This document shows, in pieces, positions 1 to 56,124 of a DNA stretch of 56,124 nucleotides; the stretch's first letter is position 1; each line of letters begins with the position of its first letter. The DNA is taken from the NCBI GenBank assembly GCA_945867665.1, contig CAMBIR010000008.1, forward strand, positions 1-56,124. Direction: 5' to 3'. The DNA is from an uncultured Bacillota bacterium (GTDB lineage Bacteria; Bacillota_I; Bacilli_A; RF39; UBA660). The position numbers and the translations under genes are program-made. The notes below the pieces were generated by a model. That model was not told where the DNA came from and searched no databases. It was given only the letters and a program-made list of their open reading frames with translations.

Positions 1-1
1 T

Positions 2-85
2 ATTGAATTTTTAGATAAAACATTTGGTAAAGGAAAAATGAAAGAATGTGAAGAATATTTGTTAAGATTAAAAAAATTAACATAA
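2..85 (+). CDS. C-terminal end of an upstream gene (partial, 27 residues visible)
   Basis: An open frame enters from the window edge and ends in TAA TAG at 83-88. The visible tail is charged and helical (ends LLRLKKLT). It lies 18 bp before the next start, so it probably belongs to the same operon. Too little is visible to name the protein. Confidence 0.4.
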   Translation: MEFLDKTFGKGKMKECEEYLLRLKKLT

Positions 86-103
86 TAGAAAGAAGCTGAT
101 TAA

Positions 104-1213
104 ATGAGTTTAGATATCATAAATTTATATCAAAAAACAGATGAAAAAAAAATAAAGAACTTCCAACAAAGTGTCCAATCTACCGTAAATGTCAAAAGTG
201 ATTATGAAAAAGTTGATAGCAACTTAGAATGGATAGAAAAAATGGAAGATACAATATATTATCTAGATAACATTTTAAGAAATCCCAATCGTTTTATTAT
301 AAATGAAGAAGACATTGTAAAAATAGAATTAGCAAGAAGAGTAACAGTAGAAAGTATTAAACACTTATCAAGAAATACGAACTTAATTCAAGACTATGAT
401 AAAAAAACAGGAAATGTAAGACCATCAAAAATACTAAATATAAATAAAGAAGAAAGTTTTAATACTTATGAAAATCGTTTCATCTATAGTTTAATTCAAA
501 ATATGAAAAGTTTTATTGCTAGAAAAAAACAAGATGGAATAGTCCCAGGAGGAGTTAAAGATAGCAAACTAATAGAGTATAATGCTACTACAACTATTGG
601 CAAAGAAAAAGTAAATATGTCAATGCAACTAGATTCAAAACTAGATAGTAAATCATCTAAAAATAGTGAATTAGATATCAAAACTAGAATAGAGAAATTA
701 GAATTACAAATATCAGATCTAACTAGCAGTGAAGTTTATAAAACCTTATCTAAACTCCATGTTGCACTAGTAACATCGCCTATAAAAAAAACAAATGTAA
801 TCTTAAAAAATGTAAACTTTCAATACGCTGAAAAACTATGGAATTATATGCAAGAAGAAGTAATGAGAAAACCAGAAATCAAAAAAGAAAAAAAGAACTA
901 CCAGGATAAAGGAATTTTGAAAAACAACTTTGATGAAACTTTTCTTTTAAATTACTTAATTATGAATAAACTAAATAATAATGAATTAACTATTGAAGAA
1001 AAAGAAGAAGTAACCTCTAAAATTACTTATAATATGGTGGAAGAACTAATGAAATTAAATGAAAATATCAGTGAGGAAGAATTAAAAAAATTAGTTTCCA
1101 TGCAATATGGAAAAATAAAATATAAACAAATAGTAAGTAATAGAAAAATTATAGATATTTATACAAGACATATAAATAAGTATTTAAACAAAATAGAAAA
1201 TATAGAGATATAG
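104..1213 (+). CDS. DUF2357-like hydrophilic protein, function unknown
   Basis: A 369-residue cytoplasmic protein with no signal peptide or membrane segment. The block around residues 120-140 (NTYENRFIYSLIQNMKSF) resembles the conserved YENRF segment of DUF2357 proteins, a family that elsewhere is found next to McrB-like ATPases. No nuclease motif is visible, so only this domain may be present. A purine-rich stretch (AGAAAGAAGC) lies 10-20 nt before the ATG. The next gene, a SipW-type signal peptidase, starts 22 bp downstream, which suggests one transcript with the secretion genes; what a DUF2357 protein would do there is unclear. The family assignment comes from memory of the motif and is moderate at best. 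Confidence 0.5.
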   Translation: MSLDIINLYQKTDEKKIKNFQQSVQSTVNVKSDYEKVDSNLEWIEKMEDTIYYLDNILRNPNRFIINEEDIVKIELARRVTVESIKHLSRNTNLIQDYDKKTGNVRPSKILNINKEESFNTYENRFIYSLIQNMKSFIARKKQDGIVPGGVKDSKLIEYNATTTIGKEKVNMSMQLDSKLDSKSSKNSELDIKTRIEKLELQISDLTSSEVYKTLSKLHVALVTSPIKKTNVILKNVNFQYAEKLWNYMQEEVMRKPEIKKEKKNYQDKGILKNNFDETFLLNYLIMNKLNNNELTIEEKEEVTSKITYNMVEELMKLNENISEEELKKLVSMQYGKIKYKQIVSNRKIIDIYTRHINKYLNKIENIEI

Positions 1214-1234
1214 AATAGATGTGGTTGGTGAAGA

Positions 1235-1798
1235 ATGAAAAATACAATAGATAAAATAAAAAGTAATAAATTTCTAAGGATTATTTATAAAATATTAAAA
1301 GCAATAACAACTTTATTTATTGTTTTAATTGTAAGCATTATTTTTGTACAAAGAATATCTAATAATAAAGTAACCGTTGGCGGCTACAGTGTTTTTACAA
1401 TTATAACAGAAAGTATGGTTCCAAAATATCAAGTAGGAGATATGTTACTATCCAAAAAAATACCCACTAATGAGATAAAAGTAGGTGATGATGTGGTTTA
1501 TATGGGAAAAAACGGGACATTTGAAGGAAAAATAGTAACCCATCAAGTGATTAAAATAGAAAAAAAAGGTAGTGAATTAGAATTTCATACCAAGGGAATT
1601 GCAAATACCATAGAAGATCCAGTTGTCCATGAAAAACAAATATATGGAGTAGTTACAACAAAACTATCAATTTTAAGCCTACTTAGTAAACTAGTAAATA
1701 ATATATATGGCTTTTATTTTATTATTTTTATTCCTTTTGCAATAATGATATTTCTTGAGGTAATAGATATAATTCACGAAAAAGAAAAGAAAAATTAA
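1235..1798 (+). CDS. SipW-type (ER-like) signal peptidase I
   Basis: Membrane-bound peptidase of 187 residues that should remove signal peptides from exported TasA-like proteins. A TM segment lies at about residues 23-40. The catalytic Ser60 is in the box ESMVPKYQVGD, and His103 is in VTHQV; this is the His-type dyad of the SipW/archaeal/ER class rather than the Lys of LepB. The usual TKGDAN box reads TKGIAN, so the first Asp is replaced by Ile, but the following EDP Asp is kept. A second TM segment lies at about 158-178. The start follows GGTGAAG. The stop overlaps the ATG of the next gene (TAATG), so translation is coupled to the probable substrate. Similar architecture to the gene at 15859. 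Confidence 0.85.
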   Translation: MKNTIDKIKSNKFLRIIYKILKAITTLFIVLIVSIIFVQRISNNKVTVGGYSVFTIITESMVPKYQVGDMLLSKKIPTNEIKVGDDVVYMGKNGTFEGKIVTHQVIKIEKKGSELEFHTKGIANTIEDPVVHEKQIYGVVTTKLSILSLLSKLVNNIYGFYFIIFIPFAIMIFLEVIDIIHEKEKKN

Positions 1799-2442
1799 TG
1801 AAAAAAATTACAGAAAATAAAGTATTAAAAGCCATTTATAAAGCAATAAAAAAAAGATTTAAATTTAGCTATTTACTCTTTATGTCTCTTCTTTTTGTTA
1901 GTAATTCCTTTGCTTGGTTTATTTATATGAACAAAATAGATAGTGATATCGATGTCAAAGTCAAAGCTTGGAATGTATCATTTAGATTTGATAATCAAAC
2001 TATGAGTGATTATATTAAATTTGAAATAGATGAAATTTATCCAGGAATGGAAGATAATGAACAAAAAGTTACAGTAACAAATGATGGAGAAGTATCTGCT
2101 AAACTTTATTATGAATTAGTCAGTGTAAGAATATTCGATAAAAATTATGAAGTTAGTGAAGGTGCGATGACCTCATCAGAACTAGAAGATACAATAAACA
2201 AAAATTATCCCTTTAAGATAAAAATATCTTCAGACAAAGATATTATAAGTGCTAAAGGAGGAATAGCTAGCTTTTTAGTAACTGTAACATGGCCTTACGA
2301 AACCTTAGATGATAATGGCAATCTAAAAGATGAAGATGATACTTATTGGGGAAATAAAGCTTATCAATATACCAAAGTGAATTCAGAAACTCCCTGTATC
2401 CAATTAAATGTTAAATTATCAGCAACCCAAATAAATGAATAA
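1798..2442 (+). CDS. TasA/camelysin-like exported protein
   Basis: Secreted 214-residue protein. The N-terminus is basic, followed by a hydrophobic stretch (about residues 24-40) ending in SNSFAWF, the AWF-type junction typical of SipW-processed proteins. The mature part is predicted beta-rich: VKVKAWNVSFRF, then a segment like the PG-rich 'tvtNdGevsakl' region of TasA/CalY proteins, and a C-terminal strand VKLSATQ. It overlaps the signal peptidase gene by one base, which points to a dedicated peptidase-substrate pair. No cysteine pairs or sorting signal are visible apart from a lone Cys near the end. The TasA-family label rests on architecture, not on an alignment. Confidence 0.7.
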   Translation: MKKITENKVLKAIYKAIKKRFKFSYLLFMSLLFVSNSFAWFIYMNKIDSDIDVKVKAWNVSFRFDNQTMSDYIKFEIDEIYPGMEDNEQKVTVTNDGEVSAKLYYELVSVRIFDKNYEVSEGAMTSSELEDTINKNYPFKIKISSDKDIISAKGGIASFLVTVTWPYETLDDNGNLKDEDDTYWGNKAYQYTKVNSETPCIQLNVKLSATQINE

Positions 2443-2452
2443 TAAATATATG

Positions 2453-2499
2453 AAAAAAATACTTTTATAGACCTAAATTCTATAGAAGTATTTTCTTTA
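2453..2499. terminator. Bidirectional intrinsic terminator between convergent genes
   Basis: A 16-bp stem (2456-2471 with 2479-2494, one G-T wobble) has a 7-nt loop and is flanked by A and T runs on both sides. It sits between the stop at 2442 and the convergent gene ending at 2503. Confidence 0.85.
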
Positions 2500-2502
2500 A
2501 AA

Positions 2503-3138
2503 CTAATTACTTGTATTAGGAAGTTGTGTAAATTTCAAATTAACATTAACCTTAGCCAATCCTCCCGTAACTCTAGCAGCATTAGTATCCTCTTTATTAT
2601 CCATTGAAGCTCCATTTCCCTCATCGTCATTCCACTTCAAATGAACCCTTAACTTAATCTTCTTATTGGTACTATTATATAATATCTTGCCTTCTATCTT
2701 AAATTGATTATTTGAATTGCTAATATCTTGTCTATCACCATCATTTAAAGAATAACCAGAAATAACCAAATCACGAACTACACTATCCTTATTATCAGAA
2801 GTAGTAATCTCATATTTTAAGGATACATCTGTATCACTCGCATCAATAATTAAATCAAAATATCCATCCGCAGTAGGAGCAATAACCGAAGGAGCTATAT
2901 CATCATTGCCAGCAAAAATAGGACTAATAACATTAGATATTTCTTTCTCAGAAGTAATATCTTTATTATTAACAAGTATCTTCCATCTAGCAACAGAAAT
3001 ATCAGCATCCCCTGTAGTAGTAGTAATATATTTAGCGTAAGTATCCTTTATACAAAATATAGATAAAAATATCATAATAACAAGACATAATAGTAATATT
3101 AGTTTATTTCTCTTTACTCTCTTTGATATATAAGGCAT
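2503..3138 (-). CDS. TasA/camelysin-like exported protein, reverse strand
   Basis: A 211-residue protein with an N-terminal basic region, a hydrophobic stretch at about residues 12-29 and the junction DTYAKYITTTTGDADISVARWKI. The A/K-Y-x-T-T-T junction followed by 'd...arWki' is the usual start of SipW-exported matrix proteins. The rest is beta-rich and acidic; KWNDDEGNGASMDNKEDT near the C-terminus matches the late 'vtWxd' strand seen in the gene at 15260 (LVWEDNEENNSADYE). The SD is GGAGG, about 8 nt before the ATG on the reverse strand. It is the only surface gene of this cluster transcribed leftward and shares an intergenic region with the gene at 3247. Confidence 0.7.
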   Translation of the reverse strand: MPYISKRVKRNKLILLLCLVIMIFLSIFCIKDTYAKYITTTTGDADISVARWKILVNNKDITSEKEISNVISPIFAGNDDIAPSVIAPTADGYFDLIIDASDTDVSLKYEITTSDNKDSVVRDLVISGYSLNDGDRQDISNSNNQFKIEGKILYNSTNKKIKLRVHLKWNDDEGNGASMDNKEDTNAARVTGGLAKVNVNLKFTQLPNTSN

Positions 3139-3191
3139 AATAAACCTCCTCTATTCCATATTATTATATCAAAACATTTAAAAAAATTCAA

Positions 3192-3220
3192 TTGCAGATA
3201 ATAGGTAATTATGATAGAAT
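3192..3220 (+). promoter_or_regulatory. Sigma-A type promoter of the 3247 operon
   Basis: TTGCAG at 3192-3197, a 17-nt spacer, and TAGAAT at 3215-3220, 27 nt before the ATG. It lies in the divergent intergenic region with the leftward gene. Confidence 0.6.
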
Positions 3221-3246
3221 AAAAATATAGATAGTAGGGTGATACA

Positions 3247-3966
3247 ATGAGTCGTATAATAGTAAAAGCCGATAAATTAGAAAGAAGAAAAAAAATAAAT
3301 AAATGGCTAAAAAGAGTATCTTTAGTATTAATGATTATCTTTGCTTTTTTATATATAATATTAGCAATTATTTATAATGGAGGAAACTTTACTATAACTC
3401 TAGATCCAACTTTTGCAGCTGATACAGGAATAATATTATATGAAAATCATGAGAAAAAAGAGAAAAAAAATAGACTGTATGCTAAAGAAATAGATTCAAT
3501 GGATAATATTTCTGTAAAGTGGATACCTGATAATATTAATGATGAAAAAGACGGTGCCCACAATGGCGAAAATTATATTGCCTATACCTTTTATCTAGAA
3601 AATGAAGGTAGCGAAGACGTAAACTATTGGGTAGAATGTACTATTGATGATGTGATTAGAAAAATTGACGAAGCAGTAAGAATAATGGTTATTTTAAATG
3701 GCGAAAAAGTAATATATGCTAAAGAAAACTCTGTAACTAAACAAACAGAGGAAGGAACAGAAAAGTTTTATAAAGAAAAAACACCAATCTTAAGACAAAG
3801 AGAAAATTTTAAACCAGGAGAAATAGATAAATATACAATCGTAATCTGGATTGAAGGAGATGATCCAGACTGTGTAGATGCCTTAATTGGAGGAGAAATC
3901 AAAATGCATTTAGACATCAGAGATGAACATATTACTAATACTAATAAAACAAAAAAGAAGAAATAG
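3247..3966 (+). CDS. Membrane-anchored or exported TasA-like protein
   Basis: A 239-residue protein with a strongly basic first 22 residues and a TM/signal segment at about 24-46. The extracellular part has two features shared with the other proteins here: YTFYLENEGSEDVNYWVE (beta strand with N-x-G turn) and a C-terminal VIWIEGDDPDCVDALIGGE, which parallels the WLEGQDVDCENNASVGD end of the next gene. That paralogous end suggests a common beta-sandwich fold. The C-terminus is Lys-rich (KTKKKK). A weak SD (TAGGGTG) is present and the next gene starts 9 nt downstream. Specific function unknown. Confidence 0.6.
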   Translation: MSRIIVKADKLERRKKINKWLKRVSLVLMIIFAFLYIILAIIYNGGNFTITLDPTFAADTGIILYENHEKKEKKNRLYAKEIDSMDNISVKWIPDNINDEKDGAHNGENYIAYTFYLENEGSEDVNYWVECTIDDVIRKIDEAVRIMVILNGEKVIYAKENSVTKQTEEGTEKFYKEKTPILRQRENFKPGEIDKYTIVIWIEGDDPDCVDALIGGEIKMHLDIRDEHITNTNKTKKKK

Positions 3967-3975
3967 GAGAATATA

Positions 3976-5022
3976 ATGGGAAGAAAGATTAGAACAAGAA
4001 AAATATATTATTATGAAGAAGAAACAGATGGCGCTGTTGATAAGAAAAAAGTAGCTTATTTATTATTTTTACTCTTAATTACAGGAGTAATGCTTGCAAC
4101 CTCTACTTATGCTTGGTTTACCACCAATCGAATTGTTAAAGTAGAAACCCTAAATGTTAAAGTTCAAAGTGAAGGAAGTTTAGAAATATCTGTTGATGGA
4201 ATTAACTGGAAAGCAGGAATTGATCAAGATGAATTAGTAGCTGCTAGAGTAACTTATCCAGGGAGCGTAAATCAACTACCGCTAATGATAGAACCCATAT
4301 CCACAATTGGAGCATTAGATAATAGAGGATATATGAATATGTATTTAGGAGAAGTAAGGTCAAATGATAGTGGAGATTACATTTTAACATCAACTAAAAG
4401 TACTGAAACAGAAAGTAGTGGTGAGACATCTGATGGCAAATTTGTAGCATTTGATATCTTCTTAAAAACCACTGAAGCAAAAGACTTATATCTAACAGGT
4501 AAATCTAACATTACCTATAATGGAACCACTAGTGTAGGAACAGAAAATGCTGTTCGAGTTGCCTTTATTGTTGAAGGAAATACCGATGCAGGTAGTAGTA
4601 CTTCAGTTATTCAATCACTCTCTACTACTAATCAAGATAACGTTTATATATGGGAACCAAATTATAATACTCATACCAAAACAGGAATTAGCAATGCAAA
4701 AGATATTTATAATATTACTACTAGCGAGACAAATGCTCAATATATCTCTTATGACGGTGTTCAAGCTGAAATTAGTGAAGGGGAAAATATAACTCTAAAA
4801 GAATCTCTGGCTTCCATGTATCCTGCCAAGTTTTCTACCGTAACACCAAAAATTATGACACCAACAGGTAGTACAACCTACCAAAAATTAATTAATCTTG
4901 CAAGTGGCATTACTAAAGTTAGAGTATACTTTTGGCTAGAAGGTCAAGATGTAGACTGCGAAAATAATGCTTCAGTAGGGGATTTAGCCTTTACTTTAGA
5001 ATTTAGTACTAATCCATCTTAA
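3976..5022 (+). CDS. TasA-like secreted protein with STYAWFT signal junction
   Basis: A 348-residue secreted protein. After a charged N-terminus a hydrophobic segment (about residues 27-44) ends in LATSTYAWFTTN. The mature region is Ser/Thr/Asn-rich and ends in VRVYFWLEGQDVDCENNAS. It is a clear paralogue of the gene at 17256: shared blocks are STYAWFT, VSVDG-NWK, ENAVRVAFI/QNASRVAFI, YIWEPNY-HT-TGISNA and the WxEGQDxDCENNAS end. Two proteins of this type flank the giant repeat protein, so they may be alternative or co-assembling subunits. SD TAGGAGA lies 5 nt before the ATG. Confidence 0.75.
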   Translation: MGRKIRTRKIYYYEEETDGAVDKKKVAYLLFLLLITGVMLATSTYAWFTTNRIVKVETLNVKVQSEGSLEISVDGINWKAGIDQDELVAARVTYPGSVNQLPLMIEPISTIGALDNRGYMNMYLGEVRSNDSGDYILTSTKSTETESSGETSDGKFVAFDIFLKTTEAKDLYLTGKSNITYNGTTSVGTENAVRVAFIVEGNTDAGSSTSVIQSLSTTNQDNVYIWEPNYNTHTKTGISNAKDIYNITTSETNAQYISYDGVQAEISEGENITLKESLASMYPAKFSTVTPKIMTPTGSTTYQKLINLASGITKVRVYFWLEGQDVDCENNASVGDLAFTLEFSTNPS

Positions 5023-5132
5023 AATTAAAAAACAGAAAATAATGATAATAAATCAAGCAAAGGTATCATTATGAAATAATAGATAAAAATAAAAAAAATT
5101 AAATTACACTCGGGGATAAAAATTGCCAGACT

Positions 5133-5161
5133 CAGGAGATATAGATATCTTCTGCTTTTTC
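5133..5161 (+). terminator. Intrinsic terminator after the 3247-5022 operon
   Basis: A 9-bp stem (5133-5141 with 5146-5154, one G-T pair) with a TAGA loop is followed by CTTTTT. It is embedded in a larger 10-bp inverted repeat (ATAAAAATTG at 5116-5125 with CAATTTTTAT at 5176-5185). The rest of the 220-bp gap holds only the promoter of the giant gene. Confidence 0.75.
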
Positions 5162-5204
5162 GTTGTGCATAGTAACAATTTTTATACAAAAATACTAAAT
5201 TCTG

Positions 5205-5213
5205 TGTTATAAT
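5205..5213 (+). promoter_or_regulatory. Extended -10 promoter of the giant repeat-protein gene
   Basis: TGT immediately before TATAAT (5208-5213), 30 nt upstream of the GTG start. No good -35 is seen at 17 nt spacing, as is common for extended -10 promoters. Confidence 0.55.
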
Positions 5214-5242
5214 TTATTTAGGATAGAAGAGTGGTGATGTAG

Positions 5243-8200
5243 GTGAAAAGAAAAAATAAAACAAGCAAAATTTTACTAACAATAATATTAGCACTTATAG
5301 TAATTGCTTCTATTACTACCTATACACTAACTTATAGCGAGTATACTACCACAACAACACTATCAGAAATAGAAAATAACAGTGGTGTATTTGATAATAT
5401 GGTTGTTGTAGATGAAACCGAAAGCGATTATAATTATTACGAAAGTCTAAATTATACAGAAAGTCGAACCGGTTCTTTACCAAGTGGAGAAAATCAAAAT
5501 CTTTATAACGAACAAAATTTAGTAAATGTTGAAATTACTTATGATGGGACTGATATTAATGATAATACTTTAATAGGTTATGTTAGTTTAACTGAAAGAC
5601 AAAATACTTATAAGTATTATAAAGTATATCCAATAAATGATGGATATATAGATATAACCTTAATAGAAAATCCTTTTACAGATAGACCAACCGATAAAGG
5701 ATTTAACGGCTGGATTACAGATTATAAAGGAGCAACAATTCAATATGATGATAATTATTATGAAAGACATGCCAAAATACCTGTAACAGATAAAAGTGAT
5801 ATAAAAATTACCTTTCACGCTAGTTGGTTAACAGCTAATGTAGGAAAGATTACTTCTACATCTAACCAATGGTCAAATGCTTTTAATAGCTTAAAGAATA
5901 AAGGAATGGTTAAAATAGGGGGAACCGTTGCAATCTATGAAGATGTAACAGGACTCTATACTCAAGAAACTGTCACTAGTAGCAGTGGTGGATGGTGGAA
6001 CAGAATATATTATCCAGACAATGCTTATGATAGATATGGAAATGATATATCTGGAAATGAATGCCGTAATTGGAATGGCTGTACTTATTATTCTAAGGTT
6101 ACAGAAAATGTTTATGACCCAAACGCTACTTATTATAAACTATCAACTGGTGGTTGGAATAATCAGATGCAAGCCTATACTCCACAAATTACTGGCTATG
6201 AAAATTTACCAGGATTAGATGACGGAATAATAGTAAGTGGTTATTACAAAAAAATTACAATTGATAGATATTCGTCTATTAGTGGCTATTATAGTGATAC
6301 AGGAGAATACCAAGAAAGTGGAACATGTAATACTTATAGTGGATGTGAATATTATGAATTAATGCAATATTATGATAACGACGGAAATGCTATAATATCT
6401 TCTAGTGATAATGAGTATTATTATCTAGCAACAAGAGATACTAATATTATTGTTATGCAATCTAATACCAGTAGTGTTCCTTCTAGTAGTCAAAATAAAC
6501 CCTATACCTTGACTAGTATATATAACGGAACTAATTATCGAGATAATGTTACATGGAATGTTTCTAGCAACGCTTATCGTGCTTATAGTGATGTAAACAT
6601 AGAAAATATTAAGATAAATTCTAATACTGGTAATAATAGCAGTGGTCCTTCTAGTGGTACTAGTAATTCAAAATATTTTTATGGCAATTATCATAATGTA
6701 AGACTAGGTAGAGGTATTGTCCAAAGTGGTAGTTATAAAACTTTTAATGCTATTATAGCAGGAGATAATAATAGTAGCGATTATTCTTCTACAGGTAGTA
6801 GCAGTAATCCTAATAAATATAAAGTCATCATAGAAAGTGGTTTTTATAACACTATATCATTAGCAAATGCCTCATATAGTAATAGTTCTTCAAGATACTT
6901 AAATAGTAAGGCCATATATGGAAATGATTATGATAAAGTAACAAAGAACAATAATAATCTTGATATTAATTTTTGTGCCTCATCAAGTTGGGGTGGAGGA
7001 AACTATTATGCTGCTAATACAACTACTAGTCTAATCTTTGACTTTATTGTAAAAAGTGGAAAATTTGGATCAGGAAAATCAGATTATGCAACAGGTATCT
7101 ATGTTGGGGGTAGAGGATATGGGGATCATTATGCTCCTAAAAAAGTTAAAGTTGAAGGGGGATGGATTTATAATCTAATAGGGGGACCATCTTCTAGTGA
7201 TGATCGAGATAGTCTAAACGATATATATATGTATATAACAGGAGGAGAAGTTGACTCGGTAGTAGGAGGCGCAGGACTTAGTACCACTTATGGAAATAGA
7301 ATCATAGCGGTAACTGGTGGAGTTATTAATTATCAAGTTTTTGGCGGCTCCAATGGTTATAGTGGATCTAATGGAGATGGTAAATTATCAGGTAGTTCAT
7401 TTATTTATATAGGTGGAAATGCTATCATTGGTAATGAAGATAATGTAAATAATGGCACCAAATTATGGAATGCTGAAGCAGGGTCAGTCTTTGGAATTGG
7501 TAATGGTAAATCAGGCACTGATTCGATTGGAACTAATGATAATTCAACAATTATTGTAGACTCTAATGCTACTATCTTAGGAAATGTCTATGGCGGAGGA
7601 AACTACGGAGCTACGGGAATTAACAGCAGCAGTAATTCAAATTATAGCAATCTCTTTCTATTAGGAGGTACTATAAAAGGAAATGTTTATGGTGGAGGAA
7701 ACAATAACGGAGCTAGCACCTCTAGTAAAAAATTTAAAGTAAATATAACCCTAAATGGAAGCTTAGTTGAAGGATCTATCTATGGAGGCTCAAGAACTAA
7801 AGGAACAGTTTATGGAGATGTTTCCTTAAACCTATTATCAGGAACAGTCAAAACTTCTTGCTATGGTGGAGGAGAAGGTGGATATCAATCTTCTTCAAGT
7901 CCAGGAACATTTGTAACAGGAGAAATAAAAATTATAACAGGAATAGAAAACGAAAGTAATGAAACCTTAAAAATAAAAAATTCCATCTATGGTGGTAGTG
8001 CTTTTGGTACCGTTAATGGCTCAAACGATTCAACAACAATCTCATCAAAAAATACGAATATTGAAGTATTATCTGGAACGATAAATAACATTTTTGGAGG
8101 AGGAGAAGGTAACAGTACTTATACACCTTATGTCCTAGGTAATGTTACAGTTGATATTAAAGGAGGACTAATAACCAATATATTTGGCGGATCTGATCAA

Positions 8201-11200
8201 AAAGGAACTCCCAATGGAGAGGTAACCGTAAATGTTCATGGAGGAGAAATAACAAATGCCTATGCAGGTGGAAATCAAACTGAAGTAAGCGAACCAAAAA
8301 TTAATTTTTATGGAGGTACTACCACGAATGGATATGGTGGAGGTAATCAAGCAAAAGTTGATGTCAGCCATGTTATATTAGATGGAGGAACAGTTACTAA
8401 TTTATTTGGAGCGTCTAATACCAGTGGTGATGTTACAACTAGTAATGTTAATGTAAAATCAGGTAAAGTAACAAATGCTTATGGAGGAAATAATATTGGA
8501 GGAACAACCAATACGAGTAATGTATCAATAGATGGAGGCGATGTTACCAATGTCTATGGAGGAGGCCGAGAGACAGATATCGTTTCTGCAACCAATGTTA
8601 ATTTAAATAACAAAGCAACCAATGTTTTTGGGGGATCAGATCAAAAAGGAAATGTCCCTACTAGTTATATCAACATAAATGACGGCATAGCAGATAATGT
8701 TTACGGAGGAAATAATTTAGGTGGAACAACCAAAACCTCTAATGTAACAGTAACTGGAGGGATTATTACATCAATTTATGGTGGAGGATTAGAAGCAGAA
8801 ACCACAACCTCAAACCTAAATATAATCCACGGAAAAATAGATTATTTATTTGGAGGAGGAAAAAGTGCAGGAGTTACTACTACCCATTTAAATTTAAATA
8901 AAGGATATATAAAAAATACTTATGGGGGATCGAATATCTTAGGGGATGTTACGACTACTAATATAAAAAATACACCTCAAGAATTAGAAAGTAATAGTGA
9001 CTTATATGCAGATGTTTCGTTTACTACCAGTACGGTAAATCAAACCAATCCATCAGGAATAAAATCTAGTGAGAAAATTAATGTTACTCTTCATAATACC
9101 TCAACAACAAATTATACTAATTGGGATTTTTACTTAATAACAACCGATGCTGTTTTTGACTCTAACTGGTCAGGAACAAATGTAGAAGAAATTAATGGGG
9201 TATTTCATTCAAATCAAGTAAATCAATGGTATGGGACTAATACTCTGTCAGCAAATTCAACAAATTCCTTTGAATTTAACATTCATTCTTATGTAGAGTA
9301 TTCCGATTTCCAAATTATAGGCTATATACTAATAGGTCATAATTCAGATGGAACAGATACTAAAACAATTTACTATAATGATTTATATGTTAATAATATG
9401 TATGGCGGAAATAACGAAGGTGGAATAACGAAAACTAGTAATATTAACTTAACTAGTGGAAGTTATGGTTCAGTCTACGGAGGAGGAAACAAAGCCATTA
9501 CAAATACACCTAGTGTTACAACTACTAATACTACCATTCTAAAAGCTATCTATGGAGGAGGAAATGAAGCTAGTATATTAGAAGACACCTCTTTAAACAT
9601 CTTAGATAAAACTACAGTTAGAGGAGATATCTATGGAGGAGGAAATGCTGCTCTAGTAGATGGAGATACAAATGTCTTAATAAAAAATGCAGCTATCTCA
9701 GGAAATACCTATGGAGGTGGCAATGATGGAGCAGTTCTAGGTAATGCTACAACCAAAATTACCGATAGTACCATCGGAGAAAGTGTTCATGCTGGTGGTA
9801 ACGGTAAAACAGCCGTCGTTGTAGCTGGAAATGAAGTAGATGTATCTGGAAAAACAGTAATCACAAAACATTTATTTGGAGGAGGAAATGCTGCCGCTAC
9901 AGGTTGTGAAAATAACTTTACCTCTTCAGGCGAAGCAATAACTTGCACCAATAAAAATAGTGCAAAAAGCTATGTTAATATAGCAGGAGCAACCATCTCA
10001 GGAAATGTTTATGGAGGAGCAAATACTTCAGTTGTTTATGGAGAAACTTACGTAAATATTGGAATTAATACTATTGAAGATGTTAATGATTATCAAAAAG
10101 ATGATATCCAAATAGGAGGAACTGTCTTTGGAGGAGGAGAAGCCAATGCCAGTGGTAGTGCTGACTACGACTTTAAATTTATCAGTGTTACAAAAGGAAT
10201 TAACATCAATATAGATGCTTCTAATCATAACAATTATACAATTTCAGGCTCAATTTTCGGGAGTGGAAATGCCTCATCATCAGGTGGTTATAGTTACGTA
10301 AATATCAATAATTATGGCAATGGAGATAATTACAAAACAAACGTCTCACTCCAAAGAGCAGATATAGTTACCATAAATAACAGTTCCATAGAATTACTAG
10401 GAGCAACCGATAGAACGAACAAATATAAAAACGAATTATTTACTTTCAGTAGAATAAAACACCTAAAATTAAAGAATGGATCAGTATTATACTTAAATAA
10501 AGGAGTAAATCTCCTAGAAAAATATTCCAGTCTAGTTGATATTGATGGCAAAGAAAAAAATGTCGAAGTAACTATTGACAAAGAAAGCAAAAAAGTAACC
10601 AAGAATGGTGAAAATCGCATTTACATGCTAGAAGGCAAAAACCTAAACATCTCTGACGATGAATCATTAGCAACCTATGGAGAAGTAATTGGAATGACAT
10701 TCTTCGGAATGTTTACCAAAGATAGAAATGGAAAAATAACAACAGCTCTATATTCAGCTGAATACAATTATGGTGATACGGTTAGTAGCTCAGAAATTTA
10801 TCACTTCTCAAGTGGAAGTTATGTCATGGGACAACATAAAGAAAATCATAACTATTATAAAGATGGTTTTTATACCAACTATCCAGAAGAAACTGGAACT
10901 ACAATAAAACAAGATTATATAGAACCAACACCTAATGATGCCGTCTATTATAGATGGGTAGTAGGAGAGTCAGTTGAAGTAATCGAATTATCACTAACAG
11001 CCTCAAAATATTCCACTCTAGGAACATATGAATTACAATTACTTAACTATTACCACCCTAATACAGAATTCCATGTTCTAGGAGTTAATTACGATAACTT
11101 ATCTAGTAATATAGAACTACTTTCCAGTGAAGATATTCCAAGATATGCAAGTACCACAGAAGAAGCCAACAAAAATTTTGGATTATCTATAAAAACAGGA

Positions 11201-12883
11201 ACAAATGGGTGGATTACCAAAGGAGATACAGAATTTACCACTAAAAAGGGTAGTGAAGTAAAAGGAACTACCACTTATAAAAGTGAAAATTCTTCCACAA
11301 TACCAAGTTTTATTTTCTATCTATATCACTCCAAAAATTTGAACATCTCTGCAGATTTAGGTAGCGTTACGATTTCTTTGATGGTATCGACACCTATTGA
11401 TGATTTAAATAGTAAAATACAAAGAGTAAATATTCAAGTAAATTTATTATCAGCCCTATATGATGGAGATAACTATGAAGGAGCTATAACAGTAGGAGAT
11501 CAATATGAAATGTTTGCTAATAGCAATGTTCATATTACCTCAACTAGCACATTTAGTACCTACTTCTCACTGTTTAAAAAAAGTGATTCTACCCCATATA
11601 AAGATAACTATTACAGAAGCTTAGTTTCTAATTATGCTTTACCGAAAAATACTAAAATTACAATGATTGACTTTGCTAGTAGTGATAAACCAGAATATTA
11701 TTATTATGTAATTAGTGAAGAAGATTATGAAAATAGCCTAAATGAACTTTATACAGAAGGAGAAATTAGTTATCCATTTTCTAGATTTATTAAAATGGGT
11801 AGTCCAAGTGTAAATAATACTTATAGTGATAGTGATGCAAATAATAAGTACTATGATAGTACCAATAATAAAGCAGAAGAAGAATTTATCTTTAATGTTG
11901 ACCTAAAAGAAGCAAATATAGATGCTACTGTCCTGAAGAAAAACTTACTAATGGAATTAAGAGATAAAAATGATAATCCTATAATACCAGTATTAGATAT
12001 CGCCCAACAAAAAATGACTTACAATCTATATCAAGGAAAAGATGCCATTATCGATACAGAAGCAACTTTAAGTAATGATACTATATACGTAGGTTCTTCC
12101 GTAGTCTTAAACGTAACAACTAATTTTGAACAACAAAAAACAGGAAGTATAAATATTATTGATACTAATTTCTATAACCAAAAATTAGGAATAAGGCTAT
12201 CATTATATGATAGTGAAGATAATCTAGTAAACGGAGCAACCTTACTTGGTACAAAATTCAACTATGAAGGAGTTAATTATTTCACCAGACAAGATGGAAC
12301 CGTAAGATTTAATATTGCAGAATCAGTCGCAAACGTATCAAGTAAAATTACTATAGATACAACAAATAGCAATATCCCAAGTGGAGATTATCGCTTAAAA
12401 ATAGAATCATTCGGATCAGCAGATGGAATTTATTATGGCTTAACACCATCCACAACCATCACAAAAGAGGTAACTATTATCAATGAAAATTTTGGTCTAT
12501 CAGTTTCTATGGATGATAATGACAATGAGATAGACGCTAAAGCAGGAAGAACTTCAAATAAAAGTAAAATGTTAGACTTTAATTTAGAATATGAATCTAA
12601 CTTAAAGAAACCTAGCATTCGCGTAGCATTATATCGAAGAACCTATACAGATATTTATAAATATAGTTATACTAAAGTGAATTTACAAGATTATGTTACA
12701 GACACTTTAAGAACCACCAACACTACTAATGAATACTTAGTAATGAATAACCCAAGTAGTCGTTTTCAATATATATTAAATCTAAAAGATAAATTAAAAA
12801 CAGGTACATACCAAATTAAATTTCTTTTATATGACAATAATACTTATGTTGGGGAAGTGGTAAAATATATAATTATAAAATAA
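5243..12883 (+). CDS. Giant secreted glycine-repeat (YGGG) surface protein, 2546 residues
   Basis: Starts at GTG with GGTGAT 4 nt upstream. Residues 1-9 are basic and 10-32 form a signal/TM segment followed by YSEYTTTTT. Residues about 150-197 resemble an InlB-type B repeat (GFNGWITDYKG ... ITFHASW). Residues about 200-400 are Tyr/Trp-rich. From about 616 to 1680 there are roughly 27 glycine motifs (YGGGN, FGGGE, FGGSDQKG, YGGNNxGG) spaced by beta-strand text with T/S-N-V patterns, consistent with a right-handed beta-helix or solenoid. The array is interrupted at about 1243-1383 by a domain resembling a CBM2-like beta-sandwich (NWDFYLITTD ... NQWYG ... SFEFNIHS). The last 850 residues look like Ig-like modules. 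No LPXTG or SLH anchor is visible, so attachment may depend on the neighbouring TasA-like proteins. Role (adhesin or matrix protein) is inferred. Confidence 0.8.
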   Translation: MKRKNKTSKILLTIILALIVIASITTYTLTYSEYTTTTTLSEIENNSGVFDNMVVVDETESDYNYYESLNYTESRTGSLPSGENQNLYNEQNLVNVEITYDGTDINDNTLIGYVSLTERQNTYKYYKVYPINDGYIDITLIENPFTDRPTDKGFNGWITDYKGATIQYDDNYYERHAKIPVTDKSDIKITFHASWLTANVGKITSTSNQWSNAFNSLKNKGMVKIGGTVAIYEDVTGLYTQETVTSSSGGWWNRIYYPDNAYDRYGNDISGNECRNWNGCTYYSKVTENVYDPNATYYKLSTGGWNNQMQAYTPQITGYENLPGLDDGIIVSGYYKKITIDRYSSISGYYSDTGEYQESGTCNTYSGCEYYELMQYYDNDGNAIISSSDNEYYYLATRDTNIIVMQSNTSSVPSSSQNKPYTLTSIYNGTNYRDNVTWNVSSNAYRAYSDVNIENIKINSNTGNNSSGPSSGTSNSKYFYGNYHNVRLGRGIVQSGSYKTFNAIIAGDNNSSDYSSTGSSSNPNKYKVIIESGFYNTISLANASYSNSSSRYLNSKAIYGNDYDKVTKNNNNLDINFCASSSWGGGNYYAANTTTSLIFDFIVKSGKFGSGKSDYATGIYVGGRGYGDHYAPKKVKVEGGWIYNLIGGPSSSDDRDSLNDIYMYITGGEVDSVVGGAGLSTTYGNRIIAVTGGVINYQVFGGSNGYSGSNGDGKLSGSSFIYIGGNAIIGNEDNVNNGTKLWNAEAGSVFGIGNGKSGTDSIGTNDNSTIIVDSNATILGNVYGGGNYGATGINSSSNSNYSNLFLLGGTIKGNVYGGGNNNGASTSSKKFKVNITLNGSLVEGSIYGGSRTKGTVYGDVSLNLLSGTVKTSCYGGGEGGYQSSSSPGTFVTGEIKIITGIENESNETLKIKNSIYGGSAFGTVNGSNDSTTISSKNTNIEVLSGTINNIFGGGEGNSTYTPYVLGNVTVDIKGGLITNIFGGSDQKGTPNGEVTVNVHGGEITNAYAGGNQTEVSEPKINFYGGTTTNGYGGGNQAKVDVSHVILDGGTVTNLFGASNTSGDVTTSNVNVKSGKVTNAYGGNNIGGTTNTSNVSIDGGDVTNVYGGGRETDIVSATNVNLNNKATNVFGGSDQKGNVPTSYININDGIADNVYGGNNLGGTTKTSNVTVTGGIITSIYGGGLEAETTTSNLNIIHGKIDYLFGGGKSAGVTTTHLNLNKGYIKNTYGGSNILGDVTTTNIKNTPQELESNSDLYADVSFTTSTVNQTNPSGIKSSEKINVTLHNTSTTNYTNWDFYLITTDAVFDSNWSGTNVEEINGVFHSNQVNQWYGTNTLSANSTNSFEFNIHSYVEYSDFQIIGYILIGHNSDGTDTKTIYYNDLYVNNMYGGNNEGGITKTSNINLTSGSYGSVYGGGNKAITNTPSVTTTNTTILKAIYGGGNEASILEDTSLNILDKTTVRGDIYGGGNAALVDGDTNVLIKNAAISGNTYGGGNDGAVLGNATTKITDSTIGESVHAGGNGKTAVVVAGNEVDVSGKTVITKHLFGGGNAAATGCENNFTSSGEAITCTNKNSAKSYVNIAGATISGNVYGGANTSVVYGETYVNIGINTIEDVNDYQKDDIQIGGTVFGGGEANASGSADYDFKFISVTKGININIDASNHNNYTISGSIFGSGNASSSGGYSYVNINNYGNGDNYKTNVSLQRADIVTINNSSIELLGATDRTNKYKNELFTFSRIKHLKLKNGSVLYLNKGVNLLEKYSSLVDIDGKEKNVEVTIDKESKKVTKNGENRIYMLEGKNLNISDDESLATYGEVIGMTFFGMFTKDRNGKITTALYSAEYNYGDTVSSSEIYHFSSGSYVMGQHKENHNYYKDGFYTNYPEETGTTIKQDYIEPTPNDAVYYRWVVGESVEVIELSLTASKYSTLGTYELQLLNYYHPNTEFHVLGVNYDNLSSNIELLSSEDIPRYASTTEEANKNFGLSIKTGTNGWITKGDTEFTTKKGSEVKGTTTYKSENSSTIPSFIFYLYHSKNLNISADLGSVTISLMVSTPIDDLNSKIQRVNIQVNLLSALYDGDNYEGAITVGDQYEMFANSNVHITSTSTFSTYFSLFKKSDSTPYKDNYYRSLVSNYALPKNTKITMIDFASSDKPEYYYYVISEEDYENSLNELYTEGEISYPFSRFIKMGSPSVNNTYSDSDANNKYYDSTNNKAEEEFIFNVDLKEANIDATVLKKNLLMELRDKNDNPIIPVLDIAQQKMTYNLYQGKDAIIDTEATLSNDTIYVGSSVVLNVTTNFEQQKTGSINIIDTNFYNQKLGIRLSLYDSEDNLVNGATLLGTKFNYEGVNYFTRQDGTVRFNIAESVANVSSKITIDTTNSNIPSGDYRLKIESFGSADGIYYGLTPSTTITKEVTIINENFGLSVSMDDNDNEIDAKAGRTSNKSKMLDFNLEYESNLKKPSIRVALYRRTYTDIYKYSYTKVNLQDYVTDTLRTTNTTNEYLVMNNPSSRFQYILNLKDKLKTGTYQIKFLLYDNNTYVGEVVKYIIIK
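7090..10280 (+). repeat. Coding repeat array of about 27 glycine-rich motifs
   Basis: Within the giant gene, degenerate codons for (Y/F)GGG(N/E/S) recur every 30-45 residues, for example near 7590, 7690, 8335, 8560, 9480, 9555, 9640, 9715, 9880 and 10010. Nucleotide identity between units is partial (ATATGGAGGAGGAAA-like cores), so this is an old, diverged protein repeat rather than a fresh tandem duplication. A non-repeat domain interrupts it at about 8970-9390. Confidence 0.8.
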
Positions 12884-12928
12884 AAAACTTTTTCTATATA
12901 AAACTTTATATTAGGAAAAGTTTTTTAT
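12882..12928 (+). terminator. Intrinsic terminator of the giant gene
   Basis: AAAAAACTTTTTC (12882-12894) pairs with GAAAAGTTTTTT (12915-12926) with one bulged T. It begins inside the stop codon region and is followed by an AT-rich run. Confidence 0.8.
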
Positions 12929-13008
12929 ATTTATTATTATGTTATAAGATACAAAATTTCCTCTTCTTAAAAATAAATTATTTATCCAAAAATATTTCAA
13001 TTAAGTAC

Positions 13009-13037
13009 TTTTCAACTAAAAAAAAATTCGTTATAAT
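13009..13037 (+). promoter_or_regulatory. Promoter of the second surface cluster
   Basis: TTTTCA at 13009-13014, a 17-nt spacer and TATAAT at 13032-13037, 25 nt before the GTG start of the small gene at 13063. Confidence 0.65.
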
Positions 13038-13062
13038 TAAATAAATAGAAGATGGTGATATC

Positions 13063-13182
13063 GTGAATCAAAAAATAGAAGAATTATCTAACGAAGAACT
13101 CTTAGAAACATATAATACCATAAAAGAAATCTTAACTTACCTAGAAAAAGAAAAACAGGAGTTGGATATTAATGAAAAATGA
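13063..13182 (+). CDS. Small 39-residue coiled-coil-like protein
   Basis: GTG start preceded by GATGGTGATATC (SD GGTGAT). The product (MNQKIEELSNEELLETYNTI...) is one acidic amphipathic helix rich in E, L and K. It overlaps the next ATG by 11 bases, indicating translational coupling. Its promoter, SD and coupling support a real gene. No family is recognised; it might be a partner of the following 502-residue protein or simply a leader peptide. Confidence 0.55.
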   Translation: MNQKIEELSNEELLETYNTIKEILTYLEKEKQELDINEK

Positions 13183-14680
13183 ACTAAGTCAAGAATTTAA
13201 TTCTCTAAAAGAAGCATTAGAAATAATGCCCAAAAACAACAAAAAAAACAAAACAAAATACTTAAAATATATAAATGATAAATTAGAAAAATATCAGTCA
13301 TTAGAAAAAAATATTTTAAAAGAAATAAATATAAGAACCAATAAAATATATAACTCATCAGTTCCCACTTCTTTTAACGATAAATCTTTAGATAAAATAA
13401 AAGAAGAAATAGACATCCAAAATGAATGGAATACTCCATATGAAAAATCTAAGTTAGATTATTATATATATGAAATTACACACTTTTATAAAGATGATTT
13501 TACTAACTTAAATGAAGATATATCTAAAGCAATCCAAATATTTTCTAAAGTAGGTATTAAATTAGAAAAAAAAGATTTTAACTATGGACCCTATACTTCT
13601 ATTTATATGGAATGTTTTCTTGAAAATATAGATAACATAAAAAGTGATAAATTACAAAAGTGTTTTAATGAAATCTATTGGAAATGTCCTAATATCATAT
13701 TTCATATAAGTCTTAACTTTAGATATTTATATTATTACTATGAAAAAAAGTTTATTAAGTATTATATAAATAAAAAAAATACCTCTCTTGAATTAAAAAA
13801 TACTTATTTAGAAAAATATAACAAAGAAAAAGAAAATAAAATAAAAACAAAAGGAAATATAATTCATCTATTCTTAAAAGAAGAATTAGATATTAAATCT
13901 TACAGCAAAGAAAAAGAAGAAGAATACATAAATACCTTCCTCGATAAAAAAGGAAGTACGAAGCCTATCTTTGGGCTATATAACTGCCTAATAGAATATC
14001 AATTTTACTTAGAAATAAAGTTCTTAATCGACGATTTTCTAAAAAATTACCAAGAAAAAGATAAAATCAAAGACATCTATAAAAACTTATTAAAAGAAAT
14101 AAAAAAAGAAGAAAAAAAATTATTTAAAAAAGAAAAAAAATATCAATTTTTACTAAAAATCAAAAAAGAAGAAAAAGCCGAAATGGTACTCTTAGAAATA
14201 AACGAACTTTTAGATTGTTTAAAAGAAAAATATTATTTACTAGATTATAGTAAAGTAAAAGAAAAAATTTCCTTAATGAATGATAATATGACATACTATG
14301 AAATATTAGAATTTTTATTATCTTATTATATTTATACAAGAAAGCTATTTGAAGATAATATGGAAGAAAGTAATAATGATGAAATTAACAAAGCAATAAA
14401 AAATGCCCAAGATAAACTTATATCCATAAAATATCAACTATTAAATAATATAACAGTAAAAGAAGATGTAAATATTCCAAGAATAATAGCAGACCATTAT
14501 CGATTAATTAATTTTAAAATTACGGATAGCGATATTACCGCTAACTTGTCTAATCTTATAGATTTAATCATAAAACTACAAATAATAGAGTATATGAAAG
14601 AATTAAAACTAGACTATAATGATATATTATTTTTAGTTAATGTAAATAAATTAGGAATAATCCAATTGCCAAGCAATTAA
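13172..14680 (+). CDS. Large Lys/Glu-rich hypothetical protein
   Basis: A 502-residue protein of very high Lys, Glu, Ile and Asn content with no signal peptide and no TM segment. Long helical, partly coiled-coil stretches lie at about residues 205-245 and 295-345. A Tyr-rich stretch (RYLYYYYEKKFIKYY) lies at about 188-202. No motif is recognised. SD CAGGAG is 10-15 nt upstream inside the preceding small gene. It is co-transcribed with that small gene, while a separate promoter for the following signal-peptidase-like gene overlaps its 3' end. Function unknown. Confidence 0.7.
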   Translation: MKNELSQEFNSLKEALEIMPKNNKKNKTKYLKYINDKLEKYQSLEKNILKEINIRTNKIYNSSVPTSFNDKSLDKIKEEIDIQNEWNTPYEKSKLDYYIYEITHFYKDDFTNLNEDISKAIQIFSKVGIKLEKKDFNYGPYTSIYMECFLENIDNIKSDKLQKCFNEIYWKCPNIIFHISLNFRYLYYYYEKKFIKYYINKKNTSLELKNTYLEKYNKEKENKIKTKGNIIHLFLKEELDIKSYSKEKEEEYINTFLDKKGSTKPIFGLYNCLIEYQFYLEIKFLIDDFLKNYQEKDKIKDIYKNLLKEIKKEEKKLFKKEKKYQFLLKIKKEEKAEMVLLEINELLDCLKEKYYLLDYSKVKEKISLMNDNMTYYEILEFLLSYYIYTRKLFEDNMEESNNDEINKAIKNAQDKLISIKYQLLNNITVKEDVNIPRIIADHYRLINFKITDSDITANLSNLIDLIIKLQIIEYMKELKLDYNDILFLVNVNKLGIIQLPSN

Positions 14681-14694
14681 AACTATGATATACT
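14666..14694 (+). promoter_or_regulatory. Promoter inside the 3' end of the 502-residue gene
   Basis: TTGCCA (14666-14671), a 17-nt spacer and TATACT (14689-14694), 26 nt before the ATG at 14720. It would drive the downstream secretion operon 14720-17036. Confidence 0.7.
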
Positions 14695-14719
14695 AACTTT
14701 ATAGAAATAGAAGGTGTAA

Positions 14720-15259
14720 ATGATGAAGAAAGTATTAAAATTATTGGGCGGAATTATCTTAATTCCCTATATATTAGTAGTAATCGTAATGACAGTGTGC
14801 TTATTAAATTATAATAAGTATGGAATAACAGAAATAGGAGATAAAAGCTTTATAATTGTCTCGGATCATTCTTTAGAACCCACATACAAAAAAGGAGATT
14901 TATTAATTGTAACAAATAAAGGTAATGATGATATTACTTCTAATGATTCCATCTTTTTTTACGAACAAAATAAAGAAAAAAAGACTGTTATCATCAATTT
15001 AGCAAAAGTCATTTCTAAAAGAAAAATTACTAATACAGAAACAACTTATGAAATAGAAGGAGACTATGAATATTCCAGTGAATATGTAATAGGATCTGCT
15101 AAAAATACAGTTATTTATCATGGATTAGGTAGTATATTAAAATTATTATCATCAAGATGGATATTTTTATTTGTAATAATATTACCAGTCTTATTTATCT
15201 TCTTATATGAATTATATGAATTCATTCTCGAAGTAAAACGCAACATAAAAGAGGCCTAG
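14720..15259 (+). CDS. SipW-like signal peptidase homologue lacking the catalytic His
   Basis: A 179-residue protein with the SipW layout: TM at about 9-30, a serine box SDHSLEPTYKKGDLL (Ser51, normally followed by Met), and a C-terminal TM at about 148-168. Where active homologues have THxV, this one reads VIINLAKVISK, so no His is in place. The TKGDAN box is replaced by EGDYEYSSEYVIG. It therefore looks catalytically inactive or altered, perhaps a chaperone or anchor for its neighbours. Two consecutive ATGs exist (14720, 14723); AAGGTG favours the second. The stop is directly followed by the ATG of the next gene. Confidence 0.65.
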   Translation: MMKKVLKLLGGIILIPYILVVIVMTVCLLNYNKYGITEIGDKSFIIVSDHSLEPTYKKGDLLIVTNKGNDDITSNDSIFFYEQNKEKKTVIINLAKVISKRKITNTETTYEIEGDYEYSSEYVIGSAKNTVIYHGLGSILKLLSSRWIFLFVIILPVLFIFLYELYEFILEVKRNIKEA

Positions 15260-15856
15260 ATGAAAAAGTATTTTCTATTCGCCCTAACTTTAATGGGTCT
15301 TTTTGTTTTAATCTTTCAAATCTCTAAAACATATTCATTATTTGAAAGTAGTATTATCGATTCAGCTGACATACCTCTTGCCAGTTGGAAAATTAAAGTA
15401 GGAGATACTTATCTTACTTCCTTAACAAGTGAAGATGAAGAATTTGATTTAACTAGTATTAATTGGAGTAATGCTAATCATGTTAGAAAGGGAAAAGGAG
15501 CACCAGGATCCAGTGGAAGTTTTGATGTTATCATAGACCCCCTAACGACAGATACTTCTTTTTTATATAATATTGAAATTGATACAGGTATACTTAATCA
15601 ATCAGGACTTAAAATTACCTCAATTAAAGAAATAAATGGACATGAATTTTCTAATATCAATGAAAATACTTATCAGGGAATAGCCCATCTTAAAGAGATA
15701 AAAAATAAAGAAAAGTATGATATTAAAATTGAATTAGTTTGGGAAGATAATGAAGAAAATAACTCGGCTGACTATGAATTAGGCTCTAGAGCTAATACTA
15801 AAATTAATTTACCTATTCATATTAATATATATCAATATAATAGCGAAGAGGGATAA
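15260..15856 (+). CDS. TasA/camelysin-like exported protein
   Basis: A 198-residue secreted protein. Signal segment at about residues 4-22, junction KTYSLFESSIIDSADIPLASWKIKVG, matching the 'ARWKILV' block of the gene at 2503. The C-terminal strand IELVWEDNEENNSADYE parallels VHLKWNDDEGNGASMDN of that protein, so the two are paralogues on opposite sides of the giant gene. It starts immediately after the stop of the SipW-like gene (TAGATG), with AAAGAGG as SD. It lies two bases before an apparently active SipW (15859), its probable processing enzyme. Confidence 0.7.
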   Translation: MKKYFLFALTLMGLFVLIFQISKTYSLFESSIIDSADIPLASWKIKVGDTYLTSLTSEDEEFDLTSINWSNANHVRKGKGAPGSSGSFDVIIDPLTTDTSFLYNIEIDTGILNQSGLKITSIKEINGHEFSNINENTYQGIAHLKEIKNKEKYDIKIELVWEDNEENNSADYELGSRANTKINLPIHINIYQYNSEEG

Positions 15857-15858
15857 AG

Positions 15859-16440
15859 ATGAAAGTAATAGATAAAATAGGAAATATTATTACCTATATT
15901 TTAATATTTTTAATAACGATAATAATTATTTTTATGACCTATAGTTATATTTCCCTAAATTTACTAAAAAAAGACTATGTAAGCATTTTTGATTACACCT
16001 ACTTTGAAGTAGCCAGTGGTTCTATGGAACCAACCATTGACAAAGATGATTTAGTAATTGTTAAATTAAATAGTACTTATCAAGAAAAAGACATCATAAC
16101 CTATAGCTTAAATAAAGAATTCATAACCCATAGAGTAATTCAAATAGACAGTAAAACAATAACCACTAAAGGAGATGCAAATAATAGTAAAGATGCCAAA
16201 ATAAAAAAGGAAAATGTTTTAGGAAAAGTAGTATTAATAATACCAAAATTCGGAATATGGAAAAAGGTAATAATGACTCCTAAAGTATTTTCATTACTTA
16301 CTATCACTTTAGTCTTATTTAGTTTTACTTTCTCTTATAATAATAAAAGTAAAAGAAAAAAATTAAAAAAGCAGAAAGAAAAAAGAATCCAAAAAGAAAA
16401 AGAGGATAAAATGGAAATACCTATTTTAAAAGATAAATAA
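15859..16440 (+). CDS. SipW-type (ER-like) signal peptidase I, complete motifs
   Basis: A 193-residue membrane peptidase. TM at about 9-31; Ser55 in SGSMEPTIDKDDLVIV; His91 in ITHRV; full TKGDANNSKDAKI box with both Asp residues; C-terminal TM at about 138-156 followed by a Lys/Arg-rich tail. All Ser-His-Asp elements of the SipW/archaeal class are present, so of the three homologues in the window this is the best candidate for an active enzyme. It starts 2 nt after the preceding stop (TAAAGATG) and is flanked by two TasA-like genes. The charged tail may retain it at the inner face of the membrane. Confidence 0.9.
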   Translation: MKVIDKIGNIITYILIFLITIIIIFMTYSYISLNLLKKDYVSIFDYTYFEVASGSMEPTIDKDDLVIVKLNSTYQEKDIITYSLNKEFITHRVIQIDSKTITTKGDANNSKDAKIKKENVLGKVVLIIPKFGIWKKVIMTPKVFSLLTITLVLFSFTFSYNNKSKRKKLKKQKEKRIQKEKEDKMEIPILKDK

Positions 16441-16451
16441 GGGGGGAAATT

Positions 16452-17036
16452 ATGTTTAGTAAAAAAAAGTTTCTTCTTATTTCTAAAATTAATACCTTAT
16501 TTTTAATCTTATTAATCTTAATTAAATTTCTTCCAGTAACTTTCTCTAAATATCAATCATCAGGAATAGGTAACGTAGATACAAGTATAGCATTTTATCT
16601 ATTAGAAGTAGGAAAGTTAAATGAAAGTATAAAAATAAGTGATTTAGTTCCAAGAAGTGAACCATATATCTATATTTTCACTATCTCTAATCAAAAAGAA
16701 AGTAAGATAAGTGATGTAGATATTGAATATATCTTAAAAATTAGAACAACAACAAATTTACCCATACAGTATAAATTATATTTAAATAGTGATTATCAAG
16801 ATAATAGTAGTATAAATTTAATTAATGATAACAACAGTGTAATTGAAAAAGACGGTGATGGTACTTACTTTCAAGAATTTACATTTGCAAGTGAAAGATT
16901 ATATTTTTCTACTCCTAAAGTAAATACCTATACATTATTAATCTATTTTAATGAAAATGACGAAGACGCTACTTATCAAGGAAATATAGAATTAGTTGAA
17001 TTAGATGTTGATTCTAGTAAAATCACTGATAATTAA
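16452..17036 (+). CDS. TasA-like exported protein
   Basis: A 194-residue protein with a strong SD (AAGGGGGGA) 6 nt before the ATG. Basic N-terminus, hydrophobic segment at about 12-30 ending LPVTFSKYQSSGIGNVDTSIAFY. The 'SKYxSSGxGNVDxxIA' start is the form common in SipW-exported Firmicute proteins. The mature part is beta-rich with acidic loops (FNENDEDATYQG, compare WEDNEENNSADY). It is the last gene of the 14720 operon; the next gene has its own leader region. A minor subunit or fibre-assembly role is inferred from context. Confidence 0.7.
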   Translation: MFSKKKFLLISKINTLFLILLILIKFLPVTFSKYQSSGIGNVDTSIAFYLLEVGKLNESIKISDLVPRSEPYIYIFTISNQKESKISDVDIEYILKIRTTTNLPIQYKLYLNSDYQDNSSINLINDNNSVIEKDGDGTYFQEFTFASERLYFSTPKVNTYTLLIYFNENDEDATYQGNIELVELDVDSSKITDN

Positions 17037-17255
17037 AAAAAGATAATGAATTAAAAATTGCAAGAAAAATATTATGATAAGGTAGGTATTAGTTTTGTTA
17101 GATTTTACAAAGTGATAACTAACAAGTAATTTTTTTTTGAAATAAAAAACATAAAAATTGTTGCATTTTGTCGAAAAATATGGTACCATCAAGGTATGAT
17201 AAAAATAGATAGATAGGCTATTTATTAATCAAATATGAATAAAAGGAGTAGAAAA

Positions 17256-18371
17256 ATGGAAGAAAAAGAATTAAAAGAACAAAAAGTTACAAAAAAAAGT
17301 AAAAAAAGACTATTTTTATTACTTTTACTACTTATTGTAACTGGCGTAATCCTTAGTACATCAACTTATGCATGGTTTACTTCTAATAGAACAGTAACAG
17401 TTGAAGATATTGATGTTAACGTTGCAGCTAGTGGAGGTATTCAAGTATCAGTAGATGGTACCAATTGGAAATCTATTATTACTAATGCTGATATAAAAGG
17501 AGCAATTACAACATATCAAGCGGCTACTAATCAGTTACCAAGTACTCTAAAGCCGGTATCAACAGCAGCAAAAAGTTTAAATAATGGCTATTTAAGTATG
17601 TGGTTAGGAACGGTAGAAACAAGTAATACTACTACTAATAAAGGACAATATATTCTTACAACAAAAGATGTAAGTACGGTTAAGGATACTACAGTAGAAG
17701 ATGATGGTGATGCTGGGAAAAATGGTCATTTTGTCATGTTTGATTTATTTGTTCGACTAGATGATAATGGAACTGAGGCAATGCCACTTTATTTAACAAA
17801 ATCATCTGATGTAACATTTAAATCAGGAGGTTCAGATTTAGGAACTCAAAATGCTTCACGGGTTGCTTTTATCAATGAAGGAAGTATCGCAAATGGTTCA
17901 TCGTTAACTGAAATACAAGCATTAAAAACAACGGAGACTTCTAGTATTTATGTATGGGAACCTAACTATGATGCTCATACAACGACTGGTATTTCTAATG
18001 CATACTCGTACTATAATAATGCAAATAGTGGTGATGCTTATACAGCAGCAAATGCAAAAACTCAAGTTCCATATTTTGGTACAATAGCAGAGGTTACAAC
18101 CGCTAATGATGTACTTTTAAGTAAAGCAAATGAAACAGATAATGGACAACAATTTGCAAGTATTACTCCAGGAATTAAAACAAAAGCTGGATGGGCTGAT
18201 GCTACTGGATATGAAAAACTATTTGATTTAACCCCTAATACAATTACAAAAGTAAGAATTTACTTCTGGGTTGAAGGACAAGATATTGACTGCGAAAATA
18301 ATGCTTCTGGTGGAGACATTACTTTAAAACTTCAATTTAGTTTAAATAATAAAGATGCGGCTACTGAATAA
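17256..18371 (+). CDS. TasA-like secreted protein, paralogue of the 3976 gene
   Basis: Start chosen at 17256: AAAAGGAG (17241-17248) is 7 nt before this ATG, whereas the upstream in-frame ATG at 17235 has none. 371 residues. A charged N-terminus is followed by a hydrophobic segment (about 21-40) ending VILSTSTYAWFTSNRTVTVED. The mature part is rich in S, T, N and A and ends WVEGQDIDCENNASGGDITLKL, closely matching the 3976 product. Codon choice is slightly richer in GC-ending codons than its neighbours. A 219-bp leader with a TATGAT box at 17195-17200 precedes it. Its terminator is now separated from it by an inserted ISL3 element. Confidence 0.75.
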   Translation: MEEKELKEQKVTKKSKKRLFLLLLLLIVTGVILSTSTYAWFTSNRTVTVEDIDVNVAASGGIQVSVDGTNWKSIITNADIKGAITTYQAATNQLPSTLKPVSTAAKSLNNGYLSMWLGTVETSNTTTNKGQYILTTKDVSTVKDTTVEDDGDAGKNGHFVMFDLFVRLDDNGTEAMPLYLTKSSDVTFKSGGSDLGTQNASRVAFINEGSIANGSSLTEIQALKTTETSSIYVWEPNYDAHTTTGISNAYSYYNNANSGDAYTAANAKTQVPYFGTIAEVTTANDVLLSKANETDNGQQFASITPGIKTKAGWADATGYEKLFDLTPNTITKVRIYFWVEGQDIDCENNASGGDITLKLQFSLNNKDAATE

Positions 18372-18445
18372 TTAAAAGTGATGTAATATGGTTCTTTGTC
18401 AAGTAGTGTTGGTGACGTCCACAACTAATGATAAATGAACTGCGT

Positions 18446-18472
18446 AGAGAGCCAAAATTTGGTTCTCTTTTA
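18446..18472 (+). terminator. Terminator hairpin inside the IS left end
   Basis: AGAGAGCCA (18446-18454) pairs with TGGTTCTCT (18460-18468), with one G-T wobble, followed by TTTATT. It reads rightward and would stop transcription entering the IS from the surface gene, so as not to run antisense into the transposase gene. Confidence 0.6.
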
Positions 18473-19762
18473 TTATGATTTAATAGGATTTAACAATCCT
18501 TTTATTAACATGATTCTTGCTTTCATATGAGAAAATTTTCTATATCCACAAGCAGAATGTTTAACTTGCTTAATTACATTGTTAATTCCTTCGACAATTC
18601 CATTAGAATATTCATAGTCAAATGCATTGACTATATATTTTTCCATATCTTTAAATGTTCTAATAGCTTTTTTCATATATTTAGAAACTTTTTTGTTTTT
18701 GCCATTTATAATACTTAAAAATATGCCTTTATTTTTAGTATCAATTGAATATAAAATAGATTGATATATTTGGTATGTTTCATATAATTCATTGTTTGTG
18801 TTTATTAAATAAGTTACGATTTCTTCTTGAGTCATATTCTTTTTGAAACATTTTTGATATTTTTTCTTAGTTTTATTTAGTTCTCTTTTGTCTTTAAGAA
18901 TTAATTTCCAATATTTTTTAAGTTTAGTGTAATTTGGATTTGATTTATAACATAGTTTTATTCTTGTTTTATCAAGTGCATTTCTAGCTTGAATTACAAT
19001 ATGAAATCTATCAGGTATTAATATTGCATTTTTAAATAAAGAATGCATTAATTTATAATAAGGTTTATATAAATCTAAAGTAATGAATTTTACTTTATCT
19101 CTTTCATTTTTTGGATATCTTTTAAAATACTTTTCAATATCAGTTGATAATCTACTGTTATTAATATCAAAAATGTTTTTATTGGTTTGATCAACGATAA
19201 TAAAAGCCATTTTAGAAATAGTATCTTTAGTAGCTTTAAATTCATCAATTCCCATAATTTCTGGAAGTTTTCCATTATTTTTAATTAAATTGTCTTTAGA
19301 AATAGAATCTAATATTTTATTGGTAGAAGAAGATGAAATATTGTTCTTTTTGGATATATATTTTTCAGGGATTTTATCCATCAAATCTAGAATAACTGAA
19401 TTTCTAGTATCATTAGATATTTGCTTATGAGAATCCACAAAATCAGTAGTGGCAGTAAAAGTAGAGTTACAATATTTACATAAAAATCTTTGCTTATCTA
19501 ATAATAAAATAGTATCAAAATTTCCTACTCGTGTAGTTTTAATTTTACAATTTTTCTTAAATCCATATTTTATTATTGTTTCAGGATTGGATTCATATAA
19601 GCAACCACAATTAGGACAAACCTCAGGAGTATAAGAAAGTTTTCCGTGGAAAACTTTAATAGATTTATCCTTAATTTTTTTAATTTCTAAACAATCTTCT
19701 TCAAAAGTAATATTTTCATCTTTAATATTTAAGATATTTCTAGTATAATGAGATAGAGACAT
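18473..19762 (-). CDS. ISL3-family transposase
   Basis: Start at ATG 19762 (MSLSHYTRN), preceded on the reverse strand by AAAGGATC; an upstream in-frame TTG at 19780 overlaps that SD and is less likely. 429 residues. An N-terminal zinc finger (CPNCGC ... CKYC) is followed by a helix-turn-helix region and a DDE core: GIDEFK, TLDLYKPY with PDRFHI, and the C-terminal NGIVEGINNVIKQVKHSACGYR carrying the Glu. Length and motifs are complete for the DDE_Tnp_ISL3 family, so the enzyme could be active. It shares family with the broken copy at 23598. Confidence 0.9.
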   Translation of the reverse strand: MSLSHYTRNILNIKDENITFEEDCLEIKKIKDKSIKVFHGKLSYTPEVCPNCGCLYESNPETIIKYGFKKNCKIKTTRVGNFDTILLLDKQRFLCKYCNSTFTATTDFVDSHKQISNDTRNSVILDLMDKIPEKYISKKNNISSSSTNKILDSISKDNLIKNNGKLPEIMGIDEFKATKDTISKMAFIIVDQTNKNIFDINNSRLSTDIEKYFKRYPKNERDKVKFITLDLYKPYYKLMHSLFKNAILIPDRFHIVIQARNALDKTRIKLCYKSNPNYTKLKKYWKLILKDKRELNKTKKKYQKCFKKNMTQEEIVTYLINTNNELYETYQIYQSILYSIDTKNKGIFLSIINGKNKKVSKYMKKAIRTFKDMEKYIVNAFDYEYSNGIVEGINNVIKQVKHSACGYRKFSHMKARIMLIKGLLNPIKS

Positions 19763-19891
19763 ATAATCAGATCCTTTCAATGTTTTGTGAGCAATTACAT
19801 TGTATCATAAGTAAATCTGATATGTCTCATTTTTAATAAATAAAAATAGTATCAGTGATATACCTCACCAACACTAAATATTATAGAACCA

Positions 19892-19920
19892 AACAGATGT
19901 CAAAATGGCATCTGTTTTTA
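19892..19920 (+). terminator. Terminator displaced from the 17256 gene by the IS
   Basis: AACAGATG (19892-19899) and CATCTGTT (19909-19916) form an 8-bp stem followed by TTTTTAAT. It lies 2 nt beyond the IS right end and is probably the original terminator of the surface gene. Confidence 0.7.
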
Positions 19921-20075
19921 ATATACATATGAACTATTATATAATTAAGTTGCAGAATAATTAAATTAGTTTCATATGTATTTTTATAGTATCACATTTT
20001 GTAAAAAATATGTAGTATTTTTAATCTGTTTTGTATGCTGATTTTTAATTATTCTTGCAAAGGAGTAATGTGATA

Positions 20076-20180
20076 ATGAAAGAAGTTAAAGAATTAATAG
20101 GGTTAAAAGGTACTAATGTAAAGGTATTATCAATTGAAGAAAAAGTAGAAAATAATGAGAAAATAAAGATTATAAATTAA
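20076..20180 (+). pseudogene. N-terminal stub of an ISL3-type transposase
   Basis: AAAGGAG precedes an ATG encoding 34 residues (MKEVKELIGLKGTNVKVL...) that end in TAA. The start closely parallels the N-terminus of the broken transposase at 23598 (MNEVKKLI...). The upstream 120 bp also resemble those at 23480-23597 (TATAATTAAGTTGC against TATAATTAAATTGC). It is therefore a relic of a second ISL3 subfamily, cut off before the zinc finger. Confidence 0.55.
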
Positions 20181-20267
20181 AAGCATAAATTATAGGATAT
20201 CAGTATTACTTAAAATTTAGGGTGTGAATAGTTAATGAATTTAGATTAACTAGGAGTAAAAAATGCG

Positions 20268-20293
20268 TTTTTTTTTTTTTTTTTTGGTAAAAT
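20268..20293 (+). promoter_or_regulatory. 18-T homopolymer abutting an extended -10 box
   Basis: An uninterrupted run of 18 T (20268-20285) is followed at once by GG and TAAAAT (20288-20293), with TGG forming an extended -10. The following GTG start is 33 nt downstream. The -35 region falls in or just before the T run, so its length would change promoter spacing. No stable hairpin with a GC stem precedes the run, which argues against a plain terminator. Confidence 0.45.
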
Positions 20294-20325
20294 TTTAAGT
20301 AAGATAGGTAAGAGAGGTGTTCAAA

Positions 20326-20958
20326 GTGAAGGAAGATAATAAAAAAATATTTATCTTAGTGATTGTGATTATGGGAGTTGTTATTTTGGTTGCTGGGGGA
20401 ACTTTTGCTTATTTTGCATTTAAAACGAGTAATAATAATACCATTACTGGTAGTATGGGAAGTGTTGATTTAAATTTGACGGTTACAAAGGAGTTGCCTA
20501 GTACTAGTGGAGTTGATGATATCTTGGTAACTAATTTTAGTGAGTTACCAGATAATTTAAATAATAAGTGTATTGATAGTGATGGAGAGTATGCTTTATG
20601 TCAGTTATATAAAATTGTTTTATCCAATAGTAGTAATGGAGTAAATACGAAAGTTAAGGGAAGTGTTTCTTTTAATAATACAACAAGTCCTAATTTAAGT
20701 TGGATAAGAATAGATAATTATAGTAGTTCTACTACTTATACAAGTAGTACTTTAGGAAGTAGTTATCATACAGCAAGTAGTAGCTTTGATGCATTTGAGA
20801 GTAGTTATTTATTAAAGAGTGGGAATAGTGTTACTTACTATATTTTAGTATGGGTAAATGAGAATGAAGAAGAACAGACCGATACGGGTACTTATACAGG
20901 AACAGTTAGATTTGAAGATGAAAATGGTAAAGGTGTTACTTCAACATTTGGAGCATAA
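20326..20958 (+). CDS. TasA-like exported protein
   Basis: Start placed at GTG 20326 because AGAGAGGTG (20311-20319) is correctly spaced for it; an in-frame GTG at 20317 lies inside that SD. 210 residues: short basic N-terminus, hydrophobic segment at about 6-28 ending GGTFAYFAFKTSNNNTITGSMG, the classic SipW-type junction. The mature part is Ser/Thr/Asn-rich and beta-rich, with two Cys (CIDSDGEYALC) that could form a disulfide, and a late strand YYILVWVNENEEEQTDTGTYTGTVRF. The next gene begins 17 nt after the stop and shares the same CVDxxGxxxCQxYK block. Confidence 0.8.
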   Translation: MKEDNKKIFILVIVIMGVVILVAGGTFAYFAFKTSNNNTITGSMGSVDLNLTVTKELPSTSGVDDILVTNFSELPDNLNNKCIDSDGEYALCQLYKIVLSNSSNGVNTKVKGSVSFNNTTSPNLSWIRIDNYSSSTTYTSSTLGSSYHTASSSFDAFESSYLLKSGNSVTYYILVWVNENEEEQTDTGTYTGTVRFEDENGKGVTSTFGA

Positions 20959-20975
20959 GAAGGGAATGGAATAAA

Positions 20976-23237
20976 ATGAAAAAGAATAAAATAGTAATTT
21001 TTAATAAATATATTTTTCTACTTCTTGTTGTATTTGCCTTTTTAGTAACAGGAGCTACTTATTCTTATTTGGCTTATCAATATCAAAATAATTCTGTGAT
21101 AAAAGGTAATGTTATCGCGGTTGATGCAGAACTTAATGTTGAATTAGTTAAGGGGAGTAATAGTAAACTTATTCCTTTAAAAGATGATGGATTAACAAAA
21201 GCCATTAATGGGACAGGAGGAGAAGATGTTTGTGTAGATGCGAATGGGAACTTGTCTTGTCAGATATATAAGATTACTTTAACAAATAAAGGGAGTAGAA
21301 TTCATGATTTAAAAGGAACGATTGAATTGTATGCGTCTGACGCGAGCAGTAAATATACCAATTTAAGCTGGAGAGAATTAAGTGATTTAACAACAGTTAA
21401 AGATGGAAGCATTGTTAATGGAATGAGTCAATCTACTTTAGTTAATAATTTAACAATGGAATCTAAAGAAGTTAGAACTTGGAATATAGCTGTATATTTA
21501 AAAGAGGTAGATAGTGATCAAACTAACACAGATAAAGGAAAGTTTGGAGGTACGGTTACTTTTAAGACATCAACTGGAGAACTTACTAGTACAATTGCTA
21601 AAACAGCAGTTATGGATAATATTCAAAGTACTTATGTATCATCATCTACTGGTGTAGATTTTTCTAAGATATCATCTGATAAGAATGGTAAGGGAGTATA
21701 TATTAGAAGTGGAACAGAAAATGATACCAATCCAATCTATTACTATCGTGGAGCTGTAACTAATAATAATGTCTTATTTGCAGGTTATTGTTGGAAGATA
21801 GTAAGGACAACCGAAACTGGAGGAACAAAGTTAATTTATAATGGTGTGCAAAAAGAGGTATATGATTCTAATCCGATAGAAGAAGGAGAATATACAAATG
21901 TTACTAACGATGCAACTTATCCATATACATATGATAGTACCAGTAAGACTTGGACAAGTACAAATAAGACAGATGATGCTACTGGAACAATTACTTTTGG
22001 TGTAAAAGCAGCAGGAGTTTATCTGTTTAATTATACTGTATCATCTGAGGAAGATTATGATAAGGCAATTCTTTACAAAGATGGAACAAAAATTGGAGAA
22101 TATAGTGGTAGTTTTAGTAAAAGTATTTCTTTGGGAGAACTTACCACATCAAGTGTGATAAAAGTAGATTATACCAAAGATAGTAGTGATTCTAGTGGAA
22201 ATGACAATGTTGTATTTAGTATAGAAAAAGCAGTTGGAGAACCTAAAAAAAGTTGTAATAATACAGGAACTAATTCTCAAATAGGAACTAGTGCATTTAA
22301 TTCTAGCACTAATTCACCAGCATATGTAGGATATATGTATGGGAATGTTTATACATATAGTTCTAAAAGCATGAGTAGTATAACAGATAGCTATTATTAT
22401 GGAAAAAGTGTAACTTATTCAAATGGTACCTATACTTTAACAGATACCATTACAAGTAATAGTTGGTCATCTATCTATAATACAACAGATGGTATCTATA
22501 ATCATCATTATACATGCTTTAGTACCTCAAATAGCTGTAGTAGTGTTTATTATGTGTATATTACCGCTAGTTCGTCTGCATATTATATAACTTTAAGTAA
22601 TGGAAAAAAAGTAGAAGATGCTTTAAGTGAAATGTTAGATGATAATACAACAGATAGTACAATAAAAACATCAATAGATAATTGGTATAAAACAAATATA
22701 GAAAGTACAGGTTATACAAAATATCTAGAAGATACTATCTTTTGTAATGACCGAAGTATATATTATAAAGGAGGTTGGGATCCAGACGGAGGAATTAGTG
22801 TTATTAGCGAAACGGGAGGTGATTTGGGTTTTTCTGCTGGAGCTAGGATTGTTGAACAAGAACAACCTAATTTAATTTGTTCAAGAAATGTTGATAAATT
22901 TACAACAAGTACAAGTAATGGAAACGGGAAATTAACTTATCCTGTAGGTTTGTTAACTACTGATGAGATGTTTCTAACAGGTCTCGCTGCAAGTATTAGT
23001 GATGATCAAAACAGTTCATTTTACCTCTATAATGGGCAAGACTACTGGTCGGGCGCGCCTTGTAACTTTAATAGTGACTTTTCGGTTGTTTTTCGTGTCA
23101 CTTCTTCAGGTGCTCTTAGCTATCCTAATGTCACTTATAGCCTTGGGGTGCGGCCTTCGATTTCACTTAGCCCCGGGACCGAGATAAGTGCAGGGGATGG
23201 AAGTTATGAGAATCCTTATTTGGTTCAAGAATCTTGA
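20976..23237 (+). CDS. Modular exported protein: TasA-like N-terminus plus GVRP-type C-terminal domain
   Basis: 753 residues. Signal segment at about 10-30 (VTGATYSYLAYQYQNNSVIKG), then a TasA-like domain to about 205 containing CVDANGNLSCQIYKITLTNKG as in the preceding protein. The middle (about 330-430) looks like a beta-sandwich insert. The C-terminal 250 residues carry FAGYCWKIVRTTETGGTKLIY, GLLTTDEMFLTG and a final YWSGAPC ... VFRVTSSGALSYP ... LGVRPSISLSPG. The W-S-G ... GVRP ending is that of C-type-lectin/FGE-like domains common in gut Firmicute surface proteins and in diversity-generating-retroelement targets. The last 190 bp (23040-23230) are markedly GC-richer than the rest (GGGCGCGCC, CCCCGGG). 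A ligand-binding surface protein is inferred. Confidence 0.75.
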   Translation: MKKNKIVIFNKYIFLLLVVFAFLVTGATYSYLAYQYQNNSVIKGNVIAVDAELNVELVKGSNSKLIPLKDDGLTKAINGTGGEDVCVDANGNLSCQIYKITLTNKGSRIHDLKGTIELYASDASSKYTNLSWRELSDLTTVKDGSIVNGMSQSTLVNNLTMESKEVRTWNIAVYLKEVDSDQTNTDKGKFGGTVTFKTSTGELTSTIAKTAVMDNIQSTYVSSSTGVDFSKISSDKNGKGVYIRSGTENDTNPIYYYRGAVTNNNVLFAGYCWKIVRTTETGGTKLIYNGVQKEVYDSNPIEEGEYTNVTNDATYPYTYDSTSKTWTSTNKTDDATGTITFGVKAAGVYLFNYTVSSEEDYDKAILYKDGTKIGEYSGSFSKSISLGELTTSSVIKVDYTKDSSDSSGNDNVVFSIEKAVGEPKKSCNNTGTNSQIGTSAFNSSTNSPAYVGYMYGNVYTYSSKSMSSITDSYYYGKSVTYSNGTYTLTDTITSNSWSSIYNTTDGIYNHHYTCFSTSNSCSSVYYVYITASSSAYYITLSNGKKVEDALSEMLDDNTTDSTIKTSIDNWYKTNIESTGYTKYLEDTIFCNDRSIYYKGGWDPDGGISVISETGGDLGFSAGARIVEQEQPNLICSRNVDKFTTSTSNGNGKLTYPVGLLTTDEMFLTGLAASISDDQNSSFYLYNGQDYWSGAPCNFNSDFSVVFRVTSSGALSYPNVTYSLGVRPSISLSPGTEISAGDGSYENPYLVQES

Positions 23238-23281
23238 TTATTTTGATATTAAGAAGTATGGTTCTTCGAAGTTCGGCTCTC

Positions 23282-23398
23282 CACGTTTTGATGGGAGTTT
23301 AAAAAATAGTTTTTCGACGAAATGTTGGGAAACTTTTTTTCTAATCTACACGAATTAGTGGGAAGTTTTCTTAATAAAACTCCACGAATTAATGGGAA
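23282..23398. repeat. Three short imperfect repeats in the 3' region of the surface operon
   Basis: CACGAATTAGTGGGAA (23349-23364) and CACGAATTAATGGGAA (23383-23398) differ by one base; CACGTTTTGATGGGAG (23282-23297) is a weaker copy, with the inverted form CTCCCATCAAAAAG at about 24775. No gene is visible between 23238 and 23441. Confidence 0.55.
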
Positions 23399-23441
23399 CA
23401 TTTTGTTAATTGATTTTATTGAACCTTCTGCACGATATAGA

Positions 23442-23468
23442 AAAAGTGAGACAATTTGTCTCACTTTT
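23442..23468 (+). terminator. Strong hairpin terminator of the 20326-23237 operon
   Basis: AAAAGTGAGAC (23442-23452) pairs perfectly with GTCTCACTTTT (23458-23468). It lies 205 bp after the stop codon, so the transcript has a long 3' UTR containing the short repeats. Confidence 0.75.
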
Positions 23469-23597
23469 AAGTATGTAATTATTGTATAATTAAATTGCGA
23501 AAAAAAATACTAATTACATACATTTACTATGATAGCACATCTTTATGGTAAAGTGTATTCTTTTTCTGCTTTTTTATTTTTATAGAAAGAGGATAAA

Positions 23598-24565
23598 ATG
23601 AATGAAGTAAAAAAATTGATGGCTTAGATGATAAAAAAGTAAAGATTACCTCTATTGAAAATGAGAAAATAAAGGGTAATAATGCAAAAATAATAAAAGC
23701 AATAAGCACAATCCAGAGAATAAAATGTCCCGTATGCAATAAATATACAAGCAGTGTACATGATTATTTAAAGCCTATAAATTCTAAATATGTTAAAGTT
23801 GCTGAATACGATTGTTATTTGCGTATTACAAGGAAAAGATTTATATGCAGAAGATGCAATAAAAGAATAACAGAGGATGTAGGAATTGTTAGAAAAGGTA
23901 AAAGCATTACTAACATCTTGGAAATAAAAATAAGAAAGGATTTATTACGACCATGCTACTCGATAAAAGATATAGCAGAAATAAATAATGTATCATCTGA
24001 TAAAGTTAGAAACATATTAATTGAAGCAATGAGCGATTACCCTAAGTATGTTAAAACTTTACCAGATATAATATCACTAGATGAATTTAAAGCAGATACT
24101 AAAGAAGGTAAATATGCATTTATAATGAATGATCCAATTAGAAAAAGGACATTAGATATTTTACCAAACAGAAGAAAGGAGTATTTAATAGGCTATTTTG
24201 ATAGAGTGGAAAACAGAGAAAACGTTAGGTATGTAATTAGTGATATGTATGAGACATATTTGATAATTACAAAAATAATGTTTAAAAATGCAAAATATGT
24301 AGTTGATAGATTTCATTATACTGAATATATAATGAGCGCTTTAGACAATATATAAGAATAAGATTACAAAAGACTTATGGATATAATTCTCAAGAGTATA
24401 GATTACTTAAGAATAAGAAAAATGTTAGTTTATTAAGAAAACATTACAATGATATTAATTGGTATGTGTATACCAAAAGGTATGAACATGGTAGACAAGT
24501 CGATAAATTACCAATTGATATTTTAAATGAAATGCATATGGATATAAAAATTTTAGTTTTTTTAG
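23598..24565 (+). pseudogene. Frameshifted, truncated ISL3-family transposase
   Basis: ATG 23598 follows AAAGAGGAT. A one-base loss near 23617 breaks the frame after MNEVKKL. The protein resumes as a zinc finger (CPVCNKY ... CRRCNKR), an HTH-like region and the first catalytic blocks (SLDEFKA, ISDMYETY, VVDRFHYTEY). A second one-base shift near 24350 moves the frame to RIRLQKTYGYNSQEYRLL, and the text ends at about 24565 without the Glu-containing C-terminal third. It is dead. It belongs to a different ISL3 subgroup from the intact IS at 18390. Confidence 0.85.
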
Positions 24566-24697
24566 ATTAAGATTAATGTATATTTTTAACGGAAAAATTA
24601 GTGAAAAAATTAATAAAAATCAGAAAAAGAAAAATCAGAAAAACTAATAATTTAATAAAATAAAAAAGTATAGATTTTAGAGTATCAACAGCGACAA

Positions 24698-24742
24698 AAA
24701 AACAGTAATAAAAATTTCGAATAAATTATTACTGTTTTTCTT
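24698..24742. terminator. Perfect 14-bp hairpin terminator
   Basis: AAAAACAGTAATAA (24698-24711) and TTATTACTGTTTTT (24726-24739) pair perfectly around a 14-nt loop, with A and T runs on both sides. It lies after the transposase relic and could terminate in either direction. Confidence 0.7.
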
Positions 24743-24850
24743 AATAATCACAAGATATTATTTAAAATTTAGCTCCCATCAAAAAGTTTAGACCCCTTTT
24801 TTTTTACTTTAAAATTTGAAAAAGCCCAAGAAAATAACTTCTGGAGCCAT

Positions 24851-24890
24851 ATGTGATACAATCTAATTGACGAAAGAAGATGTATCACAT
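24851..24890. repeat. 10-bp perfect inverted repeat in a 0.6-kb gene-free stretch
   Basis: ATGTGATACA (24851-24860) and TGTATCACAT (24881-24890) are separated by 20 nt. The surrounding stretch 24566-25177 holds no gene I can support. An ATG at 24889 opens only ten codons before a stop, and the text after it (YYPHTRKVRK in another frame) may be a relic. The repeat could be an IS end or an operator. Confidence 0.4.
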
Positions 24891-25177
24891 GAATTATTTT
24901 AACATTAAACCATTTCATTAATATTATCCTCATACAAGGAAAGTGAGGAAATAATTCAAAATCTGAATTTTAATAAAAATATTCTAAGATAATCACTAAA
25001 ATAAGGCTGAAATAAAATAATTAATTTCTTAAATTGATTACTTATTTCCACTCAACTCCTTTTTAAATAAAGTATTTTTTTAGTCAAAAAATCATGAAAA
25101 GTTATATAGACTTCTTTTAACTTTAATTAAAATATAAGTAAACAATTAGCGAAACTATCTCCAAAAGAGTTTTTTTT

Positions 25178-25186
25178 TGCTATAAT
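25178..25186 (+). promoter_or_regulatory. Extended -10 promoter of polC
   Basis: TGC TATAAT (25178-25186), 29 nt before the ATG, directly after a nine-T run. No clear -35. Confidence 0.55.
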
Positions 25187-25215
25187 TATTTAATAGCAGT
25201 AAGAGGTGTATATTT

Positions 25216-28200
25216 ATGGAAAAGAAAATGGAAGTATTTTTAAATCAAATCGGAATAAATGAAGACTACCTAACTTATTTTGAAGAAAGCAATGTCGAAG
25301 AAGTCAAAGTAAACAAAGAAACCAATCGTTTTCACTTCTTTATCAAAGTAAAACAACCATTACCTTACCCAGTCTATCAAGATTTATTTACTTCCCTAAA
25401 GGAAGCTTTTCATCATGAAATTAAATTAACATTAGTATCCTCCGAAAATACTTATCAAGAAATTAACCCATATATCAAAGAAATTATCAAAGAATATGCT
25501 AACGTCTCTATGCGTTATAATGTTTTTTTAGATAGAGAGGTCAAAATTAACGAAGAAAAAGTTGAATATCCAGTCTATAATAAAATTGAAGAATTAAACT
25601 TAAAAAACATTGAAAGAGAATTAATCAATAAATTAAAAGAATATGGCTTTGCTAATATTGATTTTAATATCATTTTAGAAGAACATAAAGATCAAGAACT
25701 GTTAGATAGAATTAATCAAGAAAAAGATACTTCTGCCATGAAAAATATTCCAACTCCAAAAGCACCATCTCACGAAAAAGAAGAAGTAGCCCCTCAAAGT
25801 CAAGAAAAGAAAAGCTTTTATCGCCCTAAAAAAAGTACAGAAGTAACAAAAATAAAAGACTTATTATATGAAACAGATAATGTTAATATTGAGGTTCAAA
25901 TCTTTGGTGTTGATTTATTTGAAGCAAAAAGTGGCTACAAAATATTTACATTAAAAGTAACAGATTTTTCGGATAGTATGTATGCTAAGATATTCACCAA
26001 AGATGAAGAAGAATTTAAACGTTTAAAAGACTTATTAAAAGCAGGTTCTTGGTATTCAATGTATGGAAGAGTAAAAGAAGATAATTTTGCCAACAACGAA
26101 TTAGTCTTCATGACCAGATTTCGAGATGTAACTCCAATTGATGCCAAACTAGACTGGGTTAGAACCGATAAAAACCCAGAAAAAAGAGTGGAACTTCATG
26201 CCCATACCATGATGAGTCAAATGGATGGCGTTATTGATGAAATCAAATTAGTCAAAACAGCCATAAAATGGGGACATAGAGCAATTGCCATTACTGACCA
26301 CGACGGATGCCAAGCTTTCCCGCATGTCTTTAACGAAGTAACAGGTTATAACAAAAAAATATTATCCCCTTATAAAGATAAATTAAAAGAATTAAAACAA
26401 AACTATCAAGATAAAATTGCTGCCGATGATGTCTGTGGAGCTAAATTAGTAGAAGAAGAAATTCAAAAAACAGAAGATGAAATGAAGAAGGCACCAACCT
26501 TTAAAGCACTATACGGAACAGAACTAGAAATGTCAGATGATACCCTAGATTTAGTAGTAAACCCAACAGATGCAGATATTTATAGTTCTACTTATGTTAT
26601 TTTCGATACTGAAACAACAGGTTTCAACCCTGGATTACATGATTCCATGATTGAAATTGGTGCAGTTAAAATGAAAGATGGTGCTTTAATCGAAAGTTTT
26701 GATGAATTAATCAATCCAGGTGTTCTAATTGATAGCGAAATTACTGAATTAACAGGAATTACCAATAATATGGTGAAAGACTGTCCAAATGAAGAAGAAG
26801 TTACCAAAAAATTCAAAGAATGGATAGGAGATTTACCACTAGTTGCTCATAATGCTAAATTCGATAAAAACATGTTAGAAATGGCTTATCATAAATATAA
26901 TTTAGGAAAACTAGAAAACCCAATCCTAGATACCATGGTTATTTCTCAAATTATCAATAAAGATTTAAAAAGACATAACTTAACCGCATTAACCAAAAAC
27001 TATGGCATTACCTTTGAAGAAAACGATGGAGATGGAGAAAAACACCACCATAGAGCAGACTACGATGCTGAGTTTACTGGTTACGTTTTCTTTAAAATGC
27101 TAAAACAATTCGATAAAAATACGATTAAAACGCTAAAAGATTTAACAACCTTACCAACTGAAAAAGAAATCAATCGTTGGAATCGAGAAAAACATGTGAA
27201 CATCATCGCAAGAAGTCGAGTTGGTTTAAAAAATATGTTTAAACTAATTAGTTATGGATCAACAACATACTTAGTTAAGAGTGCCCGTGTACCAAGACAT
27301 TTAATCAATGAACACAGGGAAGACTTACTAATTGGAAGTGGCTGCTACAATGGAGAAATCTTTAATACAGCCCTAACAAGATGTGAAGATGACTTAAAAG
27401 AAGTCATGAAATTTTATGACTATATCGAAGTTCAACCACCAAGCAATTATACTCATCTAGTTGCACGACATGACATTAACACAATGGAAGAAGTAAAATA
27501 TGCGCTAGAAAAAATTGTCAGATGTGCTAGAGAAATTGGCAAAACAATTGTTGCAACAAGTGATGCCCATACTCTAAATAAAGAAGATAAAATATATAGG
27601 GAAATTATTGTTCACCAAAATGTACCAGGAAAAGGAAGACATCCATTAGCAAGATACTTAAACCAAGAAGGCTATAAAACCATTCCTGACCAATATTTAA
27701 GAACAACCGATGAAATGTTAGAAGAATTCGCCTTTCTAGGAGAAGATGTTGCACACGAAATCGTTATCGAAAATACCAATAAAATTGCAGACTTATGTGG
27801 GGAATATGAAGTTATCATTGACACAGGCGGCATTCCTTTTTCACCAAAAATTGACAACTCTATAGCAACCGTAATTGACTTAGTTTACACTAAAGCAGCT
27901 AGTTGGTACGGTTCGCCACTACCTTATAATATTGAAGAGCGAATTGCTAAAGAACTTTACGGAGACAGTGTACTTGACAGTATCAAATATTTAATGAAAG
28001 AGGAAAATACTGTAAAGGAAGAAGATTTTGAAAAAGAATCATTCCAAAGATTACACGATACCATTTTTAAAGGAGATGACGAAGTAAGAAGAGTAGTAGG
28101 AGAAAAAATTCAAAGAACTTCCGATACCGAATTATCCGAAGAAGAGCTAAAAAAACAAGTTTCCAAAAATCTAGGTGGAATTATTGGTGGAGGGTTTGAT

Positions 28201-29967
28201 GTAATTTACTTAATTGCCCAAAAACTTGTAAAACACTCTAACGATGAAGGCTTCTTAGTAGGAAGTCGTGGTAGTGTTGGTTCTTCCTTCGTTGCAACCA
28301 TGATGGGAATAACAGAAGTAAACCCACTGCCAGCCCATTATCGTTGTCCAAAATGCTTCCACAGTATTTTTGAAGATGATAAAGGCGAAGCCCTAGGAGC
28401 AACTTACTCCTCTGGTTTTGATTTACCAGATAAAATGTGTCCAAAATGTGGAACAAGACTAATTAAAGATGGACAGGATATGCCATTCGCAACCTTCTTA
28501 GGTTTTAATGCTGATAAAGTTCCTGATATTGACTTAAACTTCTCTGATTTAAACCAAGCCAGTGCGCATAATTATACAAAAGTACTATTCGGTGTTGATA
28601 ACGTTTATCGCGCTGGAACAATTGGAACAGTAGCCGAAAAAACAGCTTTCGGTTATGTCAAAGGTTTCTGCGAGGACCGAGATATAAAAATGCGTAGTGC
28701 TGAAATTGAAAGAATTGCAGAAGGTTGTACTGGCGTAAAAAGAACAACTGGACAACACCCAGGCGGAATCGTCGTTATCCCTGGATATATGGATGTCTTT
28801 GATTTTACTCCATTCCAGTTCCCTGCCGATGATCCAACAAGTGCTTGGCGAACTACTCACTTTGATTATCACGCCATCGACCAAGATGTTTTAAAACTAG
28901 ATATTCTAGGACATACCGACCCAACTCAACTTCGTCTAATTCAAAATATAAGAGGTATCCCTGTTGTTGATGATGTTCCTCTAGATGATAAAGATACTAT
29001 GGGAATATTCTTATCACCAGAACCACTTGGCGTAACTTCAGAACAAATCATGTGTGAAACAGGAACACTTGGTATCCCTGAATTTGGAACTCCTTTTACA
29101 ATAGGAATGTTAGTTGACACAAAACCAACTACTTTTGCTGAATTAATCAAAATATCAGGACTATCTCACGGAACTGATGTATGGCTAGGAAATGCTCAAG
29201 AATTAATTAGACAAGGAACCGTACCATTTAAAGAAGTAATTGGATGTCGTGATGATATTATGGTTTATTTAATGTATAATGGAGTAGAACCATTAAAAGC
29301 CTTCAAAATTATGGAATTTGTTCGTAAAGGAAAAGCTTCAAAAGATCCAGAAACTTGGAAAAAACACGTTGAAACAATGGAAAAAGCAGGTATCGAACCT
29401 TGGTTCATTGATTCCTGCCGAAAAATAAAATACATGTTCCCAAAAGCCCATGCCGCAGCATATGTTATTAGTGCTTTTCGTATTGCTTACTATAAAGTTC
29501 ATTACCCAGCAATCTATTATGCAACATACTTTTCGACTAGATTAGATGACTTTGAAATTACTACTATGATGAAAGGCTATGCCTCTATAAAATCAAGAAT
29601 TATTGAAATTAATAACAAAGGCTATGACATAACGAATAAAGAAACATCATTATTAGAAACATTAAAACTATCCCTTGAAGCAACAGCTAGAGGAATTATC
29701 TTTGGTAACCTAGATTTAATGAAAAGTGATGCTAAAAACTTCCAAATAGCAGACGATGGAATCACTCTAATTCCACCATTTCGAGTAATCGATGGCCTAG
29801 GTGGAACCGTTGCGCAAAGTATTCAAGAAGAAGCGAAAAAACATGATTTTATTTCTATTGAAGATTTTCAAAAGCGTTGCCATGTCTCAACAACTTTAGT
29901 AGATAAAATGCGGGCAATGAATCTATTTGGTGACTTACCAGAATCAAGTCAATTAAGTTTATTTTAG
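25216..29967 (+). CDS. polC: DNA polymerase III alpha subunit, PolC type
   Basis: Replicative polymerase with built-in proofreading, 1583 residues against about 1440 in Bacillus; the extra length lies in the N-terminal region and the PHP/exonuclease linker. Order seen: N-terminal domain, OB-fold (about 215-310), PHP start (VELHAHTMMSQMDGV, about 325), inserted DEDDh exonuclease (FDTETTGFNPGLHD at about 462, HHHRADYDAE at about 608), PHP remainder, polymerase core with GSRGSVGSSFVA, a zinc-binding segment (CPKC ... CPKCG at about 1045-1080), and the catalytic PDIDLNFSD at about 1104. The C-terminus ends SQLSLF, a plausible beta-clamp-binding tail. SD GAGGTG lies 9 nt before the ATG. Single-gene transcript. 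Confidence 0.98.
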   Translation: MEKKMEVFLNQIGINEDYLTYFEESNVEEVKVNKETNRFHFFIKVKQPLPYPVYQDLFTSLKEAFHHEIKLTLVSSENTYQEINPYIKEIIKEYANVSMRYNVFLDREVKINEEKVEYPVYNKIEELNLKNIERELINKLKEYGFANIDFNIILEEHKDQELLDRINQEKDTSAMKNIPTPKAPSHEKEEVAPQSQEKKSFYRPKKSTEVTKIKDLLYETDNVNIEVQIFGVDLFEAKSGYKIFTLKVTDFSDSMYAKIFTKDEEEFKRLKDLLKAGSWYSMYGRVKEDNFANNELVFMTRFRDVTPIDAKLDWVRTDKNPEKRVELHAHTMMSQMDGVIDEIKLVKTAIKWGHRAIAITDHDGCQAFPHVFNEVTGYNKKILSPYKDKLKELKQNYQDKIAADDVCGAKLVEEEIQKTEDEMKKAPTFKALYGTELEMSDDTLDLVVNPTDADIYSSTYVIFDTETTGFNPGLHDSMIEIGAVKMKDGALIESFDELINPGVLIDSEITELTGITNNMVKDCPNEEEVTKKFKEWIGDLPLVAHNAKFDKNMLEMAYHKYNLGKLENPILDTMVISQIINKDLKRHNLTALTKNYGITFEENDGDGEKHHHRADYDAEFTGYVFFKMLKQFDKNTIKTLKDLTTLPTEKEINRWNREKHVNIIARSRVGLKNMFKLISYGSTTYLVKSARVPRHLINEHREDLLIGSGCYNGEIFNTALTRCEDDLKEVMKFYDYIEVQPPSNYTHLVARHDINTMEEVKYALEKIVRCAREIGKTIVATSDAHTLNKEDKIYREIIVHQNVPGKGRHPLARYLNQEGYKTIPDQYLRTTDEMLEEFAFLGEDVAHEIVIENTNKIADLCGEYEVIIDTGGIPFSPKIDNSIATVIDLVYTKAASWYGSPLPYNIEERIAKELYGDSVLDSIKYLMKEENTVKEEDFEKESFQRLHDTIFKGDDEVRRVVGEKIQRTSDTELSEEELKKQVSKNLGGIIGGGFDVIYLIAQKLVKHSNDEGFLVGSRGSVGSSFVATMMGITEVNPLPAHYRCPKCFHSIFEDDKGEALGATYSSGFDLPDKMCPKCGTRLIKDGQDMPFATFLGFNADKVPDIDLNFSDLNQASAHNYTKVLFGVDNVYRAGTIGTVAEKTAFGYVKGFCEDRDIKMRSAEIERIAEGCTGVKRTTGQHPGGIVVIPGYMDVFDFTPFQFPADDPTSAWRTTHFDYHAIDQDVLKLDILGHTDPTQLRLIQNIRGIPVVDDVPLDDKDTMGIFLSPEPLGVTSEQIMCETGTLGIPEFGTPFTIGMLVDTKPTTFAELIKISGLSHGTDVWLGNAQELIRQGTVPFKEVIGCRDDIMVYLMYNGVEPLKAFKIMEFVRKGKASKDPETWKKHVETMEKAGIEPWFIDSCRKIKYMFPKAHAAAYVISAFRIAYYKVHYPAIYYATYFSTRLDDFEITTMMKGYASIKSRIIEINNKGYDITNKETSLLETLKLSLEATARGIIFGNLDLMKSDAKNFQIADDGITLIPPFRVIDGLGGTVAQSIQEEAKKHDFISIEDFQKRCHVSTTLVDKMRAMNLFGDLPESSQLSLF

Positions 29968-30018
29968 ATAACACTATAAAAAATATTTTTAGTGTATATC
30001 AAAAAGGGAGAGATAAAA

Positions 30019-30546
30019 ATGAATGAAATAATAAGAAAAGCTTCAATAGAAGATGCGTATGGAATTTCGTATGTTTCAGCTTACTCATGGACAGAAAAAT
30101 ATACAGGTCTAGTTAGCGATGAATATTTAGCCCAAAAAATTAATAATTTATCAGAAAAAGCAAAAAAAAACAGAAGAATTCTTAAAAACTAATCATAATT
30201 ATTTGGTAGCAGTAGTAGATAATCAAGTAGTAGGATTCTGCAACTATCATAAGTTAGAAGAAAATTTAGGAAAGATAGGTGCTTTATATTTATTAAAAAA
30301 ATATCAAAAACAAGGGATTGGAAAAAAATTATTTTTCGAAGGAATTTCAAAATTAATAGATTTGAGCTGCAATAAAATGATAATTGATGTATGCATGGAA
30401 ATGAGACAATTAACTTTTATAAACATTATGGTGGAAAAATGATAAAAACAATAGATTATTATCTTAAAAATAATGAAAAAGTAAAAGTAGATATACTAGA
30501 ATTTAATAATATAAAAAATTTGTTAAATAAAAATAACAAAAACTAA
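30019..30546 (+). pseudogene. Decayed GNAT-family N-acetyltransferase
   Basis: Good SD (GGGAGAG) and ATG at 30019 start a GNAT protein (IRKASIEDAYGISYVSAYSW). A nine-A run near 30163-30172 shifts the frame; it resumes as KTEEFLKTNHNYLVAVVD ... GALYLLKKYQKQGIGKKLF, the acetyl-CoA loop. A second shift near 30400 moves it again to GNETINFYKHYGGKMIKTID and the end at TAA 30546. Joined, the three pieces give about 175 residues, the normal length. The first shift is at a homopolymer and could be a sequencing artefact; two shifts together suggest true decay. Confidence 0.8.
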
Positions 30547-30583
30547 GAAAATAAGTTATAAGACAAAAATGTCAAATTTATCT

Positions 30584-30616
30584 AAATAGGACTTTAAGGA
30601 GTTCTATTTTTTTTGT
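30584..30616 (+). terminator. Intrinsic terminator after the GNAT pseudogene
   Basis: AAATAGGACT pairs with AGTTCTATTT (one G-T) around TTAAGG-type loop and is followed by eight T. Confidence 0.75.
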
Positions 30617-30621
30617 TTTTT

Positions 30622-30691
30622 AAATAACAATCGTTATTTTATTGTTGACTTTTCGCTTAAATACTATTACAATAAATAACAACCGTTATTT
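30622..30691 (+). promoter_or_regulatory. Promoter flanked by two TetR-type operators
   Basis: Two 18-bp palindromes with identical 7-bp arms (AAATAAC-N4-GTTATTT) lie at 30622-30639 and 30674-30691. Between them is TTGACT (30645-30650), a 17-nt spacer and TACAAT (30668-30673). The first operator ends 5 nt before the -35 and the second starts right after the -10, so binding would block the promoter. The TetR gene follows, which implies autoregulation. Confidence 0.9.
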
Positions 30692-30705
30692 ATTGAGGTG
30701 ATAAA

Positions 30706-31257
30706 ATGGCTAGAAAAATATCTTTTGATAAAGAATATATTTTAAAAAATGCTAAGAATTTTATTGAAGAAAAAGGAATAGAATGTCTAAATGCAAGAGA
30801 CTTATGTAAATATATAGGTTGTTCAACAGCACCACTATTTAGAAATTTTAGTGGAATGATTGAATTTAAGAAAGAATTAAAAAAATATTTGCATGATTAT
30901 TATGATGAATTCATTGAAAAAATAGTAGATAAAAAAGACTACTTGTATACAATAAGTTATGCATATGCACTATTTTCTTATAAAGAAAGTAATATATTTA
31001 AAGCACTATTTATGTCAGATTTGGCGGGTTCTAGAACGATAGAAGAAGTATTAAATTCTTCTTGGAATATAGAAACAATAGAAAGCATCCCCAAACAATA
31101 TGGTATGGATAAAGATCAGGCAAGAGAATTATATAGAGATGTAAGATTTTATACACATGGTTTATCATGTCAAATAGCAACAAAAAGCATTATAGTAACA
31201 GAACAAGAAATACAAAATTTAATAAAAAATATAATAAGGAAAGTGAGTGATGAATAA
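30706..31257 (+). CDS. TetR/AcrR-family transcriptional regulator
   Basis: 183 residues. The N-terminal HTH (FDKEYILKNAKNFIEEKGIECLNARDLCKYIGCSTAPLFRNF) has TetR layout with a recognition helix at about 36-50. The rest is an all-helical ligand domain of unknown specificity with several aromatic residues (YLYTISYAYALFSYKES). SD GAGGTGAT is 4 nt upstream. It lies directly behind a promoter flanked by two perfect palindromes and overlaps the next gene by one base, so it probably represses both itself and the 31257 gene. Confidence 0.88.
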   Translation: MARKISFDKEYILKNAKNFIEEKGIECLNARDLCKYIGCSTAPLFRNFSGMIEFKKELKKYLHDYYDEFIEKIVDKKDYLYTISYAYALFSYKESNIFKALFMSDLAGSRTIEEVLNSSWNIETIESIPKQYGMDKDQARELYRDVRFYTHGLSCQIATKSIIVTEQEIQNLIKNIIRKVSDE

Positions 31258-32132
31258 TGAAAGAAAAATATATAGAATATGCAAAACAAACATTTAAAGG
31301 CAAAGCATTAGATTTAGTATTAAACAATATAAATTTATTTTATGAAGATAACATTATTATAAATAAAAGTGAATATAAAGATGGAGAAGATGTTTTTCTA
31401 AAAAAAGGAACATTTATTCATGGAATACCAGGAATATTAGATAATTTTGACTGGACTATTAATAATGGATTTATTGGGATTGAATTTACTAATCCAAATA
31501 TAAAAAATAAAATTAGACATAGCATTGGTATGTGGAATATAAAAAATGATTGCTATTTAAAAGACTATATCAATTTATACAGTGGTTTTACCATTACTTA
31601 TACAATCGGACGAGGACCAGGCTCAATAGAAATATCAGATCTTATTCCATATCACAAATTTGATGAATATACAGAAAAAATTAATAATGATGATTCTATT
31701 TGGATGTATTGGGGTGAAGGTACTAAAGAAACAAGATTTATTCCAAGCTTAGTTGCAGATAAAAGACAAATTGCTTTTATCTTAAATACAGAATCAGAAT
31801 ATGCCAAAAAAATGATATATGCTGATGTATGGAATACAGAATTTGATGATGAAACACTTAAAGATTTTTTAGACTATAGATATTATCCTAAATTTTTAGA
31901 CTTAAGATTGAAAAGAGATGCATCAACAACAGATAGAGAATCAGCAATTATATTTGGTTTGCCTTCAAGATTAATCGAAGGAGTATTGGTTGGAAGAAAG
32001 GTAGAAAATAATATAGAAACATTAGATTATATAAAATCAAAATTACCAGATTGTTATATATGCAATTTGGATGGTAAGGTAATTATTGGAAATAAGGAAT
32101 CAGTAAGTTTAAGTAAGTTTATTAAAAAATAA
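31257..32132 (+). CDS. Unknown protein co-transcribed with a TetR regulator
   Basis: 291 residues, no signal peptide, no TM segment. The start overlaps the TetR stop (TAATG). Recognisable text includes FLKKGTFIHGIPGILDNFDWTINNGF, in which a G-T-F-I-H-G box vaguely recalls ADP-ribosyl-transferase-like folds, and a later TTDRESAIIFGLPSRLIEGVLVGRK followed by KLPDCYICNLDGKVI. I do not assign a family. Because it is controlled by the TetR protein it may modify or bind the compound the regulator senses. A short unremarkable gap with a terminator follows. Confidence 0.6.
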   Translation: MKEKYIEYAKQTFKGKALDLVLNNINLFYEDNIIINKSEYKDGEDVFLKKGTFIHGIPGILDNFDWTINNGFIGIEFTNPNIKNKIRHSIGMWNIKNDCYLKDYINLYSGFTITYTIGRGPGSIEISDLIPYHKFDEYTEKINNDDSIWMYWGEGTKETRFIPSLVADKRQIAFILNTESEYAKKMIYADVWNTEFDDETLKDFLDYRYYPKFLDLRLKRDASTTDRESAIIFGLPSRLIEGVLVGRKVENNIETLDYIKSKLPDCYICNLDGKVIIGNKESVSLSKFIKK

Positions 32133-32220
32133 CCAATTTTTTCTAATAACCTAATAAATTTAAAAGAAAATAGCCCCTTATCTAATTTAAAATAGTAAAA
32201 AAAGAAGCAATTTAATGTTT

Positions 32221-32248
32221 AAGAAGTGCCTTAATAGGCATTTCTTTT
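32221..32248 (+). terminator. Intrinsic terminator of the TetR operon
   Basis: AAGAAGTGCCT pairs with AGGCATTTCTT (one G-T) around a TAAT loop, followed by TTCC. A ten-base A/T-rich stretch precedes it. Confidence 0.8.
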
Positions 32249-32250
32249 CC

Positions 32251-32279
32251 TTTACTTGCCCATCAATTTATAGTATAAT
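32251..32279 (+). promoter_or_regulatory. Promoter of rplI-dnaB
   Basis: TTTACT (32251-32256), a 17-nt spacer and TATAAT (32274-32279), 26 nt before the rplI ATG. Confidence 0.7.
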
Positions 32280-32305
32280 TAACTTCAGTGAAGAAGGTGT
32301 AAAAA

Positions 32306-32743
32306 ATGAAAGTTATTTTTATTAAAGATTTAAAAAAACAAGGAAAAGTAAACGACATTAAAGAAGTAAGTGATGGCTATGCCACAAATTATTTAATTAA
32401 AAATGGCTATGCCGTAAAGTATACCAAAACCAGTTCAAATATTTTAAACGAGGACATTAAGAAAAAAGAAAAAGAAGAAGAAGAAAATATTAAGAATGCT
32501 GAACTCTTAAAAAAACAACTAGAAGATTTAACTCTTACATTCAGTGTATCTTCTAATAAAGGAAAAGTCTTTGGAAGTATTAGTAGTAAACAAATTGCCG
32601 AAGAACTAGCCAAAAAAGGAATCAAAATCAACAAAAAGAACATTGAAGCTAACGACCTAAACACCCTAGGAGTACACGAAGTTACCGTTCAACTTCATAA
32701 AAAAGTCGCAGCCAAATTAAGCGTTGCATTAAAAGAAAAGTAG
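32306..32743 (+). CDS. rplI: 50S ribosomal protein bL9
   Basis: Structural protein of the large subunit that binds 23S rRNA; 145 residues, the usual size. The N-terminal signature MKVIFIKDLKKQGKVNDIKEVSDGYATNYLIKNGYAV is typical (K-G-x-V-x-x-V-x-x-GYAxNYL). A long Lys/Glu connecting helix (about 47-75) leads to the C-terminal domain (VFGSISSKQIAEEL). SD GAAGGTG. It is followed after 8 nt by dnaB, an arrangement common in Bacillota. No anomalies. Confidence 0.97.
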   Translation: MKVIFIKDLKKQGKVNDIKEVSDGYATNYLIKNGYAVKYTKTSSNILNEDIKKKEKEEEENIKNAELLKKQLEDLTLTFSVSSNKGKVFGSISSKQIAEELAKKGIKINKKNIEANDLNTLGVHEVTVQLHKKVAAKLSVALKEK

Positions 32744-32751
32744 GTGATTAC

Positions 32752-34095
32752 ATGGGACCAAACGGTTTACCCAATAATATTGAAGCAGAAAAAGCCCTAA
32801 TCGGTTCTGCCTTTTGGTCCTATGGGGCCTTACAAAAAGTGTGCGAAGAAGTACGAGAAGAATTTTTTTACCTTGATAGCCATACCAAAATCTTCTCTGT
32901 CATCAAATATCTATACCAAAACAAGCAGCCCGTTGACATTGGAACGGTCACAACCGAAATCATCAATCGCAATTGGCTCGTGCAAATCGGAGGCGTAGAA
33001 TACTTAAATAGCGTTATCGAAAGTGTTGCAACTGGTGCTAATGTTGAGTATTACATCGATACCGTTGCAGAAAAATTTACCCTTCGCCGGCTAATCGAAT
33101 CAGCAACAGCGATTATTACCAATGCCAATAAAACAGATATTAACTTAAACGAAGTAGTAGAAGATGCCGAGAAAAGTATTTTAGGCATCGCTAAATTAAA
33201 AAAAACAACCGAATTTAGAAATATAAGAGATGTTCTAGAAAAAGCCCAAAACGACCTCGAAGCCCTTGCCAAAAACAAAGGAAAAGTAACTGGCTTAACG
33301 ACAGGACTTATCGACTTAGATAACCTAACCAACGGGTTTAGTCCAACCCAATTAATTATCGTAGCCGCTCGCCCAGCCGTTGGTAAAACAGCCTTTGCCC
33401 TAAATATCGCTTGTGCTGCTGCAAAAAGTACCAAGAAAAATATTGCTGTTTTTTCACTAGAAATGCCCGCGGAACAATTAATTATGAGAATGATTAGTTC
33501 CTTAGGACAAGTAGATAATAAAAAATTACAAACAGGAAGATTAGAAAACGAAGATTGGCGTCGTATCAACGAAGCCATCAGTCAACTAGCAGATACAAAT
33601 ATCTATTTCCATGACGCTGGAGGCGTAACAGCCAGTGAAATCAAAGCCAAATGTCGAAGATTATCTACCCAAGGAGAAGGCCTAGGATTAGTCATCATCG
33701 ATTACTTACAATTAATTGACTCCTCATCAAAATATGCGGGAAGTAGGCAACAAGAAGTATCGGAAATCTCTAGAAGTCTAAAAACAATGGCCCTAGAACT
33801 AGAAGTTCCCGTCATTGCCTTATCTCAATTATCAAGAAGTGTAGAAAAAAGAGAAGACAAAAAACCCGTTTTATCTGACTTAAGAGAATCTGGTTCTATC
33901 GAGCAAGATGCCGATATCGTAGCAGCTCTCCATGCCCCTGACGTTGAAGCTCCAGCTGATGATAACCTACCAGTACCAATTCAACTAATTATCCTAAAAC
34001 ACAGAAATGGACCAATCGCAACAATCGATATGTTATTTAAGAAAAAAACATCAACCTTTTTATCCATAAAGAAAGAAGGCGATAAAATTGCCTAA
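32752..34095 (+). CDS. dnaB: Replicative DNA helicase
   Basis: Hexameric 5'-3' helicase (DnaC in Bacillus nomenclature), 447 residues. N-terminal helical domain begins LPNNIEAEKALIGSAFW, followed by a linker helix and the RecA-like core with Walker A ARPAVGKTAFALNIA (about 203-217), Walker B LVIIDYLQLI, and ALSQLSRSVEKREDKKPVLSDLRESGSIEQDAD. SD GTAGGTGATTAC. The 3' end overlaps the TTG start of the following M23 peptidase by 8 bases. Full length, no intein. Confidence 0.97.
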   Translation: MGPNGLPNNIEAEKALIGSAFWSYGALQKVCEEVREEFFYLDSHTKIFSVIKYLYQNKQPVDIGTVTTEIINRNWLVQIGGVEYLNSVIESVATGANVEYYIDTVAEKFTLRRLIESATAIITNANKTDINLNEVVEDAEKSILGIAKLKKTTEFRNIRDVLEKAQNDLEALAKNKGKVTGLTTGLIDLDNLTNGFSPTQLIIVAARPAVGKTAFALNIACAAAKSTKKNIAVFSLEMPAEQLIMRMISSLGQVDNKKLQTGRLENEDWRRINEAISQLADTNIYFHDAGGVTASEIKAKCRRLSTQGEGLGLVIIDYLQLIDSSSKYAGSRQQEVSEISRSLKTMALELEVPVIALSQLSRSVEKREDKKPVLSDLRESGSIEQDADIVAALHAPDVEAPADDNLPVPIQLIILKHRNGPIATIDMLFKKKTSTFLSIKKEGDKIA

Positions 34096-35608
34096 AAGCC
34101 ATTTTCGAATTTCTTATATTATTGTAATTCTTTTAATTAGCGTTCTACTTATCTTTTTAGGATTTACAAAATATCAAACCAAAGTTCCAAGAGAAGTTTA
34201 TCAAATTTATATTGATGGAGAAATTATTGGAACCGTAAAAAGTAAAACCAATTTTGAAGAATTTATCAATAAAAAAGAAGAAGCAATTAAGAAAAAATAT
34301 AAAGTAAATAAAGTAGAAATGCCCAATGGCGTTATGATAAAAAGCGTAACAACGTACAATACTAAAGTTGACTCCAACGAAAAAGTCTATAACAGAATCA
34401 TCAAAAAGAAACAATTTACTATTAAAGGTGTTGCCATAACCATTAAAAATAAAGAGGTAAAAGATTATAAAACCAAGTATATCTATGTTTTAAATAAGCA
34501 AATCTTTGAAGACGCGGTAACACAGTTAATTAAATCTTTTGTCTCAGAAGATGATTATAAAGCCTATATGGAAAGTACTCAAAAGGAAATTGTTGATACA
34601 GGGTCCGTCATCAAAGATATTTCTATTGATGAAGATATTACCTATAAATCTTCTTATATCTCTATAGATAAAGAAATTTTCACTAATGCAAGTACTCTTG
34701 CCAAATATTTGCTTTATGGCACAACCAAAAAACAATCGACTTATTTTGTTCGAGAAGGAGATACGGTTGAAACGGTTGCCAATGCCAATAAATTAAACGT
34801 TCAAGAATTCTTAATTGCCAATTCTAATTTTAAAAGTGAAAATGCCCTTCTTTATACAGGACAAGAAGTAAGTGTTGGCTTAATTAATCCAGTAATTAGT
34901 ATCGTTGTAGAAATTAATGGCATCAGTGATGAAGAAAAAGCTTATGCTGTAAATGTTCAATATGATTCCTCCGAATTGCAAGGCGTCGAATATGTGAAAC
35001 AAGAAGGCGAAAACGGACTATATCGTGTTAGCAGGGAATATGAATACATCAACGGTCAATTATCGGATACCGTTAACTTAAATACGATTGAATTAAAACC
35101 AAGTGTGGATAAAGTTGTTGTCAGAGGTTCAAAAGAAGTTCCTCACGTTGCCGATTTATCTTATTGGGCATGGCCAACCGATACGCCATACACGATTACG
35201 ACATACTTTGGTTATCGTTGGGGAAGTATGCATGCAGCCTTAGACATTTATGGACCAGGATATGGCTCTAACATTTATGCCGCTAATAATGGAACGGTTG
35301 TTGAAACTAAGGGGGGCTGTGTTGCTGGAAACTTATCTTGTAACGGACGCCAAGGAAATTATATTTTAATCAACCATAACACTGGTAACTATTATACTCA
35401 GTATATGCACTTATCTACAATTTTAGTAAAAGTAGGCCAAGTTGTGAGTAGAGGCCAAAAAATCGCAACCATGGGAAATTCAGGAGAAGTGTACCCCGTA
35501 CCATCATCTTCAAGTCCTTATAGTGGTACCCATCTACACTTTGCCACATGGCGAGGTTATCCACACCGCGGTGGCTCACCATTCGACCCATTCACTCTAT
35601 ACAAATGA
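34088..35608 (+). CDS. Membrane-anchored LysM/G5-like M23 peptidoglycan endopeptidase
   Basis: 506 residues, start TTG with GAAGGCG as SD, overlapping dnaB. TM anchor at about 8-26. A LysM-like segment (YFVREGDTVETVANANKLNVQEFLIANSNF) lies at about 217-250, then a G5-like beta region (about 270-350), then a C-terminal peptidase M23 with HAALDIYGPGYG (first zinc ligands at about 381), QGNYILINH and HLHFATW (about 481-484). All LytM zinc ligands are present, so a cell-wall cross-link hydrolase is expected outside the membrane. It ends in TGA overlapping the next ATG (ATGA). Confidence 0.9.
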   Translation: MPKSHFRISYIIVILLISVLLIFLGFTKYQTKVPREVYQIYIDGEIIGTVKSKTNFEEFINKKEEAIKKKYKVNKVEMPNGVMIKSVTTYNTKVDSNEKVYNRIIKKKQFTIKGVAITIKNKEVKDYKTKYIYVLNKQIFEDAVTQLIKSFVSEDDYKAYMESTQKEIVDTGSVIKDISIDEDITYKSSYISIDKEIFTNASTLAKYLLYGTTKKQSTYFVREGDTVETVANANKLNVQEFLIANSNFKSENALLYTGQEVSVGLINPVISIVVEINGISDEEKAYAVNVQYDSSELQGVEYVKQEGENGLYRVSREYEYINGQLSDTVNLNTIELKPSVDKVVVRGSKEVPHVADLSYWAWPTDTPYTITTYFGYRWGSMHAALDIYGPGYGSNIYAANNGTVVETKGGCVAGNLSCNGRQGNYILINHNTGNYYTQYMHLSTILVKVGQVVSRGQKIATMGNSGEVYPVPSSSSPYSGTHLHFATWRGYPHRGGSPFDPFTLYK

Positions 35609-36366
35609 GAGTAAGAGTCTTATCATCAGGTAGTAAAGGAAACACTACCTATATTGAAGCAGGAGGAGTAAAATTACTAATCGATTTAGGAAATACTTGT
35701 AAATATGTCAAAGAAAAATTAAGTATTTTCAACATCAACGCGGAAGAAATCGATGCCATATTAATTACTCACCCTCATATTGACCACGTTAAAGGACTAA
35801 AAGTATTTCAGAAAAAATATCATACCAAAGTTTATCTAACCGAAAAGATGCAAGAAGAAATAGATTACCTAGATAACTATCAACTCATTGAAAATCATGG
35901 CGAATTTAGAATTGCATCTCTTCTTATCCATGTCATCAAAACAAGCCATGACGCGATAGACTCTGTTGGATACATCATCGATGAAGGCAAAAAAAGCGTT
36001 GTTTATATTACCGATACTGGATATATCAACCAAAAATATTTTCCTCTTTTAAGTAATAAGGACATCTATATTATGGAAAGTAATCATGATATTGAAATGT
36101 TAAATCACAGTACTTATCCTTTTAAAACAAGACAAAGAATTCTAGGGGATAAAGGCCACTTATCCAACTATGACTCCGCGAGATATTTAAAAGAATTCAC
36201 CGGAGAAAATACCAAATATATCTTTTTAGCTCACTTATCCCACGAAAATAACACCAAAGATTTAGCTTATAACACCCTAAAACAGCGTCTTTTAGAAGAA
36301 AATAAAGTCGTCGATAAAATTATTGTAACCACGCAAGATGAAGAAACCGAGGAGGTATGTGTATGA
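35605..36366 (+). CDS. Metallo-beta-lactamase-fold hydrolase, WalJ/YycJ-like
   Basis: Start set at ATG 35605 (MRVRVLSSGSKGNTTYIEAGG), which overlaps the M23 stop as ATGA; this gives 253 residues and the standard N-terminus of YycJ/WalJ proteins. Metal-binding motif THPHIDHVKG at about 54-63, later Asp in YITDTGY (about 133) and His in FLAHLSHENN. In Bacillus yycJ belongs to the walRK cluster and lies near rlmH, as here. It overlaps rlmH by 4 bases. A nuclease-type role linked to replication or cell-wall control is known for the family, not shown here. Confidence 0.88.
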   Translation: MRVRVLSSGSKGNTTYIEAGGVKLLIDLGNTCKYVKEKLSIFNINAEEIDAILITHPHIDHVKGLKVFQKKYHTKVYLTEKMQEEIDYLDNYQLIENHGEFRIASLLIHVIKTSHDAIDSVGYIIDEGKKSVVYITDTGYINQKYFPLLSNKDIYIMESNHDIEMLNHSTYPFKTRQRILGDKGHLSNYDSARYLKEFTGENTKYIFLAHLSHENNTKDLAYNTLKQRLLEENKVVDKIIVTTQDEETEEVCV

Positions 36367-36797
36367 TAAAAATACTATGCATAGGTAAAATCAAAGAAAC
36401 CTTCTATCAAGAAGCCATCAAAGAATACATGAAACGCCTAAGTAAATATCACAAAGTTGTAATCGAAGAATTACCTGACTCCACGAAACAAAAAGAGGAA
36501 GAACTTTTACTAAAAAAAATAAATTCTAAAGATTATAATATTGTTCTAGATATTGATGGAGTAATGCTAGACTCTATCGAACTATCCAATCACCTAGATA
36601 AAACATTCCTAAATCATTCGAATATCACTTTCATTATTGGTGGAAGTGATGGCTTAACTGATAAAGTGAAACAAATGGCTAATTTTAAGCTTTCATTTTC
36701 AAAATTAACTTTTCCCCATCAATTATTTCGAGTAATTCTCTTAGAACAAATCTATCGAAGTTTTAAAATCCAAAATCATGAAACATACCATAAATAA
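36363..36797 (+). CDS. rlmH: 23S rRNA pseudouridine-1915 N3-methyltransferase
   Basis: SPOUT methyltransferase acting on Psi1915 of 23S rRNA in assembled ribosomes. The start is at ATG 36363 (MIKILCIGKIKE) because AGGAGG at 36350-36355 is 7 nt upstream; the ATG at 36357 is too close. 144 residues, slightly shorter than the usual 155-159, with the deep-trefoil-knot signature FIIGGSDGLTDKVKQMANFKLSFSKLTFPHQLFRVILLEQIYRSFKIQ. Linked by a 4-base overlap to the walJ-like gene. Confidence 0.95.
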   Translation: MIKILCIGKIKETFYQEAIKEYMKRLSKYHKVVIEELPDSTKQKEEELLLKKINSKDYNIVLDIDGVMLDSIELSNHLDKTFLNHSNITFIIGGSDGLTDKVKQMANFKLSFSKLTFPHQLFRVILLEQIYRSFKIQNHETYHK

Positions 36798-36815
36798 AAG
36801 AAAGAAGGAAAAACG

Positions 36816-37766
36816 ATGTTCGTTCAAATTATTTTATTAATTGTAGGCTTCATTGTCCTAATTAAAGGAGCCGATATCTTTGTTGATGGCTCTTCCTCAA
36901 TCGCAGGAAATTTCAAAGTCTCTAAAATGTTAATTGGCTTAACGATTGTTTCTTTTGGAACCAGTGCCCCAGAACTTGCGGTTAGTATCAAATCCCTCTT
37001 ATCCAATAGTGGTGATATCGTCCTAGGAAATGTCATTGGAAGTAATATCCTAAACATTCTTCTTATTTTAGGGGTAAGCTCACTTTTTCATTCCCTTAAT
37101 GTTAAAAATAATACCGTTAGAAAAGAATTACCCATAACCATTCTTATCACAACCCTTTTTGTTGCTCTATTATCAGATAACTTAATTAATCATACTAAAA
37201 ATAATTTCACAAGAGGGGATGGCATTACTTTATTACTGTTCTTCCTTATCTTTATTTATTACTTAATTAGTATGGCCCGAAAAAAGATAGATCCAGAGGA
37301 AACAGAAGAATATATGAGTCTACCCAAATCACTTCTTTTCACAATCATTGGTTTAATCGCGATTGTCTTAGGAAGTAATTTAGTTGTTGATTCAGCATCC
37401 GCCTTAGCCAAATTATTAGGAATCAGTGAAAAAATGATTGCCTTAACCATTATTGCCCTAGGTACCTCTCTACCTGAACTAGTCACTTCAGTAACGGCAA
37501 CTAAAAAAGGGGAATATGATATCGCAATAGGAAATGTTGTCGGAAGTAACATCTTTAATCTAGGAATTGTAATTGGCGTTCCTGTTGCCCTATTAGGGGG
37601 TATCTCCAAAGTATCTTTTAATGCTATTGACCTAATTGTCATGCTATTATCCGTAATTTTATTATTTATCTTTTCTTATAATGATAAAAAAATTACCAAA
37701 AAAGAGGGAATTATCTTCTTAATTTTATTTATTCTCTATTATAGTTATGTAATATATATGGGTTAA
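36816..37766 (+). CDS. Calcium/sodium antiporter, CaCA family (YrbG-like)
   Basis: 316 residues, about 10 TM helices. The two inverted alpha repeats are clear: GTSAPELAVS with IVLGNVIGSNILN in the first half and GTSLPELVTSV with IAIGNVVGSNIFN in the second. The cation-binding Glu residues in both repeats are kept. SD AAGAAGGAAAA. The following hairpin suggests it ends the dnaB-rlmH transcript. Exchange of Ca2+ or K+ for Na+ or H+ is inferred from the family. Confidence 0.93.
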   Translation: MFVQIILLIVGFIVLIKGADIFVDGSSSIAGNFKVSKMLIGLTIVSFGTSAPELAVSIKSLLSNSGDIVLGNVIGSNILNILLILGVSSLFHSLNVKNNTVRKELPITILITTLFVALLSDNLINHTKNNFTRGDGITLLLFFLIFIYYLISMARKKIDPEETEEYMSLPKSLLFTIIGLIAIVLGSNLVVDSASALAKLLGISEKMIALTIIALGTSLPELVTSVTATKKGEYDIAIGNVVGSNIFNLGIVIGVPVALLGGISKVSFNAIDLIVMLLSVILLFIFSYNDKKITKKEGIIFLILFILYYSYVIYMG

Positions 37767-37773
37767 TATTATT

Positions 37774-37799
37774 GAAGTATTTTAAGTACTTCTTTTTCT
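37774..37799 (+). terminator. Intrinsic terminator after the antiporter gene
   Basis: GAAGTA (37774-37779) pairs with TACTTC (37787-37792), followed by TTTTTCTTTT. Confidence 0.7.
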
Positions 37800-37861
37800 T
37801 TTGCATAAAATACTGAAATGAGAATCATAATACAAGATAAAGTAATTACCAAAAAATAGCA

Positions 37862-37875
37862 CGAACAAATGTACG
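37862..37875 (+). promoter_or_regulatory. LexA/DinR SOS box upstream of recA
   Basis: CGAACAAATGTACG matches the Gram-positive consensus CGAAC-N4-GTTCG with one change. It ends 8 nt before the -35 hexamer of the recA promoter, so LexA binding would interfere with RNA polymerase. Confidence 0.8.
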
Positions 37876-37883
37876 CAAAACTA

Positions 37884-37912
37884 TTGACAAAGAAAAATAC
37901 CTAGGCTATAAT
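37884..37912 (+). promoter_or_regulatory. Consensus sigma-A promoter of recA
   Basis: Perfect TTGACA (37884-37889), 17-nt spacer and perfect TATAAT (37907-37912). Confidence 0.92.
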
Positions 37913-37944
37913 GGAATCATACAGTGAGTAAAGGAGACAAAAAA

Positions 37945-39012
37945 ATGAGTAAATTATTAGAAAAAGATAAAGCGTTGGCCCAAGTGATGGCAGATATTGA
38001 AAAGCAATTCGGTAAAGGAGCAATCATGAAACTAGGCGAGCAAGAAAACGCCGAAGTAGAAGTAAGTAAGAGCGGTTCCCTTGCCTTAGATATTGCCTTA
38101 GGAGTAGGGGGGTATCCAAAGGGAAGAATTATAGAAATCTATGGACCAGAATCATCTGGAAAGACAACCTTTGCTCTTCATGCTATAGCAGAAGTTCAAA
38201 AAGAAGGAGGAAGAGCTGCCTTTATTGATGCCGAACATTCTGTTGACCCCGTTTATGCCGAAAACTTAGGTGTTGACATTGATGAATTATTGTTATCTCA
38301 ACCAGATACCGGAGAGCAAGCTCTAGAAATATGCGATGCTCTAGTCAAAAGTGAAGCCGTAAATATTATTGTCATTGACTCGGTTGCAGCCTTAGTCCCA
38401 CAAGCAGAAATTGATGGAGAAATGGGAGACTCACACGTTGGATTGCAAGCTAGACTAATGAGCCAAGCCTTAAGAAAATTATCTGGTTCCATCAATAAAA
38501 CCAACACTATCGTTATATTTATTAATCAATTAAGAGAAAAAGTTGGCGTCATGTTTGGAAATCCAGAAACAACCCCAGGAGGAAAAGCCTTGAAGTATTA
38601 TTCTTCTGTCCGTCTTGATATAAGAAGAGGAGAACAAATCAAACAAGGAAACGATATCATTGGTGCGACAACCAAAATCAAAGTAGTCAAAAATAAAGTC
38701 GCTCCACCTTTTAAAACAGCCGTTGTAGACATTATGTATGGAACAGGTATCTCACACGAAGGAGAAGTATTAGACTTAGCCGTAGAAGCTGGAATTGTAG
38801 AAAAAAGTGGCGCTTGGTATGCTTACCACGAAAACAAAATTGGACAAGGAAAAGAAAATGTAAAAATCTATCTTTCCAAAAATAAAGATGTCCTAGAAGA
38901 GATTGAAAACCAAGTAAGAGAATGTTATGGAATTGATAGAAAGAAAAAGAAAGAAAAAACCAAAAAAGAACCAAAAGAAACCAAGAAAGAAGAAACAAAG
39001 GAAGAAAAGTAA
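37945..39012 (+). CDS. recA: Recombinase A
   Basis: DNA strand-exchange protein and LexA co-protease. Start at ATG 37945 with AAAGGAGA 8 nt upstream; the in-frame GTG at 37924 lies before that SD. 355 residues. Walker [10 protein letters not shown] at about 66-74, Walker [13 protein letters not shown], loop L2 region [26 protein letters not shown], and a Lys/Glu-rich C-terminal tail ([18 protein letters not shown]). Monocistronic behind a perfect promoter and an SOS box. Confidence 0.98.
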
Positions 39013-39041
39013 ACTGATATTCAAGGCATCAGTTCTTTTCT
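39012..39041 (+). terminator. Intrinsic terminator of recA
   Basis: AACTGAT (39012-39018) and ATCAGTT (39028-39034) form a 7-bp stem followed by CTTTTCTTTAT. Confidence 0.75.
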
Positions 39042-39133
39042 TTATTGGAATCTAAATAGAGAGTGTTTTACTTTTTAAGTATTATAACCAAATAACTTAT
39101 GATATAATAAAGATATAGAAATGAGGAATGAGA

Positions 39134-40102
39134 ATGGGACTATTCGATAAATTAAAACAAACATTTACAAAAACTAAAACAGAATCTGTAGAAAAATACG
39201 ATAAAGGACTAGAAAAAACTAGAAAAGAATTTGTATCAAAACTATCCAACTTAAGCAAAAAATATAAAAACATTGATGAAAATTATTTTGAGGAACTAGA
39301 AGACATCTTAATCATGGCCGACATTGGAGTAGATACCGTGATGAAATTCGTTGACCTATTAAGAAAAAGAGTAAAGACAGAAAAAATCGAGGATACATCT
39401 ACCCTAAAAGATATTATCATTGATGAATTATTTATTATGTATGTTGGCAATAATATTATTGATAGTAAAATTCATTATGCCACCAATTCTCCAACCGTTA
39501 TCCTTTTTGTTGGTGTAAATGGAGTAGGGAAAACAACGACTATCGGAAAATTAGCTCACCAGTTAAAGAATGAAGGTAAGAAGGTAATGTTAGTCGCAGG
39601 AGATACCTTTAGAGCAGGAGCCATTGAACAACTAGAAGAATGGGGCAAAAGAGTAGGCGCTGAAGTCATTAAAAATACTTCTAAGGATCCTTCTAGTGTA
39701 ATGTATGATGGCCTAGAAAAAGCCGTAAATGAAAATTATGATGTTGTCTTAATTGACACCGCTGGACGTTTACAAAATAAAGAAAACTTAATGCGTGAAT
39801 TAGAAAAAGTCAATCGTGTAATTCAAAAAATTATTCCTACCGCTCCCCATGAAACACTACTAGTAATTGATGCTACCACTGGCCAAAATGGAATCAGCCA
39901 AGCCAAAAGTTTTAAGGAAATTACCAACATCACTGGCGTTGTCTTAACGAAATTGGACGGAACCGCAAAAGGAGGAATCGTCTTAGCCATTAAAGAATCC
40001 GTAAATATCCCTGTTAAATATGTAGGCCTTGGTGAAGGCGAAGATGACCTAGAAAAATTTGATATTGAAAAATATATTTATGGCCTTTTCAAAGACTTAT
40101 AG
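39134..40102 (+). CDS. ftsY: Signal recognition particle receptor FtsY
   Basis: SRP-receptor GTPase that docks ribosome-SRP complexes at the membrane. Start at ATG 39134 (MGLFDKLKQTF) with GAGGA 6 nt upstream rather than the ATG at 39128. 322 residues: a short N-terminal amphipathic helix instead of a long acidic A domain, an N domain (about 20-115), G1 GVNGVGKTTTIGKLA (about 129), G3 DTAGRLQNK (about 208), G4 TKLDGTAKGG (about 272) and the closing GLGEGEDDLEKFD. It is followed after 8 nt by ylxM, the usual SRP-operon partner. Confidence 0.97.
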   Translation: MGLFDKLKQTFTKTKTESVEKYDKGLEKTRKEFVSKLSNLSKKYKNIDENYFEELEDILIMADIGVDTVMKFVDLLRKRVKTEKIEDTSTLKDIIIDELFIMYVGNNIIDSKIHYATNSPTVILFVGVNGVGKTTTIGKLAHQLKNEGKKVMLVAGDTFRAGAIEQLEEWGKRVGAEVIKNTSKDPSSVMYDGLEKAVNENYDVVLIDTAGRLQNKENLMRELEKVNRVIQKIIPTAPHETLLVIDATTGQNGISQAKSFKEITNITGVVLTKLDGTAKGGIVLAIKESVNIPVKYVGLGEGEDDLEKFDIEKYIYGLFKDL

Positions 40103-40110
40103 GAGGAATT

Positions 40111-40425
40111 ATGGAAAAAAGAGATTATTTAATCATTCTGTATGATTTATATGGAGAATTATTAAATGATAAACAAAAAAAATACTTCGAAGACTATTAC
40201 TTTCAAAATTTATCTTTAGGAGAAATAAGTGAAAACCTAGGAACAAGTAGAAATGCCATTCATAAAGTTTTACAAGGTGTCGAAGAAAAACTTTTCTTTT
40301 ATGAAGAAAAATTAAAATTATATCAAAAAAGTAAAATAATTTATGCTATAATAGATAACGTAAAAGATAAGAAGATAAAAAGAATACTAAAGGAGGAAAT
40401 CTTAGAAGATGAAATATATAAATGA
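40111..40425 (+). CDS. ylxM: YlxM-family SRP-associated DNA-binding-like protein
   Basis: 104 residues, sigma-70 region 4-like HTH: LLNDKQKKYFEDYYFQNLSLGEISENLGTSRNAIHKVLQGVEEKL (about 17-60), followed by an acidic helix. In other Bacillota YlxM sits with ffh or ftsY and modulates the SRP GTPases. SD TAGGAGGA is 5 nt upstream. It overlaps the next small gene by 17 bases, so the cluster ftsY-ylxM-40409-40614 is translationally linked. Confidence 0.9.
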   Translation: MEKRDYLIILYDLYGELLNDKQKKYFEDYYFQNLSLGEISENLGTSRNAIHKVLQGVEEKLFFYEEKLKLYQKSKIIYAIIDNVKDKKIKRILKEEILEDEIYK

Positions 40426-40603
40426 AAGTGACTTGCCAGTAGAAATAAAGAATAACGAATTACCAAAAGATGATACCAAAAAATACAAAATGTTTTATGA
40501 TGAAAAAGTACGCACCAACGGTGGCTTTGTTGATGCAATTTTTCTAGGTGCCATAATTGTCGTTTCCTTTATGTGGGGAATGTTAGCCGTTATTTTAAAG
40601 TAG
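40409..40603 (+). CDS. Small tail-anchored membrane protein, unknown
   Basis: 64 residues; AAGGAGG lies upstream inside ylxM. The first 40 residues are charged (ESDLPVEIKNNELPKDDTKKYKMFYDEK), then one C-terminal TM helix (GFVDAIFLGAIIVVSFMWGMLAVIL). No family recognised. Overlap with ylxM and the 10-bp gap to the AAA gene suggest a membrane partner for one of them. Confidence 0.7.
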   Translation: MKYINESDLPVEIKNNELPKDDTKKYKMFYDEKVRTNGGFVDAIFLGAIIVVSFMWGMLAVILK

Positions 40604-40613
40604 GAGGATCATT

Positions 40614-41528
40614 ATGATAGAAGATAATCAAAGTATTTTAGCTAGATATGCAGATGAAATGACTAGTGCCAAATATATTACAGACCCAGCCATTGCCCGT
40701 GATGAAGAAATTAAAAATTTAATTTTAGTTTTACTAACTCCTGAAAAATCAGCCATTTTAGTAGGTAAACCAGGAATAGGAAAAACCGCTATTGTTGAAG
40801 GACTTGCTTACCGAATTCAACAAAGAATGGTTCCAAATGTTTTACTTGGTTTTCGAATTTTTCGGGTAAATACAACAGCTCTACTAGGACAAGATGGCGA
40901 TGAGAACAGAGTTCTAAAATTAGTGCAAGAACTAAAAAATATGGATCGTGTTATTCTTTTTATCGATGAAATTCATACCCTAATTGGTGATGGAAGGTTA
41001 GACCTTGCCAACATGTTTAAAGAAGGCTTAAGTCGTGGTACCATAAAAATAATAGGAGCAACTACAACCTATGAATATGAACATTTCATTCTAAGAGATA
41101 AAGCCTTTACAAGAAGATTCGATAAAGTAGACGTCAGTGAACCAACCGAAGAACAGTGTGTTCAAATCTTACTAAGAACTTTACCAAAAATAGAATATCA
41201 AACAGGGGTAAAGTTAGCCTATACGGATTTCCAAAAAGAAAATATCATGAAATTTATTGTCAACCTGACCAGTGAATACAAAAGAGTATATGAAATCTCT
41301 TCAAGGTATCCAGATATTGCTCTAGTTTTATTAAGACAGGCATTTTCTAATGCCGTTTATGAAAATAGAAATACAGTCGGTTTTAAAAATATTTATGATG
41401 CGATAAGATTCACCAAAGCCGTATATCCAGATGTCATCAAAAAAGAACTGGTCAAATTTAAAGAGGAATTTAAAGAAGAATTAAAAGAGGAAGGCGTAGT
41501 TGTCACTCCAGAAAATTATTTAGCGTAA
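40614..41528 (+). CDS. Single-domain ClpB/ClpA-like AAA+ ATPase
   Basis: 304 residues containing one AAA+ module of the Clp D1 type: Walker A GKPGIGKTAIVEGLAYRI (about 53-70), Walker B ILFIDEIHTLIG (about 105), sensor 1 IIGATTTYEYEHFI, and Arg-finger-like TRRFDKVDVSEPTEEQC. The N-terminal substrate domain, the coiled-coil middle domain and the second AAA domain of ClpB/ClpC are all missing; the C-terminal tail is Lys/Glu-rich. It is thus a stand-alone ATPase, co-transcribed with ftsY-ylxM and a small membrane protein. A remodelling or loader role at the membrane is a guess. Confidence 0.85.
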   Translation: MIEDNQSILARYADEMTSAKYITDPAIARDEEIKNLILVLLTPEKSAILVGKPGIGKTAIVEGLAYRIQQRMVPNVLLGFRIFRVNTTALLGQDGDENRVLKLVQELKNMDRVILFIDEIHTLIGDGRLDLANMFKEGLSRGTIKIIGATTTYEYEHFILRDKAFTRRFDKVDVSEPTEEQCVQILLRTLPKIEYQTGVKLAYTDFQKENIMKFIVNLTSEYKRVYEISSRYPDIALVLLRQAFSNAVYENRNTVGFKNIYDAIRFTKAVYPDVIKKELVKFKEEFKEELKEEGVVVTPENYLA

Positions 41529-41544
41529 ATCTTAGTTAATTTTC

Positions 41545-41573
41545 TTGTAAGAAAGAAAAAAATTAGATATACT
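41545..41573 (+). promoter_or_regulatory. Promoter of the 41600-42426 gene pair
   Basis: TTGTAA (41545-41550), 17-nt spacer, TATACT (41568-41573), 27 nt before the start. Confidence 0.65.
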
Positions 41574-41599
41574 TACTATGAAGTAAAGGAGAGTGTATG

Positions 41600-42211
41600 A
41601 TGGATAATAACAAAAAATACGACCAAGAAGGTCCACAAGTAATGGAATGGTTTAATAAAGAAATGCAAGAAAAACAATCAAAAAATGAAGAAGAAGTTAC
41701 TGAAGATTATAGAAAGAATAAAAGAAATCAAAGAAAAAAATCAAACACAATAAGAATTAAGAAATCGGCAATGATTTTAATTGCAGTATCTTCAATGACG
41801 GCAGGTGCTTTAATTACTAAAGCAACGGAAGGAATCATAGAGTATCATGAAGCCTCAAAAGGAGCTAAAATAATCTACGAAAACCTAGAAGAAAGTCGCG
41901 ATATTCCCAACAAATTAAATATAAGACATAGTGCTGAAGAAGACTCGTGGATAGTGAGATATTGTGGAGAAGATGGTGAAAAAATTGAACGAACCGACGT
42001 AAATATGGACGATTTTATTAGAGATATTCATGCATCAGCAATAGAAAATGGCGTATCTGATGAAGAATTAGGCGTTGCCCTATATCAAGCAGGTTTAATG
42101 AAATCAATGATAAATAAAACAATGAACATAAGTGAAGAAGAATTAAAAGAATATTCAATAAAGGCATTCAAAGAAAATCAAAAAGATATGGGAAGTGTGA
42201 ATAGAAAATAA
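41600..42211 (+). CDS. Single-pass membrane protein, unknown
   Basis: Two adjacent ATGs; 41600 has the better distance (7 nt) to AGGAGA. About 203 residues: a Lys/Glu-rich cytoplasmic N-terminus (1-58), one TM helix (SAMILIAVSSMTAGALI, about 60-77) and an acidic extracellular part with ENGVSDEELGVALYQAGLM. No motif recognised. The stop overlaps the next ATG (TAATG). Confidence 0.65.
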   Translation: MDNNKKYDQEGPQVMEWFNKEMQEKQSKNEEEVTEDYRKNKRNQRKKSNTIRIKKSAMILIAVSSMTAGALITKATEGIIEYHEASKGAKIIYENLEESRDIPNKLNIRHSAEEDSWIVRYCGEDGEKIERTDVNMDDFIRDIHASAIENGVSDEELGVALYQAGLMKSMINKTMNISEEELKEYSIKAFKENQKDMGSVNRK

Positions 42212-42426
42212 TGGAAAAAGAATTAAAAATAATTGAAGTAAATCAAAAAAAATATTTTTTAGTAGATAAAATAAATCAATATTATTATTTTTCTAATTTA
42301 AAAGATAACCACGATATCTTAATTTTTGAAGAAGATGAAAATGATGATTTAGTTTCTATCGATGATGAAAAAATGGAGTATGTCCTTGGTTTGTTTTATG
42401 ATAAATTTAAAAATAATACTAATTGA
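42211..42426 (+). CDS. Small acidic protein, possibly DUF1292-like
   Basis: 71 residues: KIIEVNQKKYFLVDKINQYYYFSNLKDNHDILIFEEDENDDLVSIDDEKMEY. The pattern of a short beta-rich text followed by an E/D cluster and 'v.i.de' resembles DUF1292 (YrzB-like) proteins, but identity is weak. Coupled by a one-base overlap to the membrane protein upstream. Followed by a strong terminator. Confidence 0.55.
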   Translation: MEKELKIIEVNQKKYFLVDKINQYYYFSNLKDNHDILIFEEDENDDLVSIDDEKMEYVLGLFYDKFKNNTN

Positions 42427-42458
42427 TTAATGATGTCAAACAAATGAAAAAAGAAAAG

Positions 42459-42494
42459 TCTTAGTTAGTTCTTATTCCTAACTAAGATTTTTTC
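42459..42494. terminator. Bidirectional terminator
   Basis: TCTTAGTTAG (42459-42468) pairs perfectly with CTAACTAAGA (42478-42487), followed by TTTTTTC; on the reverse strand it is followed by CTTTTCTTTTTT. It serves the rightward pair ending at 42426 and the leftward permease fragment whose stop codon (42465-42467) lies in the stem. Confidence 0.85.
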
Positions 42495-42646
42495 TAAATA
42501 ACTTATCATTAAATACATCAAGTAAGAAAGAATCATTAAAATAATAATTCCCGTAATTACTAAATTAAGATTAAAAACCTGTGACCCATACATAATTAAA
42601 TATCCAATACCTTCTTTAGAAACAAGTAGTTCTCCCATAATAACTC
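42465..42646 (-). pseudogene. C-terminal fragment of an ABC-transporter permease, disrupted by the integrative element
   Basis: The reverse strand encodes VIMGELLVSKEGIGYLIMYGSQVFNLNLV plus a final TM helix, the typical end of SsuC/ThiX-type inner-membrane permeases (GEFLVSKEGLGYLI...). Upstream the reading frame runs into element DNA (ESYNLCLFSRTKGNS). The missing part reappears at the far end of the element (56073-56124, reverse strand), and joining the two at the CC core restores an in-frame SMSLIGVIMGELLVSKEG. Confidence 0.9.
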
Positions 42647-42671
42647 CGCTATTACCCTTGGTGCGAGAAAA
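42645..42671. other. attL: left junction of the integrative element
   Basis: TCCG (42645-42648) is followed by the 23-nt arm 42649-42671 (CTATTACCC-TT-GGTG-C-GAGAAAA). Its reverse complement recurs at the right end with 3 mismatches. The CC at 42646-42647 is the predicted crossover dinucleotide; everything left of it belongs to the permease gene. Confidence 0.85.
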
Positions 42672-42711
42672 TAAGCAAAGGTTATAAGATTCCAAGAAAG
42701 GTGTAGTAAAT

Positions 42712-43338
42712 ATGGGAGCAAGAATGACTTGTCCTTATTGTAATAGTAAGGATACAACAAGTGTTATTTATCTTTATAGATATAATGATAATAATACTTT
42801 TATTAAAAAGAATAATGATGAAGTAAAATATTCAGAAAGAAAAAGAAAACCTAAAAGATTAAACTATGATGGAACTCTTATAACTGATCATAATCATAAT
42901 AAGTATTGTAATAAATGTCATAAATCATTTAATTCAATAGAAAACTTATATGCAGTAGATATTAGTAAAATAACATTAGTATTTATGTTAAGTAAAGCAA
43001 GATATAAATATGAATTTATATTTGATGATAAACCAACATTTATATTTAAAAGGAATTATGAATTAGTTAGTCAAGAAATAATTACTAATAAAGATAAAAT
43101 AAAAATGCTAGATAGTATAACTAATTCTAAAATAAACTTTTGGAATAAAGAATATATCAATAAAGATTATGATAATTATAAATGGATATTAAAGTTAGAA
43201 TATTATAATGGACTTTCAGAATGTTTTAATGGACATGATATGATTCCAAATAATTGGAATATATTTATAAACGGATTTAAAAATTTTATAAATAGATATG
43301 ATGAAGATAATTTATTGAGAAAAATAAAAAATAACTAA
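42712..43338 (+). CDS. Zinc-finger-like protein at the left end of the element
   Basis: 208 residues. An N-terminal zinc ribbon is likely: CPYC at residues 7-10 and CNKCHKSF at about 69-76, with DHNHNKY between them. The rest is Lys/Asn/Tyr-rich without recognisable domains (SKARYKYEFIFDDKPTFIFKRNYE). SD AAAGGTG 9 nt before the ATG. Position beside attL and before the relaxase gene suggests a role in transfer or excision, but that is only context. It ends at a terminator that the group II intron has used as a landing site. Confidence 0.65.
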   Translation: MGARMTCPYCNSKDTTSVIYLYRYNDNNTFIKKNNDEVKYSERKRKPKRLNYDGTLITDHNHNKYCNKCHKSFNSIENLYAVDISKITLVFMLSKARYKYEFIFDDKPTFIFKRNYELVSQEIITNKDKIKMLDSITNSKINFWNKEYINKDYDNYKWILKLEYYNGLSECFNGHDMIPNNWNIFINGFKNFINRYDEDNLLRKIKNN

Positions 43339-43367
43339 AAAGATGTTTAAAAAGCATCTTTTTTTAT
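43339..43367 (+). terminator. Terminator that serves as the intron's insertion site
   Basis: AAAGATG (43339-43345) and CATCTTT (43355-43361) form a 7-bp stem followed by TTTTATTG. The intron begins at 43370, directly downstream. Confidence 0.85.
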
Positions 43368-43369
43368 TG

Positions 43370-44015
43370 GTGCGACACGCATGTGTTAAAACTAGGGCAT
43401 GAAAGTTGCCTGTGGGCTTGGTAGTAGGAACCACTAGCCAATAGCAAGGGTGTCTATCGTGAGGTAGAATCTGAAGGAAGCTGGAGACAAAATCTTGGCT
43501 CGACGAACAGAAACCACATACTAAGGCTGTATAAACTGGATGAGCTTGCCAAACAAAGTAAAGTCCAATACTACACGAGGTTTATATAGTAAATGTGGCG
43601 GGTAGATGAGATGAAAGTGTTAACACTTACCGTGTGAGGTCTTGATGATATGCTATCTAATATGTGATTATAAGATATATTAGAGAAGTAACCTATATAG
43701 AGATGTATAGCTGAACATCAAGAAGTCAGTTCTTGTCGTAGTAGTGATGAAGTATAGGAAACTATATGGAGCAAAGGACAAGACGTTAATGATAATCTGT
43801 CAGTGAAACATGTAAAATATAATTAAAAGCCAGACAAGTCAAAAGAAAGACTCTCACTTACGAGAGTATGTTGGAAACAAAGGGAGTAAGTAGCAGGTGA
43901 TTTATATTTTAACGTAAAGTAAGGGCATAAGATTAGATTTAACGAACCGCTGAGTACGGAACCGTACGCTCGGTGGTGTGAGAGGACGGCAGTTAGTCAC
44001 TGCCTTCTACTCGAT
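43370..44015 (+). mobile_element. ORF-less group IIC intron, about 646 nt
   Basis: Begins GTGCGAC and ends CTACTCGAT. It closely parallels the Oceanobacillus iheyensis IIC intron: GCAAGGGTGTC near 43444, AATCTGAAGGAAGCTGG near 43468, GGATGAGCTTGCC near 43540, GAGGTCT near 43635, and domain V at about 43944-43977 (GAACCGC ... GGTGGTGTGAGAG) with the CGC triad. Domain VI and its branch-site region follow. Domain IV, where an RT/maturase of about 420 residues normally sits, is only about 150-200 nt and opens just five codons (ATG ATA ATC TGT CAG TGA near 43789). It lies immediately after a terminator hairpin, the known IIC target. Splicing and mobility would need a maturase in trans. Confidence 0.88.
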
Positions 44016-44041
44016 TGTAAAAAGAAAGGAGAAACGATATT

Positions 44042-45337
44042 ATGAATTTAAATTATGCAATATTAAGAGTTGAACCTATTATGACTATACCTGATTTAGC
44101 ACAAATAGGATCACATAATAAACGAGAAAAGAAAGCATATCAATCAAACCCTAATATTAAATTAGAATTAACTAAAAACAATATAGAACTTGTTCCTTTA
44201 AATGTTAAATATGTTAAAGGTTTTGATGAATTAACTAAAGAATATAAAAAAGAACATGATGAAAGAATGAAAACTGAACGAGCAGATAGAAAGAAAAGGT
44301 ACCATGAAATGTTAAATAGTTCTAAAAATGTTGTAGCTGATGAATTAGTTATGACTGCTTCACATAATTTCTTTAAAGATATGTCTAGAGAGCAAATAAA
44401 AGATTGGGCTGATACTTGTATGGAATTTGTTTATAATGATTTAGGTTATAAGAAAGAACAAATACTTCATGCAACTGTCCATTTAGATGAAGAAACACCA
44501 CATATTCATTGTGTTGTTGTTCCACTAGTTAAAAAATTAGATAAAAGAACAAATACAGAACGATACACTATTTCTAAAAAACAATATATTAAAGATAAAA
44601 TCCAGTTATCACATTTACAAGACTTATATCATAAAAGACTAACTGAAAAAGGTTACGATCTTGAAAGAGGTATTAAAGGAAGTGATAATAAACACATTAA
44701 AATAAAAGAGTATAAACAACTTACTAAAAAACTAAATCATGAATTAAATGTTAAAAATGATAGATTTGATAAAGCAATGAATGATTTTGAAGAAAAAATG
44801 AAAACAACTAAACAAACACTTATTATTGATAAAGACTTTGTTAAGGTAAAAAAAGATACTTTTGAAAGTATGAATAATGTTATTAATGAATCTAAAAAAG
44901 TAATGGAATTACAACCTAAACTACAAACAATATTTAATGAAGTTGATAGTTATGCTAATAGTTATAAATCATTAGAAAAAGAAAATCAAAAATATAAGAA
45001 AGAAGTTAGTAAACTTGAAACTGAAAATAAAGAATTAAAAGATGAAAATAGAAGTTTAATTTATAGATTAAATGAACTATTTCAATTGTTAAAGAAGTTT
45101 TTAAGGAAACTATTACAACGAGGCAATGATTATACAAAAGATGAAACTGCTTTAATTGTTAAAGATTGTTATGATAATAGTGAATTTGATATGGGAGATG
45201 TTATTAAAATATCTAAAGGAACAACTAAACAAGATGAATTATTTGAATATGTTGAAGCACCAGATTACTACAAAGAACGAGTTAGAAATTATGATGAATA
45301 TGATTACGATAAAGATGATTATGATTTAAGTAGATAA
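44042..45337 (+). CDS. MobV-family relaxase (plasmid mobilization/recombination protein)
   Basis: 431 residues. The N-terminal relaxase domain (1-210) has the MobV catalytic block HLDEETPHIHCVVVPL at about 147-162 (H-x-DE-x-TPH-x-H) and SHNKREKKAYQSNPNI near residue 24, the equivalent of the R-x-N segment of Pre/Mob proteins. The C-terminal half is a long coiled coil (about 215-345) and a charged tail. It nicks oriT and leads the strand into a recipient using a helper's T4SS. SD AAAGGAG is 8 nt upstream, only about 12 nt from the intron's 3' end, so the intron separates this gene from its probable operon partner at 42712. Confidence 0.92.
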   Translation: MNLNYAILRVEPIMTIPDLAQIGSHNKREKKAYQSNPNIKLELTKNNIELVPLNVKYVKGFDELTKEYKKEHDERMKTERADRKKRYHEMLNSSKNVVADELVMTASHNFFKDMSREQIKDWADTCMEFVYNDLGYKKEQILHATVHLDEETPHIHCVVVPLVKKLDKRTNTERYTISKKQYIKDKIQLSHLQDLYHKRLTEKGYDLERGIKGSDNKHIKIKEYKQLTKKLNHELNVKNDRFDKAMNDFEEKMKTTKQTLIIDKDFVKVKKDTFESMNNVINESKKVMELQPKLQTIFNEVDSYANSYKSLEKENQKYKKEVSKLETENKELKDENRSLIYRLNELFQLLKKFLRKLLQRGNDYTKDETALIVKDCYDNSEFDMGDVIKISKGTTKQDELFEYVEAPDYYKERVRNYDEYDYDKDDYDLSR

Positions 45338-45388
45338 AATTAAAAAACACTCTTGATTTTTTTAATTGTTAGAGTGATAAATAGTAAA

Positions 45389-45461
45389 ACAGAAATTTGA
45401 GATTATACCCCATTTAAATGCTTATTGTTAAGTTTTAAGTTAAGGTTTAATCTCTTATCTG
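45389..45461 (+). ncRNA. Structured leader upstream of the 45510 gene
   Basis: GAGATTATACC (45399-45409) pairs with GGTTTAATCTC (45444-45454), 10 of 11; outer ACAG (45389-45392) pairs with CTGT (45458-45461). The 34-nt interior is unpaired or weakly structured. It lies 48 nt before a good SD. Preceded by a weak CACTCT/AGAGTG hairpin at about 45347-45375 after the relaxase gene. Candidate attenuator or cis-regulatory RNA; no family is recognised. Confidence 0.4.
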
Positions 45462-45509
45462 TTCTTTAAATAAAGTGCCTAAAATGGCTAATTTGAAAGG
45501 AGAATATTT

Positions 45510-45905
45510 ATGTTATTAGATAATAATACCGAAAAAGTAATTGATTTAGTTAATATGTTTGATAATTTAAATGATATTGATAAAGTTAGATTAGCAATAC
45601 ACCTACTTGAAAATTTAGGATTTACACCTAATTATGATATTAATAACTTTATTAAACTTTTAAAAAATGTATTATTAATACTAGATCCTGAATCTAAAAA
45701 TGTAATAATTAACTTTGCCAAATATAAGAATCTACTATTTATTTCAGCAAAGTATATGGAATTATCAATTGAAGAAAAGAAAAAGTTTTCAGTAGAAATG
45801 TTATTTAATATCTTTCAATATGATTTTAAAAATCAAGAAATAAATACTAAAATTAATGAACAATTAAATGTATATGATTATTGTTATTCATTAAATGTAT
45901 TATAA
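45510..45905 (+). CDS. Hypothetical helical protein of the element
   Basis: 131 residues, SD AAAGGAGAA 8 nt upstream. All-helical, Leu/Asn/Lys-rich (DNNTEKVIDLVNMFDNLNDIDKVRLAIHLLENLGF), no signal, no TM, no known motif. Placed after the relaxase and behind a structured leader, so an accessory or regulatory role in mobilization is possible. Ends in a strong bidirectional terminator. Confidence 0.65.
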   Translation: MLLDNNTEKVIDLVNMFDNLNDIDKVRLAIHLLENLGFTPNYDINNFIKLLKNVLLILDPESKNVIINFAKYKNLLFISAKYMELSIEEKKKFSVEMLFNIFQYDFKNQEINTKINEQLNVYDYCYSLNVL

Positions 45906-45947
45906 AAGCGAGAATATGTTTTAATTAGCATACTCTCGCTTTTTTTA
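45904..45947. terminator. Bidirectional terminator between convergent genes
   Basis: AAAGCGAGAATATG (45905-45918) pairs with CATACTCTCGCTTT (45929-45942), one mismatch, with T runs on both sides. Confidence 0.88.
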
Positions 45948-46397
45948 TTTGTTTATTTTTATATTATTAGTTCTACCCACTAACCAATCAAATGAAATAT
46001 TATAAGTTTTACAAATTGAATAAGCTGGAATTATTTTTATTAAACTATAACCAGTTTCATAATGATTATAAGTAGACTGATAGATATTACATTTATCTGC
46101 AATTTGTTGTTGTGTTAGTTTTAAATTTTCTCTTATTGTTTTAAGATTTTTACCAATTAATTTGCTATCTAATTTTATATTTTTATTATATTTAATATTC
46201 TTTCTTGTAAATCCAACAATAAAATCTAATGAATAATTATATAAATTAGCAAATCTAACTAATTTATTTAAAGGTATTGGTGTATAACCTGTTTCCCAAT
46301 TTGATATAGTTTGTTTACTCGCACCTAATATAATACCTAATTCTTCTTGTGTCATTTCAAGTTCTTCTCTACAATATTTTAAATTATTATCTATCAT
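45945..46397 (-). CDS. Tandem-HTH Xre-family regulator
   Basis: Start at 46397 (MIDNNLKYCREELEMTQEEL) because GGTGAT lies 4 nt upstream on the reverse strand; the longer frame to 46457 has no SD. 150 residues with two Cro/CI HTH domains: TQEELGIILGASKQTISNWETGYTPIP (about 15-41) and LTQQQIADKCNIYQSTYNHYETG (about 92-115), each followed by the Y-x-x-S-x-D-x-x-V-G tail. Two HTHs in one chain suggest binding to paired operators. Palindromes TCAATTGA (46424-46431) and TGAATATTCA (46432-46441) just upstream are candidate sites. Divergent from the 46519 gene. Confidence 0.85.
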   Translation of the reverse strand: MIDNNLKYCREELEMTQEELGIILGASKQTISNWETGYTPIPLNKLVRFANLYNYSLDFIVGFTRKNIKYNKNIKLDSKLIGKNLKTIRENLKLTQQQIADKCNIYQSTYNHYETGYSLIKIIPAYSICKTYNISFDWLVGRTNNIKINK

Positions 46398-46448
46398 ATA
46401 TATCACCATATTAATTTTCCCATTCAATTGATGAATATTCACAAAAGT

Positions 46449-46477
46449 ACGACACAATGAATAAATTATGATATAAT
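46449..46477 (+). promoter_or_regulatory. Promoter of the 46519 gene
   Basis: ACGACA (46449-46454), 17-nt spacer, TATAAT (46472-46477). It abuts the palindromes upstream of the divergent Xre gene, so the regulator may act on both directions. Confidence 0.6.
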
Positions 46478-46518
46478 AATTGAGGTAAGTTTAGGATTTA
46501 TATAAAGGAGCTATGAAT

Positions 46519-47028
46519 ATGAAAAACGAAAATATTAACTACGCAAATAAAATAACAAGTAAAATGGTATCAGATTTAAGTAAAGTTATTGAAGTTCAAG
46601 AATTTACTTTAGATGACCTAACAATAATTATTAATGATTTAAAAAATGAACAAAAAGAAAAAGTAATTGAAGAAATAATAAATAATCAATTAAATGAATT
46701 AAAAAACAATAAAGATATAGATATTAGAAAAGTATTTAAACAAGTTGATGATATAACAGATTATTTCATCAAATACTATGATGATGATTCTGATATAGTT
46801 TCAGAATGTGATCAAATAGCTGATGATTTATTGTTTAAGGCTATAGGAAGAAATGAAAGAAAATTAGAACTTCCTGTAAGTAGTTCATATATTAAAAATT
46901 GTTGTCTTTCTTCTAATATAAGTAATAATCAATTATTAGATTCATTAGTTTGGATTGCTTTAAGATTAGTAGCAATAAATTATTGTATTAGATTTAATAG
47001 CAGTTTAGAAGATAATAACGAAGATTAG
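46519..47028 (+). CDS. Hypothetical acidic protein of the element
   Basis: ATG 46519 has GGAG 8 nt upstream (the ATG at 46513 is only 2 nt away). 169 residues, hydrophilic and helical: EVQEFTLDDLTIIINDLKNEQKEKVIEEIINNQ, then an acidic stretch FIKYYDDDSDIVSECDQIADDL and a more hydrophobic C-terminal helix with two adjacent Cys (KNCCLSS). No family recognised. It is divergently arranged with the tandem-HTH regulator. The 179-bp gap after it (47029-47207) holds short AGTA direct repeats at 47027-47050 and a TATAAT at 47170-47175 for the next gene. Confidence 0.65.
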   Translation: MKNENINYANKITSKMVSDLSKVIEVQEFTLDDLTIIINDLKNEQKEKVIEEIINNQLNELKNNKDIDIRKVFKQVDDITDYFIKYYDDDSDIVSECDQIADDLLFKAIGRNERKLELPVSSSYIKNCCLSSNISNNQLLDSLVWIALRLVAINYCIRFNSSLEDNNED

Positions 47029-47207
47029 TAGTAAAGTAGTAAAATTAGCAGTACACCTAAACTTTCCAAATTTATTGAATTTTACATAAATCGGAAAATA
47101 GTAATATTACGTTCATTTAGATTTTTAAATATTTAACTCATAACTATATGAGATTTTGCAAAATAGTAGTATAATTTATTTAGAAGAATTGGTGGTGATA
47201 ATTTAAT

Positions 47208-47783
47208 ATGAGAGCTATATTAGGATACATCGTAAATATGATTCCATACATGATAATTACAATTCCTATTTATTTATTAATTAGATTCATTTATTTAAAA
47301 AGTAAACACAAGAAACTAAATTGGCATCATGAAGTTGTCTTATTCTTGTTTGTAATATTTGTTGTAGGATTAGCATCACAAACAATAATTCCAAAATTTG
47401 AAACTGGAATTGGAGGATTTAAAATTGTAAAAAGTGGTATTCATGAAACTAACTTGATTCCATTTAAAGTACTATTTGAAACATATAATGAAGTATTTGT
47501 TAATGGTTATATAAATTATTTTCTAATTAATTTTTTAGGTAATATAATTTTATTTATGCCATTTGGATTTATTATTCCATTATTATGGAAGGTATCTGAT
47601 AAAAAAGTAATTGTTGTAGGATTTTGTTCATCTTTGTTTATAGAGATATGTCAATTATTTTTAACAAGAGGAACTGATGTAGATGATTTGATTTTAAATA
47701 CATTAGGCGTTGTATTTGGATTATTATGCTATAAATTATTCTATAAGAAATTTAATAATAAAATGGATAAATTTAGGGCGTAA
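47208..47783 (+). CDS. VanZ-family membrane protein (cargo unit 1)
   Basis: 191 residues with about five TM helices. VanZ signatures: NLIPFKVL after the second TM, NFLGNIILFMPFGFIIPLLW, and SLFIEICQLFLTRGTDVDDLILNTLGVVFG. VanZ-like proteins can give low-level tolerance to glycopeptides or lipoglycopeptides in Gram-positives; that function is not demonstrable here. SD GGTGGTGAT. The stop codon TAA lies inside the first copy of the 16-nt module-end repeat (47779-47794), so the C-terminus FRA-stop is partly written by the repeat. Confidence 0.88.
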   Translation: MRAILGYIVNMIPYMIITIPIYLLIRFIYLKSKHKKLNWHHEVVLFLFVIFVVGLASQTIIPKFETGIGGFKIVKSGIHETNLIPFKVLFETYNEVFVNGYINYFLINFLGNIILFMPFGFIIPLLWKVSDKKVIVVGFCSSLFIEICQLFLTRGTDVDDLILNTLGVVFGLLCYKLFYKKFNNKMDKFRA

Positions 47784-47820
47784 TATTAAGATATATAGAA
47801 CGGATGAGAATTCGTTCTTT
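47779..47820 (+). repeat. Module-end repeat copy A with terminator
   Basis: CGTAATATTAAGATAT (47779-47794) followed by hairpin AGAACGGA/TTCGTTCT (47797-47804 with 47811-47818, one G-T) and a T run. The repeat contains the VanZ stop codon. The following text closely matches copy D. Confidence 0.85.
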
Positions 47821-47851
47821 TATGTTATAATTAATTATAGGAGTTGATAGA

Positions 47852-48145
47852 ATGGCTACTACAAAAGATTATAGAGATTATATTTTAGAACAACTAAACT
47901 TATTAGATAATATAACTTGTAAATCTATGATGGGAGAATATTTACTTTATTATAACGGATTATTATTTGGTGGTATTTATGATGATAGATTACTTGTTAA
48001 AATAGTTGATAGTAATAAAAAATATAATATGCAAGAATCTATTCCTTATGAGAGTGCTAAACCAATGTATCTTGTAGATGATGTAGATAATCAAGAATTA
48101 TTAAGAAGTATTGTTTTAGATACCTGTAAAGATTTAAAAAAATAA
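47852..48145 (+). CDS. TfoX/Sxy N-terminal-domain protein (cargo unit 2)
   Basis: 97 residues: CKSMMGEYLLYYNGLLFGGIYDDRLLVKIVD matches the TfoX_N core (MMGEYxxYxxGxxFGxIxDdrLYlK), followed by PMYLVDDVDNQELLRSIVLDTC. A stand-alone TfoX_N domain, common on Firmicute mobile elements; competence function is not implied. Own promoter: extended -10 TGT TATAAT at 47823-47831, immediately after the previous hairpin. SD TAGGAG. Confidence 0.85.
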   Translation: MATTKDYRDYILEQLNLLDNITCKSMMGEYLLYYNGLLFGGIYDDRLLVKIVDSNKKYNMQESIPYESAKPMYLVDDVDNQELLRSIVLDTCKDLKK

Positions 48146-48151
48146 AATGAT

Positions 48152-48205
48152 CGTCATATTAAGATATTCCCGTTCCAACTGATGAGAGAAATTTCATCTT
48201 TTTTT
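48152..48205 (+). repeat. Module-end repeat copy B with terminator
   Basis: CGTCATATTAAGATAT (48152-48167), then TCCCGT, then hairpin GATGAGA/TTTCATC (48181-48187 with 48192-48198) and seven T. Shares TCCCGT and CATCTTTTTTTAGTAA with copy C. Confidence 0.85.
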
Positions 48206-48221
48206 AGTAATCTTGCGATGC

Positions 48222-48281
48222 TTTACTTTTGTATAAAATAGGTATATAATTAAGTATGAAAAGTATAACTTGTTATACTTT
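48222..48281 (+). promoter_or_regulatory. Promoter and 22-bp perfect palindrome ahead of abrB-like gene
   Basis: TTTACT (48222-48227), 17-nt spacer, TATAAT (48245-48250). Then AAAGTATAAC-TT-GTTATACTTT (48260-48281), a perfect 10+2+10 palindrome between the promoter and the SD. It is a likely operator for the AbrB-type protein encoded next, or an RNA hairpin near the SD. Confidence 0.75.
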
Positions 48282-48294
48282 AAAGGAGGCATAT

Positions 48295-48492
48295 ATGAAA
48301 GATAAATTTGTGGGTATTGCTAAAGTTGGAGAAAAAGGACAAATAGTAATTCCTAAAGAAGCAAGAGATATGTTTGATATTAAACCTGGAGATACTGTTG
48401 TAGTTTTATGTGATAAAAAGAAAGGAATGGCTATTGTTAAATCTGAAGTATTAGAAGATACTATGGATAAAATTATGCCAGATGGTAAATAA
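48295..48492 (+). CDS. AbrB/SpoVT-family DNA-binding regulator (cargo unit 3)
   Basis: Start ATG 48295 with AAAGGAGG 6 nt upstream; the longer frame from 48256 reads through the operator. 65 residues: IAKVGEKGQIVIPKEARDMFDIKPGDTVVVLCDKKKGMAIV is the swapped-hairpin AbrB fold. The C-terminal tail DTMDKIMPDGK is short. It directly precedes the ABC transporter genes (next start 1 nt after the stop), so it probably controls its own operon through the palindrome at 48260-48281. Confidence 0.92.
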   Translation: MKDKFVGIAKVGEKGQIVIPKEARDMFDIKPGDTVVVLCDKKKGMAIVKSEVLEDTMDKIMPDGK

Positions 48493-48493
48493 T

Positions 48494-49216
48494 ATGTATT
48501 CAATTGAAACAAAGAAATTAACTAAAAAGTTTAAAGATAAAATTGCAGTAAATGGAATAGATTTAAATATTAAACAAGGTGAATTATTTGCACTTTTAGG
48601 AACTAATGGTGCTGGAAAAACTACAACAATTAAAATGTTATCAGGATTAATATTACCAACTTCTGGAAGTATTAAAATCCTTGATATGGATATGAAAAAA
48701 GATATATTTAAAATAAAAGAAATATTAAATGTTTCACCACAAGAAACTGCTATTGCTCCAAATTTAACCGTAAAAGAAAACTTAGAATTTATGGCTGGAG
48801 TTTATCAGATAAAAGATAAAGATAAAAAGATTAATGAATTAATTAAAATGTTTAAATTAGATGAAGTATTAAACAAAAGAGCAAAAACTTTATCTGGTGG
48901 ATGGCAAAGAAAAGTATCTATTGCAATAAGCTTAATTAATGATCCTAAAATATTATTTTTAGATGAACCTACACTTGGTTTAGATGTTATTGCAAGAAAA
49001 GAGTTATGGAAAGTTATTAATTCATTAAAAGGAAAAATAACAATTATTTTAACAACTCATTATATGGAGGAAGCAGAAAGTTTATCAGATAGAATTGGTA
49101 TAATGGCAAATGGTAATATTGTTGAAGTTGGAACTTCTAAAGAATTAATCAAAAAAACTAAAACTAAAAACTTTGAAGATGCTTTTGTATCAATCGCAAC
49201 TGGAGGTGAGCTATAA
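48494..49216 (+). CDS. ABC transporter ATP-binding protein (drug/ABC-2 type)
   Basis: Start ATG 48494 (MYSIETKKLTKKF), one base after the AbrB-like stop; an in-frame ATG at 48482 is also possible. 240 residues. Walker A GTNGAGKTT (about 36-44), Q-loop SPQETA, signature LSGGWQRK, Walker B ILFLDEPTLGLD, H-loop TTHYMEEAESLSDRIG. Belongs to the CcmA/DrrA-like group that pairs with ABC-2 permeases. It overlaps the permease gene by one base. Substrate unknown; export of a drug or peptide is typical. Confidence 0.94.
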   Translation: MYSIETKKLTKKFKDKIAVNGIDLNIKQGELFALLGTNGAGKTTTIKMLSGLILPTSGSIKILDMDMKKDIFKIKEILNVSPQETAIAPNLTVKENLEFMAGVYQIKDKDKKINELIKMFKLDEVLNKRAKTLSGGWQRKVSIAISLINDPKILFLDEPTLGLDVIARKELWKVINSLKGKITIILTTHYMEEAESLSDRIGIMANGNIVEVGTSKELIKKTKTKNFEDAFVSIATGGEL

Positions 49217-49947
49217 TGAGAATGATTAATTTTGCTAAAAGAAATTTTAAGGAATTAATTAGAGATCCTTTAAGTTTAGTATTTGAAATTGCTTTACCAT
49301 TATTCTTATTATTTATATTTCAACAATTTGATATTCCAGCAGAAAATTACAGGTTGGAAAATTTCACCCCATCAATTATATTATTTGGATTTTCATTTAT
49401 CACATTGTTTACTGCTACATTAATTGCAAAGGATAGAACATCTTCGTTTTTGATTAGACTTGGAACATCTCCAATGAAATCTAGTGATTATATTTTAGGA
49501 TATATACTATCATTATTACCAATAGTATTAATTCAGAATATTTTATTCTTTTTAACTGCTATTATTATGGGATTAGAATTTACAGTTAGTATAATACCAA
49601 CTATATTAGTATCTATGATAATTTCTATATTCTTTATATCACTTGGAATATTAATTGGAAGTTTAGTTAGTGAAAAAGGAACTGGAGGTTTAGGAAGTAT
49701 TATTGTTCAATTAGTATGTTTTACTAGTGGTATGTATTTCCCTAAAGAAGTAATGGGTGGGGTATTTGAAGCTATATGTAAAGCATTACCATTTGAAGTA
49801 TGTCTAAATATAATTCAAGGAACATTACATAATGATTTTAGTAATTTAGCACTTATTCATATAATAGTATTTTTAATTTATTTTATAACAGTTTTATTAT
49901 TATCAATTATTGTATTCAAGAAAAGAATGATTAGTGATAATAAATAA
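49216..49947 (+). CDS. ABC-2 type permease
   Basis: 243 residues, six TM helices: after a short cytoplasmic N-terminus (NFAKRNFKELIRDPLSLVFEIALPLFLLFIF), helices at about 55-75, 95-120, 130-155, 165-185 and 215-237. LIAKDRTSSFLIRLGTSPMKSSDYILGY between helices 2 and 3 is characteristic of ABC-2 exporters. Overlaps the ATPase stop (TAATG), forming a two-gene exporter under the AbrB-like regulator. Closed by repeat copy C. Confidence 0.92.
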   Translation: MRMINFAKRNFKELIRDPLSLVFEIALPLFLLFIFQQFDIPAENYRLENFTPSIILFGFSFITLFTATLIAKDRTSSFLIRLGTSPMKSSDYILGYILSLLPIVLIQNILFFLTAIIMGLEFTVSIIPTILVSMIISIFFISLGILIGSLVSEKGTGGLGSIIVQLVCFTSGMYFPKEVMGGVFEAICKALPFEVCLNIIQGTLHNDFSNLALIHIIVFLIYFITVLLLSIIVFKKRMISDNK

Positions 49948-49948
49948 T

Positions 49949-50003
49949 CGTAAGATTAAGATATTCCCGTACATTAAGGTGAGAAATAATCTCATCTTTT
50001 TTT
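49949..50003 (+). repeat. Module-end repeat copy C with terminator
   Basis: CGTAAGATTAAGATAT (49949-49964), TCCCGT, then hairpin GGTGAGA/TCTCATC (49979-49985 with 49990-49996, one G-T) and seven T. It begins one base after the permease stop codon. Confidence 0.85.
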
Positions 50004-50067
50004 AGTAAAATTCCGAACTGTCAAAATTACTGGAAAGTATGGTATAATTTTATATGAGGTAGATATT

Positions 50068-50805
50068 ATGGTAGTAAAAGAATATGGTAAAACTAATAAA
50101 GATACAATTATACTATTACATGGTGGAGGATTATCTTGGTGGAATTACGAAGAAGTAGCAGAATTATTAAAGGATGAATATCATATTATATTGCCAATAC
50201 TAGATGGTCATGCAGGTAGTGATAATGATTTTACTAATATAGAAGATAATGCAGATGAAATAATAAAATATATAGATGATAACTATGATGGTAATGTTAA
50301 ATTAATTGGAGGGCTTTCTTTAGGTGGTCAAATATTATTAGATATACTTTCAAAAAGAGATAATATATGTGAATATGCAATAATAGAAAGTGCGTTAGTA
50401 TATCCAATGAAAGTAACTAATAAACTTATTACACCATCAATTAAAATATCCTATAGTCTTATATCTAAAAAATGGTTTTCTAAACTTCAGTTTAAAAGTT
50501 TAAAAATAAAGGAAAGTCTATTTGATAAGTATTATAATGATAGTTCTAAAATATCAATGAGAAATATGATTACATTTTTAAAATCAAATTCAAATTATTG
50601 TAAAAAAAATTTGCAAAATATTAAAACAAAGTCATTAGTATTTGTTGGAAGTAAGGAAAGATCAATTATGATAAAATCTGCAAAAAAAATTCATAATGAA
50701 TTAGTTAATAGTGAGTTAGAAATACTAAGTGGATATTATCATGGTGATTTAAGCATAAATCATGCCAAAGAATATGTTTCTAAAGTTAAAAAATTAGTAA
50801 AATAA
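50068..50805 (+). CDS. Alpha/beta-hydrolase-fold protein (cargo unit 4)
   Basis: 245 residues. Oxyanion-hole motif LLHGGGLSWWNY (about 16-27), nucleophile elbow GGLSLGGQ (about 92-99), late His in SGYYHGDLSINH. Serine hydrolase of unknown substrate, no signal peptide, so cytoplasmic. Own promoter with extended -10 TGG TATAAT (50040-50048) and SD GAGGTAG. Bounded on both sides by module-end repeats (copies C and D), so it is a self-contained single-gene unit. Confidence 0.88.
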   Translation: MVVKEYGKTNKDTIILLHGGGLSWWNYEEVAELLKDEYHIILPILDGHAGSDNDFTNIEDNADEIIKYIDDNYDGNVKLIGGLSLGGQILLDILSKRDNICEYAIIESALVYPMKVTNKLITPSIKISYSLISKKWFSKLQFKSLKIKESLFDKYYNDSSKISMRNMITFLKSNSNYCKKNLQNIKTKSLVFVGSKERSIMIKSAKKIHNELVNSELEILSGYYHGDLSINHAKEYVSKVKKLVK

Positions 50806-50811
50806 AATGTT

Positions 50812-50851
50812 CAGAAGATTAAGATATACAGAACGGATGGGAATCCGTTTT
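50812..50851 (+). repeat. Module-end repeat copy D with terminator
   Basis: CAGAAGATTAAGATAT (50812-50827), then AACGGAT/ATCCGTT (7-bp perfect stem, about 50832-50848) and TTTT. Followed by extended -10 TGG TATAAT at about 50857. Very similar to copy A beyond the 16-mer (AGAACGGATG-GAAT-CGTT). Confidence 0.85.
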
Positions 50852-50959
50852 TGTGTGGTATAATAGTTATATAATTACTATAATTTTTAAAATGTAAAAT
50901 ATATTTGATAGTAAAATAATAATAAAAAATGTATAGTTTTTTGTGAAAGGAGAAAGATT

Positions 50960-51367
50960 ATGGATTTAGGTAAAAAAATAATTGAAATGAGAAAAAATGC
51001 AAAACTTTCACAAGAACAACTTGCAGAAAAACTAGATGTTACTAGACAAACAATATCTAATTGGGAAAACGGTAAATTCTATCCTGATATTGATGATTTA
51101 GTTAAAATTAGTAAATGCTTTAATATTTCGTTAGATGACTTACTAAGTTACGATAATAAAGTTTTGGAATATTTAAAAGATAGTACAGATGTCGTAAAAA
51201 GTAACAAGAAATTACTTTATGCAATTTTATTAAATATTTTAGTTATTATTTTATTTGTAATAGTAGGAATAACAGCAAATGAAAGTATCTCAATTATAGT
51301 AATAGTATTTACTATTTCTATTATTAGTTTTTCTTATTTGTTTTATCAAATCATTAAAAAATTATAG
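50960..51367 (+). CDS. Xre-family regulator with membrane segments (cargo unit 5)
   Basis: 135 residues. N-terminal Cro/CI HTH: KIIEMRKNAKLSQEQLAEKLDVTRQTISNWENGKFYPDID (about 5-44), then SISLDDLL, and two C-terminal TM helices (about 86-104 and 108-130). Membrane-tethered Xre regulators of this kind usually sit beside a transporter or membrane effector. SD AAAGGAG. The next gene, another membrane protein, starts 8 nt after the stop. Confidence 0.88.
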   Translation: MDLGKKIIEMRKNAKLSQEQLAEKLDVTRQTISNWENGKFYPDIDDLVKISKCFNISLDDLLSYDNKVLEYLKDSTDVVKSNKKLLYAILLNILVIILFVIVGITANESISIIVIVFTISIISFSYLFYQIIKKL

Positions 51368-51375
51368 GAGGAATT

Positions 51376-51699
51376 ATGAATTATATTTTATTAGCAATAT
51401 TTATAGCAATATATCTTATTGGAGTAGTTGCAACAATATATCAAATTTATAAAATAACTGTTATAGATGCAAAAGCAAGAGGAATTAAACATCCAAAATT
51501 AATGGGATTACTAGCAACAAGTGGTAAAAGTTCGGAGGGAATTATTCTTTATTTATTACATAGAAGAAAATATCCAATAAAGAATACTACAAAAGAAGTA
51601 CAAAATGAAATAGATAGAAGAAAGAAAATTGCATTAATAGGAATCATATTTATGGTTGTTGGTGCAATTGGATTTGTGTTCTTTATAGTTAGAATATAA
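51376..51699 (+). CDS. Small two-TM membrane protein, unknown
   Basis: 107 residues with a TM helix at about 3-22, a soluble middle (AKARGIKHPKLMGLLATSGKSSEGIILYLLHRRKYPI) and a second TM at about 86-105. SD TAGGAGGA, 6 nt upstream. Family not recognised; co-transcribed with the membrane Xre regulator, so they probably form a functional pair. Closed by repeat copy E. Confidence 0.7.
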   Translation: MNYILLAIFIAIYLIGVVATIYQIYKITVIDAKARGIKHPKLMGLLATSGKSSEGIILYLLHRRKYPIKNTTKEVQNEIDRRKKIALIGIIFMVVGAIGFVFFIVRI

Positions 51700-51704
51700 A
51701 TAAT

Positions 51705-51758
51705 CGGAAGATTAAGATATTGCGTTGGAAACTATCTTTAAGACAAGATAGTAACACA
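51705..51758 (+). repeat. Module-end repeat copy E with hairpin
   Basis: CGGAAGATTAAGATAT (51705-51720), then hairpin ACTATCTT/AAGATAGT (51731-51738 with 51745-51752). Unlike the others no T run follows; the sequence passes straight into the candidate oriT. Confidence 0.8.
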
Positions 51759-51875
51759 CTACCAAGTCGGCATAATACCAACTAGGAATAGTGTGCAAAG
51801 GGACACCCTTTTGAAACCCGATAAGCAACATATCACAAACTATCGTAAGTGAATGTTGCTCTTTTTTATTTTGTC
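51745..51875. other. Candidate origin of transfer (oriT) for the MobV relaxase
   Basis: The reverse strand at 51761-51752 reads TAGTGTGTTA, identical to the nic region of MobV plasmids of the pMV158 type (TAGTGTG|TTA). An inverted partner TAGTGTG lies at 51789-51795 on the forward strand, giving ACACACTA ... TAGTGTG with a 27-nt interior. Further hairpin GCAACAT/ATGTTGC (51825-51831 with 51853-51859) with a T run follows. The 285-bp gap 51700-51984 contains no convincing gene. The relaxase gene is about 6.4 kb away, which is unusual. Confidence 0.5.
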
Positions 51876-51954
51876 TTACGACTTCATAAAAAAGAAAGAA
51901 TACTATCGCCACTTTCATTGCTAAAGCAACAAAACGTGCCACGTATTCTTTAAA

Positions 51955-51993
51955 TAAAAAAATAGTTCAATCTAAACGAAAGAACTATTTTTT
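51955..51993 (-). terminator. Terminator of the leftward Xre-membrane operon
   Basis: AAATAGTTC (51960-51968) and GAACTATTT (51982-51990) pair perfectly, flanked by A and T runs; the gene's stop codon lies in the stem. Confidence 0.8.
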
Positions 51994-52422
51994 TATACTT
52001 GGTAATAGTTGTTCAACTTTATCATGTTCTTTATCAGTTAATACAAATAGAACAACTATTACTATTGCGGATACTATATAAGCAATTATCATTGCTATAT
52101 AGTTTTGTGAAAATATAGTTTCAAATAATGCAATAGGACATAATATTATTCCTAATATACCTACTGCTATAAATACTTTATCACTATATTTTTTTGTTAA
52201 TTGTTTATCAGGATTTTTATCATCTTTTTCATTCCATGTTCTACCAATGATAGACCACTCTTTAGTAAACAATGCATTTCCAAAACTTGTTAATCCTATA
52301 AAAAACCAACCGACTGATACTAACTTATAATTTTTAGTAATAGGAATTAATATAAGTATTATAGTTGATAGTATAAAACCAATTATTTGAACTTTATTTA
52401 AATACATCTTTATTTTTTGCAT
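51985..52422 (-). CDS. Small multi-TM membrane protein, unknown
   Basis: Start at 52422 (MQKIKMYLNKVQIIGF) because AAGGAGGCG is 7 nt upstream on the reverse strand. 145 residues, four predicted TM helices (about 9-26, 33-50, 85-103, 108-128) with a charged loop RTWNEKDDKNPDKQLTKKYSDK and a charged tail. It overlaps the upstream Xre gene by 29 bases, so expression is coupled. Family unknown; immunity or sensor function alongside the Xre repressor is conceivable. Confidence 0.7.
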   Translation of the reverse strand: MQKIKMYLNKVQIIGFILSTIILILIPITKNYKLVSVGWFFIGLTSFGNALFTKEWSIIGRTWNEKDDKNPDKQLTKKYSDKVFIAVGILGIILCPIALFETIFSQNYIAMIIAYIVSAIVIVVLFVLTDKEHDKVEQLLPSIKK

Positions 52423-52912
52423 TTTTCTTCGCCTCCTTAAGTCTGTTTTCATCAAGTATTCCAAGTATAAGTTTATTAGTAACATTTTGATATTCTAAAT
52501 CTTGTATCGTTTCTAGTGCTGAATCTTTTTCTTCTTCAGAAAGTTTATTACTTGCAAGTTCTTCATTTAAGGATTCAATCATATCATCATTTCTTTTAAC
52601 ACTAGATCTAAATAACATCCATTCATAATCTAGTTCTTCGCCTTTTAAGTTTTCATAATGCTTTTTGATAAAAGGATTTAAAGGTGTTAATTTACCACCA
52701 AGACCTACCATTTCCATCATATCATTATAATTTAAACCTATTACTTTACTTATCTTTCTAAATAGTTTAGGATTAGGTATTTCTCTTTCTCCTGACTCTA
52801 TTTTAGATATCTCGGCATTACTTATACCTATGGCATTTGCTAATTGTCTTTGAGATAAACCTTTATTTTCTCTAGCTTTAGCAATTTCTTCTCCTATATT
52901 TTTTTTAGGCAT
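52394..52912 (-). CDS. Xre-family repressor of the divergent control region
   Basis: 172 residues. N-terminal Cro/CI HTH GEEIAKARENKGLSQRQLANAIGISNAEISKIESGEREIPNP (about 6-47). The C-terminal part is helical and charged (SLNEELASNKLSEEEKDSALETIQDLEYQNV). SD GGTGGTGA 5-8 nt before the ATG on the reverse strand. Its promoter (TTGATT-17-TATTAT) overlaps an operator-like palindrome and faces the rightward promoter of the replication-type genes, as in ICE/phage immunity switches. Confidence 0.9.
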   Translation of the reverse strand: MPKKNIGEEIAKARENKGLSQRQLANAIGISNAEISKIESGEREIPNPKLFRKISKVIGLNYNDMMEMVGLGGKLTPLNPFIKKHYENLKGEELDYEWMLFRSSVKRNDDMIESLNEELASNKLSEEEKDSALETIQDLEYQNVTNKLILGILDENRLKEAKKNAKNKDVFK

Positions 52913-52933
52913 ATAACTTCACCACCTGCATTA

Positions 52934-53045
52934 ATAATACCATAAATGTTAATTAAAATCAACATTTTTATTAAAAATGTTAATAAAAAGTATTGACAAT
53001 GACGTAATTAGCATGATATATTAAGTGTGTTAACTAAAATTAACA
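52934..53045. promoter_or_regulatory. Divergent promoter switch with repeated Xre operators
   Basis: Leftward promoter: -35 TTGATT (reverse of 52957-52962), 17 nt, -10 TATTAT (reverse of 52934-52939). Rightward promoter: TTGACA (52993-52998), 18 nt, TATATT (53017-53022) with TGA just before it. Operator-like palindromes ATGTTAATT-AA-AATCAACAT (52946-52965) and TGTTAACT-AA-AATTAACA (53028-53045), plus half sites TGTTAAT at 52979-52985 and 53059-53065. Confidence 0.8.
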
Positions 53046-53093
53046 ACTAAAAATTAAATGTTAATTTTAATTAGAGAGGAGGAAATACAATGT

Positions 53094-53345
53094 ATGAATA
53101 AGTTTAAAACACCAAATGATATCTGGAATAATAAAAATATTAAACCAGAAGCAAAAGAAATATATTCATATCTATATTGCAGGGGATTTGATAGAACAGT
53201 ATTCCACTTCAATATAGGAGATATACAAAATCTTATTCCAATAACAAATGTAGGATTTAGAAATAATCTAAAAATATTAGAAAAACTAAAACTACTAATA
53301 TATAAGGAATATAAAAGAGGAATGTATGAAATACATATCTGCTAG
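53094..53345 (+). CDS. Small winged-helix protein, replication- or regulation-type
   Basis: ATG 53094 follows GAGAGGAGG; an out-of-frame ATG at 53090 gives only MYE. 83 residues: FKTPNDIWNNKNIKPEAKEIYSYLYCRGFDRTVFHFNIGDIQNLIPITNVGFRNNLKILEKLKLLIYKE is a winged-helix layout like the N-terminal domain of plasmid replication initiators. First gene of the rightward operon under the Xre switch. Rather short, so possibly only a regulator. Confidence 0.65.
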   Translation: MNKFKTPNDIWNNKNIKPEAKEIYSYLYCRGFDRTVFHFNIGDIQNLIPITNVGFRNNLKILEKLKLLIYKEYKRGMYEIHIC

Positions 53346-53348
53346 ATA

Positions 53349-53514
53349 AGTAGATATGGAGATACACTAAATGTTCGGAGATTTAGATTAGTATCTCAAA
53401 TCTTATAGAAATATAAGATTCAGAAATCCACCAAGGCGGGATTTAAAATATTGGCTTATAAATATCTTCTACTTTAGCTCGTTTTTGCTTGTATAATTTA
53501 TGCAAGTTTTTTTA
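53349..53514 (+). ncRNA. Multi-hairpin leader ending in an intrinsic terminator
   Basis: Successive stems: GAGATAC/GTATCTC (53358-53364 with about 53391-53397), a perfect AATCTTATA-GAAA-TATAAGATT (about 53399-53420), AAATCC/GGGATTT (about 53425-53446), and CTTGTATAA/TTATGCAAG (53488-53506) followed by seven or eight T. The region separates the 53094 gene from the next gene and has no ORF. It resembles an attenuator or a counter-transcript-controlled replication leader. Its start (AATGTTCGGAGATTTAGAT near 53378) resembles a diverged module-end repeat. Confidence 0.5.
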
Positions 53515-53576
53515 TTGGAATTTTATTTAAGAAAGGAGAATGCCTATGCCAAACAAAATAATAAAAGGAATAGTAT

Positions 53577-53831
53577 ATGGGTTGTATCGTAATTAATGAC
53601 AACGTTATTGAAGATAAGAAATTAAATTCAACAGATAAAGTGGTATATGGATTAGTAAAAGCATTAAGTAATGATAAAGGTTATTGTTTTGCTACCAATG
53701 ATTATATTGGTAAACGATTAAATCTTTCAAAAAGCACAATATCAAATACTATTAGTAAATTAAAAAGCCTAGACTATATTAAAACAAAGACAGTAGATTA
53801 TCAAAGAAGAATTTTTATAAGCGATAAGTAA
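53577..53831 (+). CDS. Helix-turn-helix replication-initiator-like protein, N-terminally shifted and truncated
   Basis: 84 residues from ATG 53577 with AAAAGGA 7 nt upstream: MGCIVINDNVIEDKKLNSTDKVVYGLVKALSNDKGYCFATNDYIGKRLNLSKSTISNTISKLKSLDYIKT, a winged helix as in plasmid/ICE initiator-type proteins. A better SD (AAAGGAG) precedes ATG 53548, which gives MPNKIIKGIVYGLYRN and stops at 53598. Removing one G in TATGGGTTG joins the two as IVYGCIVIND, so the ancestral start was probably 53548 and one G was gained. The C-terminus is also short; downstream text (IDNIKNNLIDNIIDNLVF in another frame, to 53992) may be its lost tail. Confidence 0.6.
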   Translation: MGCIVINDNVIEDKKLNSTDKVVYGLVKALSNDKGYCFATNDYIGKRLNLSKSTISNTISKLKSLDYIKTKTVDYQRRIFISDK

Positions 53832-53934
53832 AATTTAAGAGGGATATATTAAATTATTAATATAGTCCCTATTAAAAAAATAAGATAGGTATATGAATAT
53901 TTTCTTATACCCAATATGAATAAATTAAGACCAT

Positions 53935-53980
53935 AATAGATAATATAAAAAATAATTTAATAGATAATATAATAGATAAT
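53935..53980 (+). repeat. Three AT-rich decamer repeats
   Basis: AATAGATAAT occurs at 53935-53944, 53959-53968 and 53971-53980. It may be iteron-like or the remains of an Asp/Asn/Ile-rich coding tail of the preceding gene. A hairpin (AGGGA ... TCCCT, about 53840-53873) lies upstream; the gap 53832-54019 holds no other gene. Confidence 0.45.
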
Positions 53981-54019
53981 TTAGTATTCTAATTATCATA
54001 AAAGAAAGGATGTGTTAAC

Positions 54020-54460
54020 ATGGATATAGAAAAAATAAATTATAACGAAGTTTTAATATCAGGTAAAATAAACAACATTAAGCATTTTAATAACTATATA
54101 GCATTTGGACTTACTTGCAATACTTTTGCTAAAATTAAATCTAATTGTTTTATTAGTTTTCATGTGTATGAAGATCTTTATAATATTTATAAGGATCTTT
54201 TTTATAAGAACAATAAGATTTTTGTAAAAGGATATTTAAATTCATATACTGATAAAGATAATAAAATTGTAACTTATGTTAAAGTAACAGATTTATCAAA
54301 TAATCCTGAAGATGTTATTGATGGACGAAAAGGTCCATATATAAGATATGATGAAGATGGAGTTATGGTTTGGAATGGTAAAAGATGTGAAGCAGATCCT
54401 TTTAGTGAAGATGATCCTGAATACTTGGAATTGGTAGAAATGCTAAAGGAATACGAATAA
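54020..54460 (+). CDS. OB-fold single-stranded-DNA-binding-like protein
   Basis: 146 residues, SD AAAGGATG. NYNEVLISGKINNIKHFNNYIAFGLTC ... SFHVYEDLYNIYKDLFYKNNKIFVKGYLNSYTDKDNKIVTYVKVTDLS has the strand order of an SSB OB-fold (x-G-x-I, F-x-V, G-D/N-x-V-x-V-x-G-x-L). The acidic C-terminal tail (EDDPEYLELVEMLKEYE) parallels the acidic tip of SSB proteins, although no DDLPF is present. Probably protects transferred or replicating ssDNA of the element. Confidence 0.6.
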   Translation: MDIEKINYNEVLISGKINNIKHFNNYIAFGLTCNTFAKIKSNCFISFHVYEDLYNIYKDLFYKNNKIFVKGYLNSYTDKDNKIVTYVKVTDLSNNPEDVIDGRKGPYIRYDEDGVMVWNGKRCEADPFSEDDPEYLELVEMLKEYE

Positions 54461-54499
54461 TAGTTTTTAAAACTTCATAAAAATTATTAGAGGTGTCCT

Positions 54500-54610
54500 A
54501 TGATAATTGTGAATAACTATGATAAAAATGGAAATAAAATTAATCCAAGTGATATAAAGATTACTGATGTGGTTATATATGAGATTGTTAAAAAATATGC
54601 ACATATATAA
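54500..54610 (+). CDS. Small 36-residue protein upstream of the recombinase
   Basis: ATG 54500 with AGAGGTG as SD. Product MIIVNNYDKNGNKINPSDIKITDVV plus a short tail (IYEIVKKYAHI). Short proteins with this Asn/Asp/Lys-rich start are frequent immediately before serine recombinase genes on Firmicute elements (recollection, not checked). It precedes the recombinase by 82 bp and may be an excision-directing factor or simply co-expressed. A hairpin-free gap follows. Confidence 0.5.
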   Translation: MIIVNNYDKNGNKINPSDIKITDVVIYEIVKKYAHI

Positions 54611-54691
54611 AAATCATCATGTAATAAAATCCAATTATGTGGTAAAATGTAATTGGAATCTTATAATCTTGCTTTATAAGGAGGAGTTAAT

Positions 54692-56038
54692 ATAAAAGCG
54701 GGATTATATGCAAGAGTTTCTACCGACAGCCAACTTGAAGGATATTCAATAGATGCCCAAAAAGAATTTTTGTTAAGTTATGCAAAAAGTAAAGACTATA
54801 CAGAGTTTGAATATTATATTGATGGTGGATATTCTGGTAAAGATTTAAATAGACCAGCGATTCAAAAACTAATTGAAGATTGTAAAAATCATAAAATAGA
54901 TGCTGTATTTGTATTTAAGTTAGATAGAATATCAAGAAGTCAAAGAGATACATTATATTTAATAGAAGAAGTATTTAATAAATATGATGTAAGTTTTATT
55001 TCAATGAGGGAGAACTTTGATACATCAACTCCATTTGGTAAAGCAATGATTGGTGTATTATCAGTATTTGCTCAACTTGAAAGAGAAACAATATTAGAAA
55101 GAACTCGTATAGGACTTAAAAAACGAGCTGAAGCAGGTCTTTGGAGAGGCGGAGGTAAAATACCATTTCCTTATCGTTATGATAGAAATACAGGCACTTT
55201 AATACCAATTCCAGAACAAGTAGAATTACTTCATAAAATGATTTCACTTTATATTAGTGGTAAAAGTTTTAATGCTATTGGAGATATAGTTGGAATGGAT
55301 GAATCATTAGTTGAAACTAGAATATTATCCATAACTAATACTGGTAAAGTTCCATATAAAGATGAAGTCTATGATGGAAAACATGAGGCAGTAGTATCTG
55401 ATGAACTTTATGAAGAAATATTAAGAGTAAATAAAGTAAGAAGTCATGAGAAATATGAAAGACATTATTTACTATCTGGAAAAGTATATTGTGGGCATTG
55501 TGGAGCCAAGTATAGATATCAAAAATGGGGAAAAAGATTAATTATGTATTGTTATTCACAACAAAAAAGTAAACCAAGATATATTAAAGATCCAAATTGT
55601 AATAATAAAAGATGGGACACATTTGAAGTTGAGGATGCAGTATTAGAAGAATTATTTAAAATGAGTCTAGATTTAGATTTATTTAAGAAAACTTTTAATA
55701 TAGCAACTGTCAATGTAAAAAATGAATATAGAGGTAGACTTGAAGAAATAACAAAACAAATAAATAATCTATTAAATAATATAGCAAGTGGTATAGCTGT
55801 GGAAGAAACTAATAAAAGAATAAATGAATTAGAAAAAGAGAAAGAAACTATAGAAGAAAAATTGATTGAATCAGAGCAAAAAGAAAAAGATAACAAAGTA
55901 TCTTTAAATATGATTAAGAACTTAAAAGCAACTTGGTTTGATATGGACTTTGATGAACAAAGAAGAATCATTGAACACTTAATAGACAAAGTTATAGTAA
56001 ATGATAATGAAATCAATATCTACTATAACATTTATTAA
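54692..56038 (+). CDS. Large serine recombinase (integrase of the element), apparent ATA start
   Basis: 448 residues if it starts at ATA 54692. The N-terminal catalytic domain reads KAGLYARVSTDSQLEGYSIDAQ (nucleophile Ser10), GGYSGKDLNRPAIQKL, FVFKLDRISRSQRDT and FGKAMIGVLSVFAQLERE. A Recombinase domain (about 150-250), a zinc ribbon (CGHCG ... CYSQQ ... CNNKRW, about 267-310), a coiled coil (about 345-400) and a C-terminal domain follow. A perfect SD (AAGGAGGAG, 54678-54686) is 5 nt before ATA. No ATG, GTG or TTG lies between the stop at 54677 and the active-site Ser. The first ATG in frame (54770) would delete the catalytic Ser. Confidence 0.92.
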   Translation: MKAGLYARVSTDSQLEGYSIDAQKEFLLSYAKSKDYTEFEYYIDGGYSGKDLNRPAIQKLIEDCKNHKIDAVFVFKLDRISRSQRDTLYLIEEVFNKYDVSFISMRENFDTSTPFGKAMIGVLSVFAQLERETILERTRIGLKKRAEAGLWRGGGKIPFPYRYDRNTGTLIPIPEQVELLHKMISLYISGKSFNAIGDIVGMDESLVETRILSITNTGKVPYKDEVYDGKHEAVVSDELYEEILRVNKVRSHEKYERHYLLSGKVYCGHCGAKYRYQKWGKRLIMYCYSQQKSKPRYIKDPNCNNKRWDTFEVEDAVLEELFKMSLDLDLFKKTFNIATVNVKNEYRGRLEEITKQINNLLNNIASGIAVEETNKRINELEKEKETIEEKLIESEQKEKDNKVSLNMIKNLKATWFDMDFDEQRRIIEHLIDKVIVNDNEINIYYNIY

Positions 56039-56046
56039 AAAATATT

Positions 56047-56073
56047 TTTTCTCCCACCGGGGGTAATAGTCCA
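56047..56073. other. attR: right junction of the integrative element
   Basis: The 23-nt arm 56047-56069 (TTTTCTCCC-ACC-GGGGGTAATAG) is the reverse complement of the attL arm with 3 mismatches. It is followed by TCCA (56070-56073); CC at 56071-56072 is the predicted crossover dinucleotide. It lies 8 nt after the recombinase stop codon, as expected for an integrase beside its att site. Confidence 0.85.
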
Positions 56074-56124
56074 ATTAAAGACATACTAATATTTATCTTC
56101 AAACTAGATATAATAGTTGGATAA
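56073..56124 (-). pseudogene. Upstream part of the split ABC permease gene (partial)
   Basis: Read leftward from the window edge, the reverse strand encodes YPTIISSLKINISMSLIG, the segment that precedes GVIMGELLVSKEG in SsuC/ThiX-type permeases. It joins in frame to the 42465-42646 fragment through the CC core. The gene continues beyond the window. Confidence 0.8.

Follow-up and report, generated by a model that had tools for sequence, protein, structure and literature searches.

A T18 homopolymer in the promoter of a predicted surface-protein operon from an uncultured Bacilli bacterium: a probable length-driven expression switch

The window, a stretch of 56,124 nucleotides on contig CAMBIR010000008.1 of an uncultured Bacillota bacterium (lineage RF39), contains a two-gene operon standing between ISL3-type transposase genes (Table 1). 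A run of 18 T residues (T18), bracketed by AAAATGCG and GGTAAAAT, precedes the operon; the run is read directly from the sequence, as are the GG (20286-20287) and TAAAAT (20288-20293) that follow it.

Table 1. Features of the T18 promoter, the operon behind it and the adjoining transposase genes
Feature	Position	Strand	Basis
T18 homopolymer, putative -35/-10 spacer	20268..20285	+	sequence, run counts, genome search
Extended -10, TGGTAAAAT	20285..20293	+	sequence; TGGTAGAAT in sister-species (G005) copies C19 and C97
-35-like hexamer ATGCGT, weak, without TTG	20263..20268	+	inferred from position
GTAAAAA tract, putatively UP-like, just 5' of the -35-like hexamer	20256..20262	+	sequence
Dyad AGTTAA-N10-TTAACT, possible operator	20230..20251	+	
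Ribosome-binding site GAGAGGTG	20312..20319	+	sequence
Gene 1, 210 aa, N-terminal membrane helix and beta-rich domain, weakly camelysin-like	20326..20958	+	
Gene 2, 753 aa	20976..23237	+	
ISL3 transposase gene	18473-19780		
Short ORF resembling an ISL3 N-terminal remnant	20078-20182		
Broken ISL3 gene	about 23600-24355		

Gene 1 matches camelysin (Peptidase_M73) with 19.6 bits, below the cut-off of 22.5. Its structure model is weak (pLDDT 59.5), with generic structural matches of low TM. Four further species of the genus have relatives of it, as does contig 15 of the own genome (G000), and the N-terminal ~200 aa of gene 2 are related to such gene-1-type proteins (elsewhere in the genus and on the same G000 contig). 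For gene 2, Pfam and NCBIfam gave no match, and its structure model was unusable (pLDDT 35.8). Sequence searches against solved structures were uninformative. The initial annotation had seen in the two genes exposed proteins, one TasA-like and one lectin-like. Exposure is likely for both products; the TasA likeness of gene 1 comes down to the sub-threshold camelysin match, and we found no support for a lectin-like gene 2. Upstream, the signal peptidase gene at 15859-16440 scores over the TIGR02228 cut-off and also matches SipW, below cut-off. A second, weaker signal peptidase match lies at 14720-15259, and the protein encoded at 17235-18371 has a sub-threshold SipW-cognate signal. SipW-like signal peptidases and TasA/SipW-cognate-type proteins upstream of the operon (14720-18371) fit the export of TasA/camelysin-type proteins.

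Some other features of the neighbourhood were recorded. The 3' end of gene 2 (22925-23299) has a GC content of 43-44%, against ~28-30% around it, and a negative AT skew. A diversity-generating retroelement at this end was considered and rejected, as no template repeat was seen: 22960-23300 has no second copy in seven genus genomes, including its own (E<=1e-6). A 49-bp segment (20186-20234) shows 88% identity with a portion of an imperfect palindrome on contig 21 of another genome (G004), and the GGTGTGAATAGTTA part of this segment also stands ahead of one T-run promoter of the sister species (contig C38). A search of viral_contigs with the locus flank returned no match.

Homopolymers of any base elsewhere in the window reach at most 9 nt (six runs), half the length of T18, and Markov models of order 0-4 fitted to the window predict only 4e-5 to 2e-4 runs of T>=18. 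In the draft genome G000 (1,313,295 bases, 28 contigs) a T14 pattern search gave T18 as its single match, and the other strand gave none; T18 is thus the sole A/T run of at least 14 there. Its final T, together with GG, supplies the TGn of a complete extended -10, and a long pure repeat hence overlaps a promoter, itself recognized from sequence. The initial annotation was accurate in describing the longest homopolymer of the window, by far, beside TAAAAT with TGG as extended -10, and the promoter position of the run is supported by the sequence. It had also put the run upstream of the core promoter, whereas we place it inside, as the -35/-10 spacer, since a -35 located 15-19 nt upstream of the extended -10 falls inside the run or at its 5' edge. 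The putative -35, ATGCGT, corresponds in position to the TTGC that borders T-runs in the sister species and to the TTG of 12 of 19 comparable runs in other genomes (see below).

The window has 12 TGnTAnAAT sites no more than 130 nt from an ORF that has a ribosome-binding site, and only at the T18 site are all 15 of the 15 nucleotides just upstream T (next, 11; polC site at 25178, 8). A promoter-scan program predicted 46 sites in the window and 56.9 in shuffled sequences, fewer than chance, and was given no evidential weight. Gene 1 starts with GTG at 20326, 32 nt after the extended -10. The leader is short, because ribosome-binding site (20312-20319) and start codon are close to the promoter. 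The dyad motif AGTTA-N12-TAACT matches the window once (0.29 expected), and 25 of 100 shuffles had at least one match. The sequence AGGAG-N6-ATG occurs at 20252-20267, just before the T-run, and the end of this leader frame depends on T-length modulo 3.

Among seven genus genomes searched, T15 is present in G000, G003 and G005, the last being the sister species (uncultured Bacilli bacterium BRZ_MK__bin36). G005 has 14 T15 runs with another base after them, and two more that run to the contig end. All nine places that match TTATTAGTTAAAAATAGTTGCTTT with at most three mismatches are in G005. Eight copies carry a 26-nt block, GTAACTTATTAGTTAAAAATAGTTGC (26/26 in six, 25/26 in two). Mean pairwise identity is 98% in this block and 42% (ungapped) in the preceding 50 nt. 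One further site, on contig C44 (T7, before an ABC-transporter-like gene), keeps 21 of 26 block bases and was left out of the family. The T-runs behind the eight blocks measure T9, T23, T24, T24, T31, T36 and twice at least 69 (69 reaching the contig end), the long values being rough because the contigs are low-coverage short-read assemblies (coverage 4.94 and 5.17). Moreover, contig C97 begins inside a T-run of 53 followed by GGTAGAATGACG, like C19, and in C124 a T26 run is joined to a variant of the block. In half of the eight copies (C28, C33, C38 and C78) other bases replace GGTAGAAT, the GG with the -10, after the T-run.

Upstream elements of the window promoter recur in these copies. GTTAAAAATAG stands where the window has its GTAAAAA tract, and AGTTAC-N10-GTAACT is found at the place of the dyad in three of nine promoter copies (the eight family copies and C124), the form common to these and the window being AGTTAM-N10-KTAACT. 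The window promoter (20218-20296) aligns with that of C38 at 64 of 84 positions (76%), and T18 stands where C38 has T23. The length comparison thus covers paralogous G005 copies and one homologous promoter, with one genome per species. Near-identical flanks with unlike T-lengths, as in G005, are the pattern that slippage leaves. The conserved flank and the very different lengths speak for a hypermutable kind of tract, and to this extent the phase variation proposed in the initial annotation gains support. A general mutator is unsupported. mutS scored over the cut-off in six of seven genus genomes, including G000 and G005 (the miss is a 58%-complete genome), which leaves no general repair defect to raise slippage in these two.

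Where genes are visible behind the G005 promoters (C19, C28, C33 and C115, four of the eight, and C97), they are paralogues with a signal-like N-terminus in common, alike over the first 60-70 residues and partly different in their C-terminal parts. Five G005 loci (L045, L047, L049, L055, L070) with T-run promoters share the N-terminal sequence ...YAANTIYSxNVTYDNSNSGLxATNVQDALDETY. Weak similarity links the C-terminal part of gene 2 to the G005 T-run proteins (E ~1e-6, 21-24% identity, without composition correction). These match protein L091 from the Bacilli MAG CALVKM with E 6e-22; gene 2 itself matches L091 directly with only E 0.005.

On a wider scale, genome_contigs (84,980 species) was searched for T14+GGTARAAT, which gave 19 stretches with 20 matches; one run at a contig edge was dropped, leaving 19 readable runs. 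A TTG, as of a -35, lies within 5 nt of the 5' edge in 12 of them, against 1.89 expected (binomial tail 2.5e-8), the runs not being independent, as they come from 16 genomes (TTG in 10 of 16). The spacers from TTG to the -10 are 17, 18, 14 or 19, 17, 13, 36, 18, 20, 16, 15, 17 and 17 (16-18 in seven of 12). By eye, genes of surface type follow T-run promoters in the Bacilli MAGs CALVKM (T20, T23) and CALVYM (T17), and an Elusimicrobia MAG (L093) has two adjacent pilin-like genes, each with a T15 spacer (5233-5249 and 6000-6016) between TTGC(G) and GGTAAAAT. One T19-GG site stands before a dehydrogenase-like gene, also by eye. The shorter pattern T11+GGTA occurs once or twice per genome in ten of the scanned genomes searched. 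T14+GG was found in four of 386 family genomes and is no commoner than its reversed control (also four genomes). All five of its sites in this set have an adjacent -10-like hexamer, as judged by eye.

Together, the above observations suggest that T18 is probably an expression switch driven by tract length, a type familiar from other bacteria, here in an uncultured lineage. That the tract varies in length, by whatever mechanism, is likely. With moderate confidence we favor a specific version, in which T18 is the spacer of a slippage-driven, spacing-sensitive and phase-variable promoter of the two predicted surface-protein genes. The promoter would be of sigma-A type with TGGTAAAAT as its extended -10, and slipped-strand mispairing in replication would add or remove T residues. 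Gain or loss would shift the distance and helical phase of the weak -35/A-tract contact relative to the -10, and so switch or tune transcription of genes 1 and 2. With ATGCGT as -35, T18 gives a spacer of 19 nt, and T16 would give 17. The extended -10 is independent of the number of T residues and could sustain basal transcription, which makes graded output likelier than a strict on/off switch.

The spacing-sensitive reading has weak points. The -35 at the locus is only ATGCGT, without TTG, and the G005 lengths (9, then at least 23) are never near 17, so that all copies would be off by a plain spacing rule. Also against it count the other bases after the T-run in four of the eight G005 copies, the occurrence of T14+GG in no more family genomes than its control, the T19-GG site before a dehydrogenase-like gene, and the intact mutS. 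The very long G005 tracts are impossible as spacers of an active -35 promoter. The complete extended -10, the poor -35 and the A-tract and dyad directly upstream would likewise suit a rheostat based on DNA structure. In such a rheostat, a rigid, curved T-tract of variable length shifts the alignment of the upstream A-tract/alpha-subunit or regulator contacts with a -35-independent extended -10 promoter, as described for sabA of H. pylori and, with a repressor involved, for nadA of N. meningitidis. On the other hand, 12 of the 19 comparable T-runs are bordered by a TTG (seven of them with spacers of 16-18), for which a promoter without need of a -35 would have no use, and the dyad is exact in only three of nine G005 copies. 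We regard this alternative as unlikely. Also unlikely, and ranked below it, is an ordinary promoter whose spacer merely happens to be unusually pure in T, with no biologically relevant switching. T-rich spacers are indeed common. Of eight upstream regions of gene-1 relatives read by eye, five contain TTG-17/18-(-10) promoters of the ordinary type, whose spacers are mixed and often rich in T; a further two are operon-internal, and the last lacks a clear -35. These relatives thus need no tract, and the window has the pure-T version of a normal layout. The polC promoter has T9 before GCTATAAT, a T-rich promoter precedes the gene read as rpsB on G000 contig 17, mutS is intact, and the tract is a single copy in its genome. 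Against a static spacer, homopolymer tracts as long as T18 are known to slip, the window should by chance contain only ~1e-4 T>=18 runs, and lengths differ among near-identical G005 promoters.

The same layout also arises as a fusion of terminator and promoter, which counts against the switch reading. By eye, a hairpin directly precedes the T-run at L083, L086, L097 and L103 and at both sites of one IMG/VR phage contig (L130, 862; L131, 6059), where the order hairpin-T15/T14-GGTAAAAT joins a terminator to a promoter. T18 could accordingly belong to an intrinsic terminator as its U-tract, shielding the operon from the upstream insertion-sequence remnant, with a promoter grown into it. We consider this very improbable at the locus itself, where no stable GC-bearing hairpin abuts T18 (folding z-scores 0.83 and -0.46), the terminator scan was negative and the dyad ends 16 nt before the run. 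Least probable of all is a translational switch, with the T-run inside a leader ORF (AGGAG-N6-ATG at 20263) that is coupled to gene 1 and whose stop is set by length modulo 3. Ribosome-binding site and ATG are good, and T16 or T19 would make the leader overlap the start of gene 1 while T17 or T18 would give an early stop; yet transcription would have to come from further up, the extended -10 lies downstream of the leader ATG, and the G005 copies have no such ATG.

Promoter homopolymers that switch surface genes are known from several bacteria. In Mycoplasma hyorhinis, poly-A tracts in the vlp promoters switch surface-protein genes (PMC10502178). A homopolymer in the promoter of surface-protein genes is common to both, and the multi-gene set of G005, with one tract each, resembles the vlp family. 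The vlp tract is an A-tract with proven switching, whereas the window has a T-tract on the coding strand whose switching we infer; G000, with one T>=14 run, has no multi-gene family with own tracts of the sort seen in G005. The gene products had no Vlp match in Pfam or NCBIfam scans, and the combination of poly-A tract and vlp lipoprotein was not found. H. pylori has T/A-tracts of 9-16 at surface-gene promoters, 9 of 25 listed between -35 and -10, including those of hopZ, babA, babB and hopG; sabA, with its tract upstream of the -35, is a rheostat (PMC4081817). The window tract abuts an extended -10, with a putative -35, and H. pylori is an unrelated organism with unrelated genes in which length effects were measured (PMC4081817). 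In Bordetella fim2, fim3 and fimX, which are surface-structure genes, a homopolymer likewise separates an upstream contact from the -10, but it is a C-tract and depends on an activator at the fim box (PMC1891110). N. meningitidis nadA has a variable promoter repeat with operator sites nearby; these flank the repeat and bind the known repressor NadR, whereas the window has only a putative dyad (PMC2791445). If its length varies, the T18 promoter likely works like the vlp, fim and hop/sab promoters.

More tentatively, and with rather less than even confidence, the promoters may belong to an undescribed contingency system of uncultured Bacilli. This would be a dispersed poly-T-spacer cassette, made up of the conserved 26-nt block or GGTTGA, a T-run and GGTARAAT. 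The genes behind it would encode signal-bearing proteins with distantly related C-terminal regions in common, one species having a family of paralogues and others just one or a few copies; the TTG-Tn-GG-TARAAT layout would have arisen independently in Elusimicrobia, Clostridia and Helicobacter. Our literature search found no paper on RF39 with phase variation and, among the matches listed, none on poly-T promoters in uncultured Bacilli, which is no proof of absence.

If the switch reading is true, an uncultured Bacilli lineage with small genomes uses tract-length switching for surface proteins despite an intact mutS, and one of its species, G005, has a multi-gene switching set. T-length spectra in existing metagenomes would be a simple test of switching from reads only, and the promoter signature can be searched for similar switches elsewhere.

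Follow-up and report, generated by a model that had tools for sequence, protein, structure and literature searches.

A complete group IIC intron without an ORF was identified in the leader of a relaxase gene in the window, the whole 56,124-nucleotide stretch of contig CAMBIR010000008.1 analysed here (Table 1). Together with four further copies from other uncultured Bacilli, it likely represents a non-autonomous ORF-less IIC lineage that is still moving between terminator-like hairpins in gut Bacilli, served in trans by the RT/maturase of another class C intron. In the mechanism that we propose from the sequence comparisons, the intron RNA would be excised with the help of a class C IEP supplied by the current host or by an earlier one. 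The resulting ribonucleoprotein would recognise a DNA hairpin and a 4-nt IBS1 and reverse-splice behind the hairpin, and the lineage would re-target itself through changes in EBS1. In this genome, such an event would have placed the intron recently into the hairpin before the MobV relaxase gene of a mobilizable element.

The assignment relies on covariance models, folding and natural empty sites. The group-II-D1D4-3 model of Rfam (RF02001) matched positions 43453–43625 with 148.5 bits, against a gathering score of 32. In a focused Rfam scan of the stretch, the D5-D6 model (RF00029; 43945–44015, 38.9 bits, E-value 6.5e-06) and the D1D4-1 model (RF01998; 43689–43779, 34.8 bits, E-value 2e-04) fell just under their gathering scores of 40 and 35, respectively, and the 3′ end of the RF00029 match coincided with the intron end given in the original prediction. 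Folding of the entire intron gives z = −3.0, and the D5-D6 region (z = −4.1) forms two canonical hairpins with an A bulged 7 bases before the 3′ end. Compensatory changes accompany the 2-nt bulge of domain V and the bulged A of domain VI, in agreement with the prediction that domain V is intact. Additionally, the features of group IIC were observed: a terminator-like hairpin upstream on the same strand, a short EBS1-IBS1 pairing and a T as putative single-base IBS3. An ORF search inside the intron found none of at least 80 aa, and domain IV holds neither the class C IEP associated with group IIC nor a remnant of one. The IIC assignment is kept nonetheless, because the RNA class can be assigned regardless of the IEP (PMC4424553) and the IIC introns of related hosts encode class C RTs. 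The predicted ORF-less IIC intron of about 646 nt was thus confirmed, as was its position directly behind a terminator-like structure, since the last 45 nt upstream form a hairpin of −10.4 kcal/mol. Among the predicted neighbours, the downstream relaxase was verified, which places the intron in the relaxase leader; the upstream zinc-finger gene shows paired CxxC motifs but has no Pfam or NCBIfam match.

Table 1. Coordinates of the intron, its domains and the neighbouring features in the window.
Feature	Positions	Strand	Evidence or remark
Upstream gene with zinc-ribbon-like cysteine (CxxC) pairs	42712..43338	+	Cargo differing between relatives
Terminator-like hairpin with T-tract; intron target, candidate oriT hairpin	43339..43365	+	Hairpin at the same place in 13 homologous relaxase leaders
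IBS1 (ATTG), 5′ exon end	43366..43369	+	3/4 pairs with EBS1
Group IIC intron without ORF, complete, 646 nt	43370..44015	+	Rfam; exact ends from natural empty sites (L105, L110)
Domains I–III	43370..43782	+	Rfam D1D4-3 (43453–43625) and D1D4-1 (43689–43779); each of the 4 other-species copies about 90–91% identical
EBS1 (CAAA)	43550..43553	+	In the alignment, 23/24 bases of this column pair (Watson-Crick) with the 5′ exons of the respective copies
Domain IV, about 160 nt	43784..43943	+	Without ORF and without detectable IEP remnant
Domain V, short, GAAC loop, 2-nt bulge	43946..43977	+	Folds canonically; compensatory changes among the copies
Domain VI, bulged branch-point A at 44009	43979..44013	+	Fold, compensatory changes
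3′ exon: first base T (putative IBS3), possible nick TG/T, ribosome-binding site AAAGGAG	44016..44041	+	
MobV-family relaxase	44042..45337	+	NCBIfam NF041497, 120.3 bits (cut-off 100); Pfam Mob_Pre
Serine recombinase, perhaps the integrase of the element	54770..56038	+	Pfam Resolvase and Zn_ribbon_recom

Natural empty sites were retrieved with a query in which both flanks were joined and the intron removed. A genome of another genus in the same family (G199, locus L105) carries the uninterrupted site at 96.9% identity over 2,093 nt, reading ...CATCTTTTTTTATTG|TGTAAAAAGAAAGGAG... unbroken, with the junction also given as ...CATCTTTTTTTATTG|TGTAAAAAG.... A second genome (G167, L110) carries it at 98% identity and reads ...TTTAGTG|TGTAAAAAG. 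These sites fix both intron boundaries to the base. The insertion is clean, with no bases lost or duplicated, and the 96.9% identity of the empty site indicates a recent event compared with the age of the host element. No group II intron was found in the homologous relaxase leaders L106, L108, L109 and L113.

Whole-genome and pattern searches yielded five near-full-length ORF-less copies of 645–650 nt, namely the window copy and those of G005, G013, G237 and G427 (L082), the latter four all in MAGs of uncultured Bacilli. At least G013 and G427 derive from rabbit samples. A 24-base pattern common to the copies matched only these four contigs among 84,980 species genomes, and no copy was detected with it in the viral collection. 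Among the five copies, the D1–D3 core is 86–92% identical and domain IV 58–91%, while the closest of the IEP-bearing IIC introns used for comparison reach only 63–69% in the core. The copies cluster on a long stem among the IEP-bearing IIC introns. Although support for this clade is only 64% in a tree of a small data set, identity within it is far above any outside identity and leaves little doubt that the five copies form one lineage. IIC introns with class C IEPs, such as GsI-IIC of Geobacillus and the same-family introns L057 and G427:C16, have the same ribozyme layout, with a short D5, a 4-nt EBS1 and sense-strand insertion behind a terminator-like hairpin; the window intron differs in encoding no IEP. 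The IEPs of the same-family introns belong to class C and have the GsI-IIC RT and 7uim as PDB relatives.

The ORF-less state appears to be older than the dispersal of the five copies. No IEP remnant above shuffles was detected in domain IV of any copy, and a by-eye likeness of TYESMLETEKVSSR to an IEP start was rejected, being no better than shuffles in any copy. As an ORF-less domain IV is common to all five, loss of the ORF most simply predates their spread. The concern that an RT-containing domain IV had been collapsed during assembly is removed by the independent assemblies of G005, G237 and G427, which hold the same ORF-less domain IV on unbroken contigs. A search of the window's own genome found no second copy and no full-length parent. 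Furthermore, an unannotated ORF-less IIC intron was observed behind a terminator on B. smithii plasmid pDSM4216 (NZ_CP012025.1, L033, positions 2434–3076), with an EBS1 pairing to its exon at 4/4 positions. Membership of this intron in the same lineage was rejected, since the tree places it beside an intron that encodes an IEP (97% support) and its domain IV is unrelated (35–39%), which points to a separate origin.

Each of the five copies lies behind a different hairpin with a T-rich tail, the 45-nt upstream stretches folding at −9 to −17 kcal/mol, and the flanking genes differ between copies. With the B. smithii intron included, an upstream hairpin is present in 6/6 introns and the first base of the 3′ exon is T in 6/6. 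For these six introns, we scanned 574 aligned columns against the last four 5′-exon bases of each. Intron positions 181–184 gave 23/24 Watson-Crick pairs and were identified as EBS1, the next column giving 16/24 and the mean being 7 (permutation fraction 0.003). The EBS1/IBS1 pairs are CAAA/ATTG (window, 3/4), TAGA/TCTA, CATA/TATG, AAGA/TCTT, CAAA/TTTG and, in B. smithii, ATAA/TTAT. Such tracking of IBS1 by EBS1 would be expected if each copy came in through reverse splicing, or is kept competent for it and for splicing, at its own site. The D5-D6 alignment is also constrained, with 95% of cells paired and 6 pairs changed on both sides; its covariation score was reached by 0/500 shuffles, and slid structures pair at only 29–50%.

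The insertion point lies in a leader with features of its own. Given the MobV relaxase and the serine recombinase, the host element is probably an integrative mobilizable element. A hairpin immediately in front of the relaxase gene is found in 13 homologous leaders, with stem sequences that vary and still pair, while the gene preceding the hairpin may be zinc-ribbon-like, RhuM-like or of other kinds. Cargo before the relaxase hairpin has been swapped between relatives at a fixed point; in L108 (G229:C4), an extra gene, RhuM-like by eye, stands between the homologue of the upstream gene and the hairpin. The target hairpin may serve as a terminator, as an arm of oriT or in both roles. MOBV1 origins lie a short way in front of the mob gene and carry an IR1 hairpin; 8 nt after it comes a G/T nick, in the sequence GTGTG/TT or GTGCG/TT (PMC5863519, PMC5090054).

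A tentative addition, compatible with mobilisation in trans, is that the hairpin is the MobV transfer origin and that the intron parts it from the nick and damages transfer of this copy; the hairpin, single-stranded during transfer, may have been the target. Retention of the hairpin in the 13 leaders while the gene in front changes favours this reading, as does the MOBV1-like spacing in the empty site, where the hairpin is followed by 8 nt and then TTATTGTG/TAAA (TTAGTGTG/TAAA in L110). In pSA8589, the MOBV1 oriT is likewise close to mobV, 41 nt upstream. Against it, the GTG/T part, present in the empty site and its close relatives, is not kept in the homologues L119, L114 and L106, a hairpin with a T-tract fits a plain terminator too, and the relaxase is distant from plasmid MobV proteins (28–37% identity). 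A more elaborate version is rather unlikely: a cross-species IIC parasite of other introns' RTs, re-targeted through EBS1, would have invaded a MobV oriT at the nick or no more than 2 nt from it, with the relaxase-exposed single-stranded hairpin as a possible target and conjugation as the vehicle.

The original prediction held that splicing or intron structure could influence transfer. If the hairpin is an oriT, the intron would stand between hairpin and nick in the DNA, where RNA splicing cannot repair the damage; any influence on transfer would more probably take this DNA-level route, through a possible splitting of the oriT, than act via splicing. Only 26 nt separate the intron end from the relaxase start, too few to hold a promoter; transcripts of the relaxase must therefore begin inside the intron or reach the gene by reading through the hairpin. 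A consensus scan of both strands found 9 weak promoter-like matches in the intron against 4.4 (sd 2.3) in shuffles; this roughly twofold excess is no evidence of function.

The mobility pattern demands a maturase acting in trans, one of the two options that the original prediction had given for this cell, but no group II IEP was found in the own assembly (1.31 Mb, 28 contigs, 90% complete). Both of its RT genes look DGR-type with an Avd-like neighbour and were rejected as maturases, as a class C IEP query matched neither. At these two loci (L002, G000:C7:4758-8348; L003, G000:C3:30267-33848), the Avd-like ORF lies upstream, and at L003 the C-terminus of a downstream ORF resembles a DGR variable protein. 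Overall, a group II IEP was not found in 4/5 carriers (G000, G005, G013 and G237), all draft MAGs of about 90–96% completeness; an RT in G237 was rejected as a group II IEP, being retron-like. G427, the remaining carrier, encodes an intact class C IEP in an IIC intron of its own (427 bits), with the group II intron RT/maturase 7uim and the GsI-IIC RT 6ar1 as PDB relatives. As only 27/386 genomes of the family pass the IEP cut-off, and MAGs also lose repeats, absence from the carriers is unsurprising by itself.

The scarcity of detected IEPs could also be read as independence from one: the intron would self-splice, as proposed for C.te.I1, an ORF-less intron in a genome without an IEP (PMC4424553), and would have spread through recombination or transfer of flanking DNA rather than by retromobility. 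We consider this improbable, because different hairpins and flanking genes, base-exact insertion and an EBS1 matched to each site are marks of reverse splicing. A recently decayed or dead copy, in which an IEP-bearing IIC intron lost its ORF here and became inert, would suit the genome without a detected IEP, the 3/4 EBS1-IBS1 pairing and the visibly decayed D5-D6 of the sister copy in G005, but this option of the original prediction is very unlikely, as five dispersed copies have a common, homologous ORF-less domain IV without IEP remnant that is older than their spread, the window D5-D6 is intact with compensatory changes, and the insertion itself is recent. The G005 copy, with its D5-D6 collapsed (z = +0.9), is probably dead, judging from the fold. 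Mobilisation in trans is supported by the combination of monophyletic ORF-less copies, different sites and an EBS matched to each; the missing IEP in 4/5 carriers, the 3/4 pairing in the window, the collapsed G005 copy and the 64% clade support count against it.

By analogy, the lineage would behave as the ORF-less introns of Thermosynechococcus do, which are mobilised in trans, but it belongs to another class and extends over several species. The Thermosynechococcus introns, TeI3 among them, belong to class IIB. The TeI3 introns of T. elongatus likewise form one dispersed ORF-less lineage with EBS sequences diverged to fit new sites, and their mobilisation in trans by driver IEPs, which we infer for the window lineage, has been established experimentally (PMC2882425). 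They differ in occurring as many copies in one genome alongside IEPs and in having clear ORF remnants (PMC2882425), whereas the window lineage is IIC, has one copy per species and no ORF remnant, and most of its carrier assemblies yielded no IEP. C.te.I1 of Clostridium tetani was described as a single independent intron that is alternatively spliced (PMC4424553), in contrast to the dispersed, terminator-targeting window lineage. Ll.LtrB of Lactococcus lactis (PMC4256276) is also tied to a relaxase, with cross-talk between splicing, nicking and transfer being possible. Its position is within the relaxase gene, and it codes for a protein of its own, whereas the window intron sits in the leader, where an intact relaxase does not depend on splicing.

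According to a review, bacterial ORF-less group II introns are rare and have lost retromobility, and C.te.I1 is the sole one without a related IEP in its genome (PMC4424553). The element described here is of an ordinary kind and not categorically new; its state is unusual, being a small, dispersed IIC lineage that has no enzyme of its own, is apparently still mobile and lives in hosts of which most show no such enzyme. Should this be confirmed, the lineage would offer a natural test case for the separation of intron and maturase, a step thought to lead towards spliceosomal introns. At 646 nt, the intron is also a compact IIC ribozyme, and its natural empty site is available for assays.

In G013, both contigs concerned end inside the intron (end of G013:C12, L043; start of G013:C29, L044) with an exact 77-base overlap, a sign of a second, similar intron copy in that sample. 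Within domain IV of the window copy, a terminator-like hairpin was observed on the minus strand at 43850–43867 (ACTCTCGTAAGTGAGAGT CTTTCTTTTG).
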